Source of the DNA: a virus
Length of the DNA stretch: 48,643 nt
IMG/VR virus record: IMGVR_UViG_3300026531_000004
Coordinates: 1 to 48,643 of that record
Reading direction: 5' to 3' (one strand)
Both the position numbers and the translations under genes were made by a program. This document shows, piece after piece, positions 1-48,643 of this stretch. Below the pieces are notes generated by a model. That model was not told where the DNA came from. It was given only the letters and a program-made list of their open reading frames with translations, and searched no databases. Position 1 is the first letter of the stretch, and the number at the start of each line of letters is the position of its first letter.

Positions 1-1118
1 CTTCGGTGGCGACAGTACCAAACATGATAGAGGATAAAGATAACAAAGCATATATCACGCTCTATACACCATTAGATGTGCTTAACTGGAGAGAGACTAA
101 GCGTTCAGGCAAGGTCGAGCTTGTTAGAGTTGTGCTGCGCGAGATTGACGAAGTCGCCATAGCTGAGAGTGAAGATACTGAGATGGGTACAACCGACATT
201 AAGTATATGTACAGAGAATTACTTATTGAAGACGGCATATACAAAATCAAGATATACAGAGAAGACGAAGATGTAAAGACAATAATTCCTCTTGCTAACG
301 GAGAACATTTCACAGAGATACCTGGATTATTCATAGGTACAACTTCTAATACAGCTAGGGTTGATAAGTCTCCGGTGATGGGGATTTCTAACTCGAATAT
401 TAAGCATTACCAGACATGGGCGGAACTCCTATACCTCCAAACATATGTAGGCCACCCGCAATTAGTACTCACAGGCTTAACACCAGGATGGAACAAGCAA
501 GCTGAGAAGCAGCAGTTTAAAGTTAAAATGGACGCTGCCGAGATTTTGGCGCTTGAGGGGGACAGTTCAGCTGCGCAGATATTGGAGATAGACACCAAAC
601 AATTGATTCATTTTAAAACATTAGAGGTATTAGAGTCTTCGATGGCTGAGCAGGGTGCGCGTATCAAAGCCATAAGCCATAAAGCGGGTGTTGAGTCAGC
701 TGAAGCACTTAAGATAAGAACATCAGCGTCGATGAGTAAGTTGGCGTCCATAGTACAAAATGCATCTGAAGGACTAACAGCAGCATTGAAATGGTTAGGC
801 GAGTACATGGGCGAAGATCTCGAAACATATACTATTTCAATTAACAAAGAGTTTTATTCGCCTAATCCGGATGGCCCATTTTTAACATCGATTTCGAATG
901 CGGAGGTAGCTGGCACAGCTCCAAGAGGCACAGCTCTCAATTACCTAAAACAAGTTGAGTTAGTGGACGATAACATACCTAACGAAACTTATTTAAAGGA
1001 TATGGTGCTAGCCACTGAGCGTACACCGATGCCTAACAAACAACAAGGCGGTACTTCGCAGATTAATAAAGTACCAGGGTCGGCGGCGATACCGGCCAAG
1101 AACAAGAACAAAAATTAA
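1..1118 (+). CDS. Portal protein, C-terminal part (gene continues from the right end of the window)
   Basis: The portal is the dodecameric ring at the head vertex through which DNA is packaged and on which the tail assembles. The frame is open from base 1 and joins in frame with 48103-48499, giving a protein of about 504 residues once the terminal repeat is merged. The segment reading YTPLDVLNWR just after the join is typical of siphovirus portal families such as DUF4055. The gene follows terminase and precedes scaffold and capsid, as expected for a portal. The apparent GTG start at base 6 is only the edge of the window. The family is inferred from residues and gene order. Confidence 0.85.
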   Translation, partial: SVATVPNMIEDKDNKAYITLYTPLDVLNWRETKRSGKVELVRVVLREIDEVAIAESEDTEMGTTDIKYMYRELLIEDGIYKIKIYREDEDVKTIIPLANGEHFTEIPGLFIGTTSNTARVDKSPVMGISNSNIKHYQTWAELLYLQTYVGHPQLVLTGLTPGWNKQAEKQQFKVKMDAAEILALEGDSSAAQILEIDTKQLIHFKTLEVLESSMAEQGARIKAISHKAGVESAEALKIRTSASMSKLASIVQNASEGLTAALKWLGEYMGEDLETYTISINKEFYSPNPDGPFLTSISNAEVAGTAPRGTALNYLKQVELVDDNIPNETYLKDMVLATERTPMPNKQQGGTSQINKVPGSAAIPAKNKNKN

Positions 1119-1142
1119 AATAAACTAAGACAAGGAAAGAAC

Positions 1143-1880
1143 ATGTTACCAAAAATAATTGCTGATTTATCAGTTGTAGAAGAGAAATATAGAGCGTTGT
1201 ACACTAAACAAGATGACGGTACATATAAGTTAGATGATAATGTAACCGAAGATGTCTCAGGACTCAAAAATACTAATGTCGCGCTTAAACAAGAGAAGCT
1301 CGAGCTGAAACAAAAACTCGAAGAACTAGAGAGGTTTAAGAGAGAAAAAGAAGAAGCTGAGCTACTTAACCAGAAGAAGTACGAAGAACTACTAAAAAGC
1401 AAAGAGGAAACATTTAAGACAGAGCTAGAACACGCGAAAGCACAAATTCAAAAATTACAAGACTCCATCAGACAAACTAAGAAAGCTGAGATTGTAAATA
1501 GAATAGCGAGAGAGTTAGCTGGAGAAAGAGCACCCATACTTGAACCACATATTCAGAGTATGGTAGAGGTAGATCTTAACGAAGAAGGCATACCTGAAGT
1601 TAAATTTATGAATCATTCAGGTGAGATGATTAATGAAGATGCTGTATTGGCAGAGTTCAGAGGAAACAAACTTTTCCAAGCTGTGATTAAGGGCAGAAAT
1701 AGCACAGGTGGAGGAGCTGCCGGAGGAGCTGATACAGGTGGAGCTGACGATGGTTCGTATGATAAGTACTTTGACGAGAACAGCCCTCATTACTCACCTT
1801 CAAAACAGTACGAATTGCAGCAAAGTAATCCCACTTTACACGACGCTCTTTTCGCTAAATACCTCGCAGATAAATATTAA
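1143..1880 (+). CDS. Putative capsid scaffolding protein
   Basis: The 245-residue protein has a long charged coiled coil (about residues 45-125, rich in E, K, L and Q) followed by a Gly/Ala-rich linker (about 190-203) and a polar tail. Between portal and major capsid genes this is the usual build and place of a scaffold, which guides prohead assembly and is then removed. The start is an ATG behind AAGGAAAGAAC. No protease domain is visible, so either the host or an unrecognised phage protease would clear it, or it exits intact. No specific family was recognised; the call rests on position and coiled coil. Confidence 0.65.
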   Translation: MLPKIIADLSVVEEKYRALYTKQDDGTYKLDDNVTEDVSGLKNTNVALKQEKLELKQKLEELERFKREKEEAELLNQKKYEELLKSKEETFKTELEHAKAQIQKLQDSIRQTKKAEIVNRIARELAGERAPILEPHIQSMVEVDLNEEGIPEVKFMNHSGEMINEDAVLAEFRGNKLFQAVIKGRNSTGGGAAGGADTGGADDGSYDKYFDENSPHYSPSKQYELQQSNPTLHDALFAKYLADKY

Positions 1881-1895
1881 TCATAACAATCTATA

Positions 1896-1923
1896 ACCAC
1901 CCATTATAAATCTCCTGGGTGGT
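1896..1923 (+). terminator. Hairpin between scaffold and capsid genes
   Basis: ACCACCC and GGGTGGT form a perfect 7-bp stem with a 14-base loop. Only a weak T-rich stretch follows, so it may be a partial terminator or an mRNA end stabiliser. A promoter follows directly, which would let capsid mRNA be made independently. Confidence 0.5.
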
Positions 1924-1934
1924 CTAAGTAACTT

Positions 1935-1956
1935 TTCAGCAGAACTATATTATAAT
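1935..1956 (+). promoter_or_regulatory. Promoter for major capsid gene (TTCAG-N11-TATAAT)
   Basis: TTCAG (1935-1939), exactly 11 bases, then TATAAT (1951-1956) and an AT-rich continuation. The same spacing occurs at six other promoter candidates in the window. It lies 80 bases ahead of the capsid start. Confidence 0.6.
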
Positions 1957-2035
1957 ATATCAATAAGTGCAGGAGGACTTAGGCGGTGAAAGAGGACCTA
2001 CACCGTTTAACATAAAAATCACAAAAGGAAATATT

Positions 2036-3007
2036 ATGGTAGTATTGGCTGATTTGATCCAGAGAGATCAATATGACAGAGAAGTACTCAGACAATCACT
2101 AAGAAAATCGGTACTTTATAATTCAGGTCTAATAGTAAAAGATCCTAATCTTCGTAAGAAAATGATGGCGAATGTGGGCTCAACATTTGAGTTTGACTAC
2201 TTCTATGACCTAGCAGATAACGAAGGTAGAATCTCTGATGATTCAAACACACTAGCAACAACTGACGGTATTAATACAGGAACAGATGTAGCTGTTGGAA
2301 ACTATAGAAACCGTTCTTGGGGAGCAAGAAACATTACAGCTAACCTTTCACATACAGGTGATCCCATGCTGGCAATCGCAAGCAGAGTAGGAGCTTATTG
2401 GGCTAGACAGATGGACTACACAACATTGTCTATTGTTAAAGGTATCTTAGCAGATAACACAGCTAATGATGGTTCAGATATGGTTAACGACCAAACAGGT
2501 AACGCGGTTGATATCAATATGATTCTGGACACACAACAAACAGCTGGTGACGCACAAGATATGTTTGGTGTAATGATTTGTCACTCTGCGATTAGAACTA
2601 AGCTCAAAAAAGATGGTGTTACAGATAGAATCTACGACCCTGCTACAGGTAAGTTCCTATATGAAGCGTTAGGCGGATTGAGACTAGTGATTACAGACGC
2701 GGTTGATTCGCCTTCAGCAGGTAACTACACATCATACATCATAGGCGGCGGTATGATTGGTTATGGTGAGGGTAAACCTAAAATGGCTCATGAAGTAGAG
2801 AGAACAGCTGCTATTGGTAATGGTGCGGGTGAAGAGACATTGTGGGAGAGAAAGAATTTCTGTCTGCATCCTTATGGATTCAGTTTCCAAAAAGCGGCTA
2901 TGGCATCGACATCTCCAACAAATGCGGAGTTCGAACAAGCGGCTAACTGGGATAGAACAGCTGACAGAAAAAGAATCCCGTTTGCGGCTTTAATCAGCAG
3001 CATATAA
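2036..3007 (+). CDS. Major capsid protein
   Basis: The 323-residue product lies between scaffold and head-tail connector genes, the fixed place of the major capsid protein in siphoviruses. It has long beta-rich stretches, a Gly-rich turn (IGGGMIGYGEGKPK) and an aromatic C-terminal part, consistent with an HK97-like fold, although no signature motif settles this by eye. I place the start at ATG 2036, behind AAAAGGAAATATT; a GTG at 1967 would add 23 residues with no better ribosome site. It has its own promoter and a hairpin upstream, fitting the need for high expression. Confidence 0.8.
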   Translation: MVVLADLIQRDQYDREVLRQSLRKSVLYNSGLIVKDPNLRKKMMANVGSTFEFDYFYDLADNEGRISDDSNTLATTDGINTGTDVAVGNYRNRSWGARNITANLSHTGDPMLAIASRVGAYWARQMDYTTLSIVKGILADNTANDGSDMVNDQTGNAVDINMILDTQQTAGDAQDMFGVMICHSAIRTKLKKDGVTDRIYDPATGKFLYEALGGLRLVITDAVDSPSAGNYTSYIIGGGMIGYGEGKPKMAHEVERTAAIGNGAGEETLWERKNFCLHPYGFSFQKAAMASTSPTNAEFEQAANWDRTADRKRIPFAALISSI

Positions 3008-3013
3008 GGCGGT

Positions 3014-3469
3014 GTGATCGTGACAGCTTTAATAGTGCACCCTGACCCAGGATACAATACTTTTGTTGATGTGGCTGGAGCTGATATTATAGCTGACGAC
3101 TACATCGATCACGCTATATGGGATATGATGACGCCTGAAGATAAGCAGCGTTGGCTGTTGTTTACAGGCAAACTAATTATGTCTTTGAAAGATATAGAGA
3201 TACCAGATAGTACTGTAGCTTGTTTAGCGGATACTCAAATACAGATACTTATGCACATATTGCGTAATGATTTGTTTGCAGATAAACCAGAACAGCAAGT
3301 TAGGGTTGAGTATTTTAACAAGATGAGTATTGAGTATTTTAAAAATAATAACTTGGATGATATTGTTCTAAACGACATCCCAGCAGGAGCATGGGATTGT
3401 CTGGTTTCTTTGGGTGCGGCAAAACCGAAGTTTTTGGGTAATGTCGGAGTGTTCAGGAGAACACGATGA
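3014..3469 (+). CDS. Putative head-tail connector (adaptor) protein
   Basis: The 151-residue protein lies directly after the capsid gene, where siphoviruses encode the adaptor ring that docks under the portal. The sequence is mostly helical and acidic in its first half. No family signature was recognised. Start choice is uncertain: GTG 3014 and GTG 3020 are both possible, and the AAGGCGG ahead spaces better to 3020. The end overlaps the next gene by one codon, indicating translational coupling through the connector cluster. Confidence 0.55.
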   Translation: MIVTALIVHPDPGYNTFVDVAGADIIADDYIDHAIWDMMTPEDKQRWLLFTGKLIMSLKDIEIPDSTVACLADTQIQILMHILRNDLFADKPEQQVRVEYFNKMSIEYFKNNNLDDIVLNDIPAGAWDCLVSLGAAKPKFLGNVGVFRRTR

Positions 3470-3873
3470 GAGCACCAGCTAAAGATCAATTCGGTAAGGT
3501 TATAAGACATTTGTTCGATAGATTTGGACAAGAAGGTTTGCTTCACAGTGTGCTCTCTTCTGACTATGACACATCAACGGGGGAAACAATAAGACAAGAG
3601 AACACAGCGGGTATTTTATATACAAACACAAATATTGCAACATTAGATGACATAAATATTAAAGAGAAATATATCCAGTTTGATGATGGACTGGCTAAGT
3701 TTCAGTCAAGCATAGTGTCGTTTATTTTTATTAATGAAACTATAGATGTGGATGAAACAAGTTACATTGTGACAGCTAGTTCACGGAAGATATGGTTTAA
3801 AAAGTTAACACCCTATATTGTTAACGATGTTATACTGGCTTATGTAGCTGAAGTGGACGAAGAACATGAGTAG
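3466..3873 (+). CDS. Putative head-completion / head-tail joining protein
   Basis: The 135-residue, beta-rich protein begins with an ATGA overlap on the upstream gene and itself overlaps the following gene by 8 bases. In the conserved siphovirus order this slot holds the stopper protein that closes the connector after packaging. The assignment is by gene order and size; no motif was recognised. Nothing unusual in codon use compared with neighbours. Confidence 0.45.
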   Translation: MRAPAKDQFGKVIRHLFDRFGQEGLLHSVLSSDYDTSTGETIRQENTAGILYTNTNIATLDDINIKEKYIQFDDGLAKFQSSIVSFIFINETIDVDETSYIVTASSRKIWFKKLTPYIVNDVILAYVAEVDEEHE

Positions 3874-4276
3874 TACAGCTTATACATATCGCCCAGGATC
3901 ATCGATTAAATGGGATAATTTATCTGGTGTTATAGAAGATAATATCAAAGAGGTAATCAGAGAAGAGACTTTTAATTTGCGTGACGATATTAAAGCTGTG
4001 TGGCCGGTGAAGACAGGTAGATCTAAAATGAATTGGTATATAAGAGGAAACCGATATGGATGGTCTATTGTAAACCCTACGATAAACCCAAAAACGGGTT
4101 TCCATTATATTCCTTTTTTATGGTTTGGTGGCTCAAAGCAGCTACCATTAGGTGGTGATCCTATAGTAAGAGCTCGAGCAGCTATATTACTGAGTAGATT
4201 TAAAAGACTTAAATGGAACGCTAGACGAAGAAGATACGACCCTATAAAAACCAGAAGAGGAGATCTGAGAGTATGA
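3866..4276 (+). CDS. Putative HK97 gp10-like tail-completion protein
   Basis: The 136-residue protein has a WPVKTGRSKMNW segment at about residues 47-58, resembling the P-x-x-T-G-x-[LM] region of the HK97 gp10 family, then FHYIPFLWFGGSK, resembling the family's Y-x-x-x-x-E-F-G-T segment. The C-terminus is very basic (RRRRYDPIKTRRG). Such proteins sit at the head-tail joint. Overlaps of 8 and 4 bases with its neighbours suggest coupled translation. Confidence 0.6.
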   Translation: MSSTAYTYRPGSSIKWDNLSGVIEDNIKEVIREETFNLRDDIKAVWPVKTGRSKMNWYIRGNRYGWSIVNPTINPKTGFHYIPFLWFGGSKQLPLGGDPIVRARAAILLSRFKRLKWNARRRRYDPIKTRRGDLRV

Positions 4277-4635
4277 AGCTAAAAGATGTACTAGTAACTA
4301 TAGAAACAGAAATCCACGATAATTGGCAGGGTTTAGTTCACTACGATGATTCTATAGCTCAGCCTTCAGTAGACGAATGGATACATGTAAATGTAGCCCC
4401 TATAACAAGTGTGGATAAGTCTTATGATGGTTGTAGTTATGATTTATTCGGCGTTTATGTTGAGTGTTACGCAAAAACAAAAGTAAAAGCATATGATTTA
4501 GCAGATAGATTCATGGCTTTTTTAACAAACAGAGAAATAGGTGGTGTGTATTTAAGGGATTCACATCCAGTCAGTCAAGGTAATGTAAATCGTGAACGCT
4601 TTTATTCAAAGTTTGTGATTTACGCAAATAATTAA
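4273..4635 (+). CDS. Putative tail terminator protein
   Basis: The 120-residue protein precedes the tail tube gene and follows the gp10-like gene, the usual place of the tail terminator, which caps the tube and binds the connector. The alpha/beta pattern (an N-terminal helix, then strands with VDEWIHVNV and YDLFGVYVECYAKTK) is compatible with a lambda gpU-type fold. Starts at an ATGA overlap. The call is by position and size. Confidence 0.5.
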   Translation: MKLKDVLVTIETEIHDNWQGLVHYDDSIAQPSVDEWIHVNVAPITSVDKSYDGCSYDLFGVYVECYAKTKVKAYDLADRFMAFLTNREIGGVYLRDSHPVSQGNVNRERFYSKFVIYANN

Positions 4636-4647
4636 TAAGGAGATGAT

Positions 4648-5103
4648 ATGGCAGTCAGTGGTATAGATACCCAACTGGTAAAAGTGACAGTGGATAATGT
4701 AATTGATGGCGCAGCAGAGGGTTCACCTTCGGAGGTATTATGTGTATTAGAGCTTGGTAACTATAAACAGTCAAGAGCTAAAAAAACATATGCGTGTATG
4801 AGTTCAAACGAATCAACTGTTGGCCTTGGATCTATTACAAGAGATCCTTTGACACTAGGTTTGCTTTATAATGAAGATAATACAGATGGTCAAAAGAAGC
4901 TAAAAGATGCGTTCAACAATAATACTGAAGTAGATGTTGTAATTGAGTTTAACAACACACCAAGTGGTGGTGCGCACGGCACACAAATCAAAGCCAGAGT
5001 GGGTGTAGCTGAGTGGGATATGGCAATGCCCAAAGACTCTAAAATTGAGCTCACATTTTCTCTTGAGTTTAAAGGTGCTGCAGAGGTTGTGGAAGCGGCT
5101 TAA
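4648..5103 (+). CDS. Major tail tube protein
   Basis: The 151-residue protein is a compact beta-rich sequence with a central polar loop and an alternating C-terminal strand (ELTFSLEFKGAAEV), as in tail tube proteins that stack into hexameric rings. It lies between tail terminator and tail chaperones. The start is ATG 4648 behind AAGGAGATGAT, one of the strongest ribosome sites in the operon, and a set of hairpins follows the gene. Both fit a very highly expressed structural protein. Confidence 0.7.
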   Translation: MAVSGIDTQLVKVTVDNVIDGAAEGSPSEVLCVLELGNYKQSRAKKTYACMSSNESTVGLGSITRDPLTLGLLYNEDNTDGQKKLKDAFNNNTEVDVVIEFNNTPSGGAHGTQIKARVGVAEWDMAMPKDSKIELTFSLEFKGAAEVVEAA

Positions 5104-5107
5104 AACA

Positions 5108-5180
5108 GAGACAGACACGTGTGTCTGTTTCAGTGACACCTATTACCTTGTCATAGGTGTCACTGAAGCAGATTTTGCTT
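5108..5180 (+). terminator. Cluster of three hairpins after the tail tube gene
   Basis: First, ACAGACAC/GTGTCTGT near 5111-5128. Second, a perfect 15-bp stem (5129-5143 with 5153-5167, 9-base loop). Third, AAGCA/TGCTT at 5166-5180. No clean T-run follows, so partial termination or 3'-end protection of tail tube mRNA is more likely than full termination, since the chaperone genes downstream have no clear promoter. Confidence 0.55.
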
Positions 5181-5202
5181 GAAATTAGACAAGGATGTTT
5201 AT

Positions 5203-5565
5203 ATGAACATATTTACACAGATATTTGGAAATGAACCGGTAGAACACCATATAGAGGCGCTAGGACAAACTGTTAAGTTGAGAAAACTTACATTAAAAGA
5301 ACAGTGGGAGTTTCAACAACGAATGATTAAAAGCGTTCATGGTAAAGATATAGAAATTAATTACGAAGAAGCGACTAAAATTAAATACGAAAAAATTGCG
5401 AAAGCTTTAGTCGAACCTTCAATGTCGGCGGAAGAGTTAATGTCTTTACCTGCTGATGCCGAACCTGCTATAAATGAAATTTACGCGTTAATAGACCCTA
5501 AAGGTGCTGCGGCTGTTGAAGAAGCTATGAAAGAAGAAATAGAAGAGGGAAAGTCCCTTCAATAG
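5203..5565 (+). CDS. Tail assembly chaperone (G-type, unshifted product)
   Basis: The short chaperone product of 120 residues binds the tape measure protein during tail assembly. The start is ATG 5203 behind ACAAGGATG; a TTG at 5179 is less likely because it falls in a hairpin. The frame ends at TAG 5563-5565, just after the slippery GGGAAAG, and the following frame is open straight through. This gene pair with a -1 frameshift between tail tube and tape measure is the conserved arrangement known from lambda G and GT. Confidence 0.75.
   Translation: MNIFTQIFGNEPVEHHIEALGQTVKLRKLTLKEQWEFQQRMIKSVHGKDIEINYEEATKIKYEKIAKALVEPSMSAEELMSLPADAEPAINEIYALIDPKGAAAVEEAMKEEIEEGKSLQ
5547..5553 (+). promoter_or_regulatory. 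Programmed -1 ribosomal frameshift site GGGAAAG
   Basis: The heptamer is in the proper X-XXY-YYZ register of the upstream gene (codons GAG GGA AAG). Slippage by -1 enters a frame that is open to 5840. The same heptamer is the lambda G/GT slippery site. Confidence 0.85.
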
Positions 5566-5840
5566 ATTTCTTTAAGTTTCGGTTAGCTCGTATTTTAGGT
5601 TGTACGGTTGAAACATTACAAAACAGTATGACAGCTGAAGAATACGAGCAATGGAAAGTGTATCTTAGTTATGAACCGCCGAACACAAATGAAATACAGT
5701 TAGCTGTCTTGATAGCGGCTGTTACTTCTTTTATGGGTGGTAAGAAAAAGGCTAGTGATTTTATAATAAGTAGTGTACCTAAAGCTAAATCCACTGTTAC
5801 GGGTGAAGAACTAAACAATTTAATAAAAGGAATGTTTTAA
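5554..5840 (+). CDS. Tail assembly chaperone (T domain, made as -1 frameshift fusion with 5203-5553)
   Basis: After the -1 shift at GGGAAAG the frame reads VPSIDFFKFRLARILGCTVE and on through MTAEEYEQWKVYLSYEPP, which resembles the T half of siphovirus tail chaperones (LGxTVxEL, then a mostly helical stretch with EW and EPP). The fusion product would be about 212 residues. ATG 5628 inside this stretch has no convincing ribosome site, so I treat the region as the extension of the upstream gene. The end overlaps the tape measure start (TAATG). Confidence 0.75.
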
Positions 5841-8800
5841 TGGCAATTACGATACAAGATCAAGTCATTGTAGATATGAGAGCTGATATCCGTAAATTGA
5901 AAAGAGATTTAGCGGAAGCAGAGGCGGCTACCAAAGCTGCCAATGCCGGTATGCGCGCACAATGGCGAGCAACAGCGGCATCGATAAGATTGACTACTTC
6001 TGAGTTAGTTCGTTTAGGTGTGACGATGTCTGTAACACTAGGAGCACCTGCACTGCACAACATTACCAAACAGGCAGATGAATGGAGTTTATTAGCGAGT
6101 AGAATTAAGTTAGTATCTGATTCTTATGACGAAGCGGCTAAGAAGAGAGAGGTATTATTTGACATAGCGCAGGAAACAAGAACCGATATAGTTAGCTTAA
6201 CTAACCTATATACTAGAATAGCCCGAAATACAAGACAGCTCAATATTGAAGATGAGAAGCGTTTAAAGTTAACGCGTTTAATTGCGAAAGCTCTTATTAT
6301 ATCAGGGGCAGAAACCAGATCAGCTGAAGCGGCATTGGTACAATTTACCCAAGGTTTAGCAGCTAATGCATTGAGAGGACAGGAGTTAAACTCTGTAATG
6401 GAGCAGACACCAAGAATCACACAAGCATTAGCTGATGGTATGGCAGCGGCTGTTAAGAAGAATAAAGAGCTGGCCGGCGTTGTGGCCAGTTCAATGGGTG
6501 TTACTATAGGTGAGTTAAGAAAATTAGCAGAAGAAGGAAAGATAACAACCAAAGTTGTCTTTGACGCTATATTAAGTCAAGAAAAGAAAATTAACGAAGA
6601 GTTTGGACAGATAGTAAAAACAGTAGGCCAGGCAGGTGTACAGTTAAGTAATGCATGGAAACGCTTTATAGGAAACCTAGATCAGTCGATAGGTATGACA
6701 CAATACCTAGTAAGACAAATAAATCTTTTGCGTGACTCATTAAGAGATGAAGATAAGGAATTAAAAGGCTACCAAAATCACTACATAGGTACGATAACAT
6801 CTATTATAGCGTACATAGATAAATCTATCGATGTGCTGTTGTATTTAGGCGTAATGTCTTACAGAGGTTATACAGTCGCGCTAGATTCTGCAGCTTTAAT
6901 AGGTAATGTGTACGCGAATAAGTTATTAACATGGGCTGAGAAATTATCGGCGTTTTTTAGGGAGATCAAACTTAAGGCCAAATTAACCGGTATGGAAATA
7001 GCAAACTCTCTCAGTTTTAAAATAGGTGATGTAGAAGTAATTGGACCAGCTTTCTCTGATAAAGATATTTTAGAAGTTAAAAAAGAAATAGCTAAAGCAG
7101 AAAACACAACTATTACGCGTGAAAGAGAAAGATTAGAATTAATATCGGAGCAGACAAATGCGCTGAGAGACCAATATAACGAATTAGCGTCAATGATAGA
7201 TAGACTGGAAAAGACGGCGGATATAACTGTTGATGACAGGATTAAAGCAATTCAAAAAGCTGCGGAGAAGTATCGAAAAGCTTTAGAGTTTGTACGGAAA
7301 GAAAGTGTGTACCAGCCGAGAGAACCAAAGAATGACCCAGAAAGCAACTTAAACAAAAAAATTGTGAATGGTTTATTAAGACGATATGATACAGAAAAGC
7401 TAGTTAACGACGCAATAGCAGATAGGATAAAATTAGCCGCAGAGCTCAAAGTGTACGAGGAGAAAATTAAAGAATACCCTAAAGTCGAGATTTTGGCCCA
7501 GGCCGATGTCGACGCTACTATGAAGCGTTTGGAGAACATACGCAAAGAAATAAAGCAAGTAAAAAGCATAAAACCTCAAAATTCCGCAACTGCAACCAGA
7601 TTATCGCAGTTGCAGACGGAAGAGCTTAGAATGCGTGTAAAGCTATATAAAATTGAAGAAAACGCACAGCGTAAACAAATTAAACTTCTTCAGCAAGCCG
7701 CCGATTATACAAAACAGATAAGTGACGCCCAAATAGAGCGACAACGAATATCTTTCGAAATAGAAAACATAGATTCAATAGACACATTTGAAGGTAAGAT
7801 ATTAAGTTTGGTAGATGAAGTTGAGCGCTTAAAAGTCGAGTTAAACAGTATTGAGTTTAAACGGTCGGCTTACGAAGCTATAGAAATCAAGAAAGCTGCT
7901 GATCTGGTTAAGTTAGAAGAGCTTAAAACCGACGAAGCTAGAAAACGGTTAGAGTTGGTTAAGAAACAACATGAGCTTGAAAAAACACTCAAACAACCTT
8001 TAGTAGATGCAGCAAAAACATGGGCTGAAGCGTTTTCTAGAACTGGAGAGTTTTCAGAAGCTATAAAAGCGGTGTTAGATAATTTTTTAGCCGATCTCCG
8101 TCAAGGTTCTTACGGTAATTCCGGCCAAGCTGTCGGTTGGTATTTTGCTATACTTCAAGGTCTTGGTGCATACTCGAGAAATCGTGCGGATGAGCGAGAA
8201 CAAAAACTAAAAGGTGAAGTTGAGTTTGATTCTAAAGATTTTCTGGATATGGCGCGTGCTTATGAAACAGCTACTTATCCGTTGTTAGGGGCTGTAAGGG
8301 AGACAAACAAACATTTACAGAATTTAGAGTCCATTTTTGCGTCAACAGCTAAAACAGTTTCGAATACACAACTTACAGACGAACAGGGAAGGGTTTGGCT
8401 TAGCTCATTAACCAGTGATGGTAGTGATAACTATAATTGGAGCGATACAAGCGGATTTTTAGGGTCCGACCATTCTAGCAGGACTTTGATAGATTCAGGT
8501 ATTTTATTAGAGACACAAAGACTGGGCGACCTCATAAACGCCAATACAACAGCTATAAAAGGTTATGTCACAGCTAGATTTGAATCATCTGGTTTTTGGG
8601 GCTGGTTATCCAGCTCATCGACAGGAAGGGAAACTTTTGAACTGCCTCAAGAAGTGCAAGAAGAATTTGCAGCTGCTTTCAATGAAGGTTTCCAAACTAT
8701 TCTAACAGCCGCTGTAGCATTAGGGTACGATGAAGACGACATTCGCCGCGAATTAGAAGACCAGCAAATATCTATAGATTTTACTAGTCTTTACGATTTA

Positions 8801-9796
8801 GATGTTGAGGAAGCCAACGCTAGAATAGATGAGATATTTAGTACGATATTTAACGGAATCGTAGCCGATATAAATGATTTTCAGTATTTAGTAAACCAGT
8901 TCAGAGAAGGCACAGAAGATGATTTATCAGCGTTAGTTCGTCTTAGTTTAGAATATCAGCAGGCTGGCCAAGCACTACAATTGGCTGGGTTTGATTTCTC
9001 TGAAGCTTTGCGCATGGTGAGTATCGGCGATATAAAAGCGCCGACAGAAGAAGAAGCATTAGCGCAGTTCTATGAAAGATTTCCTGGATATACAGGCCAG
9101 GTACAAGCTACAGCTTATTATGAAAGTCCGCAAGCTCAAGTACTGGAGTTGGTAGATTTAGCTGGCGGTTTAGATAACTTTGATAGTATGTTAACATCTT
9201 ACATCAATAGTTTTTTAACAGAAGAACAACGAATACAGTACGAAACTGAAAACCTCACAAATGTGTTGGCTGACTTTGGATTGACTTTACCAGATACGAT
9301 TGAAGGGTATCAAGAGTTAATGAATGCTCAAGATAGAACAACTGAAGCGGGTAGAGAAGCTTGGTTAGTTCTTCTTCAAATGGCACCGACATTTGCAGAT
9401 ATAGCAAACGCCGCTGAAGAGGCCGACGACGCATTAGAACAGACAAGTGATTATGTAGAAAGATTAACACGGGCTATAACAGCGGATTACAGCCCATATA
9501 CATCTGATCAACAAGCAGCTTTTCTAGATCGTTTCGCGCAACTTCAAGACACATCGACTGAGGAAGGCGCAAAAAATTACTTAGATAGTTTAGAAGCGGC
9601 TTTAAGAGCTAGCTATGAAATGTCGCCGACTTTAGAAGATTATATAGGAAGATATAATACATATATAGATGAGATACAGAGAGTCGAGAAAGAAAAAAAT
9701 ATAGACGATTTATGGGAAAAGGCCGATGAAATTTTACAAGAATTAAGAAATCAAACTAGTGTACAAGAAAGAGCTAGTTATCAGGCAGCGTTATAA
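5840..9796 (+). CDS. Tape measure protein
   Basis: At 1318 residues this is the longest gene. It sets tail length and is carried in the tube lumen. The N-terminal part (about residues 60-280) matches the tape-measure N-terminal domain, with ALIISGAETRSAEAALVQF and RGQELNSVMEQTPRITQALA. Long helical coiled coils follow (about 380-700). From roughly 750 on the protein is more polar and acidic, with SSS/GW-rich linkers (about 850-930). A family rule of about 0.15 nm per residue would give a tail near 200 nm (inference). The start overlaps the chaperone stop. Confidence 0.9.
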   Translation: MAITIQDQVIVDMRADIRKLKRDLAEAEAATKAANAGMRAQWRATAASIRLTTSELVRLGVTMSVTLGAPALHNITKQADEWSLLASRIKLVSDSYDEAAKKREVLFDIAQETRTDIVSLTNLYTRIARNTRQLNIEDEKRLKLTRLIAKALIISGAETRSAEAALVQFTQGLAANALRGQELNSVMEQTPRITQALADGMAAAVKKNKELAGVVASSMGVTIGELRKLAEEGKITTKVVFDAILSQEKKINEEFGQIVKTVGQAGVQLSNAWKRFIGNLDQSIGMTQYLVRQINLLRDSLRDEDKELKGYQNHYIGTITSIIAYIDKSIDVLLYLGVMSYRGYTVALDSAALIGNVYANKLLTWAEKLSAFFREIKLKAKLTGMEIANSLSFKIGDVEVIGPAFSDKDILEVKKEIAKAENTTITRERERLELISEQTNALRDQYNELASMIDRLEKTADITVDDRIKAIQKAAEKYRKALEFVRKESVYQPREPKNDPESNLNKKIVNGLLRRYDTEKLVNDAIADRIKLAAELKVYEEKIKEYPKVEILAQADVDATMKRLENIRKEIKQVKSIKPQNSATATRLSQLQTEELRMRVKLYKIEENAQRKQIKLLQQAADYTKQISDAQIERQRISFEIENIDSIDTFEGKILSLVDEVERLKVELNSIEFKRSAYEAIEIKKAADLVKLEELKTDEARKRLELVKKQHELEKTLKQPLVDAAKTWAEAFSRTGEFSEAIKAVLDNFLADLRQGSYGNSGQAVGWYFAILQGLGAYSRNRADEREQKLKGEVEFDSKDFLDMARAYETATYPLLGAVRETNKHLQNLESIFASTAKTVSNTQLTDEQGRVWLSSLTSDGSDNYNWSDTSGFLGSDHSSRTLIDSGILLETQRLGDLINANTTAIKGYVTARFESSGFWGWLSSSSTGRETFELPQEVQEEFAAAFNEGFQTILTAAVALGYDEDDIRRELEDQQISIDFTSLYDLDVEEANARIDEIFSTIFNGIVADINDFQYLVNQFREGTEDDLSALVRLSLEYQQAGQALQLAGFDFSEALRMVSIGDIKAPTEEEALAQFYERFPGYTGQVQATAYYESPQAQVLELVDLAGGLDNFDSMLTSYINSFLTEEQRIQYETENLTNVLADFGLTLPDTIEGYQELMNAQDRTTEAGREAWLVLLQMAPTFADIANAAEEADDALEQTSDYVERLTRAITADYSPYTSDQQAAFLDRFAQLQDTSTEEGAKNYLDSLEAALRASYEMSPTLEDYIGRYNTYIDEIQRVEKEKNIDDLWEKADEILQELRNQTSVQERASYQAAL

Positions 9797-9807
9797 GGAG
9801 CAAAGAC

Positions 9808-11265
9808 ATGACGATAAGCATACCAGTAAACACAAAATTATTATCTTATACAGAGGCGCCCACCAACATGTTGCAAACCTATGGGTGGGATATTGATTAT
9901 AAGAAATATGATAAAGTAGCCGATTGGGAAGGTATTTATAGAGCTAAACAAGATTTGCGTACAAATAGTTGTGCGGTGCCACGAGATCTACTGGCTAATT
10001 CTAGTAACGATATTAATGAATATTTCGTGAAATTTGTACGATGTGAAACAGACAGAACTTATTATCACGCCCATACAGACGCTTATTGGCATCTTGGGCT
10101 AGGCGCGGGCGCTAACGCACCTATCAGGTTAATGACATGGGGGTTTGGTTTTATGTTATGGGATTATGCGTTCCCTCGTAGTTTAAATGGTATTTTCTAT
10201 CCGGATGAAACAGGCGAAATCCAATTCCCTCCTGCGGGGACGTCTGAGTATATTAAGTTTGAGATGGATGGGTCTGATGTAAAAATTACTAAATACTCAG
10301 GCGGAACATCTATGCAGAATCCGGGTAATGTTGATTCCACCACAACTATGACAACTACAGCTTTTGCCGCAGCTTACCCTAATTTAGTTTTCTTTGACGA
10401 TATGGGTAACTATAAAGCAACTATAAACGCCGAATGGAAAGACACAACGGACGACATTTTAGCTGTTATTTCCGAAGTACAGTTCGGCGGCAGTTTACAC
10501 ATAAAAGACGACACCAGATGGTATCAATTACCTACTTATGAACCGGAACTAACATTAGATATAAAAAACTACACAGGTTTGTCTGCAAAAGATAATTGTT
10601 CTATTATAGTTCAGGGTTTAGCTGCATTTGATACTCTTGCTTTGGGTAACATAGTGGCGGAGCAGATAAATGTCAGTTTTTTTCATCCCGATGGTACAGA
10701 GTTATATTCGCTGCAGAACTATCAAATAGACAACCGTAGAGATGTAAGAGGCGTGGCAGGTGCTAAAGGATCCACGGTTATTTTGTATGCAGCCCATGAA
10801 AATAGCGCTGTAGATACTCAAATAATACCAGAAGGAGGGTCGGTTAAAATAGACTTTTTTGGCGACTCCATATTTGTAGGTAAAATACAATTAGGCTTAG
10901 CTGTAGTGGTGGGTATTACTGATTTTCAGTTCACGACAGAATTTGTTGATTTTTCTCCCGTGGAGATTATCTTCAATGTGGTTCATTATAAAGAAGGGTT
11001 GAAAGTTAAAGATTATAAAGGAACATTTCGTTTTTGGACGCAGCAATTTGATATCCATGATAGGTTATTTGTGTCCTTGGGCGGACAGCAAATAATAATA
11101 AACGGTTCTGATACTTTAGATAATTGCGCGCCTGATAGTTCGGATAGATTCGCTTCGACTATGTTGCTGGGCCGTATTAAACAATTACCGTTAAAAACCA
11201 TCAAAGAAGATGATAGGTTGGGTGTCCTAGCCCAGGCAGATTTTACTATAAGGGAGATTGTATGA
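9808..11265 (+). CDS. Putative distal tail / minor tail protein
   Basis: The 485-residue, beta-rich, aromatic protein follows the tape measure, where siphoviruses encode the distal tail and tail-tip proteins. It contains an acidic aromatic segment (HLGLGAGANAPIRLMTWGFG, about 92-111). No catalytic motif or known fold signature is visible. ATG 9808 is behind AAGGAGCAAAGAC. Its end overlaps the next gene by 4 bases (ATGA), so the tail-tip genes are translationally coupled. Confidence 0.5.
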   Translation: MTISIPVNTKLLSYTEAPTNMLQTYGWDIDYKKYDKVADWEGIYRAKQDLRTNSCAVPRDLLANSSNDINEYFVKFVRCETDRTYYHAHTDAYWHLGLGAGANAPIRLMTWGFGFMLWDYAFPRSLNGIFYPDETGEIQFPPAGTSEYIKFEMDGSDVKITKYSGGTSMQNPGNVDSTTTMTTTAFAAAYPNLVFFDDMGNYKATINAEWKDTTDDILAVISEVQFGGSLHIKDDTRWYQLPTYEPELTLDIKNYTGLSAKDNCSIIVQGLAAFDTLALGNIVAEQINVSFFHPDGTELYSLQNYQIDNRRDVRGVAGAKGSTVILYAAHENSAVDTQIIPEGGSVKIDFFGDSIFVGKIQLGLAVVVGITDFQFTTEFVDFSPVEIIFNVVHYKEGLKVKDYKGTFRFWTQQFDIHDRLFVSLGGQQIIINGSDTLDNCAPDSSDRFASTMLLGRIKQLPLKTIKEDDRLGVLAQADFTIREIV

Positions 11266-12452
11266 GTTGTGTTCTTTACGGCATCGAAAACATACCGAAG
11301 ATACCCCCTAGCCTTAACGATGAATGTTTTTTGGTACTTCCGTTAAAAACGAAAAATACCGTGTTTAAAGGTTTAGGTGTTAAAGCTTTTACAACTCCAT
11401 TAAATTTCGAAGTAAGTATATTATTGCGAAACGATGGTATGATGCATGAATGGCGTCGGTTTTACGAGAAGATAAATTTTGGTGGTGATGCGTTTTTTCT
11501 GAAAATTAACTATTTAGGTAAATTGCGTTATTTGTTGGTTAAATTAACAAAACTGTCACCTGACTTCAAGCGTACAGTTGACGGGTGGCAAGGAACGCTA
11601 AACTTGCAAGAAGTAAACCCGCCTAATGGAGCGGTTTATGACGATAACGGTGATTGGGTTACGGATGATAATGGCGATGTGTTGGAGCTAGAAAATTGTG
11701 TTTGGGGGCCTTACTCCACAGGTGTGCAAAGTGGTACAGATGAAGAAACTTACGACACATATTCGTGTTTAAATTCGTATAAAGCGGCCGGTAGCAATCC
11801 TGAGGAATGCGACATACCCCAGACATCTGTGGTGGATGTTTTTGGCGATGGTAGTTGTTTAGCTTTATATAGGTTTGACGGGAACACTGAAGACGCAGGA
11901 GGAAATTATAATGCAAATTCCGCGGACAATACATACAATATAGGTTATATAAAGGAATCTGCGAAATTCAAAGGAAATAACAATGGTATTGTTATATCTA
12001 CACTGCCTATAGACTATAATAACTTCACTATCTCTTTTTGGTTTACCCCTGATAAAAGCCAAACCAGCTTTGTGTATGAGTCTGAGGATGGTCAGGATAC
12101 TAATGTAATAATAGAGTACGATGAGACAAACCACAGCATAAGAGTAAAAGGCGTATCTTTAAACACTGACGCTTATTCTGGGAACGGTACACTTACATCT
12201 GTTGACGCCACAAAAGGTATTTTTACACCTCCGTGGCAGTTCATAAGTATTGTGTTTAAGACCGACCACACTGTACTAATATATATTGACGGTCAATTGA
12301 CTACGGAGGATGTAGGGCATATAAATCCTCAGGCGGATACATCGATTATACTAGGGAGAAATGGATTTGCTGGCCGTTTAGACCAACTACGATTTTTTAG
12401 CAGGGCATTAGCTGGTTATGAGATACAGAAATTATACGGAGAAAAAGCATGA
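11262..12452 (+). CDS. Tail-tip protein with one LamG-like domain
   Basis: Residues 1-145 form a tail-attachment domain shared with the next gene (pattern W-x-x-F, FFLKI, GW, then DDNGDWVTDDNGDV). Residues 195-396 are a concanavalin/LamG-type jelly roll: CLALYRFDGNTEDAGG opens, FTISFWF and IYIDGQ mark core strands, and LDQLRFFSRALAGYEIQKLY closes, as in the Laminin_G_3 family. Such domains bind carbohydrates, so host-surface binding is likely. It overlaps both neighbours by 4 bases. Confidence 0.65.
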   Translation: MSCVLYGIENIPKIPPSLNDECFLVLPLKTKNTVFKGLGVKAFTTPLNFEVSILLRNDGMMHEWRRFYEKINFGGDAFFLKINYLGKLRYLLVKLTKLSPDFKRTVDGWQGTLNLQEVNPPNGAVYDDNGDWVTDDNGDVLELENCVWGPYSTGVQSGTDEETYDTYSCLNSYKAAGSNPEECDIPQTSVVDVFGDGSCLALYRFDGNTEDAGGNYNANSADNTYNIGYIKESAKFKGNNNGIVISTLPIDYNNFTISFWFTPDKSQTSFVYESEDGQDTNVIIEYDETNHSIRVKGVSLNTDAYSGNGTLTSVDATKGIFTPPWQFISIVFKTDHTVLIYIDGQLTTEDVGHINPQADTSIILGRNGFAGRLDQLRFFSRALAGYEIQKLYGEKA

Positions 12453-14371
12453 GTTACATTAAGTATCCTTACGATAAACTAGGCGAGTGTAGTTTGTTAA
12501 ACGACACGCAATTAACTTCACCTGTATATAACGGCTTAGGTACTAAAATGCGTAGAGGTAAAACAGTATGGACACTGACAATGTTTTTTGACTCCGATGA
12601 GAGACAACAACATTGGGTAGATTTTGTTAAAAAAGATTTACGAAATGGTGTACTACCATTCTTGGTGAAAATACCTAATTACGACAGGCCTCTTTATCAC
12701 TTAGTCCAGTTAAGTAGTTCCGCTGTACATACCACTAAAACAGAAGAAGGCTGGAGTCAGTCTGTGAAAGTTCTGTTGTTTTATGGTGACGGCGTGGTTT
12801 TTGATGAAAATGGCGAACCTGTAACCGATGTGAACGGTGATGTAATAACAGCAAGCGAAATCTGTGAAAACATCACAGTTAAATATTATGGGGAGGCTGT
12901 GGCGTCAACGAATACAGAAGGATCGGTAGCTCCTATGCAGGGTGTACTACTACCTGGCGGTAACGTAGGAGGCTACTCTTTATGTTTCGATCCTGAAAAC
13001 CCGTTACAGAACAAACATTTGGTTCAGGTATACGAACCTGCAGAGTCAAAACACATGTTGGCGTGGTATAGGTTCGAGAACAATTTATGGAACCATATGG
13101 ACCCGCCTTCTTCTTGCTCACGCGAACAATATACAGGTGTAGATACATCAGAGGTATCGTATGGGCCGGCAAGATTTAAAACTGGTTTACATCAAGAGAC
13201 TAATCCATTAAATGGATTAGTTGTTACAGATTTTCCGTTTGTGTACACAAACAGCGCTATATCTTTTTGGGTTAAAGATATAACCGACGCTAATGAAAAT
13301 CAAGGCAATAAAGGTGTGATATTTAAAGCATTTGGGGAACAAGATGTAAATGCAAAAGTGATGATATCTAACAACACCACCGATGAATTAACTGTTTCGG
13401 GTACTTATTTCACCACTGACGCCAAAGCTGATATCGGCATAGATGTTTTAAGCAAACCTCTATGGAGTAACATAATTGTGTCGTTTGTGCCCGAGGGTAC
13501 AGCGAGGAAGTGTCGTATCTATGTTGATGGACAAGATGTTACAACACAGGAAGGGATTATGGTCAGTACACTAAATAATGCGGATAAATTTCAGTTTGCA
13601 TTACGCGAGGCAGGTGAGACAGTTCCTTTATATGTTGACGACTTAAGATTTTTCAGCTACGCTATAAAAACAGAGGTAGTAGCTCAAAAGATCCATAACA
13701 CAGGACTGAAAAGTACTGAATGGTTTCGCGACGGATCCGCTTTACTTTTATATAGGTTAAATGGCAATCGCGAAGACTGCGGAAAGAGGTATTTAGGCGA
13801 GGGCTCATCTAATACACAATATGCTGATGATAGTTTTTTCCTTTACGATAGTATTGTGGACATGCATCCTAAAAGCATGATTAACGATAAAGTAGAGATG
13901 AATATATTACCAGTGGACTGGACTAATTGCAGTATAAGTTTTTGGGTGTATATGGACAGCGATACAGATCAAACATGTACAGTACTAAACGGTAATAGCG
14001 GAGAACAGCCGCGGTTACAAGCAGATGTGTATATCGACGGTCCTAACGGAAGCTATATTTCTGTACACGGATCAGAACTAGATACATGGGCCACAAGCAA
14101 CACAGGTATAATTAATTCTAAAAAGTGGGAACATATAACTATAAACATACGCAATAGAGTTATACGGATGTATGTAAACGGTGAAGATGTTACTGATACA
14201 CCAGGGTTAACAAACGCAACTGTATCTAGACAACATTTTTCAGTTGAAATAATGGATTGGAGCTCTTCCGTTTCTTCGAAACTGGAGCACATTAGGGTAT
14301 TTAGACGCGGTTTAGCGCCGCTGGAAATAGAAAGCTTATATACAGAGCGGAAAAAATTAAATCACTGGTAA
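12449..14371 (+). CDS. Tail-tip protein with two LamG-like domains
   Basis: The 640-residue product has the same N-terminal domain as the previous gene (VVFDENGEPVTDVNGDVITA at about 112-131), then two LamG-like jelly rolls (about 195-425 and 430-635). Each opens with a W/L-YR[FL]-[ED]-[NG]-N motif, has an ISFWV core strand and IYVDGQ or MYVNGE, and closes with LRFFS or IRVFRRGLAPLEIESLY. It therefore looks like a duplicated and extended version of its upstream neighbour. Surface glycan binding is the probable role. Confidence 0.65.
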   Translation: MSYIKYPYDKLGECSLLNDTQLTSPVYNGLGTKMRRGKTVWTLTMFFDSDERQQHWVDFVKKDLRNGVLPFLVKIPNYDRPLYHLVQLSSSAVHTTKTEEGWSQSVKVLLFYGDGVVFDENGEPVTDVNGDVITASEICENITVKYYGEAVASTNTEGSVAPMQGVLLPGGNVGGYSLCFDPENPLQNKHLVQVYEPAESKHMLAWYRFENNLWNHMDPPSSCSREQYTGVDTSEVSYGPARFKTGLHQETNPLNGLVVTDFPFVYTNSAISFWVKDITDANENQGNKGVIFKAFGEQDVNAKVMISNNTTDELTVSGTYFTTDAKADIGIDVLSKPLWSNIIVSFVPEGTARKCRIYVDGQDVTTQEGIMVSTLNNADKFQFALREAGETVPLYVDDLRFFSYAIKTEVVAQKIHNTGLKSTEWFRDGSALLLYRLNGNREDCGKRYLGEGSSNTQYADDSFFLYDSIVDMHPKSMINDKVEMNILPVDWTNCSISFWVYMDSDTDQTCTVLNGNSGEQPRLQADVYIDGPNGSYISVHGSELDTWATSNTGIINSKKWEHITINIRNRVIRMYVNGEDVTDTPGLTNATVSRQHFSVEIMDWSSSVSSKLEHIRVFRRGLAPLEIESLYTERKKLNHW

Positions 14372-14381
14372 AGGAGAATAT

Positions 14382-15512
14382 ATGCCTCACATAAACACAG
14401 TTTTATCTAATGAAAGTAGTATAGGCGATTTAAAAGATGTGGATACATTTTCAAATCCGCCCAGTACAGGGGCTACTTTAAAATGGAATGGTTCACAGTG
14501 GGTACCAGCAACTTACGCAGGCGTAGAAAAATTAGATGATTTATCTGATGTTGATACATCTACAAACACACCTGCCAACGGACAAGTACTTTTATGGAAT
14601 GGGTCACATTGGGTGCCAGGCACAGCCGCTAACTCGATAGATGACTTATCTGATGTTGACACATCCACAAACCCGCCGGCAGACGGCCAAGCTTTAGTTT
14701 GGGTAGCTGCCGCTAATTTATGGAAGCCGGCTGTGACAACAGCCACAGGTTTAAAAGAAATAACCGAAGGTGGAAACACTGGTTGGCGTATGTATAACGC
14801 AGATCCAGCTAACTATGGTGATATAGGTGAAAAAGCTGTAGATGCGTCTTACTCTGATAGTAGCTCTTCTACGCGCGGGGCTACAGGAGATAAAAGCTTT
14901 GCTTGTGGTGCTGACGCCGTGGCCAGTGGTATGGGTTCGTTTGCAGCGGGTTTAAATTGTAGTGCTTCTAGTTATGGTAGTGTATCCGTAGGCGGTAGTA
15001 ACTCATCTACCAGCTATTATACTTTTTGTTCCGGTGTGGCTAGTACTGCGAGCGGCATGATGTCAACAGCTATGGGGTACATGTGTACGGCGTCCCAAGA
15101 AGCTTCCGTAGCTGTAGGCAAACAAACATCAGCAACAGGTAAATACGCTTTCGTCGCTGGTTATAATGCTAAAAGTTCAGGTGAGGGAGCAATATCTTTG
15201 GGTTTGGGTACAGAAGCTAACGCAGACGCCCAAACTGTAATTGGAAGATACAACAACACTAATGGGAATGCAATTTTTATTATAGGTATAGGGGCGGATA
15301 ACAACAACAAAGAAAACGCATTAGAAGTTGACGCAAATAACAAAACTGTTAAGTCTTTCGCGGCTGTAAATGCTATTGACCTTGATGATATGCATCTGGT
15401 TAGTAAAGGTTATTTGTTGAGCGCTAATTTCGGTAACGCTTTACCTACAGCAGATCCAGGTGTACCGGGGCGGTTGTGGAACGACGCCGGTACAGTTAAA
15501 GTAAGTCAATAA
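14382..15512 (+). CDS. Tail fibre with three N-terminal repeats and YadA-head-like repeats
   Basis: The first 130 residues hold three related repeats built around DLSDVDTSTNPPADGQALVW and WNGSHWVPG, found in many marine phage fibres. Residues 165-300 are a run of short S/A/G-rich repeats (ASGMGSFAAG, STASGMMSTAMGY, SGEGAISLGLG) matching the left-handed beta-roll of trimeric autotransporter heads. The C-terminus GVPGRLWNDAGTVKVSQ is a typical fibre end. A homotrimeric adhesive fibre is inferred. ATG 14382 is behind AAAGGAGAATAT. Confidence 0.65.
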   Translation: MPHINTVLSNESSIGDLKDVDTFSNPPSTGATLKWNGSQWVPATYAGVEKLDDLSDVDTSTNTPANGQVLLWNGSHWVPGTAANSIDDLSDVDTSTNPPADGQALVWVAAANLWKPAVTTATGLKEITEGGNTGWRMYNADPANYGDIGEKAVDASYSDSSSSTRGATGDKSFACGADAVASGMGSFAAGLNCSASSYGSVSVGGSNSSTSYYTFCSGVASTASGMMSTAMGYMCTASQEASVAVGKQTSATGKYAFVAGYNAKSSGEGAISLGLGTEANADAQTVIGRYNNTNGNAIFIIGIGADNNNKENALEVDANNKTVKSFAAVNAIDLDDMHLVSKGYLLSANFGNALPTADPGVPGRLWNDAGTVKVSQ

Positions 15513-15521
15513 GGAAAATAA

Positions 15522-18107
15522 ATGCAAGTAGTTCAAGGAAATTATTTACAAAACAAAATAGTCGGTGTCCCTGGCAACAACGTAGGGCCCACAGAAGAGA
15601 GGTTTATAGAAGGTAATCTATGGACAAACCCTACTAACGGAGAGCTAACGATACCCTCACCGCCGACAGAATCAAATCTGTTAGCGGCGGGTTTTGAACA
15701 GGTTGAAGGTGGTAACACTACCCAACCAGTGGCGCCAGAAGACATAACATACGCAGCTTTAAAAACTAAAGTGGGCAATAGTCAACTAGAGCCTGGTAAG
15801 TGGTATAGGATAACAGACTACGCTAATACAAACAAGACATATTTTGGTTTATCTTATACAGGAAGTGTAGAACCGTTAATGGTACAAGCTTTTACAGATT
15901 CTGTGTTGCTTAATGAAGCATACGCAGAAAACTTCCCACAGGACATTGTACGCTATGATATAAACGATAATGCTATAACAGATGAAGGAGACGCAGAATG
16001 GGAAGATAGTACATCAACAGGCGGCGATTTTACCGTTTCCAATTTTACAACAACATCGATAGATATAGATAAGCATTTGATCATAGACGATAATTTTTAT
16101 CTTTATGCTGAAGATGATGATAACGACCATGAATGGACATCCGCTGATGTAGGAAATACTTTAGATATATCTTACCCATCAGCAAATGTAACTAGAATAA
16201 CACAGACAACCCAATATGTCAATTTTAACCACCCTGATTATAATTATGGTGAGTTAAGTAGTTCATATAAAATAGCTGAGAAGACAGGTACAGTTTATTA
16301 TAGAGAAGATCCTGTGCTGCGTATAAAAACTTTATTCGATTTTAGGGGCACTGCCCACGCACAAAAAAGAATAGATGTGACTAACATACCTGATTATGCT
16401 AGCGGTACAACATACGCCAAAAACACCCTAGTTAAAGTAAACGATAACATATATAAGAGTATGGTTGAGACCGATCAATCTTATACAACTAACGATTGGG
16501 TACTGTTCGCTGTAGATGTACCTATTAGTTATTTATATGTTCATAATAGAATAGCTGGTACCCAAGTGGAGCTTGACGATAATTATAAAATGGTACCTAC
16601 CTTTAGTTTATGGGATGGTTCGGAATATCAGATAAGTTATAACAAAACATCTGATATAGTATTAGAGTCGCCTAATATAACTTTTGGAAAAACTAAAGAT
16701 TATCAGAAGCACACACAAGTTTATGTTCCAGCTGGAGCTACAGGGGTGGCATTTTCGGGTAAAGTGCAAAATGTTAAGTTGGGTAGATATTCGAGTTACA
16801 TCTATGTCAACGGAAATGCTTTAATGGAAGATGTAACTATCGATTATAACATTAGCGCAATTACGGTGACAAATTCTTTTGCTCGTTGTATTGTTAATGA
16901 ATTAACTAACTCAGTTATTCAGCAGGTATCGTTCTCAAATTTCGGATATGTTAGATCTTCTAATTTCAAACGATTCCAGTACGGTAAAATAGGTTTCAGT
17001 TGTTGGGATTTACATTTCGGTAGCGTAAATAATACAACATTGGGGGATAACTGCTCTGATATGTTTTTGGCCTATAGCTCATTCAATGTCATAGGTAACT
17101 CTGCGTATAACATACAAGCAAGGGTAAATGGTTTTTCTAACAACAACATAGGTGACTTGTGGAAAGGCTTTAAAATTATGTACTTCTTCAATTATAACCG
17201 AATAGGTAATTATGTAGGAAGTGCTGCCGTTATAGAAACTAAACAATCTTGGCAGAATAATATCATAGGTAACAGTTGTTTCACAGGAACAGCAAATAAT
17301 TCATTCGGCCGTTATGTACTCAATAATTACATTGGAAATAAAGTAAACCAGTTAAAGATCGAAGGATCAATGAACAGTAATGTTATCCAAAATAGTGTAA
17401 CTCGTATATTTTGCCACGATTTATATAACAGTATTATCGGTTCAGGAAGCTATAGATTAACTTTTGCGGCTAATATTCAAAACTGTACATTTGAGCCCGG
17501 TACAAGAAATATAACATCTACAGCTAATGCACCTTTTCAATATAACGCTGTTGCCGATGGGTATATGACACTGGATGGTTCTTGCCTCATCCCATATAAC
17601 ACCGCTAGAACAAAAATGTATAGAAGTAATGGACAGCCTAGATTAGAGTACAGAGACGATAAAGATAGATTTATTATGTTGAATCCTGCAACATGTACTG
17701 AGATTATACCTGATGTTAAGTATAGCGCGTTTAACGAGCCGTTATACACATTCAGCGTTGAAAATGGTTTGTCCGTCACTGGAGCATCCAACAATAAATG
17801 TCCTGGTGTTTTGGGATTTAGTCAGCCTAACGGCGTAGCGTGTAGTGGCTTAAAGACATATGATGAAGCCGTACAGTGGTGTGCCGATCAAGGTGGTAGA
17901 TTACCTACCATAGTAGAATTAGAGCAAAATAGTACTCAAGGTACTGGCTGTGGTTATGATAATGAACTATGTTGGTCACAATCACCGTCACCTACCACAG
18001 ACCACTATTGGGTGTGTAAAGGTAACGCCGGGGCTGATTTACAAGAAAAAGAAAAAACAGATACTGCGTATGTGCGCGTAGTGTATGATAAGTTCAGAAG
18101 AAATTAA
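15522..18107 (+). CDS. Large receptor-binding tail protein with beta-helix and lectin-like C-terminus
   Basis: The 861-residue protein starts with a fibre-type N-terminus (EERFIEGNLWTNPTNGELTI). The middle (about 480-660) is rich in short N-x-I-G-N repeats (NVIGNSAYNI, NNIIGNSCF, NNYIGNKV), which suggest a parallel beta-helix. The last 110 residues (CSGLKTYDEAVQWCADQGGRLPT, then LCWSQSP and a final strand YVRVVYDKF) resemble the DUF1566/C-type-lectin-like fold seen at the tips of adhesins. No reverse transcriptase is present, so it is not a diversity-generating target here. Confidence 0.6.
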   Translation: MQVVQGNYLQNKIVGVPGNNVGPTEERFIEGNLWTNPTNGELTIPSPPTESNLLAAGFEQVEGGNTTQPVAPEDITYAALKTKVGNSQLEPGKWYRITDYANTNKTYFGLSYTGSVEPLMVQAFTDSVLLNEAYAENFPQDIVRYDINDNAITDEGDAEWEDSTSTGGDFTVSNFTTTSIDIDKHLIIDDNFYLYAEDDDNDHEWTSADVGNTLDISYPSANVTRITQTTQYVNFNHPDYNYGELSSSYKIAEKTGTVYYREDPVLRIKTLFDFRGTAHAQKRIDVTNIPDYASGTTYAKNTLVKVNDNIYKSMVETDQSYTTNDWVLFAVDVPISYLYVHNRIAGTQVELDDNYKMVPTFSLWDGSEYQISYNKTSDIVLESPNITFGKTKDYQKHTQVYVPAGATGVAFSGKVQNVKLGRYSSYIYVNGNALMEDVTIDYNISAITVTNSFARCIVNELTNSVIQQVSFSNFGYVRSSNFKRFQYGKIGFSCWDLHFGSVNNTTLGDNCSDMFLAYSSFNVIGNSAYNIQARVNGFSNNNIGDLWKGFKIMYFFNYNRIGNYVGSAAVIETKQSWQNNIIGNSCFTGTANNSFGRYVLNNYIGNKVNQLKIEGSMNSNVIQNSVTRIFCHDLYNSIIGSGSYRLTFAANIQNCTFEPGTRNITSTANAPFQYNAVADGYMTLDGSCLIPYNTARTKMYRSNGQPRLEYRDDKDRFIMLNPATCTEIIPDVKYSAFNEPLYTFSVENGLSVTGASNNKCPGVLGFSQPNGVACSGLKTYDEAVQWCADQGGRLPTIVELEQNSTQGTGCGYDNELCWSQSPSPTTDHYWVCKGNAGADLQEKEKTDTAYVRVVYDKFRRN

Positions 18108-18117
18108 GGAGTAGAAA

Positions 18118-18363
18118 ATGGCTGTGCATATAAATTTGGAAGAGTTAAGAGAAAAAGGAAATTTGTTTGTCTCTTATGTAGATGAAGATGGCGATACAAT
18201 AGAAGAGTTTTATTCGGTTGTGCGTATAAAGAAACCGTTGAAGCATCTACAAAAAGAAAAAGAAGAGCTGGAATATAAACTAAAAACAATCAATAAATCG
18301 TTAGAGGCTGCTAAATCTGTCAAAGCAAAACTTAAAAAAGGACTGAAAGATGTCACCAGATGA
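18118..18363 (+). CDS. Small coiled-coil protein of unknown function
   Basis: The 81-residue protein begins with a short beta-like part (VSYVDEDGDTIEEF) and ends in a basic coiled coil (about 38-81). I do not recognise a family. It sits between the receptor-binding protein and the holin and overlaps the holin start by 14 bases, so it may be a lysis accessory or a tail-fibre chaperone. ATG 18118 is behind AAGGAGTAGAAA. Confidence 0.6.
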   Translation: MAVHINLEELREKGNLFVSYVDEDGDTIEEFYSVVRIKKPLKHLQKEKEELEYKLKTINKSLEAAKSVKAKLKKGLKDVTR

Positions 18364-18622
18364 GTTGGCTTCTAGAGTTAAATCGCTCGAAGCAAGAATA
18401 AAAGAACTAGAACATTCTTGCTGCGGTGTAGAAGCCATTAAAGAGCGTGTAGAGAATAATTTACTTTTAAAAAAATTAATCGAGGAAGTGACTAAGTTGG
18501 AGGCGAAAATAAACACATTATACAAAGTATGGTTTATGGTAATAGGTGGCTCTATAGTTATATCAATCTTGGTACAGCTACTAGGGGTGCCGCATAAATT
18601 AATTAACCTGTTAGGAGGATAA
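18350..18622 (+). CDS. Putative holin, XhlA-like topology
   Basis: The 90-residue protein has an N-terminal coiled coil (about 3-55) and one C-terminal transmembrane segment (VWFMVIGGSIVISILVQLLG, about 62-81). This is the build of XhlA-type holin or holin-associated proteins, which sit in the inner membrane and time lysis. It is followed within two bases by the endolysin gene. Two cysteines (CC at about 23-24) lie at the end of the first coil. Start ATG 18350 lies behind AAAGGACTGAAAG. Confidence 0.65.
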   Translation: MSPDELASRVKSLEARIKELEHSCCGVEAIKERVENNLLLKKLIEEVTKLEAKINTLYKVWFMVIGGSIVISILVQLLGVPHKLINLLGG

Positions 18623-18624
18623 GA

Positions 18625-19062
18625 ATGAGCAAGAAACATTTTGGTTTTTATTTAGGAAAACACTCGCGCCGAGAGCTGGTAGGGGTACATCCTTACTTAG
18701 CTTTTATGGTTGAAGAGGCTATAAGACTCACAGACATAGATTTTATGGTGTTTGATGGTCTCAGAACTAAAAAAGAGCAAGAAAAGTTCAGACGCTTAGG
18801 TGTATCATATACCGATAACTCATATCACTTATATGGTTTAGCTGTTGATCTGATCCCTTATGTAGAAGATAAACTAACATGGGACCCTAGATACTTCCCA
18901 GATATTGCGCGAGCATGCAAAGAAGTTATAAAGAAACATGATCTGCCTATTCAATGGGGTTACGATATGTGGAAATGGGATATGGGGCACTGGCAGATAA
19001 GCCACTTAAACGGTAAAGATGCAAGAAGTGTGTATGATGCGAGGAAGTGGTTAAATGTATAA
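18625..19062 (+). CDS. Endolysin, M15 family peptidase
   Basis: The 145-residue protein cleaves peptide cross-links in peptidoglycan. It carries the M15/VanY zinc motif S-x-H-x-x-G-x-A-x-D as NSYHLYGLAVDL (about 63-74) and the second zinc histidine in GHWQIS (about 126-131); FDGLRTKKEQ before it is typical of phage L-Ala-D-Glu peptidases. There is no signal peptide or membrane segment, so it depends on the holin. ATG 18625 lies behind TTAGGAGGATAAGA. It overlaps the next gene by 8 bases. Confidence 0.88.
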   Translation: MSKKHFGFYLGKHSRRELVGVHPYLAFMVEEAIRLTDIDFMVFDGLRTKKEQEKFRRLGVSYTDNSYHLYGLAVDLIPYVEDKLTWDPRYFPDIARACKEVIKKHDLPIQWGYDMWKWDMGHWQISHLNGKDARSVYDARKWLNV

Positions 19063-19318
19063 CGCCCTTAAAAAATTATCTAAAAAGACCATCAGAGATT
19101 GGTGCACTAGATGGCCTGAAGGTATGTACAACATAGATACAGGTAAATGGGAGACATGGGGTTATTGCTGCCGCGAGCATGACAGAGATTATGAGAAGAA
19201 AATAGGACGCTTAAAAGCTGATAATAAGTTGTTTAAGTGTGTAAAAATGTCTGGTCACCCATTTATAGCAGGCTTAATGTGGGTAGGTGTAAGGATATTT
19301 GGCTGGTTGCATTATTAA
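19055..19318 (+). CDS. Phospholipase A2-like protein in the lysis cassette
   Basis: The 87-residue protein contains GYCCREHDRDYE (residues 36-47), which matches the catalytic C-C-x-x-H-D-x-x-Y helix of phospholipase A2 folds, followed by ADNKLFKCV, the partner helix with its Asp-Asn and Cys. His42 and Asp43 would be catalytic. The C-terminal half is hydrophobic (PFIAGLMWVGVRIFGWLHY) and may touch membrane. It overlaps the endolysin, so a role in breaking or weakening the outer membrane at lysis is inferred. A calcium loop is hinted at by the W-rich segment before CC but is not certain. Confidence 0.6.
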   Translation: MYNALKKLSKKTIRDWCTRWPEGMYNIDTGKWETWGYCCREHDRDYEKKIGRLKADNKLFKCVKMSGHPFIAGLMWVGVRIFGWLHY

Positions 19319-19366
19319 ATTTATGTTTGCCTAAAATAAGCATTCATACTTTGAGTATATGCGCAT

Positions 19367-19411
19367 ATTCCGCTATAAGGCATAGTATAACATACCCCAA
19401 TATAGCGGAAT
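19367..19411. repeat. Nested palindromic element A (ATTCCGC...GCGGAAT)
   Basis: Arms ATTCCGCTATA and TATAGCGGAAT (11 bp) enclose a partly palindromic core. Its reverse complement shares TACTATGCCTTA with elements D and E. It is flanked on the left by TATGCGCATA, as is element E on its right. It separates the lysis and nucleotide-supply modules. Confidence 0.75.
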
Positions 19412-19450
19412 TTATTATATTAAATTTAAAATTAAATGAAAGGATCTGTA

Positions 19451-19885
19451 ATGATTAAAAGTATAGAACGATTTGCTAGAGAAAGAGATATAGATAAGTT
19501 ATCACCTAATGATGATGCCTTCGCCGCTAATATAATAGAAGAGGTGTTAGAACATAGAGGGTATGTAATAACTCCAGAAATGCGTACAACACTAAAAGAT
19601 AAGTTTAATTCTTTCGTTGTTAGTTTGGAGGAGGAGAACATAATCACTTTCAGTACAGCAAAAGGCATAGAAGGTAAAGTTGATGCTATGGCTGATATAG
19701 TTGTGTTTTCTATAACAGAGATGATGAAGTTCGATTATAAACCAACATGTGTGTTGAGAGAGGTATCTAAAGAAATCAATAGTCGTAAAGGTAAGATAGT
19801 TGATGGTAAATTTGAAAAGTTTAAACCTGGTCAAGATGGTTATGTAGAACCATATAAAGCTGATTATAGAAGATGTGAGGCGTAG
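19451..19885 (+). CDS. MazG/PRA-PH-like all-alpha NTP pyrophosphohydrolase-like protein
   Basis: The 144-residue helical protein has DAMADIVVFSITEMMKFDY (about 77-95) followed by VLREVSKEINSRKG and DGKFEKFKPGQDGYVEPYKADY. This run resembles phage proteins related to the MazG and phosphoribosyl-ATP pyrophosphohydrolase superfamily, which hydrolyse unwanted nucleoside triphosphates. The metal ligands would be the acidic residues in DAMAD and EVSKE. It directly precedes ribonucleotide reductase, which fits a nucleotide-pool role. ATG 19451 lies behind AAAGGATCTGTA; an ATG at 19436 is less well placed. Confidence 0.6.
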   Translation: MIKSIERFARERDIDKLSPNDDAFAANIIEEVLEHRGYVITPEMRTTLKDKFNSFVVSLEEENIITFSTAKGIEGKVDAMADIVVFSITEMMKFDYKPTCVLREVSKEINSRKGKIVDGKFEKFKPGQDGYVEPYKADYRRCEA

Positions 19886-21806
19886 TGTGGCTAAATATGT
19901 GACAAGGGCAGATATAGAACACATACCTGCGGAATTTGGTTTTAATGGTTTTGGTGAGGTAGTTTACTATAGAACATATAGCAGACTCAAACCAGATGGT
20001 ACACAAGAAGATTGGCATGATACTGTAGTTAGAGTAATTAACGGTTTATTCGATATTAGAATTAAACATTATAAAGATAACGGTTTGCCTATACCTGAAC
20101 ACTGGCCTAGCTTAGCTAAAGAGATGGCTGTGTCGTTAACTAAAATGGAGTGGATGCCGCCTGGTAGAGGATTATGGGCGATGGGCAGTCCTTTTGTATA
20201 TACTCACGGCTCAGCAGCTCTTAATAATTGTGGAGCAGTTGATACTTTTGACCTTGTTGTATCAGCTGGGTGGGCTATGGACATGTTGATGTGTGGGGTC
20301 GGTGTAGGATATAACTTAAACTGGCCTGGCGATGTCGTTGAACCTCAAGGTCTAACACAGGTATATAAAATCTCAGATGACAGGGAAGGCTGGGTTAAGT
20401 CTGTAGAGTTACTTTTAAACTCGTACATTAAAGGCACTAACCCATATGAGTTCGATTATAGTTTAATCCGTAAAGAAGGTGAGCCTATAAGAGGGTTTGG
20501 TGGAGTAGCGTCGGGGTCAGCACCGTTGAAACAATTGCATGAGCGTATAAGAGAATATATGAGGCTAAGATTGATAGGAGAACATTCACCAGGTAGAACT
20601 GTCTCAGATTTATTTAACGCTATAGGTGCTTGTGTGGTGGCGGGCAATGTTAGAAGAAGTGCTTTAATTAACTTAGGCAGTCCAGACGATGAAGAGTTTT
20701 TAGATTTAAAAGATTACGAGAAGAATCCTGATAGAATGGACATAGGCTGGATGTCTAATAACACAGCTGTGTTCGAGACAAGAGATGATTTTAATAAGCT
20801 GCCACAGATTGCTAAGCGTGTGGTTAATAACGGTGAGCCAGGCATATTAAACTTGGTAAACATTAAAAAATACGGTCGTTACGGAGAAAGAAAGGCTGAT
20901 ATAGCTCACTTGGCTAATCCTTGTGGCGAAATACCTTTAGAAAGTTTTGAGTTGTGTAATTTGGTGGAGGTGTTCCCGACCAGATGTGTAGATGAAAAAA
21001 CTTTTCAGCAAGCTTTAATCTATGCTACATTTTATGCTTCGACAGTGTCACTACTAAAAACACATAGACCAGAGACCAATCAAGTTGTAGCTAAAAACAG
21101 AAGAATAGGTGTGTCGCTGAGCGGGGTGACTGATTGGATAGATAAGCTAGGCGCCACAAAAATAACCAAGTATCTCAGAGACGGATACAACATTGTTAAA
21201 TCTGTAAATGCTGGGTTAAATTCTGAAGCAGGTGTACCTACAGCGATAAGAGTAACTACTATTAAGCCAAGCGGTACAATCAGCCAGTTAGCTGGTGTTA
21301 GTTCGGGTATGCATTTTCCTACTTTTAACTATGCGATTAGAAGAGTTAGAGTAGGTAATACAACGCCGATATGTCAAGTGTTAAAAGACAACAATATCCC
21401 TAATGAGCCAGACCAGTTTAGTGAGGGTACTACAGTGTTCTCATTTCCTATTAACCAAGGAAGCACAAGACCGGCGACATCTGTATCTGCCTGGGAGCAA
21501 TTCGCTTTACTAGCAATGTTGCAAAGAGAGTGGAGTGACAACATGGTCAGTTGCACAGTGTACTTTGATAAGGAAAAAGAAGGACATCAGATAGAACATA
21601 TGCTAGCTCAGTTTATGCCTGTTATAAAATCAGTGTCAATGTTACCACACACAGACACAGGCGCATATCCGCAAATCCCTTACGAAGGCATTAGTAAAGA
21701 GAAATATGAACAGTTACTAAGTGAACTACCTAAAATAGATTGGTCGCAGTTCATAGGCGATAGTGTAGCAGATAAATTCTGTAACTCAGATACATGCGAG
21801 GTGTAA
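19875..21806 (+). CDS. nrdJ: Class II (adenosylcobalamin-dependent) ribonucleotide reductase
   Basis: The 643-residue enzyme reduces ribonucleotides to deoxyribonucleotides with a B12-derived radical. WMPPGRGLWAMG (about 93-104) and the SAALNNCG cysteine (C119) match the monomeric Lactobacillus-type reductase. NPCGEIPLESFELCN holds the thiyl-radical and second redox cysteines. The C-terminal pair is CNSDTC (C-x4-C), the thiol relay. It is shorter than the roughly 740-residue type enzyme. Start is GTG 19875 or, with better AGG spacing, GTG 19887. It is oxygen-independent and needs host cobalamin. It is followed by thyX. Confidence 0.88.
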   Translation: MRRSVAKYVTRADIEHIPAEFGFNGFGEVVYYRTYSRLKPDGTQEDWHDTVVRVINGLFDIRIKHYKDNGLPIPEHWPSLAKEMAVSLTKMEWMPPGRGLWAMGSPFVYTHGSAALNNCGAVDTFDLVVSAGWAMDMLMCGVGVGYNLNWPGDVVEPQGLTQVYKISDDREGWVKSVELLLNSYIKGTNPYEFDYSLIRKEGEPIRGFGGVASGSAPLKQLHERIREYMRLRLIGEHSPGRTVSDLFNAIGACVVAGNVRRSALINLGSPDDEEFLDLKDYEKNPDRMDIGWMSNNTAVFETRDDFNKLPQIAKRVVNNGEPGILNLVNIKKYGRYGERKADIAHLANPCGEIPLESFELCNLVEVFPTRCVDEKTFQQALIYATFYASTVSLLKTHRPETNQVVAKNRRIGVSLSGVTDWIDKLGATKITKYLRDGYNIVKSVNAGLNSEAGVPTAIRVTTIKPSGTISQLAGVSSGMHFPTFNYAIRRVRVGNTTPICQVLKDNNIPNEPDQFSEGTTVFSFPINQGSTRPATSVSAWEQFALLAMLQREWSDNMVSCTVYFDKEKEGHQIEHMLAQFMPVIKSVSMLPHTDTGAYPQIPYEGISKEKYEQLLSELPKIDWSQFIGDSVADKFCNSDTCEV

Positions 21807-21807
21807 A

Positions 21808-22380
21808 ATGACAGTACAACTATTAAGCTATACTCCTTTGGAGGTAGCGATAACAGCTACGAGGACATGCTGGAATAGTTTTGATAAAAGCGATAACGGT
21901 GGTGAGAGCGACAAAGCTCTAGTAGATAAAGTAGCTAATAAATATAAGCACTCATCAGTAATAGAGCATTTAGTGTATTCGTTTAGGATACAAGGTATAT
22001 CACGAGCTTGTCTGCAAGAGCTAGCCAGACATAGAATAGCTTCGTTGAGTGTTAAGAGCACGAGATATACACTTAAAGAGGTAAAACATTCGGACAACCT
22101 AGGTTTCTTCTTGGTCAAGACAGGTGACTACGACATCGACAAAGCTAGCTTAGAAGCTTTAAGGAATGTGCGTACAATGTTGCTAAAAGGTAAGTCTAAC
22201 GATAAAGTTAAATATTGTTTGCCTGAAAGTTTTAAAACAGAATTGACATGGACGATAAACGCTCGTAGTTTACAAAACTTTCTGAGATTGCGGAGCTCTA
22301 AAGAAGCATTGTGGGAGATAAGACGATTAGCAGAAACTGTTAAAAAGTCTCTGCCGGCAAGTCACGCTTATCTGTTTTAG
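21808..22380 (+). CDS. thyX: Flavin-dependent thymidylate synthase
   Basis: ThyX methylates dUMP to dTMP with FAD, NADPH and methylenetetrahydrofolate. The family signature RHR-x7-S is intact: R74-H75-R76, then S84. At 190 residues the length is usual for phage ThyX. ATG 21808 follows the reductase stop by one base with GAGGTG as ribosome site, so the two are one transcription unit supplying thymidine nucleotides. The gene ends 20 bases from a convergent leftward gene. Confidence 0.92.
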   Translation: MTVQLLSYTPLEVAITATRTCWNSFDKSDNGGESDKALVDKVANKYKHSSVIEHLVYSFRIQGISRACLQELARHRIASLSVKSTRYTLKEVKHSDNLGFFLVKTGDYDIDKASLEALRNVRTMLLKGKSNDKVKYCLPESFKTELTWTINARSLQNFLRLRSSKEALWEIRRLAETVKKSLPASHAYLF

Positions 22381-22400
22381 ATAAGCTGTGCAGTTAAAAT

Positions 22401-22619
22401 TTATCTTAAGTTATGCTCTTCAGCCAATTGCTGAAGAGCTTCCAATAAAACATCTGCGTCGTTAAAATCTCTTTCGAGAAATTCTTTGAACGAACTATTG
22501 ACTTCTTTGTCAGTACCTACAACTACGCCAGGAAGTATGGCATGAATAGCCGCGTCGATGTCGCCACAGCCAGCAAAGCCTATTGCTATTCCTAAGTTAA
22601 GTATTTCTGTGTTTGTCAT
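22401..22619 (-). CDS. Small protein of unknown function, end of leftward block
   Basis: The 72-residue, acidic, helical protein was not recognised. It has a Gly/Ala-rich N-terminal half (LNLGIAIGFAGCGDIDAAIHAILPG) and a helical end. It has its own AT-rich promoter candidate at about 22649 and the ribosome site AAAGGAAAGATAA. The 3' end of the gene encodes a perfect 10-bp hairpin. It converges with thyX. Confidence 0.65.
   Translation of the reverse strand: MTNTEILNLGIAIGFAGCGDIDAAIHAILPGVVVGTDKEVNSSFKEFLERDFNDADVLLEALQQLAEEHNLR
22415..22439 (-). terminator. 10-bp hairpin inside the end of the leftward gene
   Basis: GCTCTTCAGC and GCTGAAGAGC with a 5-base loop form a perfect stem that also encodes protein. 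It lies at the convergence of thyX and the leftward block and may act in 3'-end formation, although no T-run follows immediately. Confidence 0.4.
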
Positions 22620-22643
22620 TTATCTTTCCTTTATTTTTATTGT

Positions 22644-22670
22644 ATTATATTATAGCATATTTAGAATAAA
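22644..22670 (-). promoter_or_regulatory. Leftward promoter candidate
   Basis: On the minus strand TATAAT lies in GCTATAATATAATAC, about 30 bases before the 22619 start. The upstream TTMAG box is absent here (TTTAT at the right spacing), so this is a weaker copy of the common promoter. Confidence 0.4.
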
Positions 22671-22694
22671 AGACGGCTTAAAATTCGGCTTATT

Positions 22695-23459
22695 TCAAAA
22701 TTTATCTTTATAACGGCGTGCCCATTTATATATTAAATAAGCGGTGTCAAGTTCGCCATTCTCCATAGCTGCTGCGAAGTCATTTCTGTCAGCTTCGCTA
22801 AGATTGGATATGAGGTTGGTTTTTATCTTACTCGGTAAATCTCTCAGCGAACCATTGATATATAAGAGTATTTTTTCCCCGCCTGTTATACCTTGCTGGT
22901 GTAGCAGGTACTTAACTAAATCGTTATAATAACCAATTCGTTTAGCTGTTCTATCGATGTCTTTAAATCTTAACGAACACAAGACATCTTGCACGGCAGG
23001 TTCGGTTTTGTTTTTACGCCATGTAGCATTAACATCTACTAATTTGTTTTTCTTAGCTCTTTTAAGTAGTACATTACCCCAATAATTATTCAGTTGACAC
23101 ACACCAAAACAGTTGTGATATCTGTTAACAGCTGTATAGTTTCCGTCTGATTCGAGTTTATATACTTTGAACTTGAACTGCTGTGGACTCGACAACTTAG
23201 CTTTAGCAAAAATATCGTTACTTAGTTTTTTGTAGTTAGGCTCAACAGATTCAATTTGTTCCTTTTGTATCGTCTTATTAGTAAATGTTTTACCGTCGAC
23301 GCGCATAATCTGCGTCATAGATTTATCGCATGTTTGTGGATAAACATTTAACACAGTTGTGGTAGTGCCCATAACTTTGGCTGTTGTATATACTGTCAAA
23401 GGAACGAACGCAAAAACCAAAACAGTAGCCCAACTAAGCGGTATAGTATTGTTATTCAT
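22695..23459 (-). CDS. Membrane-anchored protein with possible lytic-transglycosylase-like segment
   Basis: The 254-residue protein begins with one hydrophobic segment (SWATVLVFAFVPLTVYTTAKV, about 7-28), which would anchor it facing the periplasm. Further on, KLESDGNYTAVNRYHNCFGVCQLNN (about residue 102 on) resembles the E-S-x-x-x-P-x-A-V-S-x-x-x-x-G-L-M-Q core of SLT lytic transglycosylases, with the Glu as putative catalytic residue. Two cysteines flank GV. This similarity is short and tentative. Start ATG 23459 follows GGAGGGTGCTG and overlaps the previous stop. Confidence 0.55.
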   Translation of the reverse strand: MNNNTIPLSWATVLVFAFVPLTVYTTAKVMGTTTTVLNVYPQTCDKSMTQIMRVDGKTFTNKTIQKEQIESVEPNYKKLSNDIFAKAKLSSPQQFKFKVYKLESDGNYTAVNRYHNCFGVCQLNNYWGNVLLKRAKKNKLVDVNATWRKNKTEPAVQDVLCSLRFKDIDRTAKRIGYYNDLVKYLLHQQGITGGEKILLYINGSLRDLPSKIKTNLISNLSEADRNDFAAAMENGELDTAYLIYKWARRYKDKF

Positions 23460-23847
23460 CAGCACCCTCCAAAGATATTTTCATATCCATACCTATCACA
23501 GAAACTGTTTTGTGCTCAAAGACATCTGACGCTAATTTACTCAGTAACGCATCTTTAATGTCTGCTTCTGCCGTTTTCATAATTGTATGCATCACTTGAG
23601 CGTAGTGAACAAATACCAATGCTATATCTGCCATAGCTTCGGCCCAGTCTATTGCATCGTTTTCGCGATACCATAATACAGTACCGTTACGCAAAGCTTC
23701 TAAGCCATATGTTGTCAGTTCTTTATCAAACATAGCGGGGGTTAATCCTGAGTCATCTAGTTTTTGTGTGAAAGCTACTGTAAGTTGTTTTTTGGCTATC
23801 AAAGTCCAAAAATCTTTAGTGTTCACGGTTATGTTAGGTGTTTTCAT
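23452..23847 (-). CDS. Protein of unknown function
   Basis: The 131-residue, mainly helical protein has no recognised motif. It contains an acidic Ala-rich helix (DWAEAMADIALVFVHYAQVMHTIM, about 67-90) that recalls MazG-like helices but lacks the paired acidic signature. It overlaps both neighbours by a few bases, so it belongs to the ligase-led leftward operon and is probably co-translated with them. Confidence 0.6.
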   Translation of the reverse strand: MKTPNITVNTKDFWTLIAKKQLTVAFTQKLDDSGLTPAMFDKELTTYGLEALRNGTVLWYRENDAIDWAEAMADIALVFVHYAQVMHTIMKTAEADIKDALLSKLASDVFEHKTVSVIGMDMKISLEGADE

Positions 23848-24206
23848 TGTATATGTCCTTTTCTAAGTAATAATGTAAATAAGCTTCTTGCTTTGTCGCC
23901 TTCGATTTGTGTTTCTCCAGCGAATAACGCTTTTATTTCTTCTCTTGTGTCTTTATCTATTCGTGCATTAAATATTCTAGTTAACACACCAAGGTTATCT
24001 GGTATTGCTTCGTAGAACATTATTACCAATCCGTCATCATAATGAACGGCTGCTTTCACTTTACTTGTTATATGTTTTATAATCTGCTCCGCGTCAAACG
24101 CGATATCTGATTCGAAAGAATATGTTTGCTGTACAGAGCCCAGAGAAAAAGCAACGCTGTATAGATAAACCGTTTTAGTTTTTATGTTTATTGTTACCTC
24201 AGCCAT
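23844..24206 (-). CDS. Protein of unknown function
   Basis: The 120-residue protein opens with strands (MAEVTINIKTKTVYLYSVAF) and ends with a charged helical half. No family was recognised. Four-base and eight-base overlaps with its neighbours show tight coupling in the leftward operon. Confidence 0.6.
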   Translation of the reverse strand: MAEVTINIKTKTVYLYSVAFSLGSVQQTYSFESDIAFDAEQIIKHITSKVKAAVHYDDGLVIMFYEAIPDNLGVLTRIFNARIDKDTREEIKALFAGETQIEGDKARSLFTLLLRKGHIQ

Positions 24207-24417
24207 TCTGTCTCTCCAACCACTGCTCTGCCATTTGTAAAGCTTTAACAGGTGTGTCGGCTATAAATGGATGGTTTTTACTTCCAATTATAGTAACTAC
24301 ACCTGTTAGTTTATCCCTGTTAATTTTAGTCTTTTTATACTCGACATTTAGATCTACACCGTATTTGTGTTTTAGTCGCTTTATAGTTTCGTTTGTTTCG
24401 TTTGATATATAACACAT
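24199..24417 (-). CDS. Small protein of unknown function
   Basis: The 72-residue protein has a charged, beta-alpha pattern (NVEYKKTKINRDKLTGVVTIIGSKN, then a helix ALQMAEQWLERQ). It could be a small nucleic-acid or KH-like fold, but that is speculation. The start touches the ligase stop. Confidence 0.55.
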   Translation of the reverse strand: MCYISNETNETIKRLKHKYGVDLNVEYKKTKINRDKLTGVVTIIGSKNHPFIADTPVKALQMAEQWLERQNG

Positions 24418-25499
24418 TAATCTATCTCCTCAACTGTTTTATCTTCTCTAACTCGGATGAATGTTGGTTGTATATATGTGTCCATTTTTTGCTCGTAACC
24501 GACCTCAACCACTTTATCTTTAAAACAACCCCATGATGTGCGTTCGCTGTCAGATAAACCTGAAGAAACCTTAACTTCTACACCTTCTGAGTCCCGCAAC
24601 AATAAAGAACCAATCACATCTTGGGTTTTTGCTGTTTCACCTGGTAACTCATCTACGCACAATAAATCAGCTGTGTTTCTTATTTTATACTTAACAACAT
24701 CTAATGTTCTGCTCTTAGTGTTTCGCCATTTGTGGTGTGGGTTTTTAAGCATTAATCCTTCATATCCTTCCGCTGTTACGCCACTCATATAAACATCTAA
24801 TTGTTCTCTGTTGTCTAGTATGCGAGATTCAACATGATGATCTGGAGCAGCTGTAATCAAACGAGCTCTTCGTAGTTTGAAAGGCTCTTCGCTAATGTCG
24901 TTGTTAAAATCATCCCAAGTCAGATAATCAAATATCATAAATCGATTACCTTCTTGGGCGTGTTGTAATTTACCGCCTCGTTTAGTCCCTCTAAGGTTAG
25001 CCCGGCGTCTATCACCTAACTTTCCATCACCATATATACGCTCAGCAACATAGACACCGTCAATCAATAGGTTAGGCTCTTCGGCGTCACCTATAGTGTA
25101 TTCGTGCCCGCCGGAAGTAAAATATCTATTAACATCGTCCATCCTGGTGATTAATGTATAGTTGCCGTCATATTTAATTTCGGTGTACACAGGATAGCTG
25201 ATCTGGTCAACAGCTTTGTCTTTGGCTTTCATAATTTTAGCTTTCGTGGGGATTAAACCCGGATAAGCTTTATTAATAAGTGTGGTCGATACACCGGCAT
25301 CAATAGAACGACACAATTTCAGATTCTCTAAATCGTCGCGACCGCCAATCTTATCACCGGAGACACCATACACCGCAAACAGGTTATAAACTTCGCGCAG
25401 ATACAGCCTCCATTCGTGGTTATCTTTGTGTTCGCGCAATATTCGCAGTTTATCTAATGTGCTAGATGTTGCGCGCAACTCTTTTATTATCTCTATCAT
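24417..25499 (-). CDS. ATP-dependent DNA ligase
   Basis: The 360-residue enzyme seals nicks, for instance between lagging-strand fragments. Motif I is EIKYDG with adenylated Lys109, motif IV is EGYEGLMLKNP and motif V is VVKYKI, followed by an OB-like C-terminus (about 260-360). Start ATG 25499 has TAAGGAAATCTAT ahead; the ATG at 25529 lies inside the promoter. It heads the leftward operon under a TATAAT promoter at 25530, divergent from the primase-helicase. Likely expressed early. Confidence 0.9.
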   Translation of the reverse strand: MIEIIKELRATSSTLDKLRILREHKDNHEWRLYLREVYNLFAVYGVSGDKIGGRDDLENLKLCRSIDAGVSTTLINKAYPGLIPTKAKIMKAKDKAVDQISYPVYTEIKYDGNYTLITRMDDVNRYFTSGGHEYTIGDAEEPNLLIDGVYVAERIYGDGKLGDRRRANLRGTKRGGKLQHAQEGNRFMIFDYLTWDDFNNDISEEPFKLRRARLITAAPDHHVESRILDNREQLDVYMSGVTAEGYEGLMLKNPHHKWRNTKSRTLDVVKYKIRNTADLLCVDELPGETAKTQDVIGSLLLRDSEGVEVKVSSGLSDSERTSWGCFKDKVVEVGYEQKMDTYIQPTFIRVREDKTVEEID

Positions 25500-25529
25500 A
25501 TAGATTTCCTTATATTTGTTATAAGCCAT

Positions 25530-25551
25530 ATTATATAATGTTTTACCTTAT
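25530..25551 (-). promoter_or_regulatory. Promoter of the leftward ligase operon
   Basis: Minus-strand ATAAG, 11 bases, TATAAT (25535-25530). It matches the TTMAG-N11-TATAAT pattern at four of five upstream positions and sits about 30 bases ahead of the ligase start. Confidence 0.55.
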
Positions 25552-25633
25552 AGCAAGCTTAGCTGATTTTGATCATATCGATCTGTGTTTTAAAACTACC
25601 CGTTTATCTTCAATGTCAGTTAAGTATTTAAAA

Positions 25634-25693
25634 ATAAGCGCATTCCGCATTAATAATATATAATACTATACACTTAATGCGGAATTTGCTTAT
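25634..25693. repeat. Nested palindromic element B
   Basis: Inner arms ATTCCGCATTAA (25642-25653) and TTAATGCGGAAT (25674-25685) are perfect over 12 bp. Outer arms ATAAGC and GCTTAT extend it after a 2-base mismatch. The core contains TATAATACTATAC, which overlaps a -10-like hexamer. Confidence 0.75.
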
Positions 25694-25925
25694 ATGCCCC
25701 TTTTATGTGCTGCTAATGTGCTAATGCTGGTGTTGTGTTTGGCCTGGCTAAAATTTTATTTTTAAATAAACGGCGATCAAGGCTAAGGTGGCCAAGCTCC
25801 CGTTTCCATCTTAAATCATTTAGCTGGTGAAGGCACCAAAAAAAATATAATATAAGCTGTTTTATATAAATATTTTTCCCCTATTTGAGTGCGCGCAAAT
25901 GCACATATTTCAACACTCTCCATTA

Positions 25926-25976
25926 AATTTCAGTTTGATCCAAACGATCAAATAACGGGGGGATCAACCTGAAATT
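25926..25976. repeat. Inverted repeat with GATC words in the divergent region
   Basis: AATTTCAG-T-TTGATCC (25926-25941) pairs with GGATCAA-C-CTGAAATT (25961-25976), 15 of 16 positions. The loop carries another GATC. Its right arm runs into a 25-base sequence that recurs inverted at 41771-41796. Confidence 0.7.
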
Positions 25977-26058
25977 GACACGGAATTTTTTTATTTATCG
26001 CAATTCAACCTCATCGCCTGTTAATGCGATTAATGATTAACTTTGTAATAAGTTTTTA

Positions 26059-26080
26059 TTAAGGCCAAATATGATATAAT
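26059..26080 (+). promoter_or_regulatory. Promoter of the replication block (TTAAG-N11-TATAAT)
   Basis: TTAAG (26059-26063), 11 bases, TATAAT (26075-26080), followed by ATGAAT. It lies about 30 bases before the ribosome site of the short reading frame at 26109. Confidence 0.65.
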
Positions 26081-26108
26081 ATGAATACCACATTTAAAAG
26101 GGATATTG

Positions 26109-26168
26109 ATGGTTAACGAAAAACATACGAATAAAGATGTACAAGATGATATCGGCCATATTATTTAA
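26109..26168 (+). CDS. Short overlapping leader reading frame before the primase-helicase
   Basis: ATG 26109 has the best ribosome site in the area (AAAAGGGATATTG) and encodes 19 residues, MVNEKHTNKDVQDDIGHII, stopping at TAA inside the next gene's first codons. The large gene's own ATG 26137 has no good ribosome site. The frame could be a translational-coupling leader. Alternatively, a single-base error near 26160 could have split the true N-terminus, since the frames would join as GHII-NNETG. Confidence 0.4.
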   Translation: MVNEKHTNKDVQDDIGHII

Positions 26169-29100
26169 CAACGAAACGGGTTTAAAAGATAAAGCGCTTT
26201 ATAGTGGTACACCATTCTACGTGATAAGATATGCTAGTTTCGCGTCATTCGTGAAGCATTTAAAGAATACAACGACTATAGTGCCTTATGCACCAAAGAA
26301 CAAAGATATCTGTGCAGGCGCTTTATCTACTAAGAACAAGGCGTACTACCCTGTCTTAGACGCCGAAGGTGAAGTATTACCCGATACTTACCTGACCAGG
26401 TCAGCAGCGGCGTTATCGGATAGAACATCGTTGCTTTGTATAGATTTTGATATGCATTTGATGCTGGAGGTTTATACAAAGCTAACAAAGAAGAGACATA
26501 AGATAATAGACAACTTACCCGATGAGCATACTATAAAAGATTTATTGTTTCGTATAGGCTTGGATACAAATAAACTAAACCATATTATATATAAGTCATC
26601 TTCTTATGGTAAAGTTTTAGATAAGAAGGTGGGTGTAGTTAAAACAAATATGCACGCATGGTTTGAGCTGGAAGCACACAAGACCATTGAAGATGTACGG
26701 AAATTCGTAACCGCCATATTCAGTAAAGTTGATGATGAACTACCACAAAAACTCATAGGACTAAATAAACAGGGGCGCCGAATTACTAAGCCTGTGATGC
26801 CGGATATGGCGGTTTATTCTAAAGCGCGTTTAATAGTCCAAGGAACTGATATAGAGAAGAGAGTAATTAGTTCTAAGACTGACGGTTACCCTATAAGCCA
26901 GTTTATATTTAAGAAATTGATGAATAGTGGACAACCAACTAAACCAGTACATCTGTATAAAGATATAAGTGTGTACGAGGAAAACCACAAAACATATAAT
27001 AAGCTACAGCAAACAAAACTAACCCCAGCACAGTTCAGACAAAAATTAGAAAGATTAAAAAGACAACAAACATCAGGCGAGATTTATATAGACGACATGA
27101 TTTATAAAGACAATCAACCGTATATGACTTATGCTGGTTTACTCGATAAAATTAAAAGAGACTATGCAGCTAATACGGATAGGCTATTCTCTGAACGCTC
27201 TGACATTACAATGAACATATCAGATATAAATGACCCCGAACACGGCAAGAAAGATAACTGCTACTTAGTTATTAAACCAGACGATACAATGGCTGTTTAT
27301 CATTTTTCCGAAGAGAGATGGTATCGTGTGATACACAGAGTATTAGGCTCTGATAAGAAAGTAAAAATAATCAAAGATAAGTACATTCCGTCAAAAGGGA
27401 TAAAAAGTTTCTATAAAAACCATTGTATAATAGCTCCCACAGGTACAGGTAAGACATATCATGTTTTGAAGAAAGCATGTTACATGTTGCAGGACAAGAC
27501 AGATAGGACTACAAAGATAATATGGACAGTGCCTGACTATGCCGCGTTGCACTCAATAGAAAGCGAGGCGAAGAAGTTAATACCTAACAACATAAAATTC
27601 AAAGCATTAAGAGCGGGCGTAGATAAGTTTAGTGCCTACGATGATAATGACATTATATTGGTTACGCCCGATAAATTGACAGGTGATCTTCACAGATTTA
27701 CCAGTCATTTAGATACAAGCTCACCTGTTTTATTTGACCCTGTCAGTTTACTAAAACATAAAGATATAAACTTAAATTCGTGGTCGTTTATCATAGATGA
27801 GGTGCACACACTATTTAATAAAGCTGATAGCGAGATTAATCAATTTATGTACTACAGAATACTGCAGCGGGAATTTAAATACAATAATTTAATCGTCATG
27901 TCGGCGGATATGCTACCTGAATTATTACCGGGCAACCATGACAGGGCTTGGCTGGAAACCTCTCAAATCGAAGATGATGCTTGGCATATAGATAAATATG
28001 ATTTAGCTAAACCGAGACATGTGCATGTGACTTATAATTTTCCTTGGGAACCACTATTACAACCTAATGTCAAAGCACTTATATTAGCTCCTTCGCCCAA
28101 TAAGGCTGTAGGTATATACGAAGAGATCACTAAAGTGAATAAGGGTAGTGTTATGTTGTATTTAGGCTTGCCCCGAAATGCTGCTGAGATGACAGTACAA
28201 CAGTACCCTTATAGGTTGCCAGACGGTTCTATAGGTTATAAGGAATACTCGAGACCGTCGCATGATGAACTACTAAATGCCGATGTGGTCGTGGCCACAG
28301 CATTGACAGCAGGTACCTCCCTCTCAAATAAATTTGATTACTGTGTTGTTGATATGGTAGGTATACCGCATGTCCTCGAAGCCCATTCAGTAGAGGTACA
28401 AAAAATATCAAGAGCTAGACACCCAGATGTTAAGCGTATATTAGTGATATCAAACACACGGTTTGAGAGAAACACTTTACCTCCGCTTAAACCGTTAAGG
28501 ACCATACCTGATGATATGTTGGTGCCGGACTATACTAACTCAAGAATCTTGGGTGTCAATAGACACTTAACAGATTACTTAACACCAGAGAAGCTATCAC
28601 TAGACGAAACCGATCTTTTTAAAAAGGCCAAAGATATAGGCAGTACACTATTCAGAGAGGTAGCTGTATGTACTAATGACAACTCAACAGAACAAAGAAA
28701 AGCAGTTTACGATGTTTTAAAAGAAGCTTCGACATATTTCAGACTTAGAGATAAAATACTAGCTCAGACAAAGACATCCTATCAAGGCAAGTGGGGTTTA
28801 GGTTTCGAAGCTTATTTTGACGAAGAAGAGAAACTAGACACAGATAGAGGTAAAGAACATTTAATGGCTGTTAAAGATTATAAGAAATATATAGAAGAGT
28901 GTAGTTGGGAAGAGTATTTGGAGTTTATGAAAACACCGCCTGTTAACAGGGCAATGGATAAAGCACAACAAGATTTGCGTAAAGTTGAAGTGCCTGAAGA
29001 GCCTATCAGCATAGCAGGTACATCGTTAATTGAACACGCCGCAGAAAGTAAGCTGGCGTGGAATTTAGATTTCTATAGGCAAATGCATAAACAACCAGGA

Positions 29101-29514
29101 TTAGCCAAAAAAGCAAAAAGGCAAAATGATCTGTTCCTTGACATCGGCACCAGATTCATTGTTGAGAATATTGAGCGTGATACATATTATCCTATAGGCT
29201 TATTAAAAAGAAAACTGAAAGACTTCATCAAAACATCGAAAACAAAGGAAGCAATCGACCACGCCGACAATCCGAGAATACTCTTAAGCAAGTTAGGCCG
29301 CATTACATATTATCAGATACTACAGGTTAAAGGGGTAGCTAAACATGGTCATCCTAGGGAAAGAGATTTTAAACAGATTAAACATTTTAATGAGCGGAAA
29401 GTGACACATTTTTGTTTCGAGTTAGGGTGGTTTGATCTAGATAACCCTGACTATGTGGTATTGAAAGAAAATAACGATAAACCGATACTAGGCCAAGGCG
29501 AAGTAAAAATATAG
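26137..29514 (+). CDS. Putative primase-helicase: AEP-like N-terminus with SF2 helicase
   Basis: The 1125-residue protein likely primes and unwinds at the origin. The N-terminal third has features of archaeo-eukaryotic primases: CIDFDMH (about 100-106), MHAWFELE (about 172-179) and RLIVQG (about 231). The helicase domain has Walker A APTGTGKT (about 433-440), the DEVH box FIIDEVH (about 550-556), a motif III-like MSADML and a motif VI-like QKISRARHPDVKR (about 755). This build recalls herpesvirus-type origin-binding helicases. The primase call is less sure than the helicase call. The C-terminal 350 residues are unassigned. Confidence 0.65.
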   Translation: MYKMISAILFNNETGLKDKALYSGTPFYVIRYASFASFVKHLKNTTTIVPYAPKNKDICAGALSTKNKAYYPVLDAEGEVLPDTYLTRSAAALSDRTSLLCIDFDMHLMLEVYTKLTKKRHKIIDNLPDEHTIKDLLFRIGLDTNKLNHIIYKSSSYGKVLDKKVGVVKTNMHAWFELEAHKTIEDVRKFVTAIFSKVDDELPQKLIGLNKQGRRITKPVMPDMAVYSKARLIVQGTDIEKRVISSKTDGYPISQFIFKKLMNSGQPTKPVHLYKDISVYEENHKTYNKLQQTKLTPAQFRQKLERLKRQQTSGEIYIDDMIYKDNQPYMTYAGLLDKIKRDYAANTDRLFSERSDITMNISDINDPEHGKKDNCYLVIKPDDTMAVYHFSEERWYRVIHRVLGSDKKVKIIKDKYIPSKGIKSFYKNHCIIAPTGTGKTYHVLKKACYMLQDKTDRTTKIIWTVPDYAALHSIESEAKKLIPNNIKFKALRAGVDKFSAYDDNDIILVTPDKLTGDLHRFTSHLDTSSPVLFDPVSLLKHKDINLNSWSFIIDEVHTLFNKADSEINQFMYYRILQREFKYNNLIVMSADMLPELLPGNHDRAWLETSQIEDDAWHIDKYDLAKPRHVHVTYNFPWEPLLQPNVKALILAPSPNKAVGIYEEITKVNKGSVMLYLGLPRNAAEMTVQQYPYRLPDGSIGYKEYSRPSHDELLNADVVVATALTAGTSLSNKFDYCVVDMVGIPHVLEAHSVEVQKISRARHPDVKRILVISNTRFERNTLPPLKPLRTIPDDMLVPDYTNSRILGVNRHLTDYLTPEKLSLDETDLFKKAKDIGSTLFREVAVCTNDNSTEQRKAVYDVLKEASTYFRLRDKILAQTKTSYQGKWGLGFEAYFDEEEKLDTDRGKEHLMAVKDYKKYIEECSWEEYLEFMKTPPVNRAMDKAQQDLRKVEVPEEPISIAGTSLIEHAAESKLAWNLDFYRQMHKQPGLAKKAKRQNDLFLDIGTRFIVENIERDTYYPIGLLKRKLKDFIKTSKTKEAIDHADNPRILLSKLGRITYYQILQVKGVAKHGHPRERDFKQIKHFNERKVTHFCFELGWFDLDNPDYVVLKENNDKPILGQGEVKI

Positions 29515-29560
29515 AATAGCTTTTAATTAAAGTATAAGGAAAATTACACTATAATAAAGA

Positions 29561-29581
29561 GTAAGAGAAATCTTATATAAT
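29561..29581 (+). promoter_or_regulatory. Promoter candidate before the 29598 gene
   Basis: TATAAT (29576-29581) continues as ATAGAAAGG, the same tail as other phage promoters here. GTAAG lies 10 rather than 11 bases upstream. Confidence 0.45.
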
Positions 29582-29597
29582 ATAGAAAGGAACAGAA

Positions 29598-29933
29598 ATG
29601 GACATTACACATGAAGAATATCTCGAACTGCAAAGCAGAGATAAAAGCACACTGACACCGGCAGAGTTTTTACAGATGTGGCGCTACGAAAACCAAGAAA
29701 AACAAGTTATCAGATCAAGTCGTTACGGCAACACAGCTGAAGAACTTTACGAAGTATTCAGAGAGGACATCCAAGCGCACAAATCGGCTAATCAGTTTAA
29801 GTTAGCTGTAGGCAGAGCGGATTTATCTATATCTCACGCCAGAGCAAGAGCGCTCTTTCCGTTGTTTAAGCAAAGATGGGCTCGCGAATCAGGGCACACA
29901 ACAGAAGATACAAAAGGCGATAAAAATGAATAA
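29598..29933 (+). CDS. Putative small DNA-binding protein with HTH-like module
   Basis: The 111-residue, charged protein has a segment DLSISHARARALFPLFKQRW (about 76-95) that aligns with DLGLSCSQARMAEI in the 33401 gene and NYSISQSRVFKLFDK in the 43861 gene. The pattern hS-x-S-x-[AS]-R looks like the recognition half of a helix-turn-helix, but this is inference from three sequences. It overlaps the polymerase start and has a strong ribosome site (AGAAAGGAACAGAA). A regulator or polymerase partner is possible. Confidence 0.5.
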   Translation: MDITHEEYLELQSRDKSTLTPAEFLQMWRYENQEKQVIRSSRYGNTAEELYEVFREDIQAHKSANQFKLAVGRADLSISHARARALFPLFKQRWARESGHTTEDTKGDKNE

Positions 29934-31905
29934 GTTAACTACGCAGCCTGTAACAGGGCCACTTAATCATGTATATTTCAGATATATGATGGACACCCCA
30001 GAAACATTAAAAGAGCAATTAGATCCAACTAAACCACTAATGTTAGATGTCGAAACACACAGAAAAGATTACTCAGGAGTGAGAACAGTTCAGCTATACC
30101 AAGAAGACTGGCCCCAAGTACTTATATTCGATACAAACATTACCCCGGTTAAAGATATATACGAAGTAATTAAAGATATGCATATTGTATCGCACTTGAG
30201 TACTATGGAGTTAAGCTGCTTCCAGAACGAGCTCAAACCTGACAATGTTAGTTGGAAAGATTATAGCCCACATAACCCGTTTAAATATTTCTCTGATACA
30301 TTTTTGTTAGCTCGCCAAGAGTTGTATGATCAGACTGATAGTTTTAGCTTAGATAAAGTGGCCGCTATCGTACACAATAAAGATTATTATAAAGATTACG
30401 CGGCTATGTTAGGTTTATCGTCTAAAGACATTGAAGGGTATAAGAAGTACATGCAGAAGAGCTTCTTAGATACGCCCAAGTCAGATAAGAAAAACCAACC
30501 GCTTGTCGAAGAGCAGCTTGTCTATGCAGCTATAGATGTCTTGGTTATGCCTCTTATATATAATAAGTTTAAGCATCGTGAAAAAGATTTCATCATTGTG
30601 CTAGATTATAAATTCATTGATCATTGTACACGATACCAGTTCGTAGGGTTGCCGTTAGATGTACAAAAATGGCGGGAACAAATGGAAGAGCAAAATAAAA
30701 TAATTGCTGAGAGCCAAGACTTCCTACCTGATGGATTTAATCCACGATCATATAAACAAGTTAGAGCTTTATTAAATAGTACTGCTTCGGACGACACATT
30801 TCTAGCTCAGGTAATGGATGGGTCTGATATATGCGCTGATGGCTCGCCTGCAGATGCTTACTATGCCGACGACCCTGATTATGGTGAGTACAGAAAAGAA
30901 GTTGCTAAACATATCAGAGCTTACAGATCGGCCGTTAAGCGCCAAGAGTATTTGAAAGCTTATTATGAACAATATGAAAAATATGGTCGTGTTAAAGGTT
31001 TTATCAGCCCCCGAACCATATCAGGGCGGATTGCTTCAGATGAGATTAACATGACCAACATACCTAGATCGCTTAAAGGGCTGTTTGGTGTAGATAAGAC
31101 ATCGAGCACTAAACTCATCTACGCTGATTACTCGCAGCTGGAGTTGAGAATGTTGGCAGCTGTGCTGAATGAACATTCTATGATAGAGAAGTTTATGAAT
31201 GACGAAGATCTGCATGTGTTCGCCGGCTCCAGGATATATAGTAAGAAACCTGAAGATGTCTCCTACCAAGAAAGGTTCATAGGCAAATTCTTTAACTTCT
31301 CAGCTTCATACGGCGCAGGTGTAGCTCGATTATGCTCTATGCTGATTAAGCAAGCGGGCATCTATATGTCCGAAGACGAAATGAGGCCACTGCACAAAAA
31401 ATGGAAAGCGTTGTGGCCCCAGATGGCTAACTGGCATAGACAAAACGCTCGATCGCATACCAACATCGACACTACTTTATCAGGTAGGAAATACAAAGCT
31501 AAAATCTACACTGACCTTAATGCGATTAAGATGCAAGGTAGTGCCGCTGAGGTATTTAAACTGGCTCATCTATATATGGCGCGTAACTATCCAAACATTC
31601 CAATAGGTGCCGCGATTCATGATAGCTTCGTGACTGTGACAGATAAAGATTATGAGCTGCTCATGGTGACTAAAGCATGGTGCATGGTCGTGGCTTGGTT
31701 TGAAGTAATTAAACAAGCCGCCTATCCTCGATTATCTATGCCTACAGATGTGTTCTTAGGACATAACTGGGGAGCGATCGATAATGATGATGAATACGAC
31801 AGTGTCTATAAGATTGCCGGTACCTATGAACAATACTTAAAAGCCAAAGATATTGTGATATCAGGTGCTATAAGCAGTAATATAAGCGCTTTAAAAGCCT
31901 TATAA
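29926..31905 (+). CDS. Family A DNA polymerase with 3'-5' exonuclease
   Basis: The 659-residue protein is the replicative polymerase. Exonuclease motifs: LDVETH (about 40-45), SDTFLLARQ and YAAIDV (about 199-204). Polymerase motif A is YADYSQLELR (about 399-408), motif B RFIGKFFNFSASYGAG (about 448-463) and motif C AAIHDSF (about 562-568). Motif C has Ser where DNA polymerases nearly always have Glu (HDE); HDS is the form seen in T7-type RNA polymerases. Motif B has Phe at the sugar-selecting position. It is encoded between the small HTH-like gene and the exonuclease. Confidence 0.92.
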   Translation: MNKLTTQPVTGPLNHVYFRYMMDTPETLKEQLDPTKPLMLDVETHRKDYSGVRTVQLYQEDWPQVLIFDTNITPVKDIYEVIKDMHIVSHLSTMELSCFQNELKPDNVSWKDYSPHNPFKYFSDTFLLARQELYDQTDSFSLDKVAAIVHNKDYYKDYAAMLGLSSKDIEGYKKYMQKSFLDTPKSDKKNQPLVEEQLVYAAIDVLVMPLIYNKFKHREKDFIIVLDYKFIDHCTRYQFVGLPLDVQKWREQMEEQNKIIAESQDFLPDGFNPRSYKQVRALLNSTASDDTFLAQVMDGSDICADGSPADAYYADDPDYGEYRKEVAKHIRAYRSAVKRQEYLKAYYEQYEKYGRVKGFISPRTISGRIASDEINMTNIPRSLKGLFGVDKTSSTKLIYADYSQLELRMLAAVLNEHSMIEKFMNDEDLHVFAGSRIYSKKPEDVSYQERFIGKFFNFSASYGAGVARLCSMLIKQAGIYMSEDEMRPLHKKWKALWPQMANWHRQNARSHTNIDTTLSGRKYKAKIYTDLNAIKMQGSAAEVFKLAHLYMARNYPNIPIGAAIHDSFVTVTDKDYELLMVTKAWCMVVAWFEVIKQAAYPRLSMPTDVFLGHNWGAIDNDDEYDSVYKIAGTYEQYLKAKDIVISGAISSNISALKAL

Positions 31906-31909
31906 CACT

Positions 31910-31954
31910 ATTCCGCGTATGTATGCGCATATTACTATGCCTTAAACGCGGAAT
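31910..31954. repeat. Nested palindromic element D
   Basis: Arms ATTCCGCGT (31910-31918) and ACGCGGAAT (31946-31954). The core has TATGCGCATA and TACTATGCCTTAAA. The 23 bases starting at GCGGAAT are identical to those after element A (19405-19427). It lies 5 bases after the polymerase stop. Confidence 0.75.
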
Positions 31955-31982
31955 TTATTATATTAAATTTTAGGAGATTAAG

Positions 31983-32273
31983 ATGGAAGTTGTAATAATA
32001 GATAACTATATTAAAGACAGCAGAGAGTGGGCATTCGATGAACTTACCGACTTCGCCAAGGCTAATTTACTTAAACCCGAACATAAAGATTGGTTAGCGT
32101 CATCAAAAAATGATAAAGCGTATCTGATAGCTGATGACGATGAACTTGTTTATTTCTTGGTTGAGTGCGATGAGCGGTTCGAGAAACAGATGATGGATCA
32201 TTTTAGTGCTAATTACGGGACTACGATGGCTTGGGTCTGGAACACAGAAAAAGAAACATGGGAGATGATATGA
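31983..32273 (+). CDS. Acidic protein of unknown function
   Basis: The 96-residue acidic protein (beta start MEVVIIDNYI, middle DDDELVYFLVECDERFEKQ, aromatic end MAWVWNTEKETWEMI) was not recognised. It lies between polymerase and exonuclease, starts behind TTAGGAGATTAAG and ends in an ATGA overlap with the exonuclease, so it is likely co-produced with the replication enzymes. Confidence 0.65.
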   Translation: MEVVIIDNYIKDSREWAFDELTDFAKANLLKPEHKDWLASSKNDKAYLIADDDELVYFLVECDERFEKQMMDHFSANYGTTMAWVWNTEKETWEMI

Positions 32274-33319
32274 GTCTATTTAAAGAAAAAGAAGCTATTG
32301 AGCCTTGGAATATAACTGATCAAGTTAAAGAGCGCGATGCCAACACGCCTGAACTGGATATGCATATTCCTTGGCTGGATGGAGAAACGGAGGCCACGCC
32401 TGTTAAGCCTCCCATCGACAGAGAAGTCAGTGTGGTCATTGATGCTGACTCTATTTTGTATATGGCCGCACATGTCGGTGATAATAATTATGTTCCTCAA
32501 GAACCTAAGAGATCAGGTAATCTTTTCCAAGACACAGCTGTATCATTGCTAGATGAACAAATAGGTACATTTGACGCTATAATAAGTCGTATATCTAACG
32601 ATGTCGCTGAGAGGTTATCATGGAAAGGTTTAGGTGTAAAAGAAACGACACTACTATTCACGCCTAGGGATGAAGTTAGGCGAGAACACGGGCTGCGACC
32701 TAATTTTCGTTATCAGTTAATGAACGACTATAATGATTTTATGACTGATGTCTATAAGCACATGGACGGGTTCGTCTATACACCTCTAAAAGGATATAAA
32801 GCCAATAGGGTTAATATGCCATCGCCACCAAATGTGGCTGAGATAATGCAACACGCTATTAAGGTACATAAATATATTTTAGCTGATGGTTGTGAAGCGG
32901 ATGATGTAGCTTACAGGCTGAAAATGGATGATCCTGACAATGTTGTATTGTGTGCCATAGACAAAGATATATTAAATGGTACTCCTACTGGTAGTATAGC
33001 ACACTACAACTTTAGAAAAGATACATGGATAACTACCGAAGAGGATGATGCGTGGTTATTTGTGTACAGGCAAGCTTTAATGGGTGATGCTTCAGATGGC
33101 ATACCCGGCATTTATCGTTGCGGAGCTAAAACTGCTGAGAAGATATTACCTACATGGCTGGGTCACGAGGAAAGCTGGCGTGCTGTCTTAGATGAATATC
33201 TTCAGCGCGGTTATACAGAAGAATATGCAGTGTTGATGTTCCGCCTGGTATATCTGGGCCAGTTCACATCAAAGGGCGATATACAATTATGGTCGCCTCA
33301 ATTTACAATAAAAGATTAA
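32270..33319 (+). CDS. 5'-3' exonuclease (FEN/PIN family)
   Basis: The 349-residue protein removes RNA primers or degrades DNA 5' ends. VVIDADSILYMAA supplies the first acidic residues, GCEADDVAY and CAIDKDI the central cluster, and GDASDGIPGIYRCGAKTAEKIL is the helix-hairpin-helix/H3TH segment typical of the family. The start is ATG 32270 in an ATGA overlap; the in-frame start at 32231 lies inside the upstream gene. The first 60 residues ahead of the nuclease core are extra and unassigned. Confidence 0.88.
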   Translation: MSLFKEKEAIEPWNITDQVKERDANTPELDMHIPWLDGETEATPVKPPIDREVSVVIDADSILYMAAHVGDNNYVPQEPKRSGNLFQDTAVSLLDEQIGTFDAIISRISNDVAERLSWKGLGVKETTLLFTPRDEVRREHGLRPNFRYQLMNDYNDFMTDVYKHMDGFVYTPLKGYKANRVNMPSPPNVAEIMQHAIKVHKYILADGCEADDVAYRLKMDDPDNVVLCAIDKDILNGTPTGSIAHYNFRKDTWITTEEDDAWLFVYRQALMGDASDGIPGIYRCGAKTAEKILPTWLGHEESWRAVLDEYLQRGYTEEYAVLMFRLVYLGQFTSKGDIQLWSPQFTIKD

Positions 33320-33360
33320 AAACTACAATGGATTTAAGATAGGTGTAAACACATTTATGG

Positions 33361-33366
33361 TATAAT
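33361..33366 (+). promoter_or_regulatory. Promoter candidate before the 33401 gene
   Basis: TATAAT follows ATGG and continues TATAAATAT. The upstream box at the standard spacing is GTAAA rather than TTMAG, so it is a weaker match. It starts the modification-island side of the genome. Confidence 0.45.
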
Positions 33367-33400
33367 TATAAATATAAAAACAATATAGAAAGGATTTAAA

Positions 33401-34027
33401 ATGAATAAGAACCCGTTGAATACTAAACCAGCAGGGAACCCCCTAACAAGCAAGCCAAGTACTGAAACTAAGCCGGCTGATGCAGGTAAAGTAGTAGAGA
33501 CAAAGCCAAGTACTGAAACTAAGCCGGCTGATGCAGGTAAAGTAGTAGAGACAAAGCCAAGTACTGAAACAACCACCAAACCGAAAAGAGACTATGTTGG
33601 TACACCAAACGAGGTGTTTTTAGAGATTTTACCTGATGAGAGAATTTCAAGACACAAAGCATTGAAGCTGGTTAGAGATTTAGGATTATCTTGTTCTCAA
33701 GCAAGAATGGCTGAGATCATCGAGCTTAAATACGGACCAGAACCAGAGAGAGAAAAGAAAAACAAAAACACATCGACTAGTAAAATCGAAAGAGAAAAAA
33801 AGAGAAAAGAGGCAGAGGAAAAAGCATTGGCTATCGTAAGAGCTAAGCGTGAAGCAGCTAAGAAAGGAGAACCCGTAGATGGTTACAAGGCGGAAGTATA
33901 TGTAGCTGCAGAAGATCCTGCAATCAAAACAAGTGATGACTCTAAACTTGATGAAAAGGCTAAAGATCCTAAGTCAGGTGATGACTCCAAACCTACTGAA
34001 AAAACAAAAGATTCTAAGTCAATATAA
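33401..34027 (+). CDS. Lys/Glu-rich protein with 17-residue repeats and HTH-like module
   Basis: The 208-residue protein starts with two exact 17-residue repeats plus a partial one (KPSTETKPADAGKVVET), a flexible Pro/Thr/Lys linker. Residues about 66-110 (EVFLEILPDERISRHKALKL, then VRDLGLSCSQARMAEIIELK) resemble the HTH-like module in the 29598 and 43861 genes. The C-terminal half is strongly basic and then acidic (DDSKLDEKAKDPKSGDDSKP). A DNA-associated or nucleoid-like role is possible. The DNA repeat is identical at all third positions, so it is recent. Confidence 0.6.
   Translation: MNKNPLNTKPAGNPLTSKPSTETKPADAGKVVETKPSTETKPADAGKVVETKPSTETTTKPKRDYVGTPNEVFLEILPDERISRHKALKLVRDLGLSCSQARMAEIIELKYGPEPEREKKNKNTSTSKIEREKKRKEAEEKALAIVRAKREAAKKGEPVDGYKAEVYVAAEDPAIKTSDDSKLDEKAKDPKSGDDSKPTEKTKDSKSI
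33452..33570 (+). repeat. 51-bp in-frame tandem repeat
   Basis: Two exact 51-base copies (33452-33502, 33503-33553) and a 17-base partial third copy. The period is a multiple of three, so copy number can change without breaking the frame. Confidence 0.9.
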
Positions 34028-34030
34028 TGA

Positions 34031-34269
34031 CTTAACCGCTTCGGCGGTAAGTGTTCAAAACAGGGCAGCACAGTTACCCATCAACTGATATCTCTTCCCC
34101 TATTCCGGCTGCCCTGCTTTGAGTACTTACTTGTTAATGTGTTTAGATAAGCGCGAGCGCTAAGTGTCAGTTAATTTTCCTTTCTTGTAAGTACTCAACC
34201 ATATGGGCCTTAAGCATAGTAGCGATGCAGTGAGTGCCATCACGAGCCTGGTGCCATTCCAGGAAGGCC
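34031..34269 (+). ncRNA. Candidate structured RNA (about 240 nt) before the 34310 gene
   Basis: Four stems lie in a row in a 282-base gene-free stretch. Stem 1 (34031-34051) has a TTCG loop on CCGC/GCGG. Stem 2 pairs CAGGGCAGC (34061-34069) with GCTGCCCTG (34108-34116) and encloses CAGTT/AACTG. Stem 3 pairs GAGTACTTAC (34121-34130) with GTAAGTACTC (34187-34196). Stem 4 is a cloverleaf (34206-34269). No clear terminator follows, so it may be a 5' leader of the downstream gene or a processed RNA. No known family was recognised. Confidence 0.6.
34206..34269 (+). ncRNA. tRNA-like cloverleaf
   Basis: A 6-bp closing stem (GGCCTT 34206-34211 with AAGGCC 34264-34269) holds three arms with tRNA-like spacing: GCAT/ATGC with a 7-base loop, GTGA/TCAC with a 6-base loop, and CCTGG/CCAGG with a 7-base loop directly next to the closing stem. 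D-loop GG, a 7-base anticodon loop and the T-loop TTC are missing, so it is not a working tRNA. It may be a tRNA mimic or a degenerate tRNA. Confidence 0.5.
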
Positions 34270-34270
34270 G

Positions 34271-34297
34271 ACTAAATAAACTAGATAAACTAGAGAA
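34271..34297 (+). repeat. Triple 9-base repeat ahead of a ribosome site
   Basis: ACTAAATAA, ACTAGATAA, ACTAGAGAA in tandem, followed at once by ACGGAG and ATG 34310. It is unpaired and A-rich, so it may keep the ribosome site accessible. Confidence 0.6.
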
Positions 34298-34309
34298 ACG
34301 GAGTACATA

Positions 34310-34816
34310 ATGGCTTTATTTAAAGAACAAGAAGTGTTGAATCAAAATCAACATAAACAAATTCCTCTACAAGAGCTGCCGATCAATACATCGATTGGTT
34401 TTTATTTTGACAACACTAAAGAGGCCACCAGTCAAGAGTACGGCGATTTTACAGTGTGTCAAGGTTTAGAGGTTGATTTATCTTCACAGACAGTAGATGA
34501 ACTAATTGAGACAGCACAACCAGCTAGTTTCATTCCGAATACACTGCTTCTTAATAAACTATCATCAGGTGCGATGATTCCTGGCGAAGTATATAGAATT
34601 GAGAAGGTGTGGGATAGATTCCAAAAGTTCAAAGACGGTACAAAAGCAAAAGGTTACGGCTATGCATTATTCCATCAAGAGGTAGGACCTCAGGTAAAAA
34701 GTAAACTAGCTGCGGCTTACAAACAAAAAATAGCTGCTGCGTTCAACGCCTCAGAAACTCCTGCTGATGAAGCAAGCTCAGAAGTTGACACAAACACAGA
34801 CAAACCAGCAGTTTAA
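34310..34816 (+). CDS. Unknown protein, possible single-stranded DNA-binding protein
   Basis: The 168-residue protein has a beta-rich core (TSIGFYFDN, GEVYRIEKVWDRFQKFKDGTKAKGYGYALFHQEV at about 93-126) and an acidic disordered tail (DEASSEVDTNTDKPAV). That profile, plus the lack of any other recognisable SSB in a genome with its own polymerase, makes an OB-fold SSB an attractive guess, but no motif proves it. The leader carries the structured RNA and the ribosome site GGAG. Confidence 0.5.
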   Translation: MALFKEQEVLNQNQHKQIPLQELPINTSIGFYFDNTKEATSQEYGDFTVCQGLEVDLSSQTVDELIETAQPASFIPNTLLLNKLSSGAMIPGEVYRIEKVWDRFQKFKDGTKAKGYGYALFHQEVGPQVKSKLAAAYKQKIAAAFNASETPADEASSEVDTNTDKPAV

Positions 34817-34822
34817 AAAAAT

Positions 34823-34852
34823 CCACTCTTCGGAGTGGCGTGACCAACCACG
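34823..34852 (+). terminator. Two stacked hairpins after the 34310 gene
   Basis: CCACTC-TTCG-GAGTGG (34823-34838) is a perfect 6-bp stem with a stable TTCG loop. CGTG/CACG (34839-34852) follows directly. There is no T-run, so mRNA end protection or processing is more likely than termination. Confidence 0.5.
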
Positions 34853-34873
34853 AACAAAACATAAGGAAAAATC

Positions 34874-35527
34874 ATGAATAACAAAAGTAACGATGTTAAC
34901 GGTAAACATTACGCTTCACTTGGCATATCTCCATTCGAGTATAGTTTCGCCAATAAACTAGATTGCTACCAGCACACAGCCATTAAATACATTACGAGAC
35001 ATGCCGATAAAGGAGGAATCGCCGACATCGACAAAGCCATAAAGACTTTGGAGCTATATAAAGAAGCGTTGGACAATACACAAACAACATGTGATGATAA
35101 ACCGGCGGAGATAGAAGCATTAAACAACTTAATTAATTCTGTTAAAGGTATTTATAAGAACAGAGGTATCGAGATCACTCATGTATTCTCTATAGGGCGC
35201 GGTGGTGCTTGGGCAGCGGCCCAAATAGCTTATGCGCTAGATGTACAGTGTGACATTGTAGATTCACTAGATCTTTTTGACGATGCCGGAGCGAGTTTAG
35301 GTGAAGGTTCTTTGTTTGTGGATGATATATGTGACACAGGCGAGACAATATATAAGGTTAAAAAAGAATACCCTGAAGTGCTTACAGCTGTTTTATTTAA
35401 CAGAGCTGACGATTATGTCAAAGTTAAAAAAGCAGCTAGACCGGATTATTTTGGTTCAATGATATGGCATAACGAATATGTTGAAATGCCTATATCACAA
35501 TACGCAGATGCAAACAACAACAAATAA
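34874..35527 (+). CDS. DUF3310-phosphoribosyltransferase fusion protein
   Basis: Residues about 7-68 match the DUF3310 pattern of phage proteins (HY near the start, then CYQHTAIKYITRHADKGG, then DIDKAIKTLELY). Residues about 85-205 form a type I phosphoribosyltransferase: FSIGRGGAWAAAQIAYAL and the PRPP-binding loop LFVDDICDTGETI (about 154-166), where DD and TGET contact ribose phosphate. The base substrate cannot be told; purine or 7-deazapurine salvage is a guess from the neighbouring deazaguanine genes. The start lies behind ATAAGGAAAAATC. Confidence 0.75.
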   Translation: MNNKSNDVNGKHYASLGISPFEYSFANKLDCYQHTAIKYITRHADKGGIADIDKAIKTLELYKEALDNTQTTCDDKPAEIEALNNLINSVKGIYKNRGIEITHVFSIGRGGAWAAAQIAYALDVQCDIVDSLDLFDDAGASLGEGSLFVDDICDTGETIYKVKKEYPEVLTAVLFNRADDYVKVKKAARPDYFGSMIWHNEYVEMPISQYADANNNK

Positions 35528-35542
35528 ACAAAAGGAGAGATG

Positions 35543-36097
35543 ATGTTAGTCAGAAAACAATTTAAATTCGAAGCAGCACACACATTAATATCTGCTTATT
35601 CAGAAAATTGTGTAAGTTCTATTCACGGCCATTCTTACTTGGTAGAAGTGATCCTAGAAGGAGAACCTACCTCCGCAGACGGCATGGTGGTAGATTTCAG
35701 TTATGTTAAAGCACTTATAGGAGCGTTTATAAATGCTTGGGATCACGCTATGGTCATAGCCGCAGCCGACCCGGTCAAAGAAGATTTACTTAAAATAATG
35801 AATAAATACAACATGAGATATATCGTCACGCCATTCAATCCAACAGCGGAAGAAATGTCTATATACTTCAGTGCTGTAATCGGAGATGTAATTACTAGGG
35901 CGAGCGCCGTACAATATAGTTTACATTCTGTCAGAGTGCACGAAACGACAACCGGCTGGGCCGAAACTGGTCCTGTAGCTTGGACTAAGGAAGATCTACT
36001 ATCTGTTCGATTTAACCATTTCGACCTTAACAGATTAATCGATGCCGCTTACACAGTGCCATCTTATACTATTACACAAAAACACGAGGTACAGTAA
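35543..36097 (+). CDS. queD: 6-carboxy-tetrahydropterin synthase QueD
   Basis: QueD turns dihydroneopterin triphosphate into 6-carboxytetrahydropterin, step two of preQ0 synthesis. Zinc ligands are His13 (FEAAH) and His28/His30 (HGH). Catalytic Cys23 is separated from HGH by four residues; E. coli QueD has three, so the spacing is unusual. FNPTAEEM and HETTTGWAE follow as in the family. At 184 residues it is longer than the usual 120, with an extra C-terminal part. ATG 35543 is better spaced from AAAGGAG than ATG 35540. It ends in TAATG with queE. Confidence 0.85.
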   Translation: MLVRKQFKFEAAHTLISAYSENCVSSIHGHSYLVEVILEGEPTSADGMVVDFSYVKALIGAFINAWDHAMVIAAADPVKEDLLKIMNKYNMRYIVTPFNPTAEEMSIYFSAVIGDVITRASAVQYSLHSVRVHETTTGWAETGPVAWTKEDLLSVRFNHFDLNRLIDAAYTVPSYTITQKHEVQ

Positions 36098-36726
36098 TGG
36101 AGACATTATATAGCATAGTGGAGATGTTTTATTCTGTTCAAGGCGAAGGCAAATTGGTGGGTACACCTATGTTCTTTGTTAGGTTGTTTGGTTGTGACTT
36201 ATCTTGCGATTTCTGCGACGAGCCTAAACATAAAGATAGTAAACTGATTAAGCGCCTAACAGCAGATGATATAATAAATGAGGCCAAATTAACTAATACT
36301 GAATGGGTGTGCGTTACTGGTGGTGAGCCATCACTACGCCCTATTAACCACTTAATTGGTAAGCTGCAAGACGCAGGACTTAAAGTAGCTGTGGAGAGCA
36401 ACGGATTTAGACCTGGTAATATAGAACGAGCAGATTTCTTAACATTATCACCTAAACACCCTACAAGGTTAACCAAGATCGGTGAGCGTAAATGGGATGA
36501 GGTTAAACTGCTTATATCTGATGAGGGCCTACATTTCCAGCTCAACGACAACGACCAAGCCACATTAGATGCTTTGTTTGAGATATCTGAAAGCGTATAT
36601 GTACAACCGATTAACGATGCTGATTCGTTGAATATAGATAATGCATTAGTGGCAGTGTCATTCGTTGAATCACATCCTGAGACAAGACTAAGTCTGCAGA
36701 TACACAAAATGATAGGAGTAGCTTAA
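36097..36726 (+). CDS. queE: 7-carboxy-7-deazaguanine synthase QueE (radical SAM)
   Basis: QueE rearranges 6-carboxytetrahydropterin to 7-carboxy-7-deazaguanine. The iron-sulfur motif is C33-x3-C37-x2-C40 (GCDLSCDFCD), VQGEG near the N-terminus and VTGGEPSL (about 72-79) are family hallmarks, and LSPKHP lies further on. The length of 209 residues is normal. It is coupled to queD upstream and to a small basic gene downstream by TAATG overlaps. A 189-residue antisense frame here is a shadow. Confidence 0.92.
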   Translation: METLYSIVEMFYSVQGEGKLVGTPMFFVRLFGCDLSCDFCDEPKHKDSKLIKRLTADDIINEAKLTNTEWVCVTGGEPSLRPINHLIGKLQDAGLKVAVESNGFRPGNIERADFLTLSPKHPTRLTKIGERKWDEVKLLISDEGLHFQLNDNDQATLDALFEISESVYVQPINDADSLNIDNALVAVSFVESHPETRLSLQIHKMIGVA

Positions 36727-36923
36727 TGTTCTGGTCTTTATCAATGTTTGGTTTGGATAATGGTATGACTGAGACATATCTAAAGAGAGTTACTAAGCAA
36801 GGTAAAGGTCGTAACCGTTTATCGTATAAACATTCGACACAGGTGAAGGGTGCACGCCACTCTTCCTTGCGTAGTCGTGGTAATCGATTAAAAACTAAAC
36901 TGAAAAAGAAAAACAAGAGATAA
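36726..36923 (+). CDS. Small very basic protein of unknown function
   Basis: The 65-residue protein is strongly basic in its last 45 residues (RSRGNRLKTKLKKKNKR), suggesting nucleic-acid binding. It starts at a TAATG overlap with queE, so it is translated with the modification enzymes. No family was recognised. It could bind DNA to help the transglycosylase, but nothing in the sequence proves that. Confidence 0.55.
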   Translation: MFWSLSMFGLDNGMTETYLKRVTKQGKGRNRLSYKHSTQVKGARHSSLRSRGNRLKTKLKKKNKR

Positions 36924-36960
36924 TTTATATTCAGAGATTAGCTTGCTTTTATAGTGTAGA

Positions 36961-36982
36961 TTCAGTTAAATTACGATATAAT
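36961..36982 (+). promoter_or_regulatory. Promoter inside the modification island (TTCAG-N11-TATAAT)
   Basis: TTCAG (36961-36965), 11 bases, TATAAT (36977-36982), then ATAGAATAAA. It is preceded by GTGTAGA, also found before the leftward promoter at 44318. It would drive the 37008 gene, dpdA and queC. Confidence 0.7.
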
Positions 36983-37007
36983 ATAGAATAAATAAAAAGG
37001 ACACTAT

Positions 37008-37196
37008 ATGAGAAGAAATGTTATAGTAGTGAGAAGCAGTGGCGTCATCGATTCAACGATCAGCCTGCTTTTCGCTTTAGTATTCTGGTCCGTGTTGTTT
37101 GTTGTTATGGCATCTAAACTTCACGACGCTAAACTTGCTATCGCCGCTGACACAAACACATCTAACGGCTCAACACACATTACATCAAAGGAATAA
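37008..37196 (+). CDS. Small single-pass membrane protein
   Basis: The 62-residue protein has one hydrophobic segment (ISLLFALVFWSVLFVVMA, about 18-35) after a basic N-terminus, and a polar Thr/Ser-rich C-terminus. It is the first gene behind the promoter at 36961 and lies 3 bases before the transglycosylase gene. The function is unknown. ATG 37008 is behind AAAAAGGACACTAT. Confidence 0.65.
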   Translation: MRRNVIVVRSSGVIDSTISLLFALVFWSVLFVVMASKLHDAKLAIAADTNTSNGSTHITSKE

Positions 37197-37199
37197 ATC

Positions 37200-38006
37200 A
37201 TGGAACCTATTAAATTAGCTCACATTGCACCGATTGAGCATATACTCAAAGCTGACAAACAAAGCGATATAGTTATGTGCCTGTATCACATGCTTGACAA
37301 TCCTAAGTATAAGGGATTAATGATGCTTGAAACTAAATATAAGATACTGGATAACAGTTATTATGAAAAGCATAAAGACGATGCGTTTATGGAACAGTTT
37401 AATAATACTTGCACATTTATACAATCGTTAATCGACGCCGCTTTAGAGATTAAAGCTAACTGTGTTGTGTTGCCCGATGGTATAATAACACCTGAATCAA
37501 TTGATATAGTACAGCAACATGACTTAGATGTAATGGTTGTACCTACAAACAAAGAACAGCTTAAAGAAGCTATAGTCAGTAAAGCCGACCTGATTGGCTT
37601 ATCTTTTATACACGCAGCTAATATAATTTCGTTGAATGTAGCTTTCAGAGAGAATATCCGCCCGTTGTTACTGAAGACGATTAAGTTAGCCGCTGCAGAA
37701 TTAACAGGATTAACCGGCTTGTGTGTCGATGATGTTTTGCGTAAGCGAATACACCTGCTGGGCTTGTGGTCGTATGACGAACTAATTAAGTGTGTACCAT
37801 ATACAGATATAGTTAACAGTTGCGACACCAGCACAGCTGTTTGGCTAGGCTTAAACGGTAAAGACGCCACAAAGATGAAAAATAAATTCTATAAAAAAGT
37901 TGATTTCACTTGCAATAAAGAATGGAATCTGTTATGTTCTTGGAACATGGGTTGTATGCGAGGCGTCACCAAAGCCGGCGCTTACCTTGTAAAGGATATG
38001 TCATGA
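37200..38006 (+). CDS. dpdA: Putative DNA 7-deazaguanine transglycosylase, phage DpdA family
   Basis: Phage DpdA proteins are TGT-like enzymes that swap guanine in DNA for a 7-deazaguanine base. In this 268-residue protein, KILDNSYYE (about 49-57) and EIKANCVVLPDGIITPESID (about 83-102) match the DN and P-D signatures of phage members, and SCDTSTAVWLG (about 210-220) matches the late DTS segment. The candidate catalytic acids are Asp51 and the Asp of LPDG. Neighbouring folE, queC, queD and queE support the assignment. The closing CSWNMGC pair of cysteines is unexplained. It ends in an ATGA overlap. Confidence 0.75.
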   Translation: MEPIKLAHIAPIEHILKADKQSDIVMCLYHMLDNPKYKGLMMLETKYKILDNSYYEKHKDDAFMEQFNNTCTFIQSLIDAALEIKANCVVLPDGIITPESIDIVQQHDLDVMVVPTNKEQLKEAIVSKADLIGLSFIHAANIISLNVAFRENIRPLLLKTIKLAAAELTGLTGLCVDDVLRKRIHLLGLWSYDELIKCVPYTDIVNSCDTSTAVWLGLNGKDATKMKNKFYKKVDFTCNKEWNLLCSWNMGCMRGVTKAGAYLVKDMS

Positions 38007-38182
38007 TTGCTTATGCTACAGTCGTATTAGTGGTAGTGGCTGGTGTATGGGCTATGGTATCTAAAGAGGGACCAGATGGTTCTGTTACTTATGACGACAC
38101 CTCAGAGGACCACCCTCAAGAAGGACAAGAGTATCTAGTTTGCCCTAAATGCGGTTCAGAGTATTGCGGTGGTTGCGATTAA
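38003..38182 (+). CDS. Small membrane protein with zinc-ribbon end
   Basis: The 59-residue protein has an N-terminal transmembrane segment (ATVVLVVVAGVWAMV, about 5-19), an acidic linker, and CPKCGSEYCGGC (about 47-58), a C-x2-C-x4-C-x2-C metal site. The start is ATG 38003 in an ATGA overlap with dpdA; an upstream in-frame start would lie inside dpdA. The function is unknown. Being locked between dpdA and queC, it may be part of the modification unit. Confidence 0.65.
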   Translation: MIAYATVVLVVVAGVWAMVSKEGPDGSVTYDDTSEDHPQEGQEYLVCPKCGSEYCGGCD

Positions 38183-38191
38183 CAAACTTTT

Positions 38192-38230
38192 TATGTACCT
38201 ACCCGCTTAAAGGCTAGGTGCATAGATGGG
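38192..38230 (+). promoter_or_regulatory. Hairpin with possible pseudoknot in the queC leader
   Basis: TATGTACCTA (38192-38201) pairs with TAGGTGCATA (38215-38224) over 10 positions with one G-T pair. CCC at the start of the loop (38202-38204) could pair with GGG (38228-38230), forming an H-type pseudoknot some 10 bases before the queC ribosome site. It does not match known preQ1 classes by eye; ligand control is speculation. Confidence 0.4.
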
Positions 38231-38263
38231 TTGTTATGCCCTAATCTAACTCAGGAGAGTAAA

Positions 38264-39007
38264 ATGAATAAAAATACATTAATGGTTATTAGCGGTGGCA
38301 TGGACAGTGTTGTATGCCTACATGCTCATAAAGATATTATAGGAGCCGCGGTGTCTTTCAATTATGGCAGTAACCACAACAATATAGAGATGCAATATGC
38401 GCGCTATCACTGTAAATTACTTAATATTCCGCATACAGTAATAGATTTAAGTACAGCAATGACGGAATTTAAATCTGCGCTATTAAGCGGAGCTGAAGCT
38501 ATACCGGAAGGACACTATGAAGATGAAAATATGAGACAGACAGTGGTACCTTTTAGAAATGGTATTATGTTATCTATGGCTGTCGGCCTGGCGGAGAGCA
38601 AAGACTTAGAGCAAGTTATGTTGGCCTCGCATGCCGGCGACCATGCTGTATATCCAGATTGTAGAGAAGACTTCAATGAAGCTTTTAGAAATGCGGCAAG
38701 ACTAGGTACCCACAACCACATCGATGTTGTCATGCCTTTTAGCTCGATCACTAAGAGAGACATCGCCACTATCGGAGCTGACTTAAATATTGATTGGTCA
38801 ACCACTTGGAGCTGTTATAAAGGCTCAACTGAGAATGTACTGGATGAAGAGGATGAGTTGCTACCTCTAGTGGATAGACCTCACCATTGTGGTAGATGCA
38901 GTACATGTGTTGAGCGTATTTGGGCTTTGAAAGATGTAATTGATGATACTATCTATGATGATGGTGACTTCGCCATCAACCTGTTAGAAGAGAGAGGAGA
39001 GTGGTAA
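38264..39007 (+). CDS. queC: preQ0 synthase QueC
   Basis: QueC converts 7-carboxy-7-deazaguanine to preQ0 using ATP and ammonia. The PP-loop SGGMDS is at residues 10-15, and the C-terminal zinc site is CYKGSTE followed by HCGRCSTC. At 247 residues it is standard QueC; the glutamine amidotransferase domain of the phage 9g Gat-QueC type is absent, so archaeosine-type product is not expected. ATG 38264 is behind CAGGAGAGTAAA; starts at 38231 lack a site. It overlaps the MazG-like gene by TAATG. Confidence 0.92.
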   Translation: MNKNTLMVISGGMDSVVCLHAHKDIIGAAVSFNYGSNHNNIEMQYARYHCKLLNIPHTVIDLSTAMTEFKSALLSGAEAIPEGHYEDENMRQTVVPFRNGIMLSMAVGLAESKDLEQVMLASHAGDHAVYPDCREDFNEAFRNAARLGTHNHIDVVMPFSSITKRDIATIGADLNIDWSTTWSCYKGSTENVLDEEDELLPLVDRPHHCGRCSTCVERIWALKDVIDDTIYDDGDFAINLLEERGEW

Positions 39008-39294
39008 TGAGCGCAAATATAGGATTGGAAGCTCAAGAAGACTATGCAATCAGAACTTTGGCTACAGCTATGAAGTTCAAATTCACCGTACATAGATATA
39101 AAGGTGGATGGAAACATAAAAGCAACAAAGTTTTAGTTAAAGAAATGTATCGTGAAGTGGCAGAGCTTGAACAGGCCATCAGCAAAGACGAATTAAATCG
39201 TGAAGCGGTTATAGCTGAATGCGCTGATATAGCTAACTATTGTGCTATGTTAATAGATAATTTACAAGCTGGAGGATCAAAACATGCCAAATAA
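39007..39294 (+). CDS. MazG-like NTP pyrophosphohydrolase
   Basis: The 95-residue protein shows the all-alpha NTP-PPase pattern EMYREVAELEQAI (E-x3-E) followed by ECADIANY (E-x2-D), the four acidic metal ligands of MazG-type enzymes. It would trim a nucleotide pool, perhaps the dGTP or GTP-derived pool next to deazaguanine synthesis. It starts at TAATG on the queC stop and overlaps folE by 11 bases, placing it firmly in the island. Confidence 0.7.
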   Translation: MSANIGLEAQEDYAIRTLATAMKFKFTVHRYKGGWKHKSNKVLVKEMYREVAELEQAISKDELNREAVIAECADIANYCAMLIDNLQAGGSKHAK

Positions 39295-39958
39295 CCACAA
39301 AATAGACAACATAATCGCTGCATGTTCTTCTTCTAATTTCGATGGCCCTCTACTAGGCGCAGACACAATCACAGATGCTGACATTACCGACACAAGCATC
39401 TTAGTGACTGAGCAGCAAGCTATGGACGCTGTTAAGACACTTATGCAGTTTATAGGCGCTGATATGACTGACCCTAACTGCGTGGATACGCCTAAGAGGG
39501 TCATGAAGGCTTGGAGAGACTATTGGGGCGCTGGTTACAAGCAGCAGTCAAGCGATTTCTTGACTGTTTTTCCTAATGAGGGTTACGACCAAATGGTTGT
39601 TGTGGAGAATATCCCGGTGAACAGCACATGCTCTCATCATTTGGCCCCTATACATGGCACTGCTACAGTTGCGATTATACCGCGTCATGAACTCATTGGC
39701 CTCAGTAAATATGCTAGAATTGTCGATATGTTTGCGCGCAGACTTCAACTGCAAGAACGCTTAACACAGCAAATCGCAGATGAATTAGAGGATTTATTAT
39801 CTCCGGTTGGAGTCGCTGTCTGCATCAGAGCTGAGCACATGTGCATGAGCACTCGCGGAGTTAAAATTCACAATGCTGTTACGACCACAACCGCCTTAAC
39901 TGGGGCGTTTAAAAATAACCCTGAGACAAGAGCAGAGTTCATGGCTCTTATCAAATAA
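39284..39958 (+). CDS. folE: GTP cyclohydrolase I
   Basis: FolE opens the guanine ring of GTP to make dihydroneopterin triphosphate, the first step toward preQ0. Zinc ligands are Cys116 and His119 (TCSHHLAPIHG) and Cys187 (RAEHMCMSTRGV); QERLTQQIADEL is the conserved helix. The 224 residues include a longer, poorly conserved N-terminus. ATG 39284 lies behind GGAGGATCAAAAC. It closes the modification island. Confidence 0.93.
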   Translation: MPNNHKIDNIIAACSSSNFDGPLLGADTITDADITDTSILVTEQQAMDAVKTLMQFIGADMTDPNCVDTPKRVMKAWRDYWGAGYKQQSSDFLTVFPNEGYDQMVVVENIPVNSTCSHHLAPIHGTATVAIIPRHELIGLSKYARIVDMFARRLQLQERLTQQIADELEDLLSPVGVAVCIRAEHMCMSTRGVKIHNAVTTTTALTGAFKNNPETRAEFMALIK

Positions 39959-39984
39959 AGATAAATTAGTAAAACTCAAAAATA

Positions 39985-40035
39985 CGAGATTCCACCTTTA
40001 AAGCATACTAATGTATAGCTAACTGCGGAATCTCG
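39985..40035. repeat. Nested palindromic element C (diverged)
   Basis: Outer arms CGAGATTCC (39985-39993) and GGAATCTCG (40027-40035) are perfect. The left arm has lost the CCGC of other copies (ATTCCACC). Its reverse complement shares GTATGC-TTTAAAG with elements A, D and E. It lies between folE and the helicase gene. Confidence 0.65.
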
Positions 40036-40087
40036 CAAATACGCCTAAATATGTGCGCTTAAATACTATATTAATAGGAGTTAAAAT

Positions 40088-41443
40088 ATGAAAAACTTAA
40101 TATCCCCACACTCACCACCCAACCCCTTAACACCTAGACCTCATCAGCTTAAGCTATCCGATATAGGCTTCGATATCTTATCCAAAAACGGTCTATGTTA
40201 CGATGTCAGCTCCGAGAGAGTCGGTAAATCACTCACCACGATACTCATAGTGGAGAAGAGCAGTGTGCGCCAGAACTGCTTGATACTAACCAAGAAGGCC
40301 GCTATCCCTGATTGGCTAAAGTTACTGCGCAGCTACCCAATCACTAAAACTTACTATGTCATCAACTACGAGTCTGCCCACAAGCTAGACCTCGACATGT
40401 TCACTCCCGACATCATCGTAGCTGATGAAGCCCACCATCGCTTATCAGCCTACCCTAAACCAAGCAAGACACTTATCACTATAGGCAACTTAATCTCCGA
40501 AGCTGCCCAGCGAAATAACGAAATTGGCCTGCCTATAATCTACCTCTCAGCGACGCCACATGCCGAATCTTATTCTCAACTATATCACCAGTTCAGAATC
40601 TCTCCATGGTCACCGTTCAGCGAATATACCAACTTCTATAAGTGGTTTAAGCATTATGGCATCCCTGAAGTTCAATACTTAGGCAACCGCCAAATCATGA
40701 AATACGATAAAACCAGGGACGATCTCATCAAGCCCATCTTCGATAAACTGACCTACGGTATCACACGCCAAGAAGCCGGCTTCACCGAAGAGCCTAATGA
40801 CATTGTGCACTATGTCACCTTATCCGACCAAACAGTCAACCTTATTAACACACTAATCAAGGACGAACTCCTAGAACAGCGCACCTTAGCAGAAATGACA
40901 GAACACATAATCCCGAGCAACGCCGAAATACCTGATGTGGTCCCTATCGAATCCGTGGCTGCTGAGCACAGCAAAATACACCAAATCGAAGGTGGTACCC
41001 TCAAGGTCGATGTACCAGACCAAACTCAAATATCACTGATACTCAGAAACAATGAAAAAATCGATTACATCAAAACTAACTTCGGCGACACAGACAAACT
41101 TGCCGTCATGTACCATTACCAAGCCGAACAGATTAAGCTCAACCAACACTTCACTAATGCCTTAATCCTCCAAGCCGATAAATTCGCGGAAGGCATCAGC
41201 CTCAAGGACATCGACCATCTGGTCATCTACAGCATGTCTTGGCGCACCAGCAAATACATACAACGCAGGGCTCGCCAAGCCGACTACACGCGCAAAACCC
41301 CAATCAATGTCCACTACTTACTATCTGAGCATCCAACAAACAAAAACATCTTCATCTCTAATAAAGTGTACACATGCGTCGCCGAAAAGAATGTCAACTT
41401 CAACACCAGAAACGCTAAACTCTTATCACAAGGTAAACTATGA
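40088..41443 (+). CDS. SF2 helicase
   Basis: The 451-residue protein has a Walker A-like SSERVGKSL (about 40-48), a DEAH box IIVADEAHH (about 108-116), LSATP (motif III, about 155-159) and a motif VI-like IQRRARQADYTRK near residue 400. This is the phage SNF2/UvsW-like helicase build, used in recombination or fork repair. Codons favour C on this strand much more than neighbours do. ATG 40088 is behind AATAGGAGTTAAAAT. It ends in an ATGA overlap with the nuclease. Confidence 0.85.
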   Translation: MKNLISPHSPPNPLTPRPHQLKLSDIGFDILSKNGLCYDVSSERVGKSLTTILIVEKSSVRQNCLILTKKAAIPDWLKLLRSYPITKTYYVINYESAHKLDLDMFTPDIIVADEAHHRLSAYPKPSKTLITIGNLISEAAQRNNEIGLPIIYLSATPHAESYSQLYHQFRISPWSPFSEYTNFYKWFKHYGIPEVQYLGNRQIMKYDKTRDDLIKPIFDKLTYGITRQEAGFTEEPNDIVHYVTLSDQTVNLINTLIKDELLEQRTLAEMTEHIIPSNAEIPDVVPIESVAAEHSKIHQIEGGTLKVDVPDQTQISLILRNNEKIDYIKTNFGDTDKLAVMYHYQAEQIKLNQHFTNALILQADKFAEGISLKDIDHLVIYSMSWRTSKYIQRRARQADYTRKTPINVHYLLSEHPTNKNIFISNKVYTCVAEKNVNFNTRNAKLLSQGKL

Positions 41444-41772
41444 AACCACCTAAACAACATAAACACACCAAACCCGAAGCCATCATCCAGTCCGAGATCC
41501 TGCAATACCTCGACTCAATAGGGGCCTGGCACATAAAAACAATCTCCACCAACAAGCGTGGATGCCCCGACATCCTCGGCATCATTAATGGCTTAATGTT
41601 CGCCATAGAGGTCAAAACCAAACCAAACACCCCAACCAAGCTCCAACGCTATCACCTTAACCGCATCAGCTCCAATAATGGCCTAGCCATCGTCGCCTAT
41701 AGCCTCGACGATGTCATCCACCCACTTACTAAAGCGATGAAGCAAAATTGCGATGAAGCCATAGGCACCTAA
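41440..41772 (+). CDS. VRR-NUC domain nuclease
   Basis: The 110-residue protein matches the phage VRR-NUC family of PD-(D/E)xK nucleases: KRGCPDILG with Pro43-Asp44, then FAIEVKT with Glu57 and Lys59. Phage members cut branched or flap DNA and usually sit beside a helicase, as here (4-base overlap). It shares the C-rich codon use of the helicase, so the two probably moved or evolved together. Confidence 0.85.
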   Translation: MKPPKQHKHTKPEAIIQSEILQYLDSIGAWHIKTISTNKRGCPDILGIINGLMFAIEVKTKPNTPTKLQRYHLNRISSNNGLAIVAYSLDDVIHPLTKAMKQNCDEAIGT

Positions 41773-41839
41773 AAAAATTCCGTTGTCAATTTCAGGTACC
41801 TGAAGCCAAAAAACATTCCGCTTTATCTTCCTGAAATTG
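41771..41839. repeat. Inverted-repeat site closing the early block
   Basis: The 26 bases 41771-41796 are the reverse complement of 25968-25992 except for one extra base. Locally CAATTTCAGG (41787-41796) also pairs with CCTGAAATTG (41830-41839). An ATTCCGC half-site of the dispersed palindromes lies between. Confidence 0.75.
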
Positions 41840-41967
41840 AATGGTATGTCCCATAAAATAACGCTTTATGAAGGGGTGAAACCGAGTAAATGTTTTATTT
41901 TTACTATTTATACTTTTTTCACCCCATTTAAACGGTGAGAAGCCTCTTTGAAAATGATGGTGGCGAT

Positions 41968-42005
41968 AAAGGGAGGGCAATGTCGCCTTTCCCTTTTTAT
42001 TTTAT
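41968..42005 (+). terminator. Rho-independent terminator
   Basis: AAAGGGAGGG pairs with CCTTTCCCTTT around a short loop (two G-T pairs), followed by TTTTATTTTATTTTT. It lies 195 bases after the nuclease stop and would end the whole rightward early transcript. GGCGA/TCGCC offers an alternative stem. Confidence 0.75.
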
Positions 42006-42050
42006 TTTTGGCCTAGAGCTGTTTAGTAAAGGTCTGGGGCCAGTTAACAA

Positions 42051-42145
42051 ACATTGTCAGGTTGGTCAGACATTGTCAGGTTGGTCAGACATTGTCAGGT
42101 TGATCAGACATTGTCAGGTTGGTCAGACATTGTCAGGTTGATCAG
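42051..42145. repeat. Five tandem 19-bp iterons
   Basis: Consensus ACATTGTCAGGTTGRTCAG, starts at 42051, 42070, 42089, 42108 and 42127; copies differ only at the R. Directly repeated units of about 19-22 bp are typical binding sites of replication initiators. Confidence 0.9.
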
Positions 42146-42551
42146 ATCAGGTATAGATCGCAGCACAGGGCCAGGCCTGTAAAACCAGGGCAACCTGTTT
42201 TGTTATTAAATAAGAAACATAAGCCAAGCTAGTAAAACATTCCGAGCGGCTTCCCATGGGCGACCCAACCCGAAAAAACAATTTTAGCCGGCTCGATCAG
42301 CCAAAACACTAAAGCACAACATTGCAAAGCAGGCCACCAGTACAATCAGGCCAATCAGGCGACATCGCCCAGGCGCAAACAAACATTAACCACATAACTA
42401 CTAAAACATCCATTTCAGGGAGGCTGATCAAGGGGTCTAATTTTGTACAAACACGGCACCCATCCGCGATTAATATAAATGTGCCACACAGAGCGACATT
42501 AGCCACCAGGTACTTTAAAAGGGGGGGGTTACGCGGAATGAAATTCTATAT

Positions 42552-42567
42552 AAAAATGCGCATTTTT
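42552..42567. repeat. 16-bp perfect palindrome
   Basis: AAAAATGCGCATTTTT. Its core ATGCGCAT is also found beside or inside elements A, D and E. It follows a GCGGAAT half-site at 42533. Confidence 0.7.
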
Positions 42568-42795
42568 GCAAAACCAGCAAAATGTATATAGCATTTAAAC
42601 GCACAAAAACATAGCATAAAAGCATTCCTTTATAAATACATAGTAATGGTATTGGTTTTTTTGTAACCTCGCAAATTTGCGCAAATTTATCGCCATTTTC
42701 ACCCACAATTTCAGTGAATATTCAGTATACACGACACATACGATTCAGTCCAATCAGTCCGATACAACCACACGGTTGGGCGCTAAATATATAAA

Positions 42796-42867
42796 TAGCC
42801 GCGGGGCCTGACCGGATAGATGCATCCAAACAAACCAAATGATCGACCCAACCAGGCCCCGCGGCTA
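42796..42867. repeat. GC-rich 15-bp inverted repeat
   Basis: 42796-42810 and 42853-42867 are perfect reverse complements around the GC-rich core CCGCGGGGCCTG, with a 42-base loop. Fourteen bases of the right arm recur at 43078-43091. A 15-base word, GTAAAATTTGGGACC, is also duplicated (42887 and 43151), each followed by a TTCCCAA inverted partner. Confidence 0.85.
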
Positions 42868-43229
42868 CCGGCTTAACCAGCCTGGTGTAAAATTTGGGAC
42901 CGCGCCATTCCCAATTTTCGGGGCGGGCCCGCCTAGATGACCCCGGACAACTAGACGAAATCAACCAGGTTATGAACAACATACAGACATATTAAACCCA
43001 ATAGAACAAGTGAAACTGGCCGTTACCAGATAAGAAATGAACAGGTGGATCCAGACAAAACGATTGATCGCCCCGGTCAGGCCCCGCGGCTTTTAGCCCA
43101 ACTATGAACAACATAAGGAAACATAGATCAGCGTAAAGCAACTATTCAGGGTAAAATTTGGGACCTCGCGATTCCCAAAATCTAGCCGGTGCCCGGCCCG
43201 ATCCATCGTTCCGATTCAGTTTTTCGGCA

Positions 43230-43370
43230 GATTCAGATAAGATTCAGATTCAGATAAGATTCAGATTCAGATAAGATTCAGATTCAGATAAGATTCAGAT
43301 TCAGATAAGATTCAGATTCAGATAAGATTCAGATTCAGATAAGATTCAGATTCAGATAAGATTCAGATAA
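43230..43370. repeat. 17-bp tandem array of GATTCAG words
   Basis: Seven exact copies of GATTCAGATTCAGATAA (starts 43241 to 43343, step 17) flanked by 11-base partial copies. In all 16 GATTCAG words. There are no unique spacers, so it is not a CRISPR array. GATTCAG also forms the upstream box of two promoters. Confidence 0.95.
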
Positions 43371-43433
43371 TAGGAAGGATTTAAGGTAATGTGAAGATTG
43401 GATGATCCGCAAAGATGCAGATCATCGCTGTAT

Positions 43434-43799
43434 TTAACCGCAGAATTTAAATATCATATAATCTCTAAGCGTATTATAATCGAATGGAATCCAATCGTCT
43501 ATGCAGTTGTTTTTATCTCTTGTAAAGAAGATGAATCGCGACGCTGACATATTGTTAATTGTTGTAATGTCGTTGTTAAATATATTTTTAACTGTGTCGA
43601 AATATTGTTCTTTGTTGAATGTGTAAATTTCGTTGTTTTCGTCATCTACGAATCTTTTGTATCTTATATGAAATTCTCTATCGCCATATGCTTTATCGAT
43701 AACAATAACTTCTCCGTTAATTAATAGCGTTTGTAGAATCGCGTCGATGTATGGCGTGACATCGTTTATATCGCTTATTTCAAACTTAGTTGTATGCAT
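43434..43799 (-). CDS. Protein of unknown function, paralogue of the 45368 gene
   Basis: The 121-residue, AT-coded acidic protein shares a pattern with the product of 45368-45697: I-x3-LLI-x3-V-x-V, then a D-N-x-x-x-IY/N-x-x-x-YF segment (about 55-70), and a similar closing part. No known family was recognised. The ribosome site is ATAAAGGATAAACT. It lies downstream of a hairpin that follows the 43861 gene and may be read with it. Confidence 0.65.
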   Translation of the reverse strand: MHTTKFEISDINDVTPYIDAILQTLLINGEVIVIDKAYGDREFHIRYKRFVDDENNEIYTFNKEQYFDTVKNIFNNDITTINNMSASRFIFFTRDKNNCIDDWIPFDYNTLRDYMIFKFCG

Positions 43800-43827
43800 A
43801 GTTTATCCTTTATAATTTAATTAATCG

Positions 43828-43854
43828 TGTCAGATAGATTGAATCTATCTGACA
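43828..43854. terminator. Perfect 27-base palindrome between leftward genes
   Basis: 13-bp arms (43828-43840 with 43842-43854, core AGATAGATTGAATCTATCT). It sits just after the 43861 gene and before the 43799 start. Rightward it is followed by a T-rich run, leftward by AT-rich sequence, so it could terminate or attenuate transcription, or bind a dimeric protein. Confidence 0.55.
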
Positions 43855-43860
43855 TTTGTT

Positions 43861-44226
43861 TTATTTTTTAGCCGCTGTTGTTGTTTTCAGTTTTTTCTCA
43901 AGTGCAGCTAACTTCCGCTGCAATGCTGCTTTTTCTTTTTCAGCTTTTTCTAACTTAGCTTTTTCATCTTTACTGAGTGTTTCTTTTAATGCTTCGATTT
44001 TATCTTTCTCTAAGGCTGCATTTATCTTATCAAATAATTTAAACACTCTAGATTGTGAAATCGAATAATTCTCTTTTCGCAAATCTTTTATTATTCTGCT
44101 GCGCGTAATCTGGCCGTCAGCTTTCATCGCTGCAACAATATAATCATACAGTTCTACTTCAGTTAAAGTTTTCTTATTTTTCATAGCCGCTTCAATCTCG
44201 CTTCGAAGTTTGTCTAAGTGTGTCAT
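43861..44226 (-). CDS. Putative small regulator: HTH-like module plus coiled coil
   Basis: The 121-residue protein has a helical N-terminal part with DGQITRSRIIKDLRKENYSI and SQSRVFKLFDKI (about 36-68), aligning with the HTH-like modules of the 29598 and 33401 genes, and a long C-terminal coiled coil (about 70-118, Lys/Glu/Ala). A coiled-coil dimer binding DNA is a fair guess. It is divergent from 44522, and its leader and first two codons are a mirror copy of that gene's leader. Confidence 0.6.
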   Translation of the reverse strand: MTHLDKLRSEIEAAMKNKKTLTEVELYDYIVAAMKADGQITRSRIIKDLRKENYSISQSRVFKLFDKINAALEKDKIEALKETLSKDEKAKLEKAEKEKAALQRKLAALEKKLKTTTAAKK

Positions 44227-44296
44227 GTCATTTTCCTTTAAGTTAATTTAATTTATATAAAGATTAAATCGTGATGTTTTATTCTTTATATAATAT

Positions 44297-44318
44297 ATTA
44301 TATCATAAATCGCCTGAA
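44297..44318 (-). promoter_or_regulatory. Leftward promoter of the 43861 gene (TTCAG-N11-TATAAT)
   Basis: Minus-strand TTCAG (44318-44314), 11 bases, TATAAT (44302-44297). GTGTAGA precedes TTCAG, as at the 36961 promoter. Confidence 0.7.
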
Positions 44319-44349
44319 TCTACACTTAAATATGCATCATTTTAATAAA

Positions 44350-44409
44350 TTTATCGATTTAATTTTTTTATCGTTCGGCGTGTTATCATAAAAAAATTAA
44401 ATCGATAAA
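44350..44409. repeat. Nested 22-bp inverted repeat
   Basis: 44350-44371 and 44388-44409 are perfect reverse complements (core ATCGATTTAATTTTTTTAT) with a 16-base loop containing TTCGGCG. It lies between the two divergent promoters, offset by 5-6 bases from the centre of the larger repeat, and could bind a shared regulator or form a cruciform. Confidence 0.9.
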
Positions 44410-44429
44410 CGGCTAATTTTCAGTGTGAT

Positions 44430-44451
44430 TTAAGCAACATTATGATATAAT
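44430..44451 (+). promoter_or_regulatory. Rightward promoter of the 44522 gene (TTAAG-N11-TATAAT)
   Basis: TTAAG (44430-44434), 11 bases, TATAAT (44446-44451), then ATTATATAAAG. It is the mirror partner of the leftward promoter at 44297. Confidence 0.7.
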
Positions 44452-44521
44452 ATATTATATAAAGAATAAAACATCACGATTTAATCTTTATATAAATTAA
44501 ATTAACTTAAAGGAAAATGAC

Positions 44522-44815
44522 ATGACACGATTAGATTTCACATCTGAAACATTATTGAAAGAGAGAGCGATCATTGAGGTTGAAAGATTAATTGCAGATA
44601 GATTAGATCAAACTGAAGATGAGATTCTTATTTATATCAATGATAAGCTTAGATATTCAGTTATAATTAACAACGATGAAACTTTTCTGTACGATTCATC
44701 TGAGAATGGCAAATTAATATTAATTGACACTTTCTTAAATATGGCTGAAGATCGTATTGCAAATATAATTTCAGATTATATTATAGATGATGAGATGGAG
44801 CTGAACGCTATATAG
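44522..44815 (+). CDS. Small acidic protein of unknown function
   Basis: The 97-residue protein is acidic and beta-alpha in pattern (ILIYINDKLRYSVIINNDETFLYDSSE in the middle). No family was recognised. It shares its promoter, leader and first codons, inverted, with the 43861 gene, so the pair should be expressed together. Acidic size and early-type promoter are compatible with a host-takeover or anti-defence protein, but this is only a guess. Confidence 0.65.
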   Translation: MTRLDFTSETLLKERAIIEVERLIADRLDQTEDEILIYINDKLRYSVIINNDETFLYDSSENGKLILIDTFLNMAEDRIANIISDYIIDDEMELNAI

Positions 44816-44835
44816 TAACGATTCAGTTTAATAAA

Positions 44836-44866
44836 CGATTCAGTTAGATTGATTTTAACTGAATCG
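44836..44866 (+). terminator. Hairpin after the 44522 gene
   Basis: CGATTCAGTT (44836-44845) and AACTGAATCG (44857-44866) form a perfect 10-bp stem with an 11-base loop, 20 bases after the stop. No strong T-run follows. The stem contains the GATTCAG word. Confidence 0.5.
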
Positions 44867-44956
44867 ATTAAATTATGAAAACGATTCAGATCGATTGAAG
44901 CGAAGCGGCAACGTCAGATTTGATTCAGGGTCAGTGAAATGTCAGGTTGGCGTCCC

Positions 44957-45351
44957 CGGCGTAACAAACCTAGAACTAAAAATTTATTCCGTTGAGTGTA
45001 AGAATCTTTTAAGTGATTTAGTTGTTAGTGATTAAGTGATTAAGTGATTTAGTTGTTAGTGATTAAGTGATTAAGTGATTTAGTTGTTAGTGATTAAGTG
45101 ATTAAGTTGTTAGCCTCGGCGTAACAAACCTAGAACTAAAAATTTATTCCGTTGAGTGTAAGAATCTTTTAAGTGATTTAGTTGTTAGCCTCGGCGTAAC
45201 AAACCTAGAACTAAAAATTTATTCCGTTGAGTGTAAGAATCTTTTAAGTGATTTAGTTGTTAGTGATTAAGTGATTAAGTGATTTAGTTGTTGGCCTCGG
45301 CGTAACAAACCCAGAACTAAAAATTTATTCCGTTGAGTGTAAGAGTCCGTT
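44957..45351. repeat. Composite repeat block: four 72-bp units with 31-bp inserts
   Basis: Units beginning CGGCGTAACAAACC start at 44957, 45117, 45192 and 45298 (the last is cut short). Each contains TTTATTCCGTTGAGTGTAAG. Copies of a 31-bp sub-repeat of TGATTAAG words follow unit 1 (two full plus a 23-bp form) and unit 3 (one). No gene is present. Confidence 0.9.
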
Positions 45352-45367
45352 AAGAAAGCCGCGACCT

Positions 45368-45697
45368 TTACAGATCGCAAATAAATTTATTCAGGTAAAC
45401 ACGCAACATATGTAGATCGCACACAACCTCTCTGCCCGTGTTGTATTTAACTGTAAAGTTAAGCGTAGGTAGCGAATGAACATGCAACATATTGAAGTAA
45501 TCAGCTTCGTTACAGAAATAGATCACATCCCCGTTACTATCGAGGAGAGTCTCAGCGCTTATCTCTATCAAGAGTGTTCGGTTACTAACAAACACACGAC
45601 GCTCAATCAGCAAAATAGGTATGATAGCCTCAGTTAAACACTGATTATCGTTATGCTGATCTACTGTGAACTTTAATACACGGTTATTATGTATCAT
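45368..45697 (-). CDS. Protein of unknown function, paralogue of the 43434 gene
   Basis: The 109-residue protein resembles the 43434 product over most of its length (LLI-x3-V-x-V, DSNGDVIYFCNEADYFN, and a similar helical end). It has its own leftward promoter. The gene runs toward the composite repeats and is separated from its paralogue by the repeat block and two other genes, suggesting duplication with later divergence. No function can be named. Confidence 0.65.
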   Translation of the reverse strand: MIHNNRVLKFTVDQHNDNQCLTEAIIPILLIERRVFVSNRTLLIEISAETLLDSNGDVIYFCNEADYFNMLHVHSLPTLNFTVKYNTGREVVCDLHMLRVYLNKFICDL

Positions 45698-45730
45698 AGT
45701 TAATCCTTTTAATGTTTATTCTTACTATAT

Positions 45731-45752
45731 ATTATATCGTAAATCAGCTTAA
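45731..45752 (-). promoter_or_regulatory. Leftward promoter of the 45368 gene (TTAAG-N11-TATAAT)
   Basis: Minus-strand TTAAG (45752-45748), 11 bases, TATAAT (45736-45731), about 35 bases before the gene start. Confidence 0.7.
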
Positions 45753-45802
45753 CCCCTACTTAAAAACAAACATTTTAAAAGGCCACCGCGATACACCATA
45801 TT

Positions 45803-45824
45803 TTCAGGTTAGCTGTTATATAAT
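45803..45824 (+). promoter_or_regulatory. Promoter of the packaging/structural block (TTCAG-N11-TATAAT)
   Basis: TTCAG (45803-45807), 11 bases, TATAAT (45819-45824), then ATAGAAAG. Element E lies between this promoter and the small terminase gene. Confidence 0.7.
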
Positions 45825-45844
45825 ATAGAAAGCAAAAATAACAT

Positions 45845-45888
45845 ATTCCGCTAATGCAGGTATAGAATACTATACCTCAAAGCGGAAT
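45845..45888. repeat. Nested palindromic element E
   Basis: Arms ATTCCGCT and AGCGGAAT enclose GGTATAG-AATA-CTATACC, itself palindromic. It is followed by TATGCGCATATACTC, which also flanks element A on the other side (reverse orientation). It lies in the transcribed leader of the terminase genes. Confidence 0.8.
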
Positions 45889-45921
45889 ATGCGCATATAC
45901 TCTAAATATGAAGGTATAAAT

Positions 45922-46293
45922 ATGTCATATACAGCGCCAGATTATAATAATATAGTTAGGCTTTTTAACGCCTATAGAACGGATAAGAAAACATTAGTGC
46001 CGACGATGGCAGGATTCAGGGCACACCTGCTAAACAAGCAAGGGTATGCAGCATGGATAGTGAAAGCCCTGATGCGTCAGATAAATAAGGACCCAAATCT
46101 CAAATTCCATCTCAATACGGTGATTGAGGCAAACATTTTGGAGGGAGCCTTAGCAGGGACACTGAAGTCAGATGTGGTTAGGTTTGTTCTCAAGAATCAC
46201 TATAACTACAGCGATACACCAGAATTGAAGGCTGATATAGCGGCAACGACCAAGCAGATTGTCTATAAACCAGCGACTAAAGAAGACACATGA
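45922..46293 (+). CDS. Putative small terminase subunit
   Basis: The 123-residue helical protein lies directly before the large terminase with an ATGA overlap, the usual place of the subunit that recognises packaging DNA. It contains FRAHLLNKQGYAAWIVKALM and ends in KQIVYKPATKEDT, similar in style to small terminases with a C-terminal binding tail. ATG 45922 is behind GAAGGTATAAAT; ATG 45889 touches element E and lacks a site. The call is mainly by position. Confidence 0.6.
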   Translation: MSYTAPDYNNIVRLFNAYRTDKKTLVPTMAGFRAHLLNKQGYAAWIVKALMRQINKDPNLKFHLNTVIEANILEGALAGTLKSDVVRFVLKNHYNYSDTPELKADIAATTKQIVYKPATKEDT

Positions 46294-47783
46294 TAGAAAA
46301 CGCTGAAAGTGAAAGCGAAGCACTAAATATACAAAGCGAAATGTTAAGTGTATTCGATTTCGACCAAGCTCAACAAAACACAGATGACAGCGGCCTACCT
46401 CCGCTGCTCAGCAACGATTTGACATGCGTGGAGCACTGCCATGCGCATTTATATGATGAAGAGGATGAGTCGGATAAAGATGCTTTGGTGCTAAGTCTAC
46501 TACCTCATCAAATAGAGTTGATGAACGATACCAGTTCAAAGATATTAGGTATCTCCGCCGGGTATGGGTCAGGGAAGACATTTATAGTAGCTAGGAAGAC
46601 GCTGCAGTTAGCGGCATTAAACCCAGGTACGGACCTTATCGTATGCGAACCTAACTTCCCTCTCCTGACGCAGATCCTCTTACCGGAGCTACATGCAGCA
46701 TTGCAGGAGGCAGGGCTGCAGTACACATATAAAGCTACGGAGCAGACATTCTATGTGGCTCTGGAGACTACAGACCCAAAAACAGGCGAGGCTAAGATGG
46801 TCGAGAATAGGTTGATTTGTAAATCGTTAGAGAACTATGATAGGTTGATCGGGATAAACGCGAGTGCGGTTATACTAGATGAGTTCGACACAGCTAAGCC
46901 TGAGCTGGCATACAAAGCATTTTTAAAATTACTCGGACGGCTTCGGGCAGGTACGACACGACAACTCATCATAGTATCAACGCCGGAGGGCTACGGGGCG
47001 ATGTACAGGATATTTATTAAAGAAGAGAAAGGGCGTTTAATAAAGGCTAAGACCACTGACAACATTTATCTGCCTGATGACTTCGTCCAAACTCTGTACG
47101 ATATATACCCAGACAATCTAGTACAGAGTTACATTAACGGTGAGTTTGTTAACTTGAAGACAGCGGCTGTGTTTCCTCACTTTAACAGATTAAAAAATTA
47201 CACCGACATAACTGTGACGGATGAGGAAGATATATGGTTGGGTGGGGATTTTAATGCAGGGGGTAGCGTAACATTAATCGGCTTATTAAAACCTCACCCA
47301 GACCCCAATAAAAACACAGAGGTGCTGCATATAGTAGGTGAGATGCTGACTGATGACACTTTCGAAACCAGAGATAGGCTTAATGCTATGTTTAGAGGGC
47401 GGAAGCTCTACGGTAGTTTTGACGCTACAGGGTCCAAGAAGACCACTAACGCGTCGAGATCAGACTTAGACATCCTCTCTGAGGCTGGTGTGTCGTTGAT
47501 GATGGGGGAGTCTAACCCTCACATGATGGATTCGATTCTGAGCGTTAATAGTGCGTTTAAGAGACAAGAGTTAGCTATTAACACGGATACATGCCCAGCA
47601 TTGACTAGCGCACTAGAGCAGCTAGCATACGATGAGGTGACAGGCAAGCCGGAGAAGTTTAGTGGTCCAGGTACCATAGACGATTATACTGATGCGCTGC
47701 GTTACTTAGTATGGGCGGTGAAACCGTTAACCAAGGTAACATTTAGCAACTATAATATCTTGGGGCGCCAAAAAAGATACTAA
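46290..47783 (+). CDS. terL: Large terminase subunit
   Basis: The 497-residue packaging motor has an ATPase part with Walker A GYGSGKT (residues 91-97) and Walker B plus catalytic Glu AVILDEFD (193-200), and coupling-type segment IIVSTPEG (about 227-234). The RNase H-like nuclease has Asp320 in WLGGDFNAG, YGSFDATG further on and DDYTDALRYL near the end (about 466-475). The first 70 residues are an acidic extension. Packaging type (cos or headful) cannot be told by eye. Confidence 0.93.
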   Translation: MIENAESESEALNIQSEMLSVFDFDQAQQNTDDSGLPPLLSNDLTCVEHCHAHLYDEEDESDKDALVLSLLPHQIELMNDTSSKILGISAGYGSGKTFIVARKTLQLAALNPGTDLIVCEPNFPLLTQILLPELHAALQEAGLQYTYKATEQTFYVALETTDPKTGEAKMVENRLICKSLENYDRLIGINASAVILDEFDTAKPELAYKAFLKLLGRLRAGTTRQLIIVSTPEGYGAMYRIFIKEEKGRLIKAKTTDNIYLPDDFVQTLYDIYPDNLVQSYINGEFVNLKTAAVFPHFNRLKNYTDITVTDEEDIWLGGDFNAGGSVTLIGLLKPHPDPNKNTEVLHIVGEMLTDDTFETRDRLNAMFRGRKLYGSFDATGSKKTTNASRSDLDILSEAGVSLMMGESNPHMMDSILSVNSAFKRQELAINTDTCPALTSALEQLAYDEVTGKPEKFSGPGTIDDYTDALRYLVWAVKPLTKVTFSNYNILGRQKRY

Positions 47784-47796
47784 GTTTCAGGTTGCC

Positions 47797-47818
47797 TTAA
47801 TCCCTTTTGCGTTATAAT
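47797..47818 (+). promoter_or_regulatory. Promoter candidate before the 47842 gene
   Basis: TTAAT (47797-47801), 11 bases, TATAAT (47813-47818), then ATAGAAAAAC. It matches the common pattern at four of five upstream positions. It lies in the only gap of the packaging block. Confidence 0.55.
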
Positions 47819-47841
47819 ATAGAAAAACATTAGGAGCACAC

Positions 47842-48099
47842 ATGCCGCAGACACCACCAGATACGACAACAACTAAGAAGATAGAGTGCAAAGGTAGTTT
47901 CCAAAGATTACCTCTCGATGCGTTTAAACTAGATCCAGAAAAGCGATACAGCGACCTATACATACTACGAAAAGGCCTCTGGCAAAAATTTGGGGGCGTC
48001 CTTGATGAGGAAGGTAATCCAGTCTGGGATGAAGAAAAAGAGCAATGGGTTACATCAAGCGACGATGACAAAGAGCCTGAGCCTAAGGCCGAAGAGTAA
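47842..48099 (+). CDS. Small protein of unknown function between terminase and portal
   Basis: The 85-residue protein has a polar Pro/Thr N-terminus, a central part with DPEKRYSDLYILRKGLWQKF and an acidic tail (DDDKEPEPKAEE). No family was recognised. It has its own promoter candidate and the ribosome site TTAGGAGCACAC. It may be a decoration, portal-assisting or regulatory protein. Confidence 0.65.
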   Translation: MPQTPPDTTTTKKIECKGSFQRLPLDAFKLDPEKRYSDLYILRKGLWQKFGGVLDEEGNPVWDEEKEQWVTSSDDDKEPEPKAEE

Positions 48100-48102
48100 G
48101 AC

Positions 48103-48643
48103 ATGACATATGACGATATACCACTACACAGGGACTATATAGCGTTTCAGTCTCGGTGGTTACAGCTTAAACACTGTTTAGAGGGTGAAGAGGCTGTGAA
48201 GGCTGAGAGGGAGACATACCTACCGTATCCTGTTAGGGTGGATGATGAAGACAAAACAAGCAAAGAGTATCAGGCGATGTACGAGCTCTTTTTACAAGGC
48301 GCACATTTCGTCGAGTTTACCGCCGAGGCTGTAGAAGATTTGGTTTCATCGGCGTTTAGACGCCCATTGGAGATTAAGAAAGACGCTGAAGTAATTACCG
48401 AGATTGAGGAGCTTGACTATATAGATTTCTCTGATGTGGGTAAAGAGGTTGTAAGTAATGTTGGCGCGTATGGGCGGGTGTTTCTGCTTGTTGATTATCC
48501 TTCGGTGGAGACAGTACCAAACATGATAGAGGATAAAGATAACAAAGCATATATCACGCTCTATACACCATTAGATGTGCTTAACTGGAGAGAGACTAAG
48601 CGTTCAGGCAAGGTCGAGCTTGTTAGAGTTGTACTGCGCGAGA
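48103..48643 (+). CDS. Portal protein, N-terminal part (runs off the window, continues at base 1)
   Basis: The frame opens at ATG 48103 (MTYDDIPLHRDYIAFQSRWL) and stays open to the window end; bases 48500-48643 repeat 1-144, so the gene continues at base 1. The segment FVEFTAEAVEDLVSSAFRRP and the later NVGAYGRVFLLVDYP resemble the N-terminal clip and stem part of siphovirus portals. At the repeat, codon 4 is GAG here (Glu) and GCG at the start (Ala); the other mismatch is silent. Confidence 0.85.
   Translation, partial: MTYDDIPLHRDYIAFQSRWLQLKHCLEGEEAVKAERETYLPYPVRVDDEDKTSKEYQAMYELFLQGAHFVEFTAEAVEDLVSSAFRRPLEIKKDAEVITEIEELDYIDFSDVGKEVVSNVGAYGRVFLLVDYPSVETVPNMIEDKDNKAYITLYTPLDVLNWRETKRSGKVELVRVVLRE
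48500..48643. repeat. Terminal direct repeat with 1-144 (assembly overlap of a circular map)
   Basis: The last 144 bases equal the first 144 except at 48509 (A; C at 10) and 48633 (A; G at 134). The gene crossing the join stays in frame, so the sequence is a circular or circularly permuted genome of about 48.5 kb. Two mismatches hint at strain variation. Confidence 0.9.

Follow-up and report, generated by a model that had tools for sequence, protein, structure and literature searches.

The 282 bases that follow the stop codon at 34027 and precede the ATG of gene 34310 in this virus record (48,643 bases, the whole of which we call the window) form a genuine structured leader of an ordinary kind. 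Our preferred reading, to which we give a probability of about 0.4, is that they act in cis as the mRNA leader of gene 34310 and probably set the output of a replication protein, a probable single-stranded DNA-binding protein (SSB), possibly through autorepression resembling that of gp32. The leader lies directly before this gene, contains stems and a ribosome-binding run that is predicted to be unpaired, folds more strongly as the coding strand than as its complement, and belongs to an association of folded leaders with SSB genes that is a useful result in itself. Control of expression, and autorepression, by the leader are what we infer. The tempting tRNA-like reading of the stretch is corrected by our analysis, and gene 34310 gains a likely function.

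The proposed mechanism divides the leader into two parts. The strong stem of the 5′ part could be processed, or could serve for landing or insulation, and the 3′ part, a mostly unpaired A-rich repeat, would hold the ribosome-binding site. SSB present in excess over single-stranded DNA would then occupy the A-rich single-stranded part of the leader and shut out ribosomes, as T4 gp32 does.

Stems and stability of the gene-free stretch

The record carries genes for a family A DNA polymerase, an exonuclease, QueD, QueE, QueC and GTP cyclohydrolase. The initial annotation was right that the stretch (Table 1) is free of credible genes. It had also placed it just before a modification island, but the immediate downstream gene is the SSB-like one, and modification-associated genes begin about 570 bases downstream. 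They are led by gene 34874-35527, the protein of which has PHROG matches to a nucleotide kinase in its first part and to a phosphoribosyltransferase domain in its second.

Table 1. Elements of the leader and the genes on either side (window coordinates)
Feature	Positions	Strand	Remarks
Upstream gene, 208 aa, no family	33401-34027	+	L009 and L010 have the same neighbour
Gene-free leader or intercistronic stretch	34028-34309	+	
UUCG-capped hairpin just past the upstream stop	34036-34047	+	
Arm A of main stem	34047-34069	+	
Arm A′ of main stem	34108-34130	+	Pairing probability with A 0.84-1.0 except one A-C mismatch
Arm A″	34187-34198	+	Perfect 12-nt complement of 34119-34130; competes with A
Four-way junction ("cloverleaf"), 64 nt	34206-34269	+	Connectors of 2, 1, 3 and 0 nt
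A-rich 9-nt tandem repeat (TAAACTAGA units)	34277-34303	+	Ends in GGAG Shine-Dalgarno; mostly unpaired
Probable OB-fold, SSB-like protein, 168 aa	34310-34816	+	Gene to which the leader belongs

Four well-formed stems had been described in the stretch. All are present, but they are partly incompatible, as the arm 34119-34130 is needed both for the 12-bp stem and for the outer half of the 23-nt one, and only 34028-34130 folds better than shuffled sequence. The whole stretch was only marginally more stable than its dinucleotide shuffles (z -1.6 to -1.8; 6 of 200 and 29 of 500 as good). The part 34028-34130 was clearly non-random, with none of 200 and none of 300 shuffles folding as well, whereas 34131-34309 was at chance level (216 of 300 as good). 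Arms A and A′ make up a 23-nt inverted repeat with 87% complementarity; the segment 34034-34052, which holds the UUCG hairpin, was equalled in folding by 2 of 200 shuffles. We found no terminator-like site on the + strand of 34028-34309.

The mean predicted probability of being unpaired was 0.62 in the last 40 nt of the leader against 0.40 upstream of them, and the unpaired A-rich repeats over the ribosome-binding site that mark gene 32-type leaders are found in the window at 34277-34303. Upstream segments can pair with the Shine-Dalgarno sequence over 6-7 bp in all three phages compared below, an observation made without a chance comparison and not relied on here.

Several further features of the window were noted. 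A second UUCG hairpin lies directly past the stop of gene 34310 (34823-34838), like the one after gene 33401, and is a terminator-like site when read on the minus strand. Gene 33401-34027 contains direct repeats and its copy in the related locus L010 (13227-14003) has short tandem repeats at the end; given these repeat-rich stretches, the end of the reading frame may drift fast. Strong hairpins occur in many other gaps of the window, and in several the structure is strong on either strand (5104-5202, 39959-40087 and 41773-41934 among them). The first of these, between co-directional genes, is a 23-nt inverted repeat with a 3-nt loop. The gap 44213-44535, with 20% G+C and between divergent genes, holds a 118-nt inverted repeat of 90% complementarity with nested inverted repeats inside (z about -27 to -30 for either strand), and is possibly an origin or a very large hairpin.

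The leader in related phages and the gene it precedes

A search with a polymerase alignment returned 78 loci, including L009 and L010, whose polymerases are 64% and 59% identical to that of the window phage. The three have a common gene order: polymerase, exonuclease, the 33401 family, the gap, the 34310 family, a phosphoribosyltransferase-like gene and modification genes. Later alignment scans with 34310 and 33401 added only L091 and found L009, L010 and L012 again. A TerL search gave one near relative, L002, the 26-kb record of which has no match to 33401-35527. Scans of viral contigs with the single proteins of gene 34310 and the polymerase, and a scan of genome contigs, gave no match, and 33000-35500 showed no DNA similarity to named phages.

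The gaps of L009 and L010 are strongly structured (none of 500 shuffles as good in each). In all three leaders the coding strand outfolds its complement, with z of -1.62 against -0.60 in the window, -4.00 against -1.29 in L009 and -4.92 against -2.03 in L010. The main stem measures 23 nt with one mismatch in the window, 15 bp in L009 and 21 bp in L010, and includes G-U pairs (3, 4 and 3 in the three phages), which are usable in RNA only. Neither the last 130 nt of the L009 leader nor the L012 leader shows an unusual degree of structure. The leader sequences of the three phages are unalignable except around the ribosome-binding site, and their consensus fold reaches only -3.8 kcal/mol; with only two relatives having the same locus, a formal covariation test of the pairing is impossible. 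The strong stem and the unpaired ribosome-binding region (mean unpaired probability of the last 40 nt 0.60 in both L009 and L010) keep their place across the three phages, but the cloverleaf does not.

The A-rich repeat is the part that the window has in common with L010 at the DNA level. UAAA occurs three times within the last 45 nt in each of these two phages; L009 has none there, and AACT is absent as well. Only three stretches of viral contigs matched the 22-base repeat pattern, and one of these lies in L010's own contig. We first assumed that the 9-nt repeat was a conserved operator, a view weakened by its occurrence in the unrelated contigs L093 and L095. Since in these the same tandem repeat precedes the start codon of a phage gene that is unrelated (4869-4890 and 7861-7882, respectively), it may be a general aid to translation initiation.

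The 34310 family has no family match, and weak PHROG hits were seen for one member each (E 0.011 and E 0.35). The AlphaFold model of the protein is middling (pLDDT 71). Its top Foldseek rows are mostly OB-fold binders of single-stranded DNA (best E 1.3e-3), namely RPA, PrgE, PRD1 P12, Pf3 SSB and Sulfolobus SSB, with E between about 1e-3 and 1e-2 and a TM near 0.3, and a second structure aligner gave Z of at most 7 (PRD1 P12 5.3, LEF-3 5.3, RPA70N 5.1). These weak similarities suggest that the modelled protein probably has an OB fold. A sequence match to the Aureispira grappling-hook protein (E 3e-10 over the whole chain, with no single stretch significant) looks like a repeat artefact.

Gene neighbourhoods point to a function. 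In L012 and L091 the 34310 homologue lies directly before the polymerase, the slot that an Enc34-type SSB occupies in KF-1-like phages and in L014. The 34310 family was found in 5 distinct records and the Enc34-type SSB in 55 loci (near-duplicates counted), never both together, in a set of often partial loci where 26 of the 89 with a polymerase hit have neither; the same mutual exclusion is seen in 16 whole records. The Enc34-type SSB was called with our own alignment, as Pfam PF10991 lacked the sensitivity for it (none of 16 records passed the cut-off). This gene replacement suggests that gene 34310 encodes the SSB, in place of the Enc34/T7-type protein. In L012, moreover, the nuclease and the following gene overlap, and the modification genes have no hairpin array in front of them, which argues that the leader goes with the SSB-like gene.

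Leaders of the Enc34-type SSB genes show the same tendency. We took 44 of them from fetched loci and folded the 130 nt before each start. The coding strand outfolded the complement in 34 of the 44 (Wilcoxon 1.6e-6; mean z -1.54, compared with -0.62 for the complement). A strong hairpin in the right range was present in 57% of SSB leaders and in 36% of the 181 controls (p 0.002 when hairpin scores were compared by rank). The loci are related, so that these p-values overstate independence. Control leaders (the first 70 of 219) had no strand bias (-1.15 against -0.93, p 0.22). The last 45 nt of the SSB leaders are A-rich and G-poor, and contain AACT in 31 of 44 cases against 85 of 219 controls.

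Alternative readings of the stems

The initial annotation had proposed a structured RNA with a tRNA-like cloverleaf, and named a tRNA mimic and a decoy among its possible roles. The structured leader holds up, as a hairpin-rich stretch that is stronger on the coding strand is found in L009 and L010 too; the tRNA-like part does not. That the four-way junction is a tRNA mimic, a tRNA remnant or a decoy would fit its arm spacing (2, 1, 3 and 0 nt), its last arm of 5 bp with a 7-nt loop, and its rank when a sliding scan was run over the two strands of the window: of the 21 four-way folds, that at 34206-34269 was the most stable. We nevertheless regard this as very improbable. The segment is no more stable than shuffles (35 of 300 and 20 of 200 equally stable), and four-way folds closed by at least 5 pairs arose in 12 of 2000 shuffled 73-mers. 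ARAGORN found no tRNA gene in the window, and Rfam at gathering score had no match in the window or in 8 loci; under relaxed settings Rfam returned nothing above threshold, its weaker matches being mostly of microRNA type and on the hairpin. The last loop, UGCCAUU, lacks the T-loop consensus. At the same place before the A-rich run, L009 has a three-way junction and L010 a plain 10-bp hairpin, so the pairing is not kept through sequence change, as the low consensus energy of the three-phage alignment also indicates. The cloverleaf is thus most likely a product of chance rather than a new tRNA-like RNA, and is without a shown role.

The main rival to the SSB-leader reading is processing by RNase III or RNase E combined with an mRNA-stabilizing site, in which the A-A′ stem would be cut and a short 5′ stem left on the SSB mRNA, with no autorepression. 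It would fit the long main stems of the window and L010, the 15-bp stem of L009, which is however short for RNase III, and the position of these stems between co-directional genes, where their sequence can drift freely. Reference titles of PMC3014915 mention RNase processing upstream of gene 32. We rate this rival as rather unlikely, and as somewhat less probable than the SSB-leader reading, with which it may coexist. Ordinary intergenic hairpins acting at the level of DNA or transcription (terminators, palindromic protein sites, cruciform-prone DNA) are a less probable source of the stems. Strong structure on both strands is seen in several other gaps of the window and in its main stem, which is almost equally strong on the other strand (z -4.57 and -3.93), but the + strand of the leader has no terminator-like site, its stems include G-U pairs, and the coding-strand bias extends to all three whole leaders and to most of the Enc34-type SSB leaders. 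A riboswitch had also been suggested; it might respond to a metabolite, such as a queuosine precursor, and control the modification genes. Those genes do begin within about 570 bases, and the leader has two mutually exclusive helices; a riboswitch, however, needs a conserved pocket, and none is seen in the sequences of the three phages, Rfam gave no match, the gene directly downstream is SSB-like, and in L012 the nuclease and modification genes leave no gap for such an element. We therefore hold this reading to be scarcely credible. The part of the literature on 7-deazaguanine phages that was covered contained nothing relevant on structured RNA.

The two exclusive helices deserve separate mention. 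Arm A′ of the window can pair with A or with A″; in the predicted ensemble A-A′ dominates, and A′-A″ has a probability of at most 0.04 at equilibrium. In L010 a perfect 9-bp helix overlaps the 21-bp stem by six bases of its 3′ arm, and L009 presents a weaker case. When the main stem was held fixed and the rest shuffled, the competing helix was matched in 2 of 300 shuffles for the window, 17 of 300 for L010 and 74 of 300 for L009, and is convincing only in the window. The helices of the window and L010 are suggestive of a processing switch, no more. In such a switch A′ would pair first with A in the long stem; cleavage within or close to this stem, or the occupation of A, would free the outer half of A′ for A″, and the A′-A″ pairing would become a new 5′ stem on the SSB mRNA, altering its life or its translation. 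SSB binding to the A-rich run would close an autorepression loop. That the leader is a processing-coupled switch of this kind, built on the same plan across the SSB leaders of the phage group, seems to us improbable; if true, it would mean one plan across a large group of phages, despite leader sequences that are unrelated and SSBs of two families that are likewise unrelated.

Comparison with known leaders and processing sites

T7-type RNase III processing sites are long stems between co-directional early genes, and their sequence is not conserved. The window resembles them in its long stem between co-directional genes and in the lack of sequence conservation, but differs in having the competing third arm A″, and cleavage here is putative.

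The closest parallel to the preferred reading, a leader through which an SSB would limit its own synthesis, is the gene 32 operator of T4 and RB69. Two papers (PMC535899, PMC3014915) describe a structured 5′ element followed by unpaired UUAAA/UAAA repeats over the ribosome-binding site in T4, and a similar layout with diverged sequence in RB69. The window is alike in serving a putative SSB and in placing a folded 5′ element before an unpaired A-rich run of UAAA units that includes the ribosome-binding site, and its group is alike in keeping the layout while the sequence drifts. The hairpin array of the window is, however, much larger, its protein has no family match, repression is putative and L009 lacks UAAA. 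H-type pseudoknots are also not enriched as a group trend among the window, L009, L010, L012 and L091: a candidate stands out only in L010 (none of 40 shuffles as high), where it is carried mainly by its first stem, and the score was matched by 62% of 40 shuffles in the window, 40% in L009, 58% in L012 and 78% in L091.

The leaders of Enc34/T7-type SSB genes (PF10991, formerly DUF2815; KF-1-like phages) differ from the window in that the SSB comes from another protein family and the structure often consists of one or two simple hairpins. A candidate RNA motif has been reported before DUF2815 genes. No paper in the collection searched links DUF2815 with an RNA motif, and the main text of the Enc34 SSB paper (PMC5686142) reports no regulation and does not bring up RNA, translation, an operator or a leader. 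Like the window, these leaders have coding-strand-biased folding upstream and an A-rich ribosome-binding run, theirs containing AACT. The comparison thus yields a general idea that can be tested, namely that SSB genes of two families without detected sequence similarity follow leaders that are folded but leave an A-rich ribosome-binding site unpaired.

Follow-up and report, generated by a model that had tools for sequence, protein, structure and literature searches.

The window, the 48,643-nt genome of an uncultured phage whose ends overlap by 144 bp and which therefore looks complete, carries a preQ0 island whose genes very probably swap preQ0 into phage DNA. The predicted exchange enzyme is a transglycosylase that, on sequence comparison, belongs to a third family, neither DpdA1 (9g/CAjan) nor DpdA2 (nt-1). 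The island also encodes a phosphoribosyltransferase (PRTase) fused to a DUF3310 domain, and related PRTases recur inside the que operons of many viruses. The overall scheme, in which a preQ0 island, third-family exchange into DNA, guanine recycling by the PRTase and a DUF3310 partner operate together, is in our judgment reasonably likely.

The preQ0 island and its genes

All open reading frames named in the initial annotation are present where it placed them, and the gene set of the island far exceeds chance expectation. The features, all on the + strand, are:

34874–35527 (+): fusion of DUF3310 (about residues 5–68) and a 6-oxopurine (xanthine/guanine type) PRTase (about residues 82–217); PF00156 E 4e-7, DUF3310 profile
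35540–36097 (+): QueD, 6-carboxytetrahydropterin synthase; PTPS PF01242 E 2e-24, TIGR03367 3e-20
36097–36726 (+): QueE, 7-carboxy-7-deazaguanine synthase; phrog_2076 (QueE-like) 2e-30, TIGR04508 5e-27
36726–36923 (+): very basic 65-aa protein, 19 K+R against 2 D+E; ORF overlapping the QueE stop
37008–37199 (+): 62-aa single-span membrane protein; Kyte-Doolittle 19-residue maximum 2.48
37200–38006 (+): third-family DpdA-like predicted DNA guanine transglycosylase, TIM barrel; fold, motifs and profile homology
38003–38182 (+): 59-aa membrane protein with a zinc-ribbon-like tail, CPKCGSEYCGGC; Kyte-Doolittle 19-residue maximum 2.39
38267–39007 (+): QueC, 7-cyano-7-deazaguanine synthase; PF06508 2e-52, TIGR00364 above its cut-off
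39001–39294 (+): putative small MazG-like NTP pyrophosphohydrolase; tblastn to annotated MazG-like proteins, E 1e-4 and 1e-3
39284–39958 (+): FolE, GTP cyclohydrolase I; PF01227 6e-63, TIGR00063 above its cut-off

Profile matches identify QueD, QueE, QueC and FolE, which bears out the earlier reading of this stretch as a preQ0 DNA-modification island. QueD contains the Cys...HGH motif, and QueE has a radical SAM match (E 4e-11) with CxxxCxxC present. QueC has no glutamine-amidotransferase (Gat) domain, and its most likely start, judged from the local sequence, is the ATG at 38267, with AGGAG just upstream, rather than an upstream TTG. Together, these four enzymes would convert GTP to preQ0. 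The overlapping start and stop codons described earlier occur at four junctions: QueE/36726 (TAATG), 37200/38003 (ATGA), QueC/39001 and 39001/39284.

The three small open reading frames at 36726, 37008 and 38003 are plausible as coding sequences. Their proposed membership of the island is unsupported because relatives were not detected: none of the three has a relative among the related loci compared, 36726 and 38003 have none among 50,697 phage records, 36726 has no Pfam or PHROG match, and 37008–37199 matches phrog_9213 at E 0.015 only, with no convincing relatives. The MazG-like gene was likewise assigned to the system. It contains EVAELE...AECADIAN (the ExxE...ExxD pattern) and is not matched by Pfam MazG; a MazG gene also lies within the islands of the sister locus L010 and of Cellulophaga phage phiST, but sharing is no more than sporadic.

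A third transglycosylase family and the predicted base

The AlphaFold (AF2) model of 37200–38006 is a (beta/alpha)8 barrel (pLDDT 87.7, pTM 0.87). Its strongest VIA-align match to tRNA-guanine transglycosylase (TGT) covers 229 residues at Z 16.3, and nearly all of the 50 best rows are TGT; PdxJ, another TIM barrel, reaches Z 15.6 over fewer residues, less than 1 Z behind, so activity is not proven by fold alone. Profile-profile comparison with DpdA1 (hhalign) gives a probability of 91% and P 1e-6, against at most 1.6% for five unrelated controls, and in the alignment D51, D93, H185 and D209 pair with residues of the DpdA1 motifs DSGAF, LD, HxFG and DSSS. D51, N52, S53, E56, D93, H185, G188 and D209 are invariant across 85 sequences. 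The earlier proposal of a DpdA-like transglycosylase at 37200 depended on a TGT fold; the model has that fold, and with the DpdA catalytic motifs the proposal is sustained.

Alone, the 37200–38006 sequence has no match in Pfam, PHROG or viral_contigs; its relatives are reached only through a five-sequence profile, with which a sequence search of the PDB gave no match. A single NCBIfam match to dUTP diphosphatase (E 0.001) lies far below its cut-off, and that identity is unlikely. The DpdA1 profile (A4) misses the window enzyme, which is linked to DpdA1 by profile-profile comparison only, and the DpdA2 profile (A3) misses it as well; it reads LDNSYYE and not DSGGLQ. The initial annotation likened the island to phages 9g and CAjan; the transglycosylase, which comes from another family, does not bear out that closeness. 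Members of the third family also occur in the que islands of phiST (profile A2, 69 bits) and Bacillus phage BSP7, and an unannotated protein of Campylobacter phage CP220, gp056, is the one match in that phage to profile A5 (E 4e-27), with all catalytic motifs kept. The motifs LDN, PD, HxLG and D(T/S) are common to the window, CP220 and phiST proteins. Vibrio phage Bakedbeans also encodes a third-family enzyme, recorded like that of BSP7 as a hypothetical protein. The gp056 family is presumably DpdA3 of Cui et al. 2023. The window enzyme forms the longest branch of the family tree, which does not settle its position.

Comparison with characterized phages bears on the product. CAjan, like the window, has FolE, QueD, QueE and QueC with a transglycosylase and without an amidotransferase, although its transglycosylase is of another family and its island has no annotated PRTase or DUF3310. 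The window likewise combines FolE, QueD, QueE, QueC and DpdA with neither amidotransferase nor QueF, the complement of a group-2 preQ0 phage. Neither QueF, Gat-QueC nor any other known finishing enzyme was found in the apparently complete genome (a first QueF-profile count was discarded because the QueF and FolE models cross-match), in agreement with the earlier view that no finishing enzyme is recognisable. On this basis dPreQ0, the base originally predicted, is the best prediction: the transglycosylase would exchange guanine in phage DNA for preQ0, and the resulting dPreQ0 would protect against host restriction. It is somewhat unlikely that the final base in the modified DNA is instead dADG or some other derivative, formed by an enzyme that escaped recognition; apart from the end product, this reading is compatible with the main scheme. 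CP220, which has the same transglycosylase family, has 100% of its dG replaced by dADG (PMC8306585), although its genes are scattered and the sequence similarity to the window enzyme is remote; QueF is encoded in the sister loci L010 and L012, where preQ1 is the expected product, and end products thus differ within the group. The window genome has none of the finishing enzymes searched for, however, and the DNA of CAjan and Rosebush, phages with this enzyme set, contains dPreQ0 (Hutinet et al. 2019, PMC6884629).

The phosphoribosyltransferase and DUF3310

The PRT part of the AF2 model of 34874–35527 has pLDDT mostly about 90, and its best Foldseek matches are HGXPRT/XGPRT (E 6e-7); the best solved relatives of the island PRTase are purine PRTases (E. 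coli XGPRT, E 7e-20). The window PRTase shares with E. coli XGPRT (Gpt) the fold, the RGG loop and the PRPP-binding VDDxxDTG-type motif, LFVDDICDTGETI; unlike Gpt, it is viral, que-operon encoded, fused to DUF3310 and without the terminal PWE motif. The C-terminal WIxxPW(D/E) purine-pocket segment is missing and reads NEYVEMPI, whereas phiST and most relatives have WIxFPWE and L010/L012 have YIxFSWE, so base specificity may differ from that of the relatives.

PRTase genes lie inside que operons in 34 of 80 third-family loci and 37 of 80 DpdA2 loci, between que genes that are mostly tens of bases away, and usually overlap their neighbours. Specificity for the third family was rejected, as the gene is equally common beside DpdA2; like the window, many relatives of the Vibrio phage nt-1 type islands have a PRTase gene set among their que genes, and these islands differ in their longer enzyme with the DSGGLQ motif and in having DUF3310 in only 2 of 80 loci. 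Reciprocally, FolE, QueD, QueC or DpdA occurs in 59 of 80 PRTase loci compared with 1 of 80 random viral loci, a test biased by PRTase seeds taken from que loci; when loci are collapsed at 60% identity, a que gene is still present in 46 of 53. The background is a random 16-mer sample that replaced DNA polymerase loci (only two were obtained). Conserved que-operon linkage and the reciprocal test together support the earlier suggestion that the PRTase part belongs to the system.

The DUF3310 part, also assigned to the system, holds its place there. It matches Pfam at E 0.015 (4e-19 with a profile that includes this sequence), and DUF3310 lies just downstream of the transglycosylase in 54 of 80 third-family loci, compared with 2/80 and 2/80 in the comparison sets. 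In Rhizobium phage RHph_I1_18 the domain forms one protein with the transglycosylase, and in the window with the PRTase, which stands alone in L010; DUF3310 was not found in L010 and L012. DUF3310 is thus a probable partner domain of the third transglycosylase family. The T7 gp1.7 nucleotide kinase has DUF3310 in common with the window fusion (E 4.5e-23) and nothing else, as it has neither transglycosylase nor PRTase.

Each exchange would free one guanine base, or 19,056 if all guanines in the genome were replaced. The PRTase could convert freed guanine to GMP, which would be rephosphorylated to GTP and re-enter FolE, with DUF3310 perhaps coupling the transglycosylase and PRTase steps. Taken alone, this recycling step is tentative, its chances falling just short of even. 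We are a shade more cautious about the general form of the proposal, that these islands have a dedicated recycling branch in which an XGPRT-like enzyme closes the path from GTP through preQ0, DNA and guanine back to GTP, with DUF3310 as a third-family partner that is here PRTase-fused.

Ordinary purine salvage, with the PRTase near que genes only as a fellow early metabolic gene of an island that does modify DNA, is unlikely without being negligible. The phage RNR and MazG-like genes point to a general interest in nucleotide supply, and about half of the third-family and DpdA2 loci yielded no PRTase; against this, in phages with different transglycosylase families its gene is placed within the que operon and in most cases overlaps the adjoining genes, and the sole PRTase of the 80 random loci lay in the sole que island. 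Conversion of preQ0 (or some other 7-deazaguanine) by the PRTase into a nucleotide that the polymerase then incorporates, leaving the transglycosylase a secondary role, is very unlikely. A base-to-nucleotide enzyme embedded within a modified-base pathway would fit, and the MazG-like enzyme and the sisters' dATP/dGTP diphosphohydrolase domain (PF18909) could clear competing dGTP, but the same islands encode a transglycosylase, XGPRT relatives act on 6-oxopurines, and dpdA deletion in CAjan abolishes DNA modification (PMC6884629). Still less credible is that the genes raise host tRNA queuosine through a tRNA-type enzyme at 37200, which shares the TGT fold but has 268 residues compared with about 370 for Z. 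mobilis TGT chains, matches DpdA motifs and has a relative in CP220, whose DNA is proven to be modified.

Implications for phage 7-deazaguanine modification

Modification of phage DNA with 7-deazaguanine has been presented as a pathway that supplies the base together with an enzyme that exchanges it. What becomes of the guanine that is expelled is not taken up in the literature searched, nor is a PRTase in 7-deazaguanine islands mentioned there, which is weak evidence as subscription papers were mostly outside the search. These results extend the third family, which includes one phage with completely replaced guanine, to many genomes in which its members are annotated as hypothetical protein. 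Recurrence of a guanine-rescue-type enzyme in many viral islands suggests that phages recycle the guanine they expel, and PRTase conservation within the operons of islands with different transglycosylase families sets DUF3310, a domain that T7 gp1.7 also contains, in a functional context and makes the fate of that guanine directly testable.

Genome and preQ0 synthesis genes

The window (48,643 bases, a virus record in IMG/VR) looks like a complete genome of ~48.5 kb, though the record is classed as linear, because positions 1-144 and 48500-48643 are identical apart from 2 mismatches (a 144-bp end overlap) and the portal gene spans the end-to-end junction; absences of genes from it therefore carry weight. 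The gene content marks it as a siphophage: portal, major head protein, tape measure protein, ribonucleotide reductase, DNA ligase and terminase. Near-identical tandem units of ~54 bp encoding KPSTETKPADAGKVVET (33401-34027) open a lysine-rich protein upstream of the preQ0 island (34874-39958). Short tandem repeats reading QVGQTLSGWSDIVRLIRH (41935-42182) lie downstream of helicase and nuclease genes, where the sign of the GC skew flips and the minus strand carries several ORFs.

The initial annotation placed folE, queD, queE and queC in the island; all four are solidly identified via Pfam, PHROGs and NCBIfam and retain their motifs, and preQ0 is the predicted product. The window QueC has no amidotransferase domain and a QueF query from two sister phages (L010 and L012) found no QueF in the window, its sole match being FolE (E 0.025), a known fold relative of QueF. 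The claim that no recognisable finishing enzyme is present thus holds, and the phage stops at preQ0 unless an unrecognised enzyme acts.

From polymerase to helicase, gene order in the sisters is the same as in the window. Their islands contain a stand-alone phosphoribosyltransferase (PRTase), QueF, QueD, QueE, the transglycosylase, QueC and FolE, with a MazG enzyme between in L010. They should make preQ1, so the finishing step differs among relatives. A dATP/dGTP diphosphohydrolase N-terminal domain occurs in both sisters but was not seen in the window.

Features of the sister phages
L010 6195-6620 and L012 5728-6150: QueF (PF14489, 1e-20)
L010 4731-5045 and L012 3773-4171: PF18909, the N-terminal domain of a dATP/dGTP diphosphohydrolase, encoded a few genes ahead of the island

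A third transglycosylase family

As a single query, the protein of 37200-38006 matched nothing in Pfam, PHROGs or IMG/VR, and among annotated phages only two hypothetical proteins (E 7e-7 and 1e-5); once these and two more relatives were combined in a small profile, it retrieved a family of 80 IMG/VR loci. Its AlphaFold model (51-sequence alignment) is a confident (beta/alpha)8 barrel (pLDDT 87.7), and after VIA-align re-ranking the top 50 rows are almost entirely tRNA-guanine transglycosylases (Z 16.3, 229 residues), with PdxJ at Z 15.6 over 197 residues. Profile comparison with 9g/CAjan-type DpdA gave a probability of 91% (P 1e-6), against <2% for all five unrelated controls, and the alignment pairs D51, D93, H185 and D209, invariant across 85 relatives, with DpdA motif residues. 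Fold and motifs together bear out the proposed dpdA-like transglycosylase. The claimed likeness to 9g and CAjan fails for this enzyme: neither the DpdA1 (9g/CAjan) nor the DpdA2 (Vibrio phage nt-1) profile finds it, which sets it in a third family.

Members occur in Cellulophaga phage phiST near folE, queE and queD, in Bacillus phage BSP7 inside a full que island, and in Chryseobacterium phage MA9V-3. Campylobacter phage CP220 has a single match (E 4e-27) with every motif kept; all dG in its DNA is replaced by dADG (PMC8306585), and Campylobacter phages of this sort were assigned by Hutinet et al. to the group without DpdA (PMC6884629). The enzymes of Vibrio D479, Aeromonas Ahp1, Vibrio Bakedbeans, phiST, MA9V-3, BSP7 and CP220 (loci L001, L002, L004, L183, L184, L185 and L190) are annotated as hypothetical. 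Cui et al. reportedly named such an enzyme DpdA3 in 2023. QueC was found near the transglycosylase in only 6/80 (L008-L087) and 4/80 (L191-L270) loci, where FolE, QueD and QueE are common; those phages may end at an earlier intermediate or carry QueC elsewhere.

Additional island genes

The first third of the protein of 34874-35527 is DUF3310, also present in T7 gp1.7, and its second part is a 6-oxopurine PRTase. A profile detected DUF3310 in 54/80 third-family loci versus 2/80 DpdA2 and 2/80 random loci (15/20 versus 1/15 after collapse at 60% identity). In the third-family loci it never lies on the opposite strand and in most cases overlaps the end of the transglycosylase gene, to which it is fused in Rhizobium phage RHph_I1_18; it was not found in the stretch examined of either sister.

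The viral PRTase family has purine PRTases as its nearest solved structures, among them E. coli XGPRT (E 7e-20), and the model built for the window protein finds matches in HGXPRT and XGPRT. The gene is present in 34/80 third-family and 37/80 DpdA2 loci, adjoins que genes in all but one of these, and usually overlaps its neighbours or lies within tens of bases. Reciprocally, FolE, QueD, QueC or DpdA lies within 5 kb in 59/80 PRTase loci (73/80 counting QueE), although true linkage over all viral PRTases will be lower since the seeds were drawn from que loci. Random loci (n=80, of about equal total length) gave 1/80 (2/80 counting QueE), and their sole PRTase is in the one locus carrying a que island. 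After collapse at 60% identity, 46/53 PRTase loci remain linked. A DpdA1-type island (L351) also has a PRTase between queD and queE. The proposal that both parts belong to the system is thus supported, and by its domains the window protein is a fusion of two conserved neighbours of the third-family transglycosylase.

The other proposed members fared less well. The gene at 39001-39294 is real and probably MazG-like, but these islands carry it only sporadically. The basic protein (36726) and two membrane proteins (37008 and 38003) have starts coupled to neighbours or good ribosome-binding sites; no relatives were found in PHROGs or related loci, nor, for 36726 and 38003, among phage records, and coupling alone does not place them in the system.

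Possible guanine recycling

TGT-type enzymes expel guanine as the new base goes in. Enzymes, fold, motifs and linkage are what the sequences show; the return of this guanine to GMP by the PRTase is our inference. The window duplex contains 19,056 guanines; scaled from CAjan, in which about a third are replaced (PMC6884629), thousands would be freed per genome. Because each preQ0 costs one GTP, recycling would pay. Its relatives keep a PWE segment that the window PRTase has lost, and many islands have no PRTase gene, so recycling is not claimed firmly. Overall this is a known kind of island whose transglycosylase family is unusual and whose conserved PRTase partner, apparently not described before, may recycle guanine.

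Follow-up and report, generated by a model that had tools for sequence, protein, structure and literature searches.

A divergent pair of predicted host-type promoters in an uncultured phage genome, with leader regions probably made identical by recent copying

In Campylobacter jejuni, RpoD promoters are characterized by a -35 region of the TTTAAGTnTT type, a TGn element and a periodic signal of 10-11 nt (PMC3824568). For the C. jejuni phage NCTC12673, host promoters that had been predicted earlier were validated as a set by RNA-seq, and most transcription was found to start from two further A/T-rich motifs, the sequences of which were not printed (PMC6024767). A different process is known for imperfect inverted repeats, where template switching homogenises the arms and inverts the spacers (PMC8604942). 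The locus described here resembles both systems. Like the ‘extended -10’ promoters of NCTC12673 and the RpoD promoters of C. jejuni, its promoters follow the scheme TTAAG-N6-TTAAG-N10/11-TATAAT, often with TGnTATAAT, are A+T-rich and belong to a set dispersed over the genome; unlike those, they accept TTCAG besides TTAAG and form a near-mirror pair with identical transcribed leaders. As in quasipalindromes homogenised by template switching, a pre-existing imperfect inverted repeat seems to have been perfected over one tract, the position of which is lineage-specific. The quasipalindrome cases that we found in the literature came from E. coli or yeast, whereas the tract reported here comprises 89 bp and extends over promoter, leader and start codons.

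The window, i.e. the whole stretch of DNA that was analysed, is an IMG/VR virus record of 48,643 nt, representing the genome of an uncultured tailed phage with genes for terminase, major capsid protein and a family-A DNA polymerase, among further genes typical of tailed phages. According to Pfam, ThyX and a B12-type ribonucleotide reductase are encoded as well, and 7-deazaguanine genes are present (QueC, PTPS/QueD, GTP cyclohydrolase I and a radical-SAM protein consistent with QueE). About 86% of the genome is coding. The ends of the record (1-144 and 48500-48643) form a direct repeat of 144 nt with 2 mismatches, reflecting either strain variation where the ends meet or minor errors in a circular assembly that is close to complete; because of this overlap the record is probably near complete. 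Named-phage relatives of the terminase reach at most about 43% identity, and the close relatives are all uncultured, namely L001 (terminase 91%, 26 kb, with the locus outside its span), L009 (72%, 47.8 kb) and L010 (51%). Among the relatives searched, L009 alone carries the locus. The arm sequence occurred in no other viral contig searched, the -10/initial segment was matched among viral contigs in the L009 record alone, and searching phages for distantly related DNA with the region as query returned no match.

The locus consists of the following features:

43861-44226, minus strand: open reading frame of a basic HTH-like protein (121 aa, pI 9.7), predicted to be served by the left promoter
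44220-44308, minus strand: left perfect arm with -10 box, 5' leader, ribosome binding site and first codons of the HTH gene
44253-44293, minus strand: left leader hairpin with an 11-bp outer stem (MFE -9.4 kcal/mol, z -4.0; 1 of 200 shuffles as stable)
44297-44302, minus strand: left -10 box TATAAT with extended -10 TGn, assigned by sequence
44314-44329, minus strand: left box pair TTAAG-N6-TTCAG outside the arm, fitting TTMAG-N6-TTMAG-N11-TATAAT
44350-44409, no strand: inner 22-bp repeats, A-rich upstream segments of both promoters, offset by 11 nt from the symmetry of the outer arms
44419-44434, plus strand: right box pair TTCAG-N6-TTAAG outside the arm, fitting the same pattern
44440-44528, plus strand: right perfect arm with -10 box, leader, ribosome binding site and first codons of the acidic-protein gene
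44446-44451, plus strand: right -10 box TATAAT with extended -10 TGn, assigned by sequence
44455-44495, plus strand: right leader hairpin, identical to the left one in sequence
44522-44815, plus strand: open reading frame of an acidic protein (97 aa, pI 4.06)

An earlier note on this DNA had described a perfect 89-bp inverted repeat around a 131-base centre, and this was borne out: the two arms are complementary at 89 of 89 positions and enclose 131 nt (44309-44439). A chance origin of such a match is unrealistic, the per-base match probability being about 0.34 even at 80% A+T. Each arm covers TATAAT, the leader, AAGGA and ATGACAC (two codons plus one base), in line with the earlier statement that two divergent genes share -10 box, leader, ribosome site and first codons. 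The perfect arms are embedded in a wider imperfect repeat of 118 nt (44213-44330 and 44418-44535, 90%). The second perfect repeat reported for the centre is real (44350-44371 and 44388-44409, 22 of 22 positions, 16-nt centre), but rather than being a separate feature it belongs to the same mirror duplication, of which it forms the upstream part, displaced by 11 nt. Given this offset from the outer symmetry, the left unit has 11 nt more between A-rich segment and -10 box. Upstream of three promoters in L009 an A-rich block, GATAATAAAAAATACTCACGAT, is analogous to the inner repeats of the window. Searches with Rfam and ARAGORN gave no match.

As had also been claimed, the TTMAG boxes lie outside the arms and keep the same spacing, TTMAG-N11-TATAAT, at both promoters. 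This combination was detected at 7 sites genome-wide, including both locus promoters, compared to 0.18 expected in shuffles. TTMAG was found 7 times each at distances of 16 and 27 nt before TATAAT, whereas the background averaged 0.41 and did not exceed 3, the second TTMAG-like box thus being located 11 nt further upstream of the first. The catalogue of TTMAG-N6-TTMAG-N11-TATAAT comprises ten sites on both strands, all ten intergenic, which precede the capsid region, replication genes, terminase and three small genes near the locus, among others. The L009 record has seven sites of this kind, two of them being the promoters of its homologous divergent pair, and the offsets 16 and 27 recurred in L009 and other contigs. 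Judged from sequence, the boxes outside the arms are therefore part of a genome-wide promoter grammar and not merely diverged copies. None of the other divergent TTMAG promoter pairs among the loci examined is a mirror repeat.

When viral contigs were scanned with the full double-box pattern, many apparently unrelated phages matched, several of them repeatedly. Whole-record counts of the pattern were compared with those of the reversed pattern as control. A record of 135,041 nt, identified as Campylobacter phage NCTC12673 by a 100% match, contained 16 copies versus 1 reversed control. Records in the range of 133-183 kb yielded 19 versus 1, 39 versus 2 and 42 versus 1 (the latter two in records of 176 and 183 kb), environmental contigs 19 versus 0, 13 versus 1 and 41 versus 0, and two enterobacterial phages had no copies at all in their whole records. 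Moreover, in the examined part of GU296433 (NCTC12673) six promoters are annotated as ‘extended -10’, and five of them have TTAAG-N6-TTAAG-N10/11-TATAAT, which ties the grammar to promoters annotated for a C. jejuni phage that has been cultured. In host genomes, the pattern was counted 98 versus 64 times in five Campylobacterota and 137 versus 153 times in eight genomes of other phyla (p 0.008), a weak enrichment in a rough test, as these genomes were chosen from pattern hits. A 42.7-kb record (L114/L128, IMGVR_UViG_3300026484_000250) contains 19 copies of TTAAG-N11-TATAAT on one strand and would be well suited for motif refinement.

Both locus promoters combine a TATAAT -10 box with TTAAG-type boxes 16 and 27 nt upstream and take an intergenic position directly upstream of genes, as do host-type (RpoD) promoters of Campylobacter phages. 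We conclude that the TTMAG boxes represent putative host-type promoter elements, strongly elaborated in phages. A phage-specific activator acting on these boxes was also considered and set aside, because they are shared by apparently unrelated phages. Judged solely by promoter type, the host probably belongs to the Campylobacterota, since NCTC12673 uses the same grammar. TTMAG-N6-TTMAG-N11-TATAAT would thus provide a compact, testable marker for Campylobacterota phages, including uncultured ones whose host is otherwise unknown.

A 41-nt hairpin is located at the predicted mRNA start and is identical in both predicted transcripts. The leader at the third L009 promoter contains a hairpin that is shorter but shares the outer stem (AUAUAAAG/CUUUAUAU); its z score of -1.85 is not significant alone. 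Hairpins at the 5' terminus commonly slow 5'-end-dependent mRNA decay, and the leader hairpin may have such a role here. Elsewhere in the window, a very stable leader hairpin (45842-45891, z -6.45) lies downstream of the promoter before the terminase genes, and an inverted copy of this region (85%) is present 26 kb away at 19343-19396.

With respect to the proteins, the proposed opposition of an HTH/coiled-coil protein and an acidic partner is supported by the pI values (9.7 versus 4.06) and by fold prediction. The model of the 121-aa protein (AF2 pLDDT 84, from a 2-sequence alignment) predicts an HTH-like domain at about residues 18-80, followed by a long C-terminal helix. Its structural matches were mostly DNA-binding HTH domains, with Z up to 7.2, which is below the trust level of the tool, and the structure searches gave no confident family. 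A homolog is encoded in L009 (46% identity over 114 aa, E 5e-31); no relatives were found in the phage and plasmid records or species genomes searched, and single-protein scans of viral contigs revealed no relative of either the HTH or the acidic protein. The latter had no family match and no NCBIfam match above cut-off, and a structure search with its low-confidence model (pLDDT 63) gave no match. A common paralog family of small acidic proteins received no support from the alignment.

Residues 9-70 of the HTH protein matched weakly the C-terminus of DpdC, a component of the dpd system for DNA 7-deazaguanine modification (E 1.2e-6). When the isolated HTH domains of the window and L009 proteins were compared with the C-terminal 60 residues of two DpdC profiles, values of 2.4e-7 and 5.5e-5 were obtained. 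The likeness is confined to profile positions 255-316 of 319: unlike in full-length DpdC, the remainder is absent, and a coiled coil follows in the 43861-44226 protein. Its HTH part is possibly a stand-alone version of the DpdC C-terminal domain in a phage with preQ0 genes. Because QueC is encoded in both the window phage and L009, a link of the HTH protein to DNA 7-deazaguanine modification appears possible. A complete-looking preQ0 pathway (QueD-, QueE-, QueC- and FolE-like) extends over 35540-39958. Among these genes, the protein encoded at 37200-38006 has no Pfam or PHROG match and a homolog in L009; by its position and resemblance, it may be a divergent DpdA-type enzyme.

The corresponding locus of L009 also comprises an HTH gene, a divergent gene and inverted promoter arms (118 nt at 84%). 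Since this pair stands beside a homologous HTH gene, the divergent promoters predate the split between the window phage and L009; the right-hand genes of the two phages have no similarity. The arms of L009 are similar upstream of the -10 box, those of the window downstream of it. In an ungapped comparison by segments, which lowers the upstream score of the window, its left and right sides agreed at 10 of 47 positions upstream of the boxes, at 17 of 27 across the boxes and at 27 of 27 plus 33 of 33 from the -10 box on. For L009 the respective values were 39/47, 21/27 and 24/27, followed by 7/33 in the leader. Thus, as judged with this one relative, arm identity is higher within than between genomes and the tract limits are lineage-specific, as in homogenised inverted repeats. 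Under a constant selective need, the protected bases should coincide in the two phages, and we regard the differing tracts as the likely trace of separate copying events. The idea that the flanks had diverged under conserved function holds in part. The L009 comparison, however, speaks for a recent origin of the 89-bp identity, the inner promoter/leader having been copied, and not for a gradual decay of the flanks.

Over the 27 nt from the -10 box, the window arms agree with the left promoter of L009 at 26 positions and with the right one at 23. Furthermore, the acidic protein begins with MTRLD (MTxLD), resembling T(K/H)LD, which is conserved in the HTH family. Copying most likely proceeded from the HTH side to the acidic side, a thin argument built on three sites and a few codons in one relative; the right promoter of L009 could be the derived one instead. 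A whole-unit inverted duplication in each lineage, as opposed to copying onto an existing pair, is hard to exclude. In L009, a perfect 84-bp direct repeat (699-782 and 2191-2274) is located upstream of small genes, which again suggests that non-coding DNA has been copied recently in phages of this group.

Altogether, the locus is probably an old divergent pair of host-type promoters of a Campylobacterota phage, the leaders of which were recently made identical by copying. In each promoter unit, an A-rich segment upstream would be followed by a pair of TTMAG boxes at 11-bp spacing, by TATAAT, by a leader with a 5'-terminal hairpin and by a Shine-Dalgarno sequence, and two such presumably strong units placed back-to-back would drive two small divergent genes. 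The -10/leader/start segment of one unit, most likely that of the HTH gene, would have been copied in inverted orientation onto the other unit, the two already forming imperfect inverted repeats between which template switching or gene conversion could take place; the 89-bp tract is also compatible with ordinary gene conversion. Both genes should be transcribed by the host RNA polymerase, and the same hairpin leader on both mRNAs may confer similar 5'-end stability and translation. Equal expression, which the earlier note considered guaranteed by the arrangement, does not follow, because upstream boxes and flanks differ between the sides. The inverted repeat resembles not so much a genetic switch as a promoter pair of ordinary components in an unusual condition, apparently recorded soon after one promoter and leader had been copied to the adjacent gene. 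More speculatively, and in our view rather doubtful, the pair may act as a self-correcting cassette, in which replication repeatedly copies one promoter/leader over the other, with different tracts in different phages. If so, it would spread a regulatory unit from gene to gene and keep it uniform, which would amount to concerted evolution of promoters.

Unlikely, though backed by several observations, is a regulator with a two-sided operator, in which selection keeps the arms identical because arms and leaders contain symmetric binding sites for the HTH protein or a different factor. A DNA-binding-like protein is encoded at the edge of the repeat, four of the five copies of CGATTTAAT in the window are distributed over the two arms and the two inner repeats, and the equivalent position in L009 is occupied by a 23-bp array with five copies. 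However, selection for sites would not hold all 89 bases, hairpin loop included, and the matching part is elsewhere in L009. An extrudable cruciform acting in replication origin or packaging, in an A+T-rich, repeat-rich region between replication genes and terminase, is improbable: local GC is at the genome minimum (31.5%), and tandem arrays flank the locus (43228-43368 and 45009-45292) and occur in the corresponding region of L009, but no turning point of GC skew was found at the locus, and promoters, leaders and start codons fully explain the arms.

An assembly artefact, i.e. merely similar arms collapsed to one sequence or a false fold-back of the contig, would fit a single metagenomic contig, a repeat of 89 nt near common k-mer lengths and the 2 mismatches in the contig-end overlap. 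This is improbable, as the arms lead into different genes and different upstream sequence and an independent contig contains a homologous divergent pair; the layout is thus real even if the perfect identity, which assembly might have sharpened, were not. Very improbable is the invertible switch also proposed earlier, in which arm recombination flips the 131-nt centre and alters expression: perfect inverted repeats around promoter upstream elements give the geometry of a phase-variable promoter, as in fim-type switches, but unlike in those no serine or tyrosine recombinase was recognised (Pfam on the larger ORFs, short unscanned ORFs leaving a small residual doubt), and either orientation keeps TTMAG-N11-TATAAT at both -10 boxes and hence both promoters intact, so that neither an OFF state nor orientation-dependent expression is expected. 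Passive inversion by homologous recombination or template switching is possible.

Several repeats were observed near the locus. At 43228-43368, eight tandem 17-bp copies of CAGATTCAGATAAGATT present TTCAG, without TATAAT, at alternating spacings of 11 and 6 nt, 11 nt being the spacing of the promoter boxes. A four-copy element around AACAAACCTAGAACTAAAAATTTATTCCG precedes the terminase genes (44954-45398) and is also present at the start of L001, and L009 has a similar array, TTAATTCACTCCGGGTTAAGACTAAG; the AACAAACCTAGAACTAAAAATTTATTCCG and TTAATTCACTCCGGGTTAAGACTAAG arrays are candidate packaging or origin repeats.
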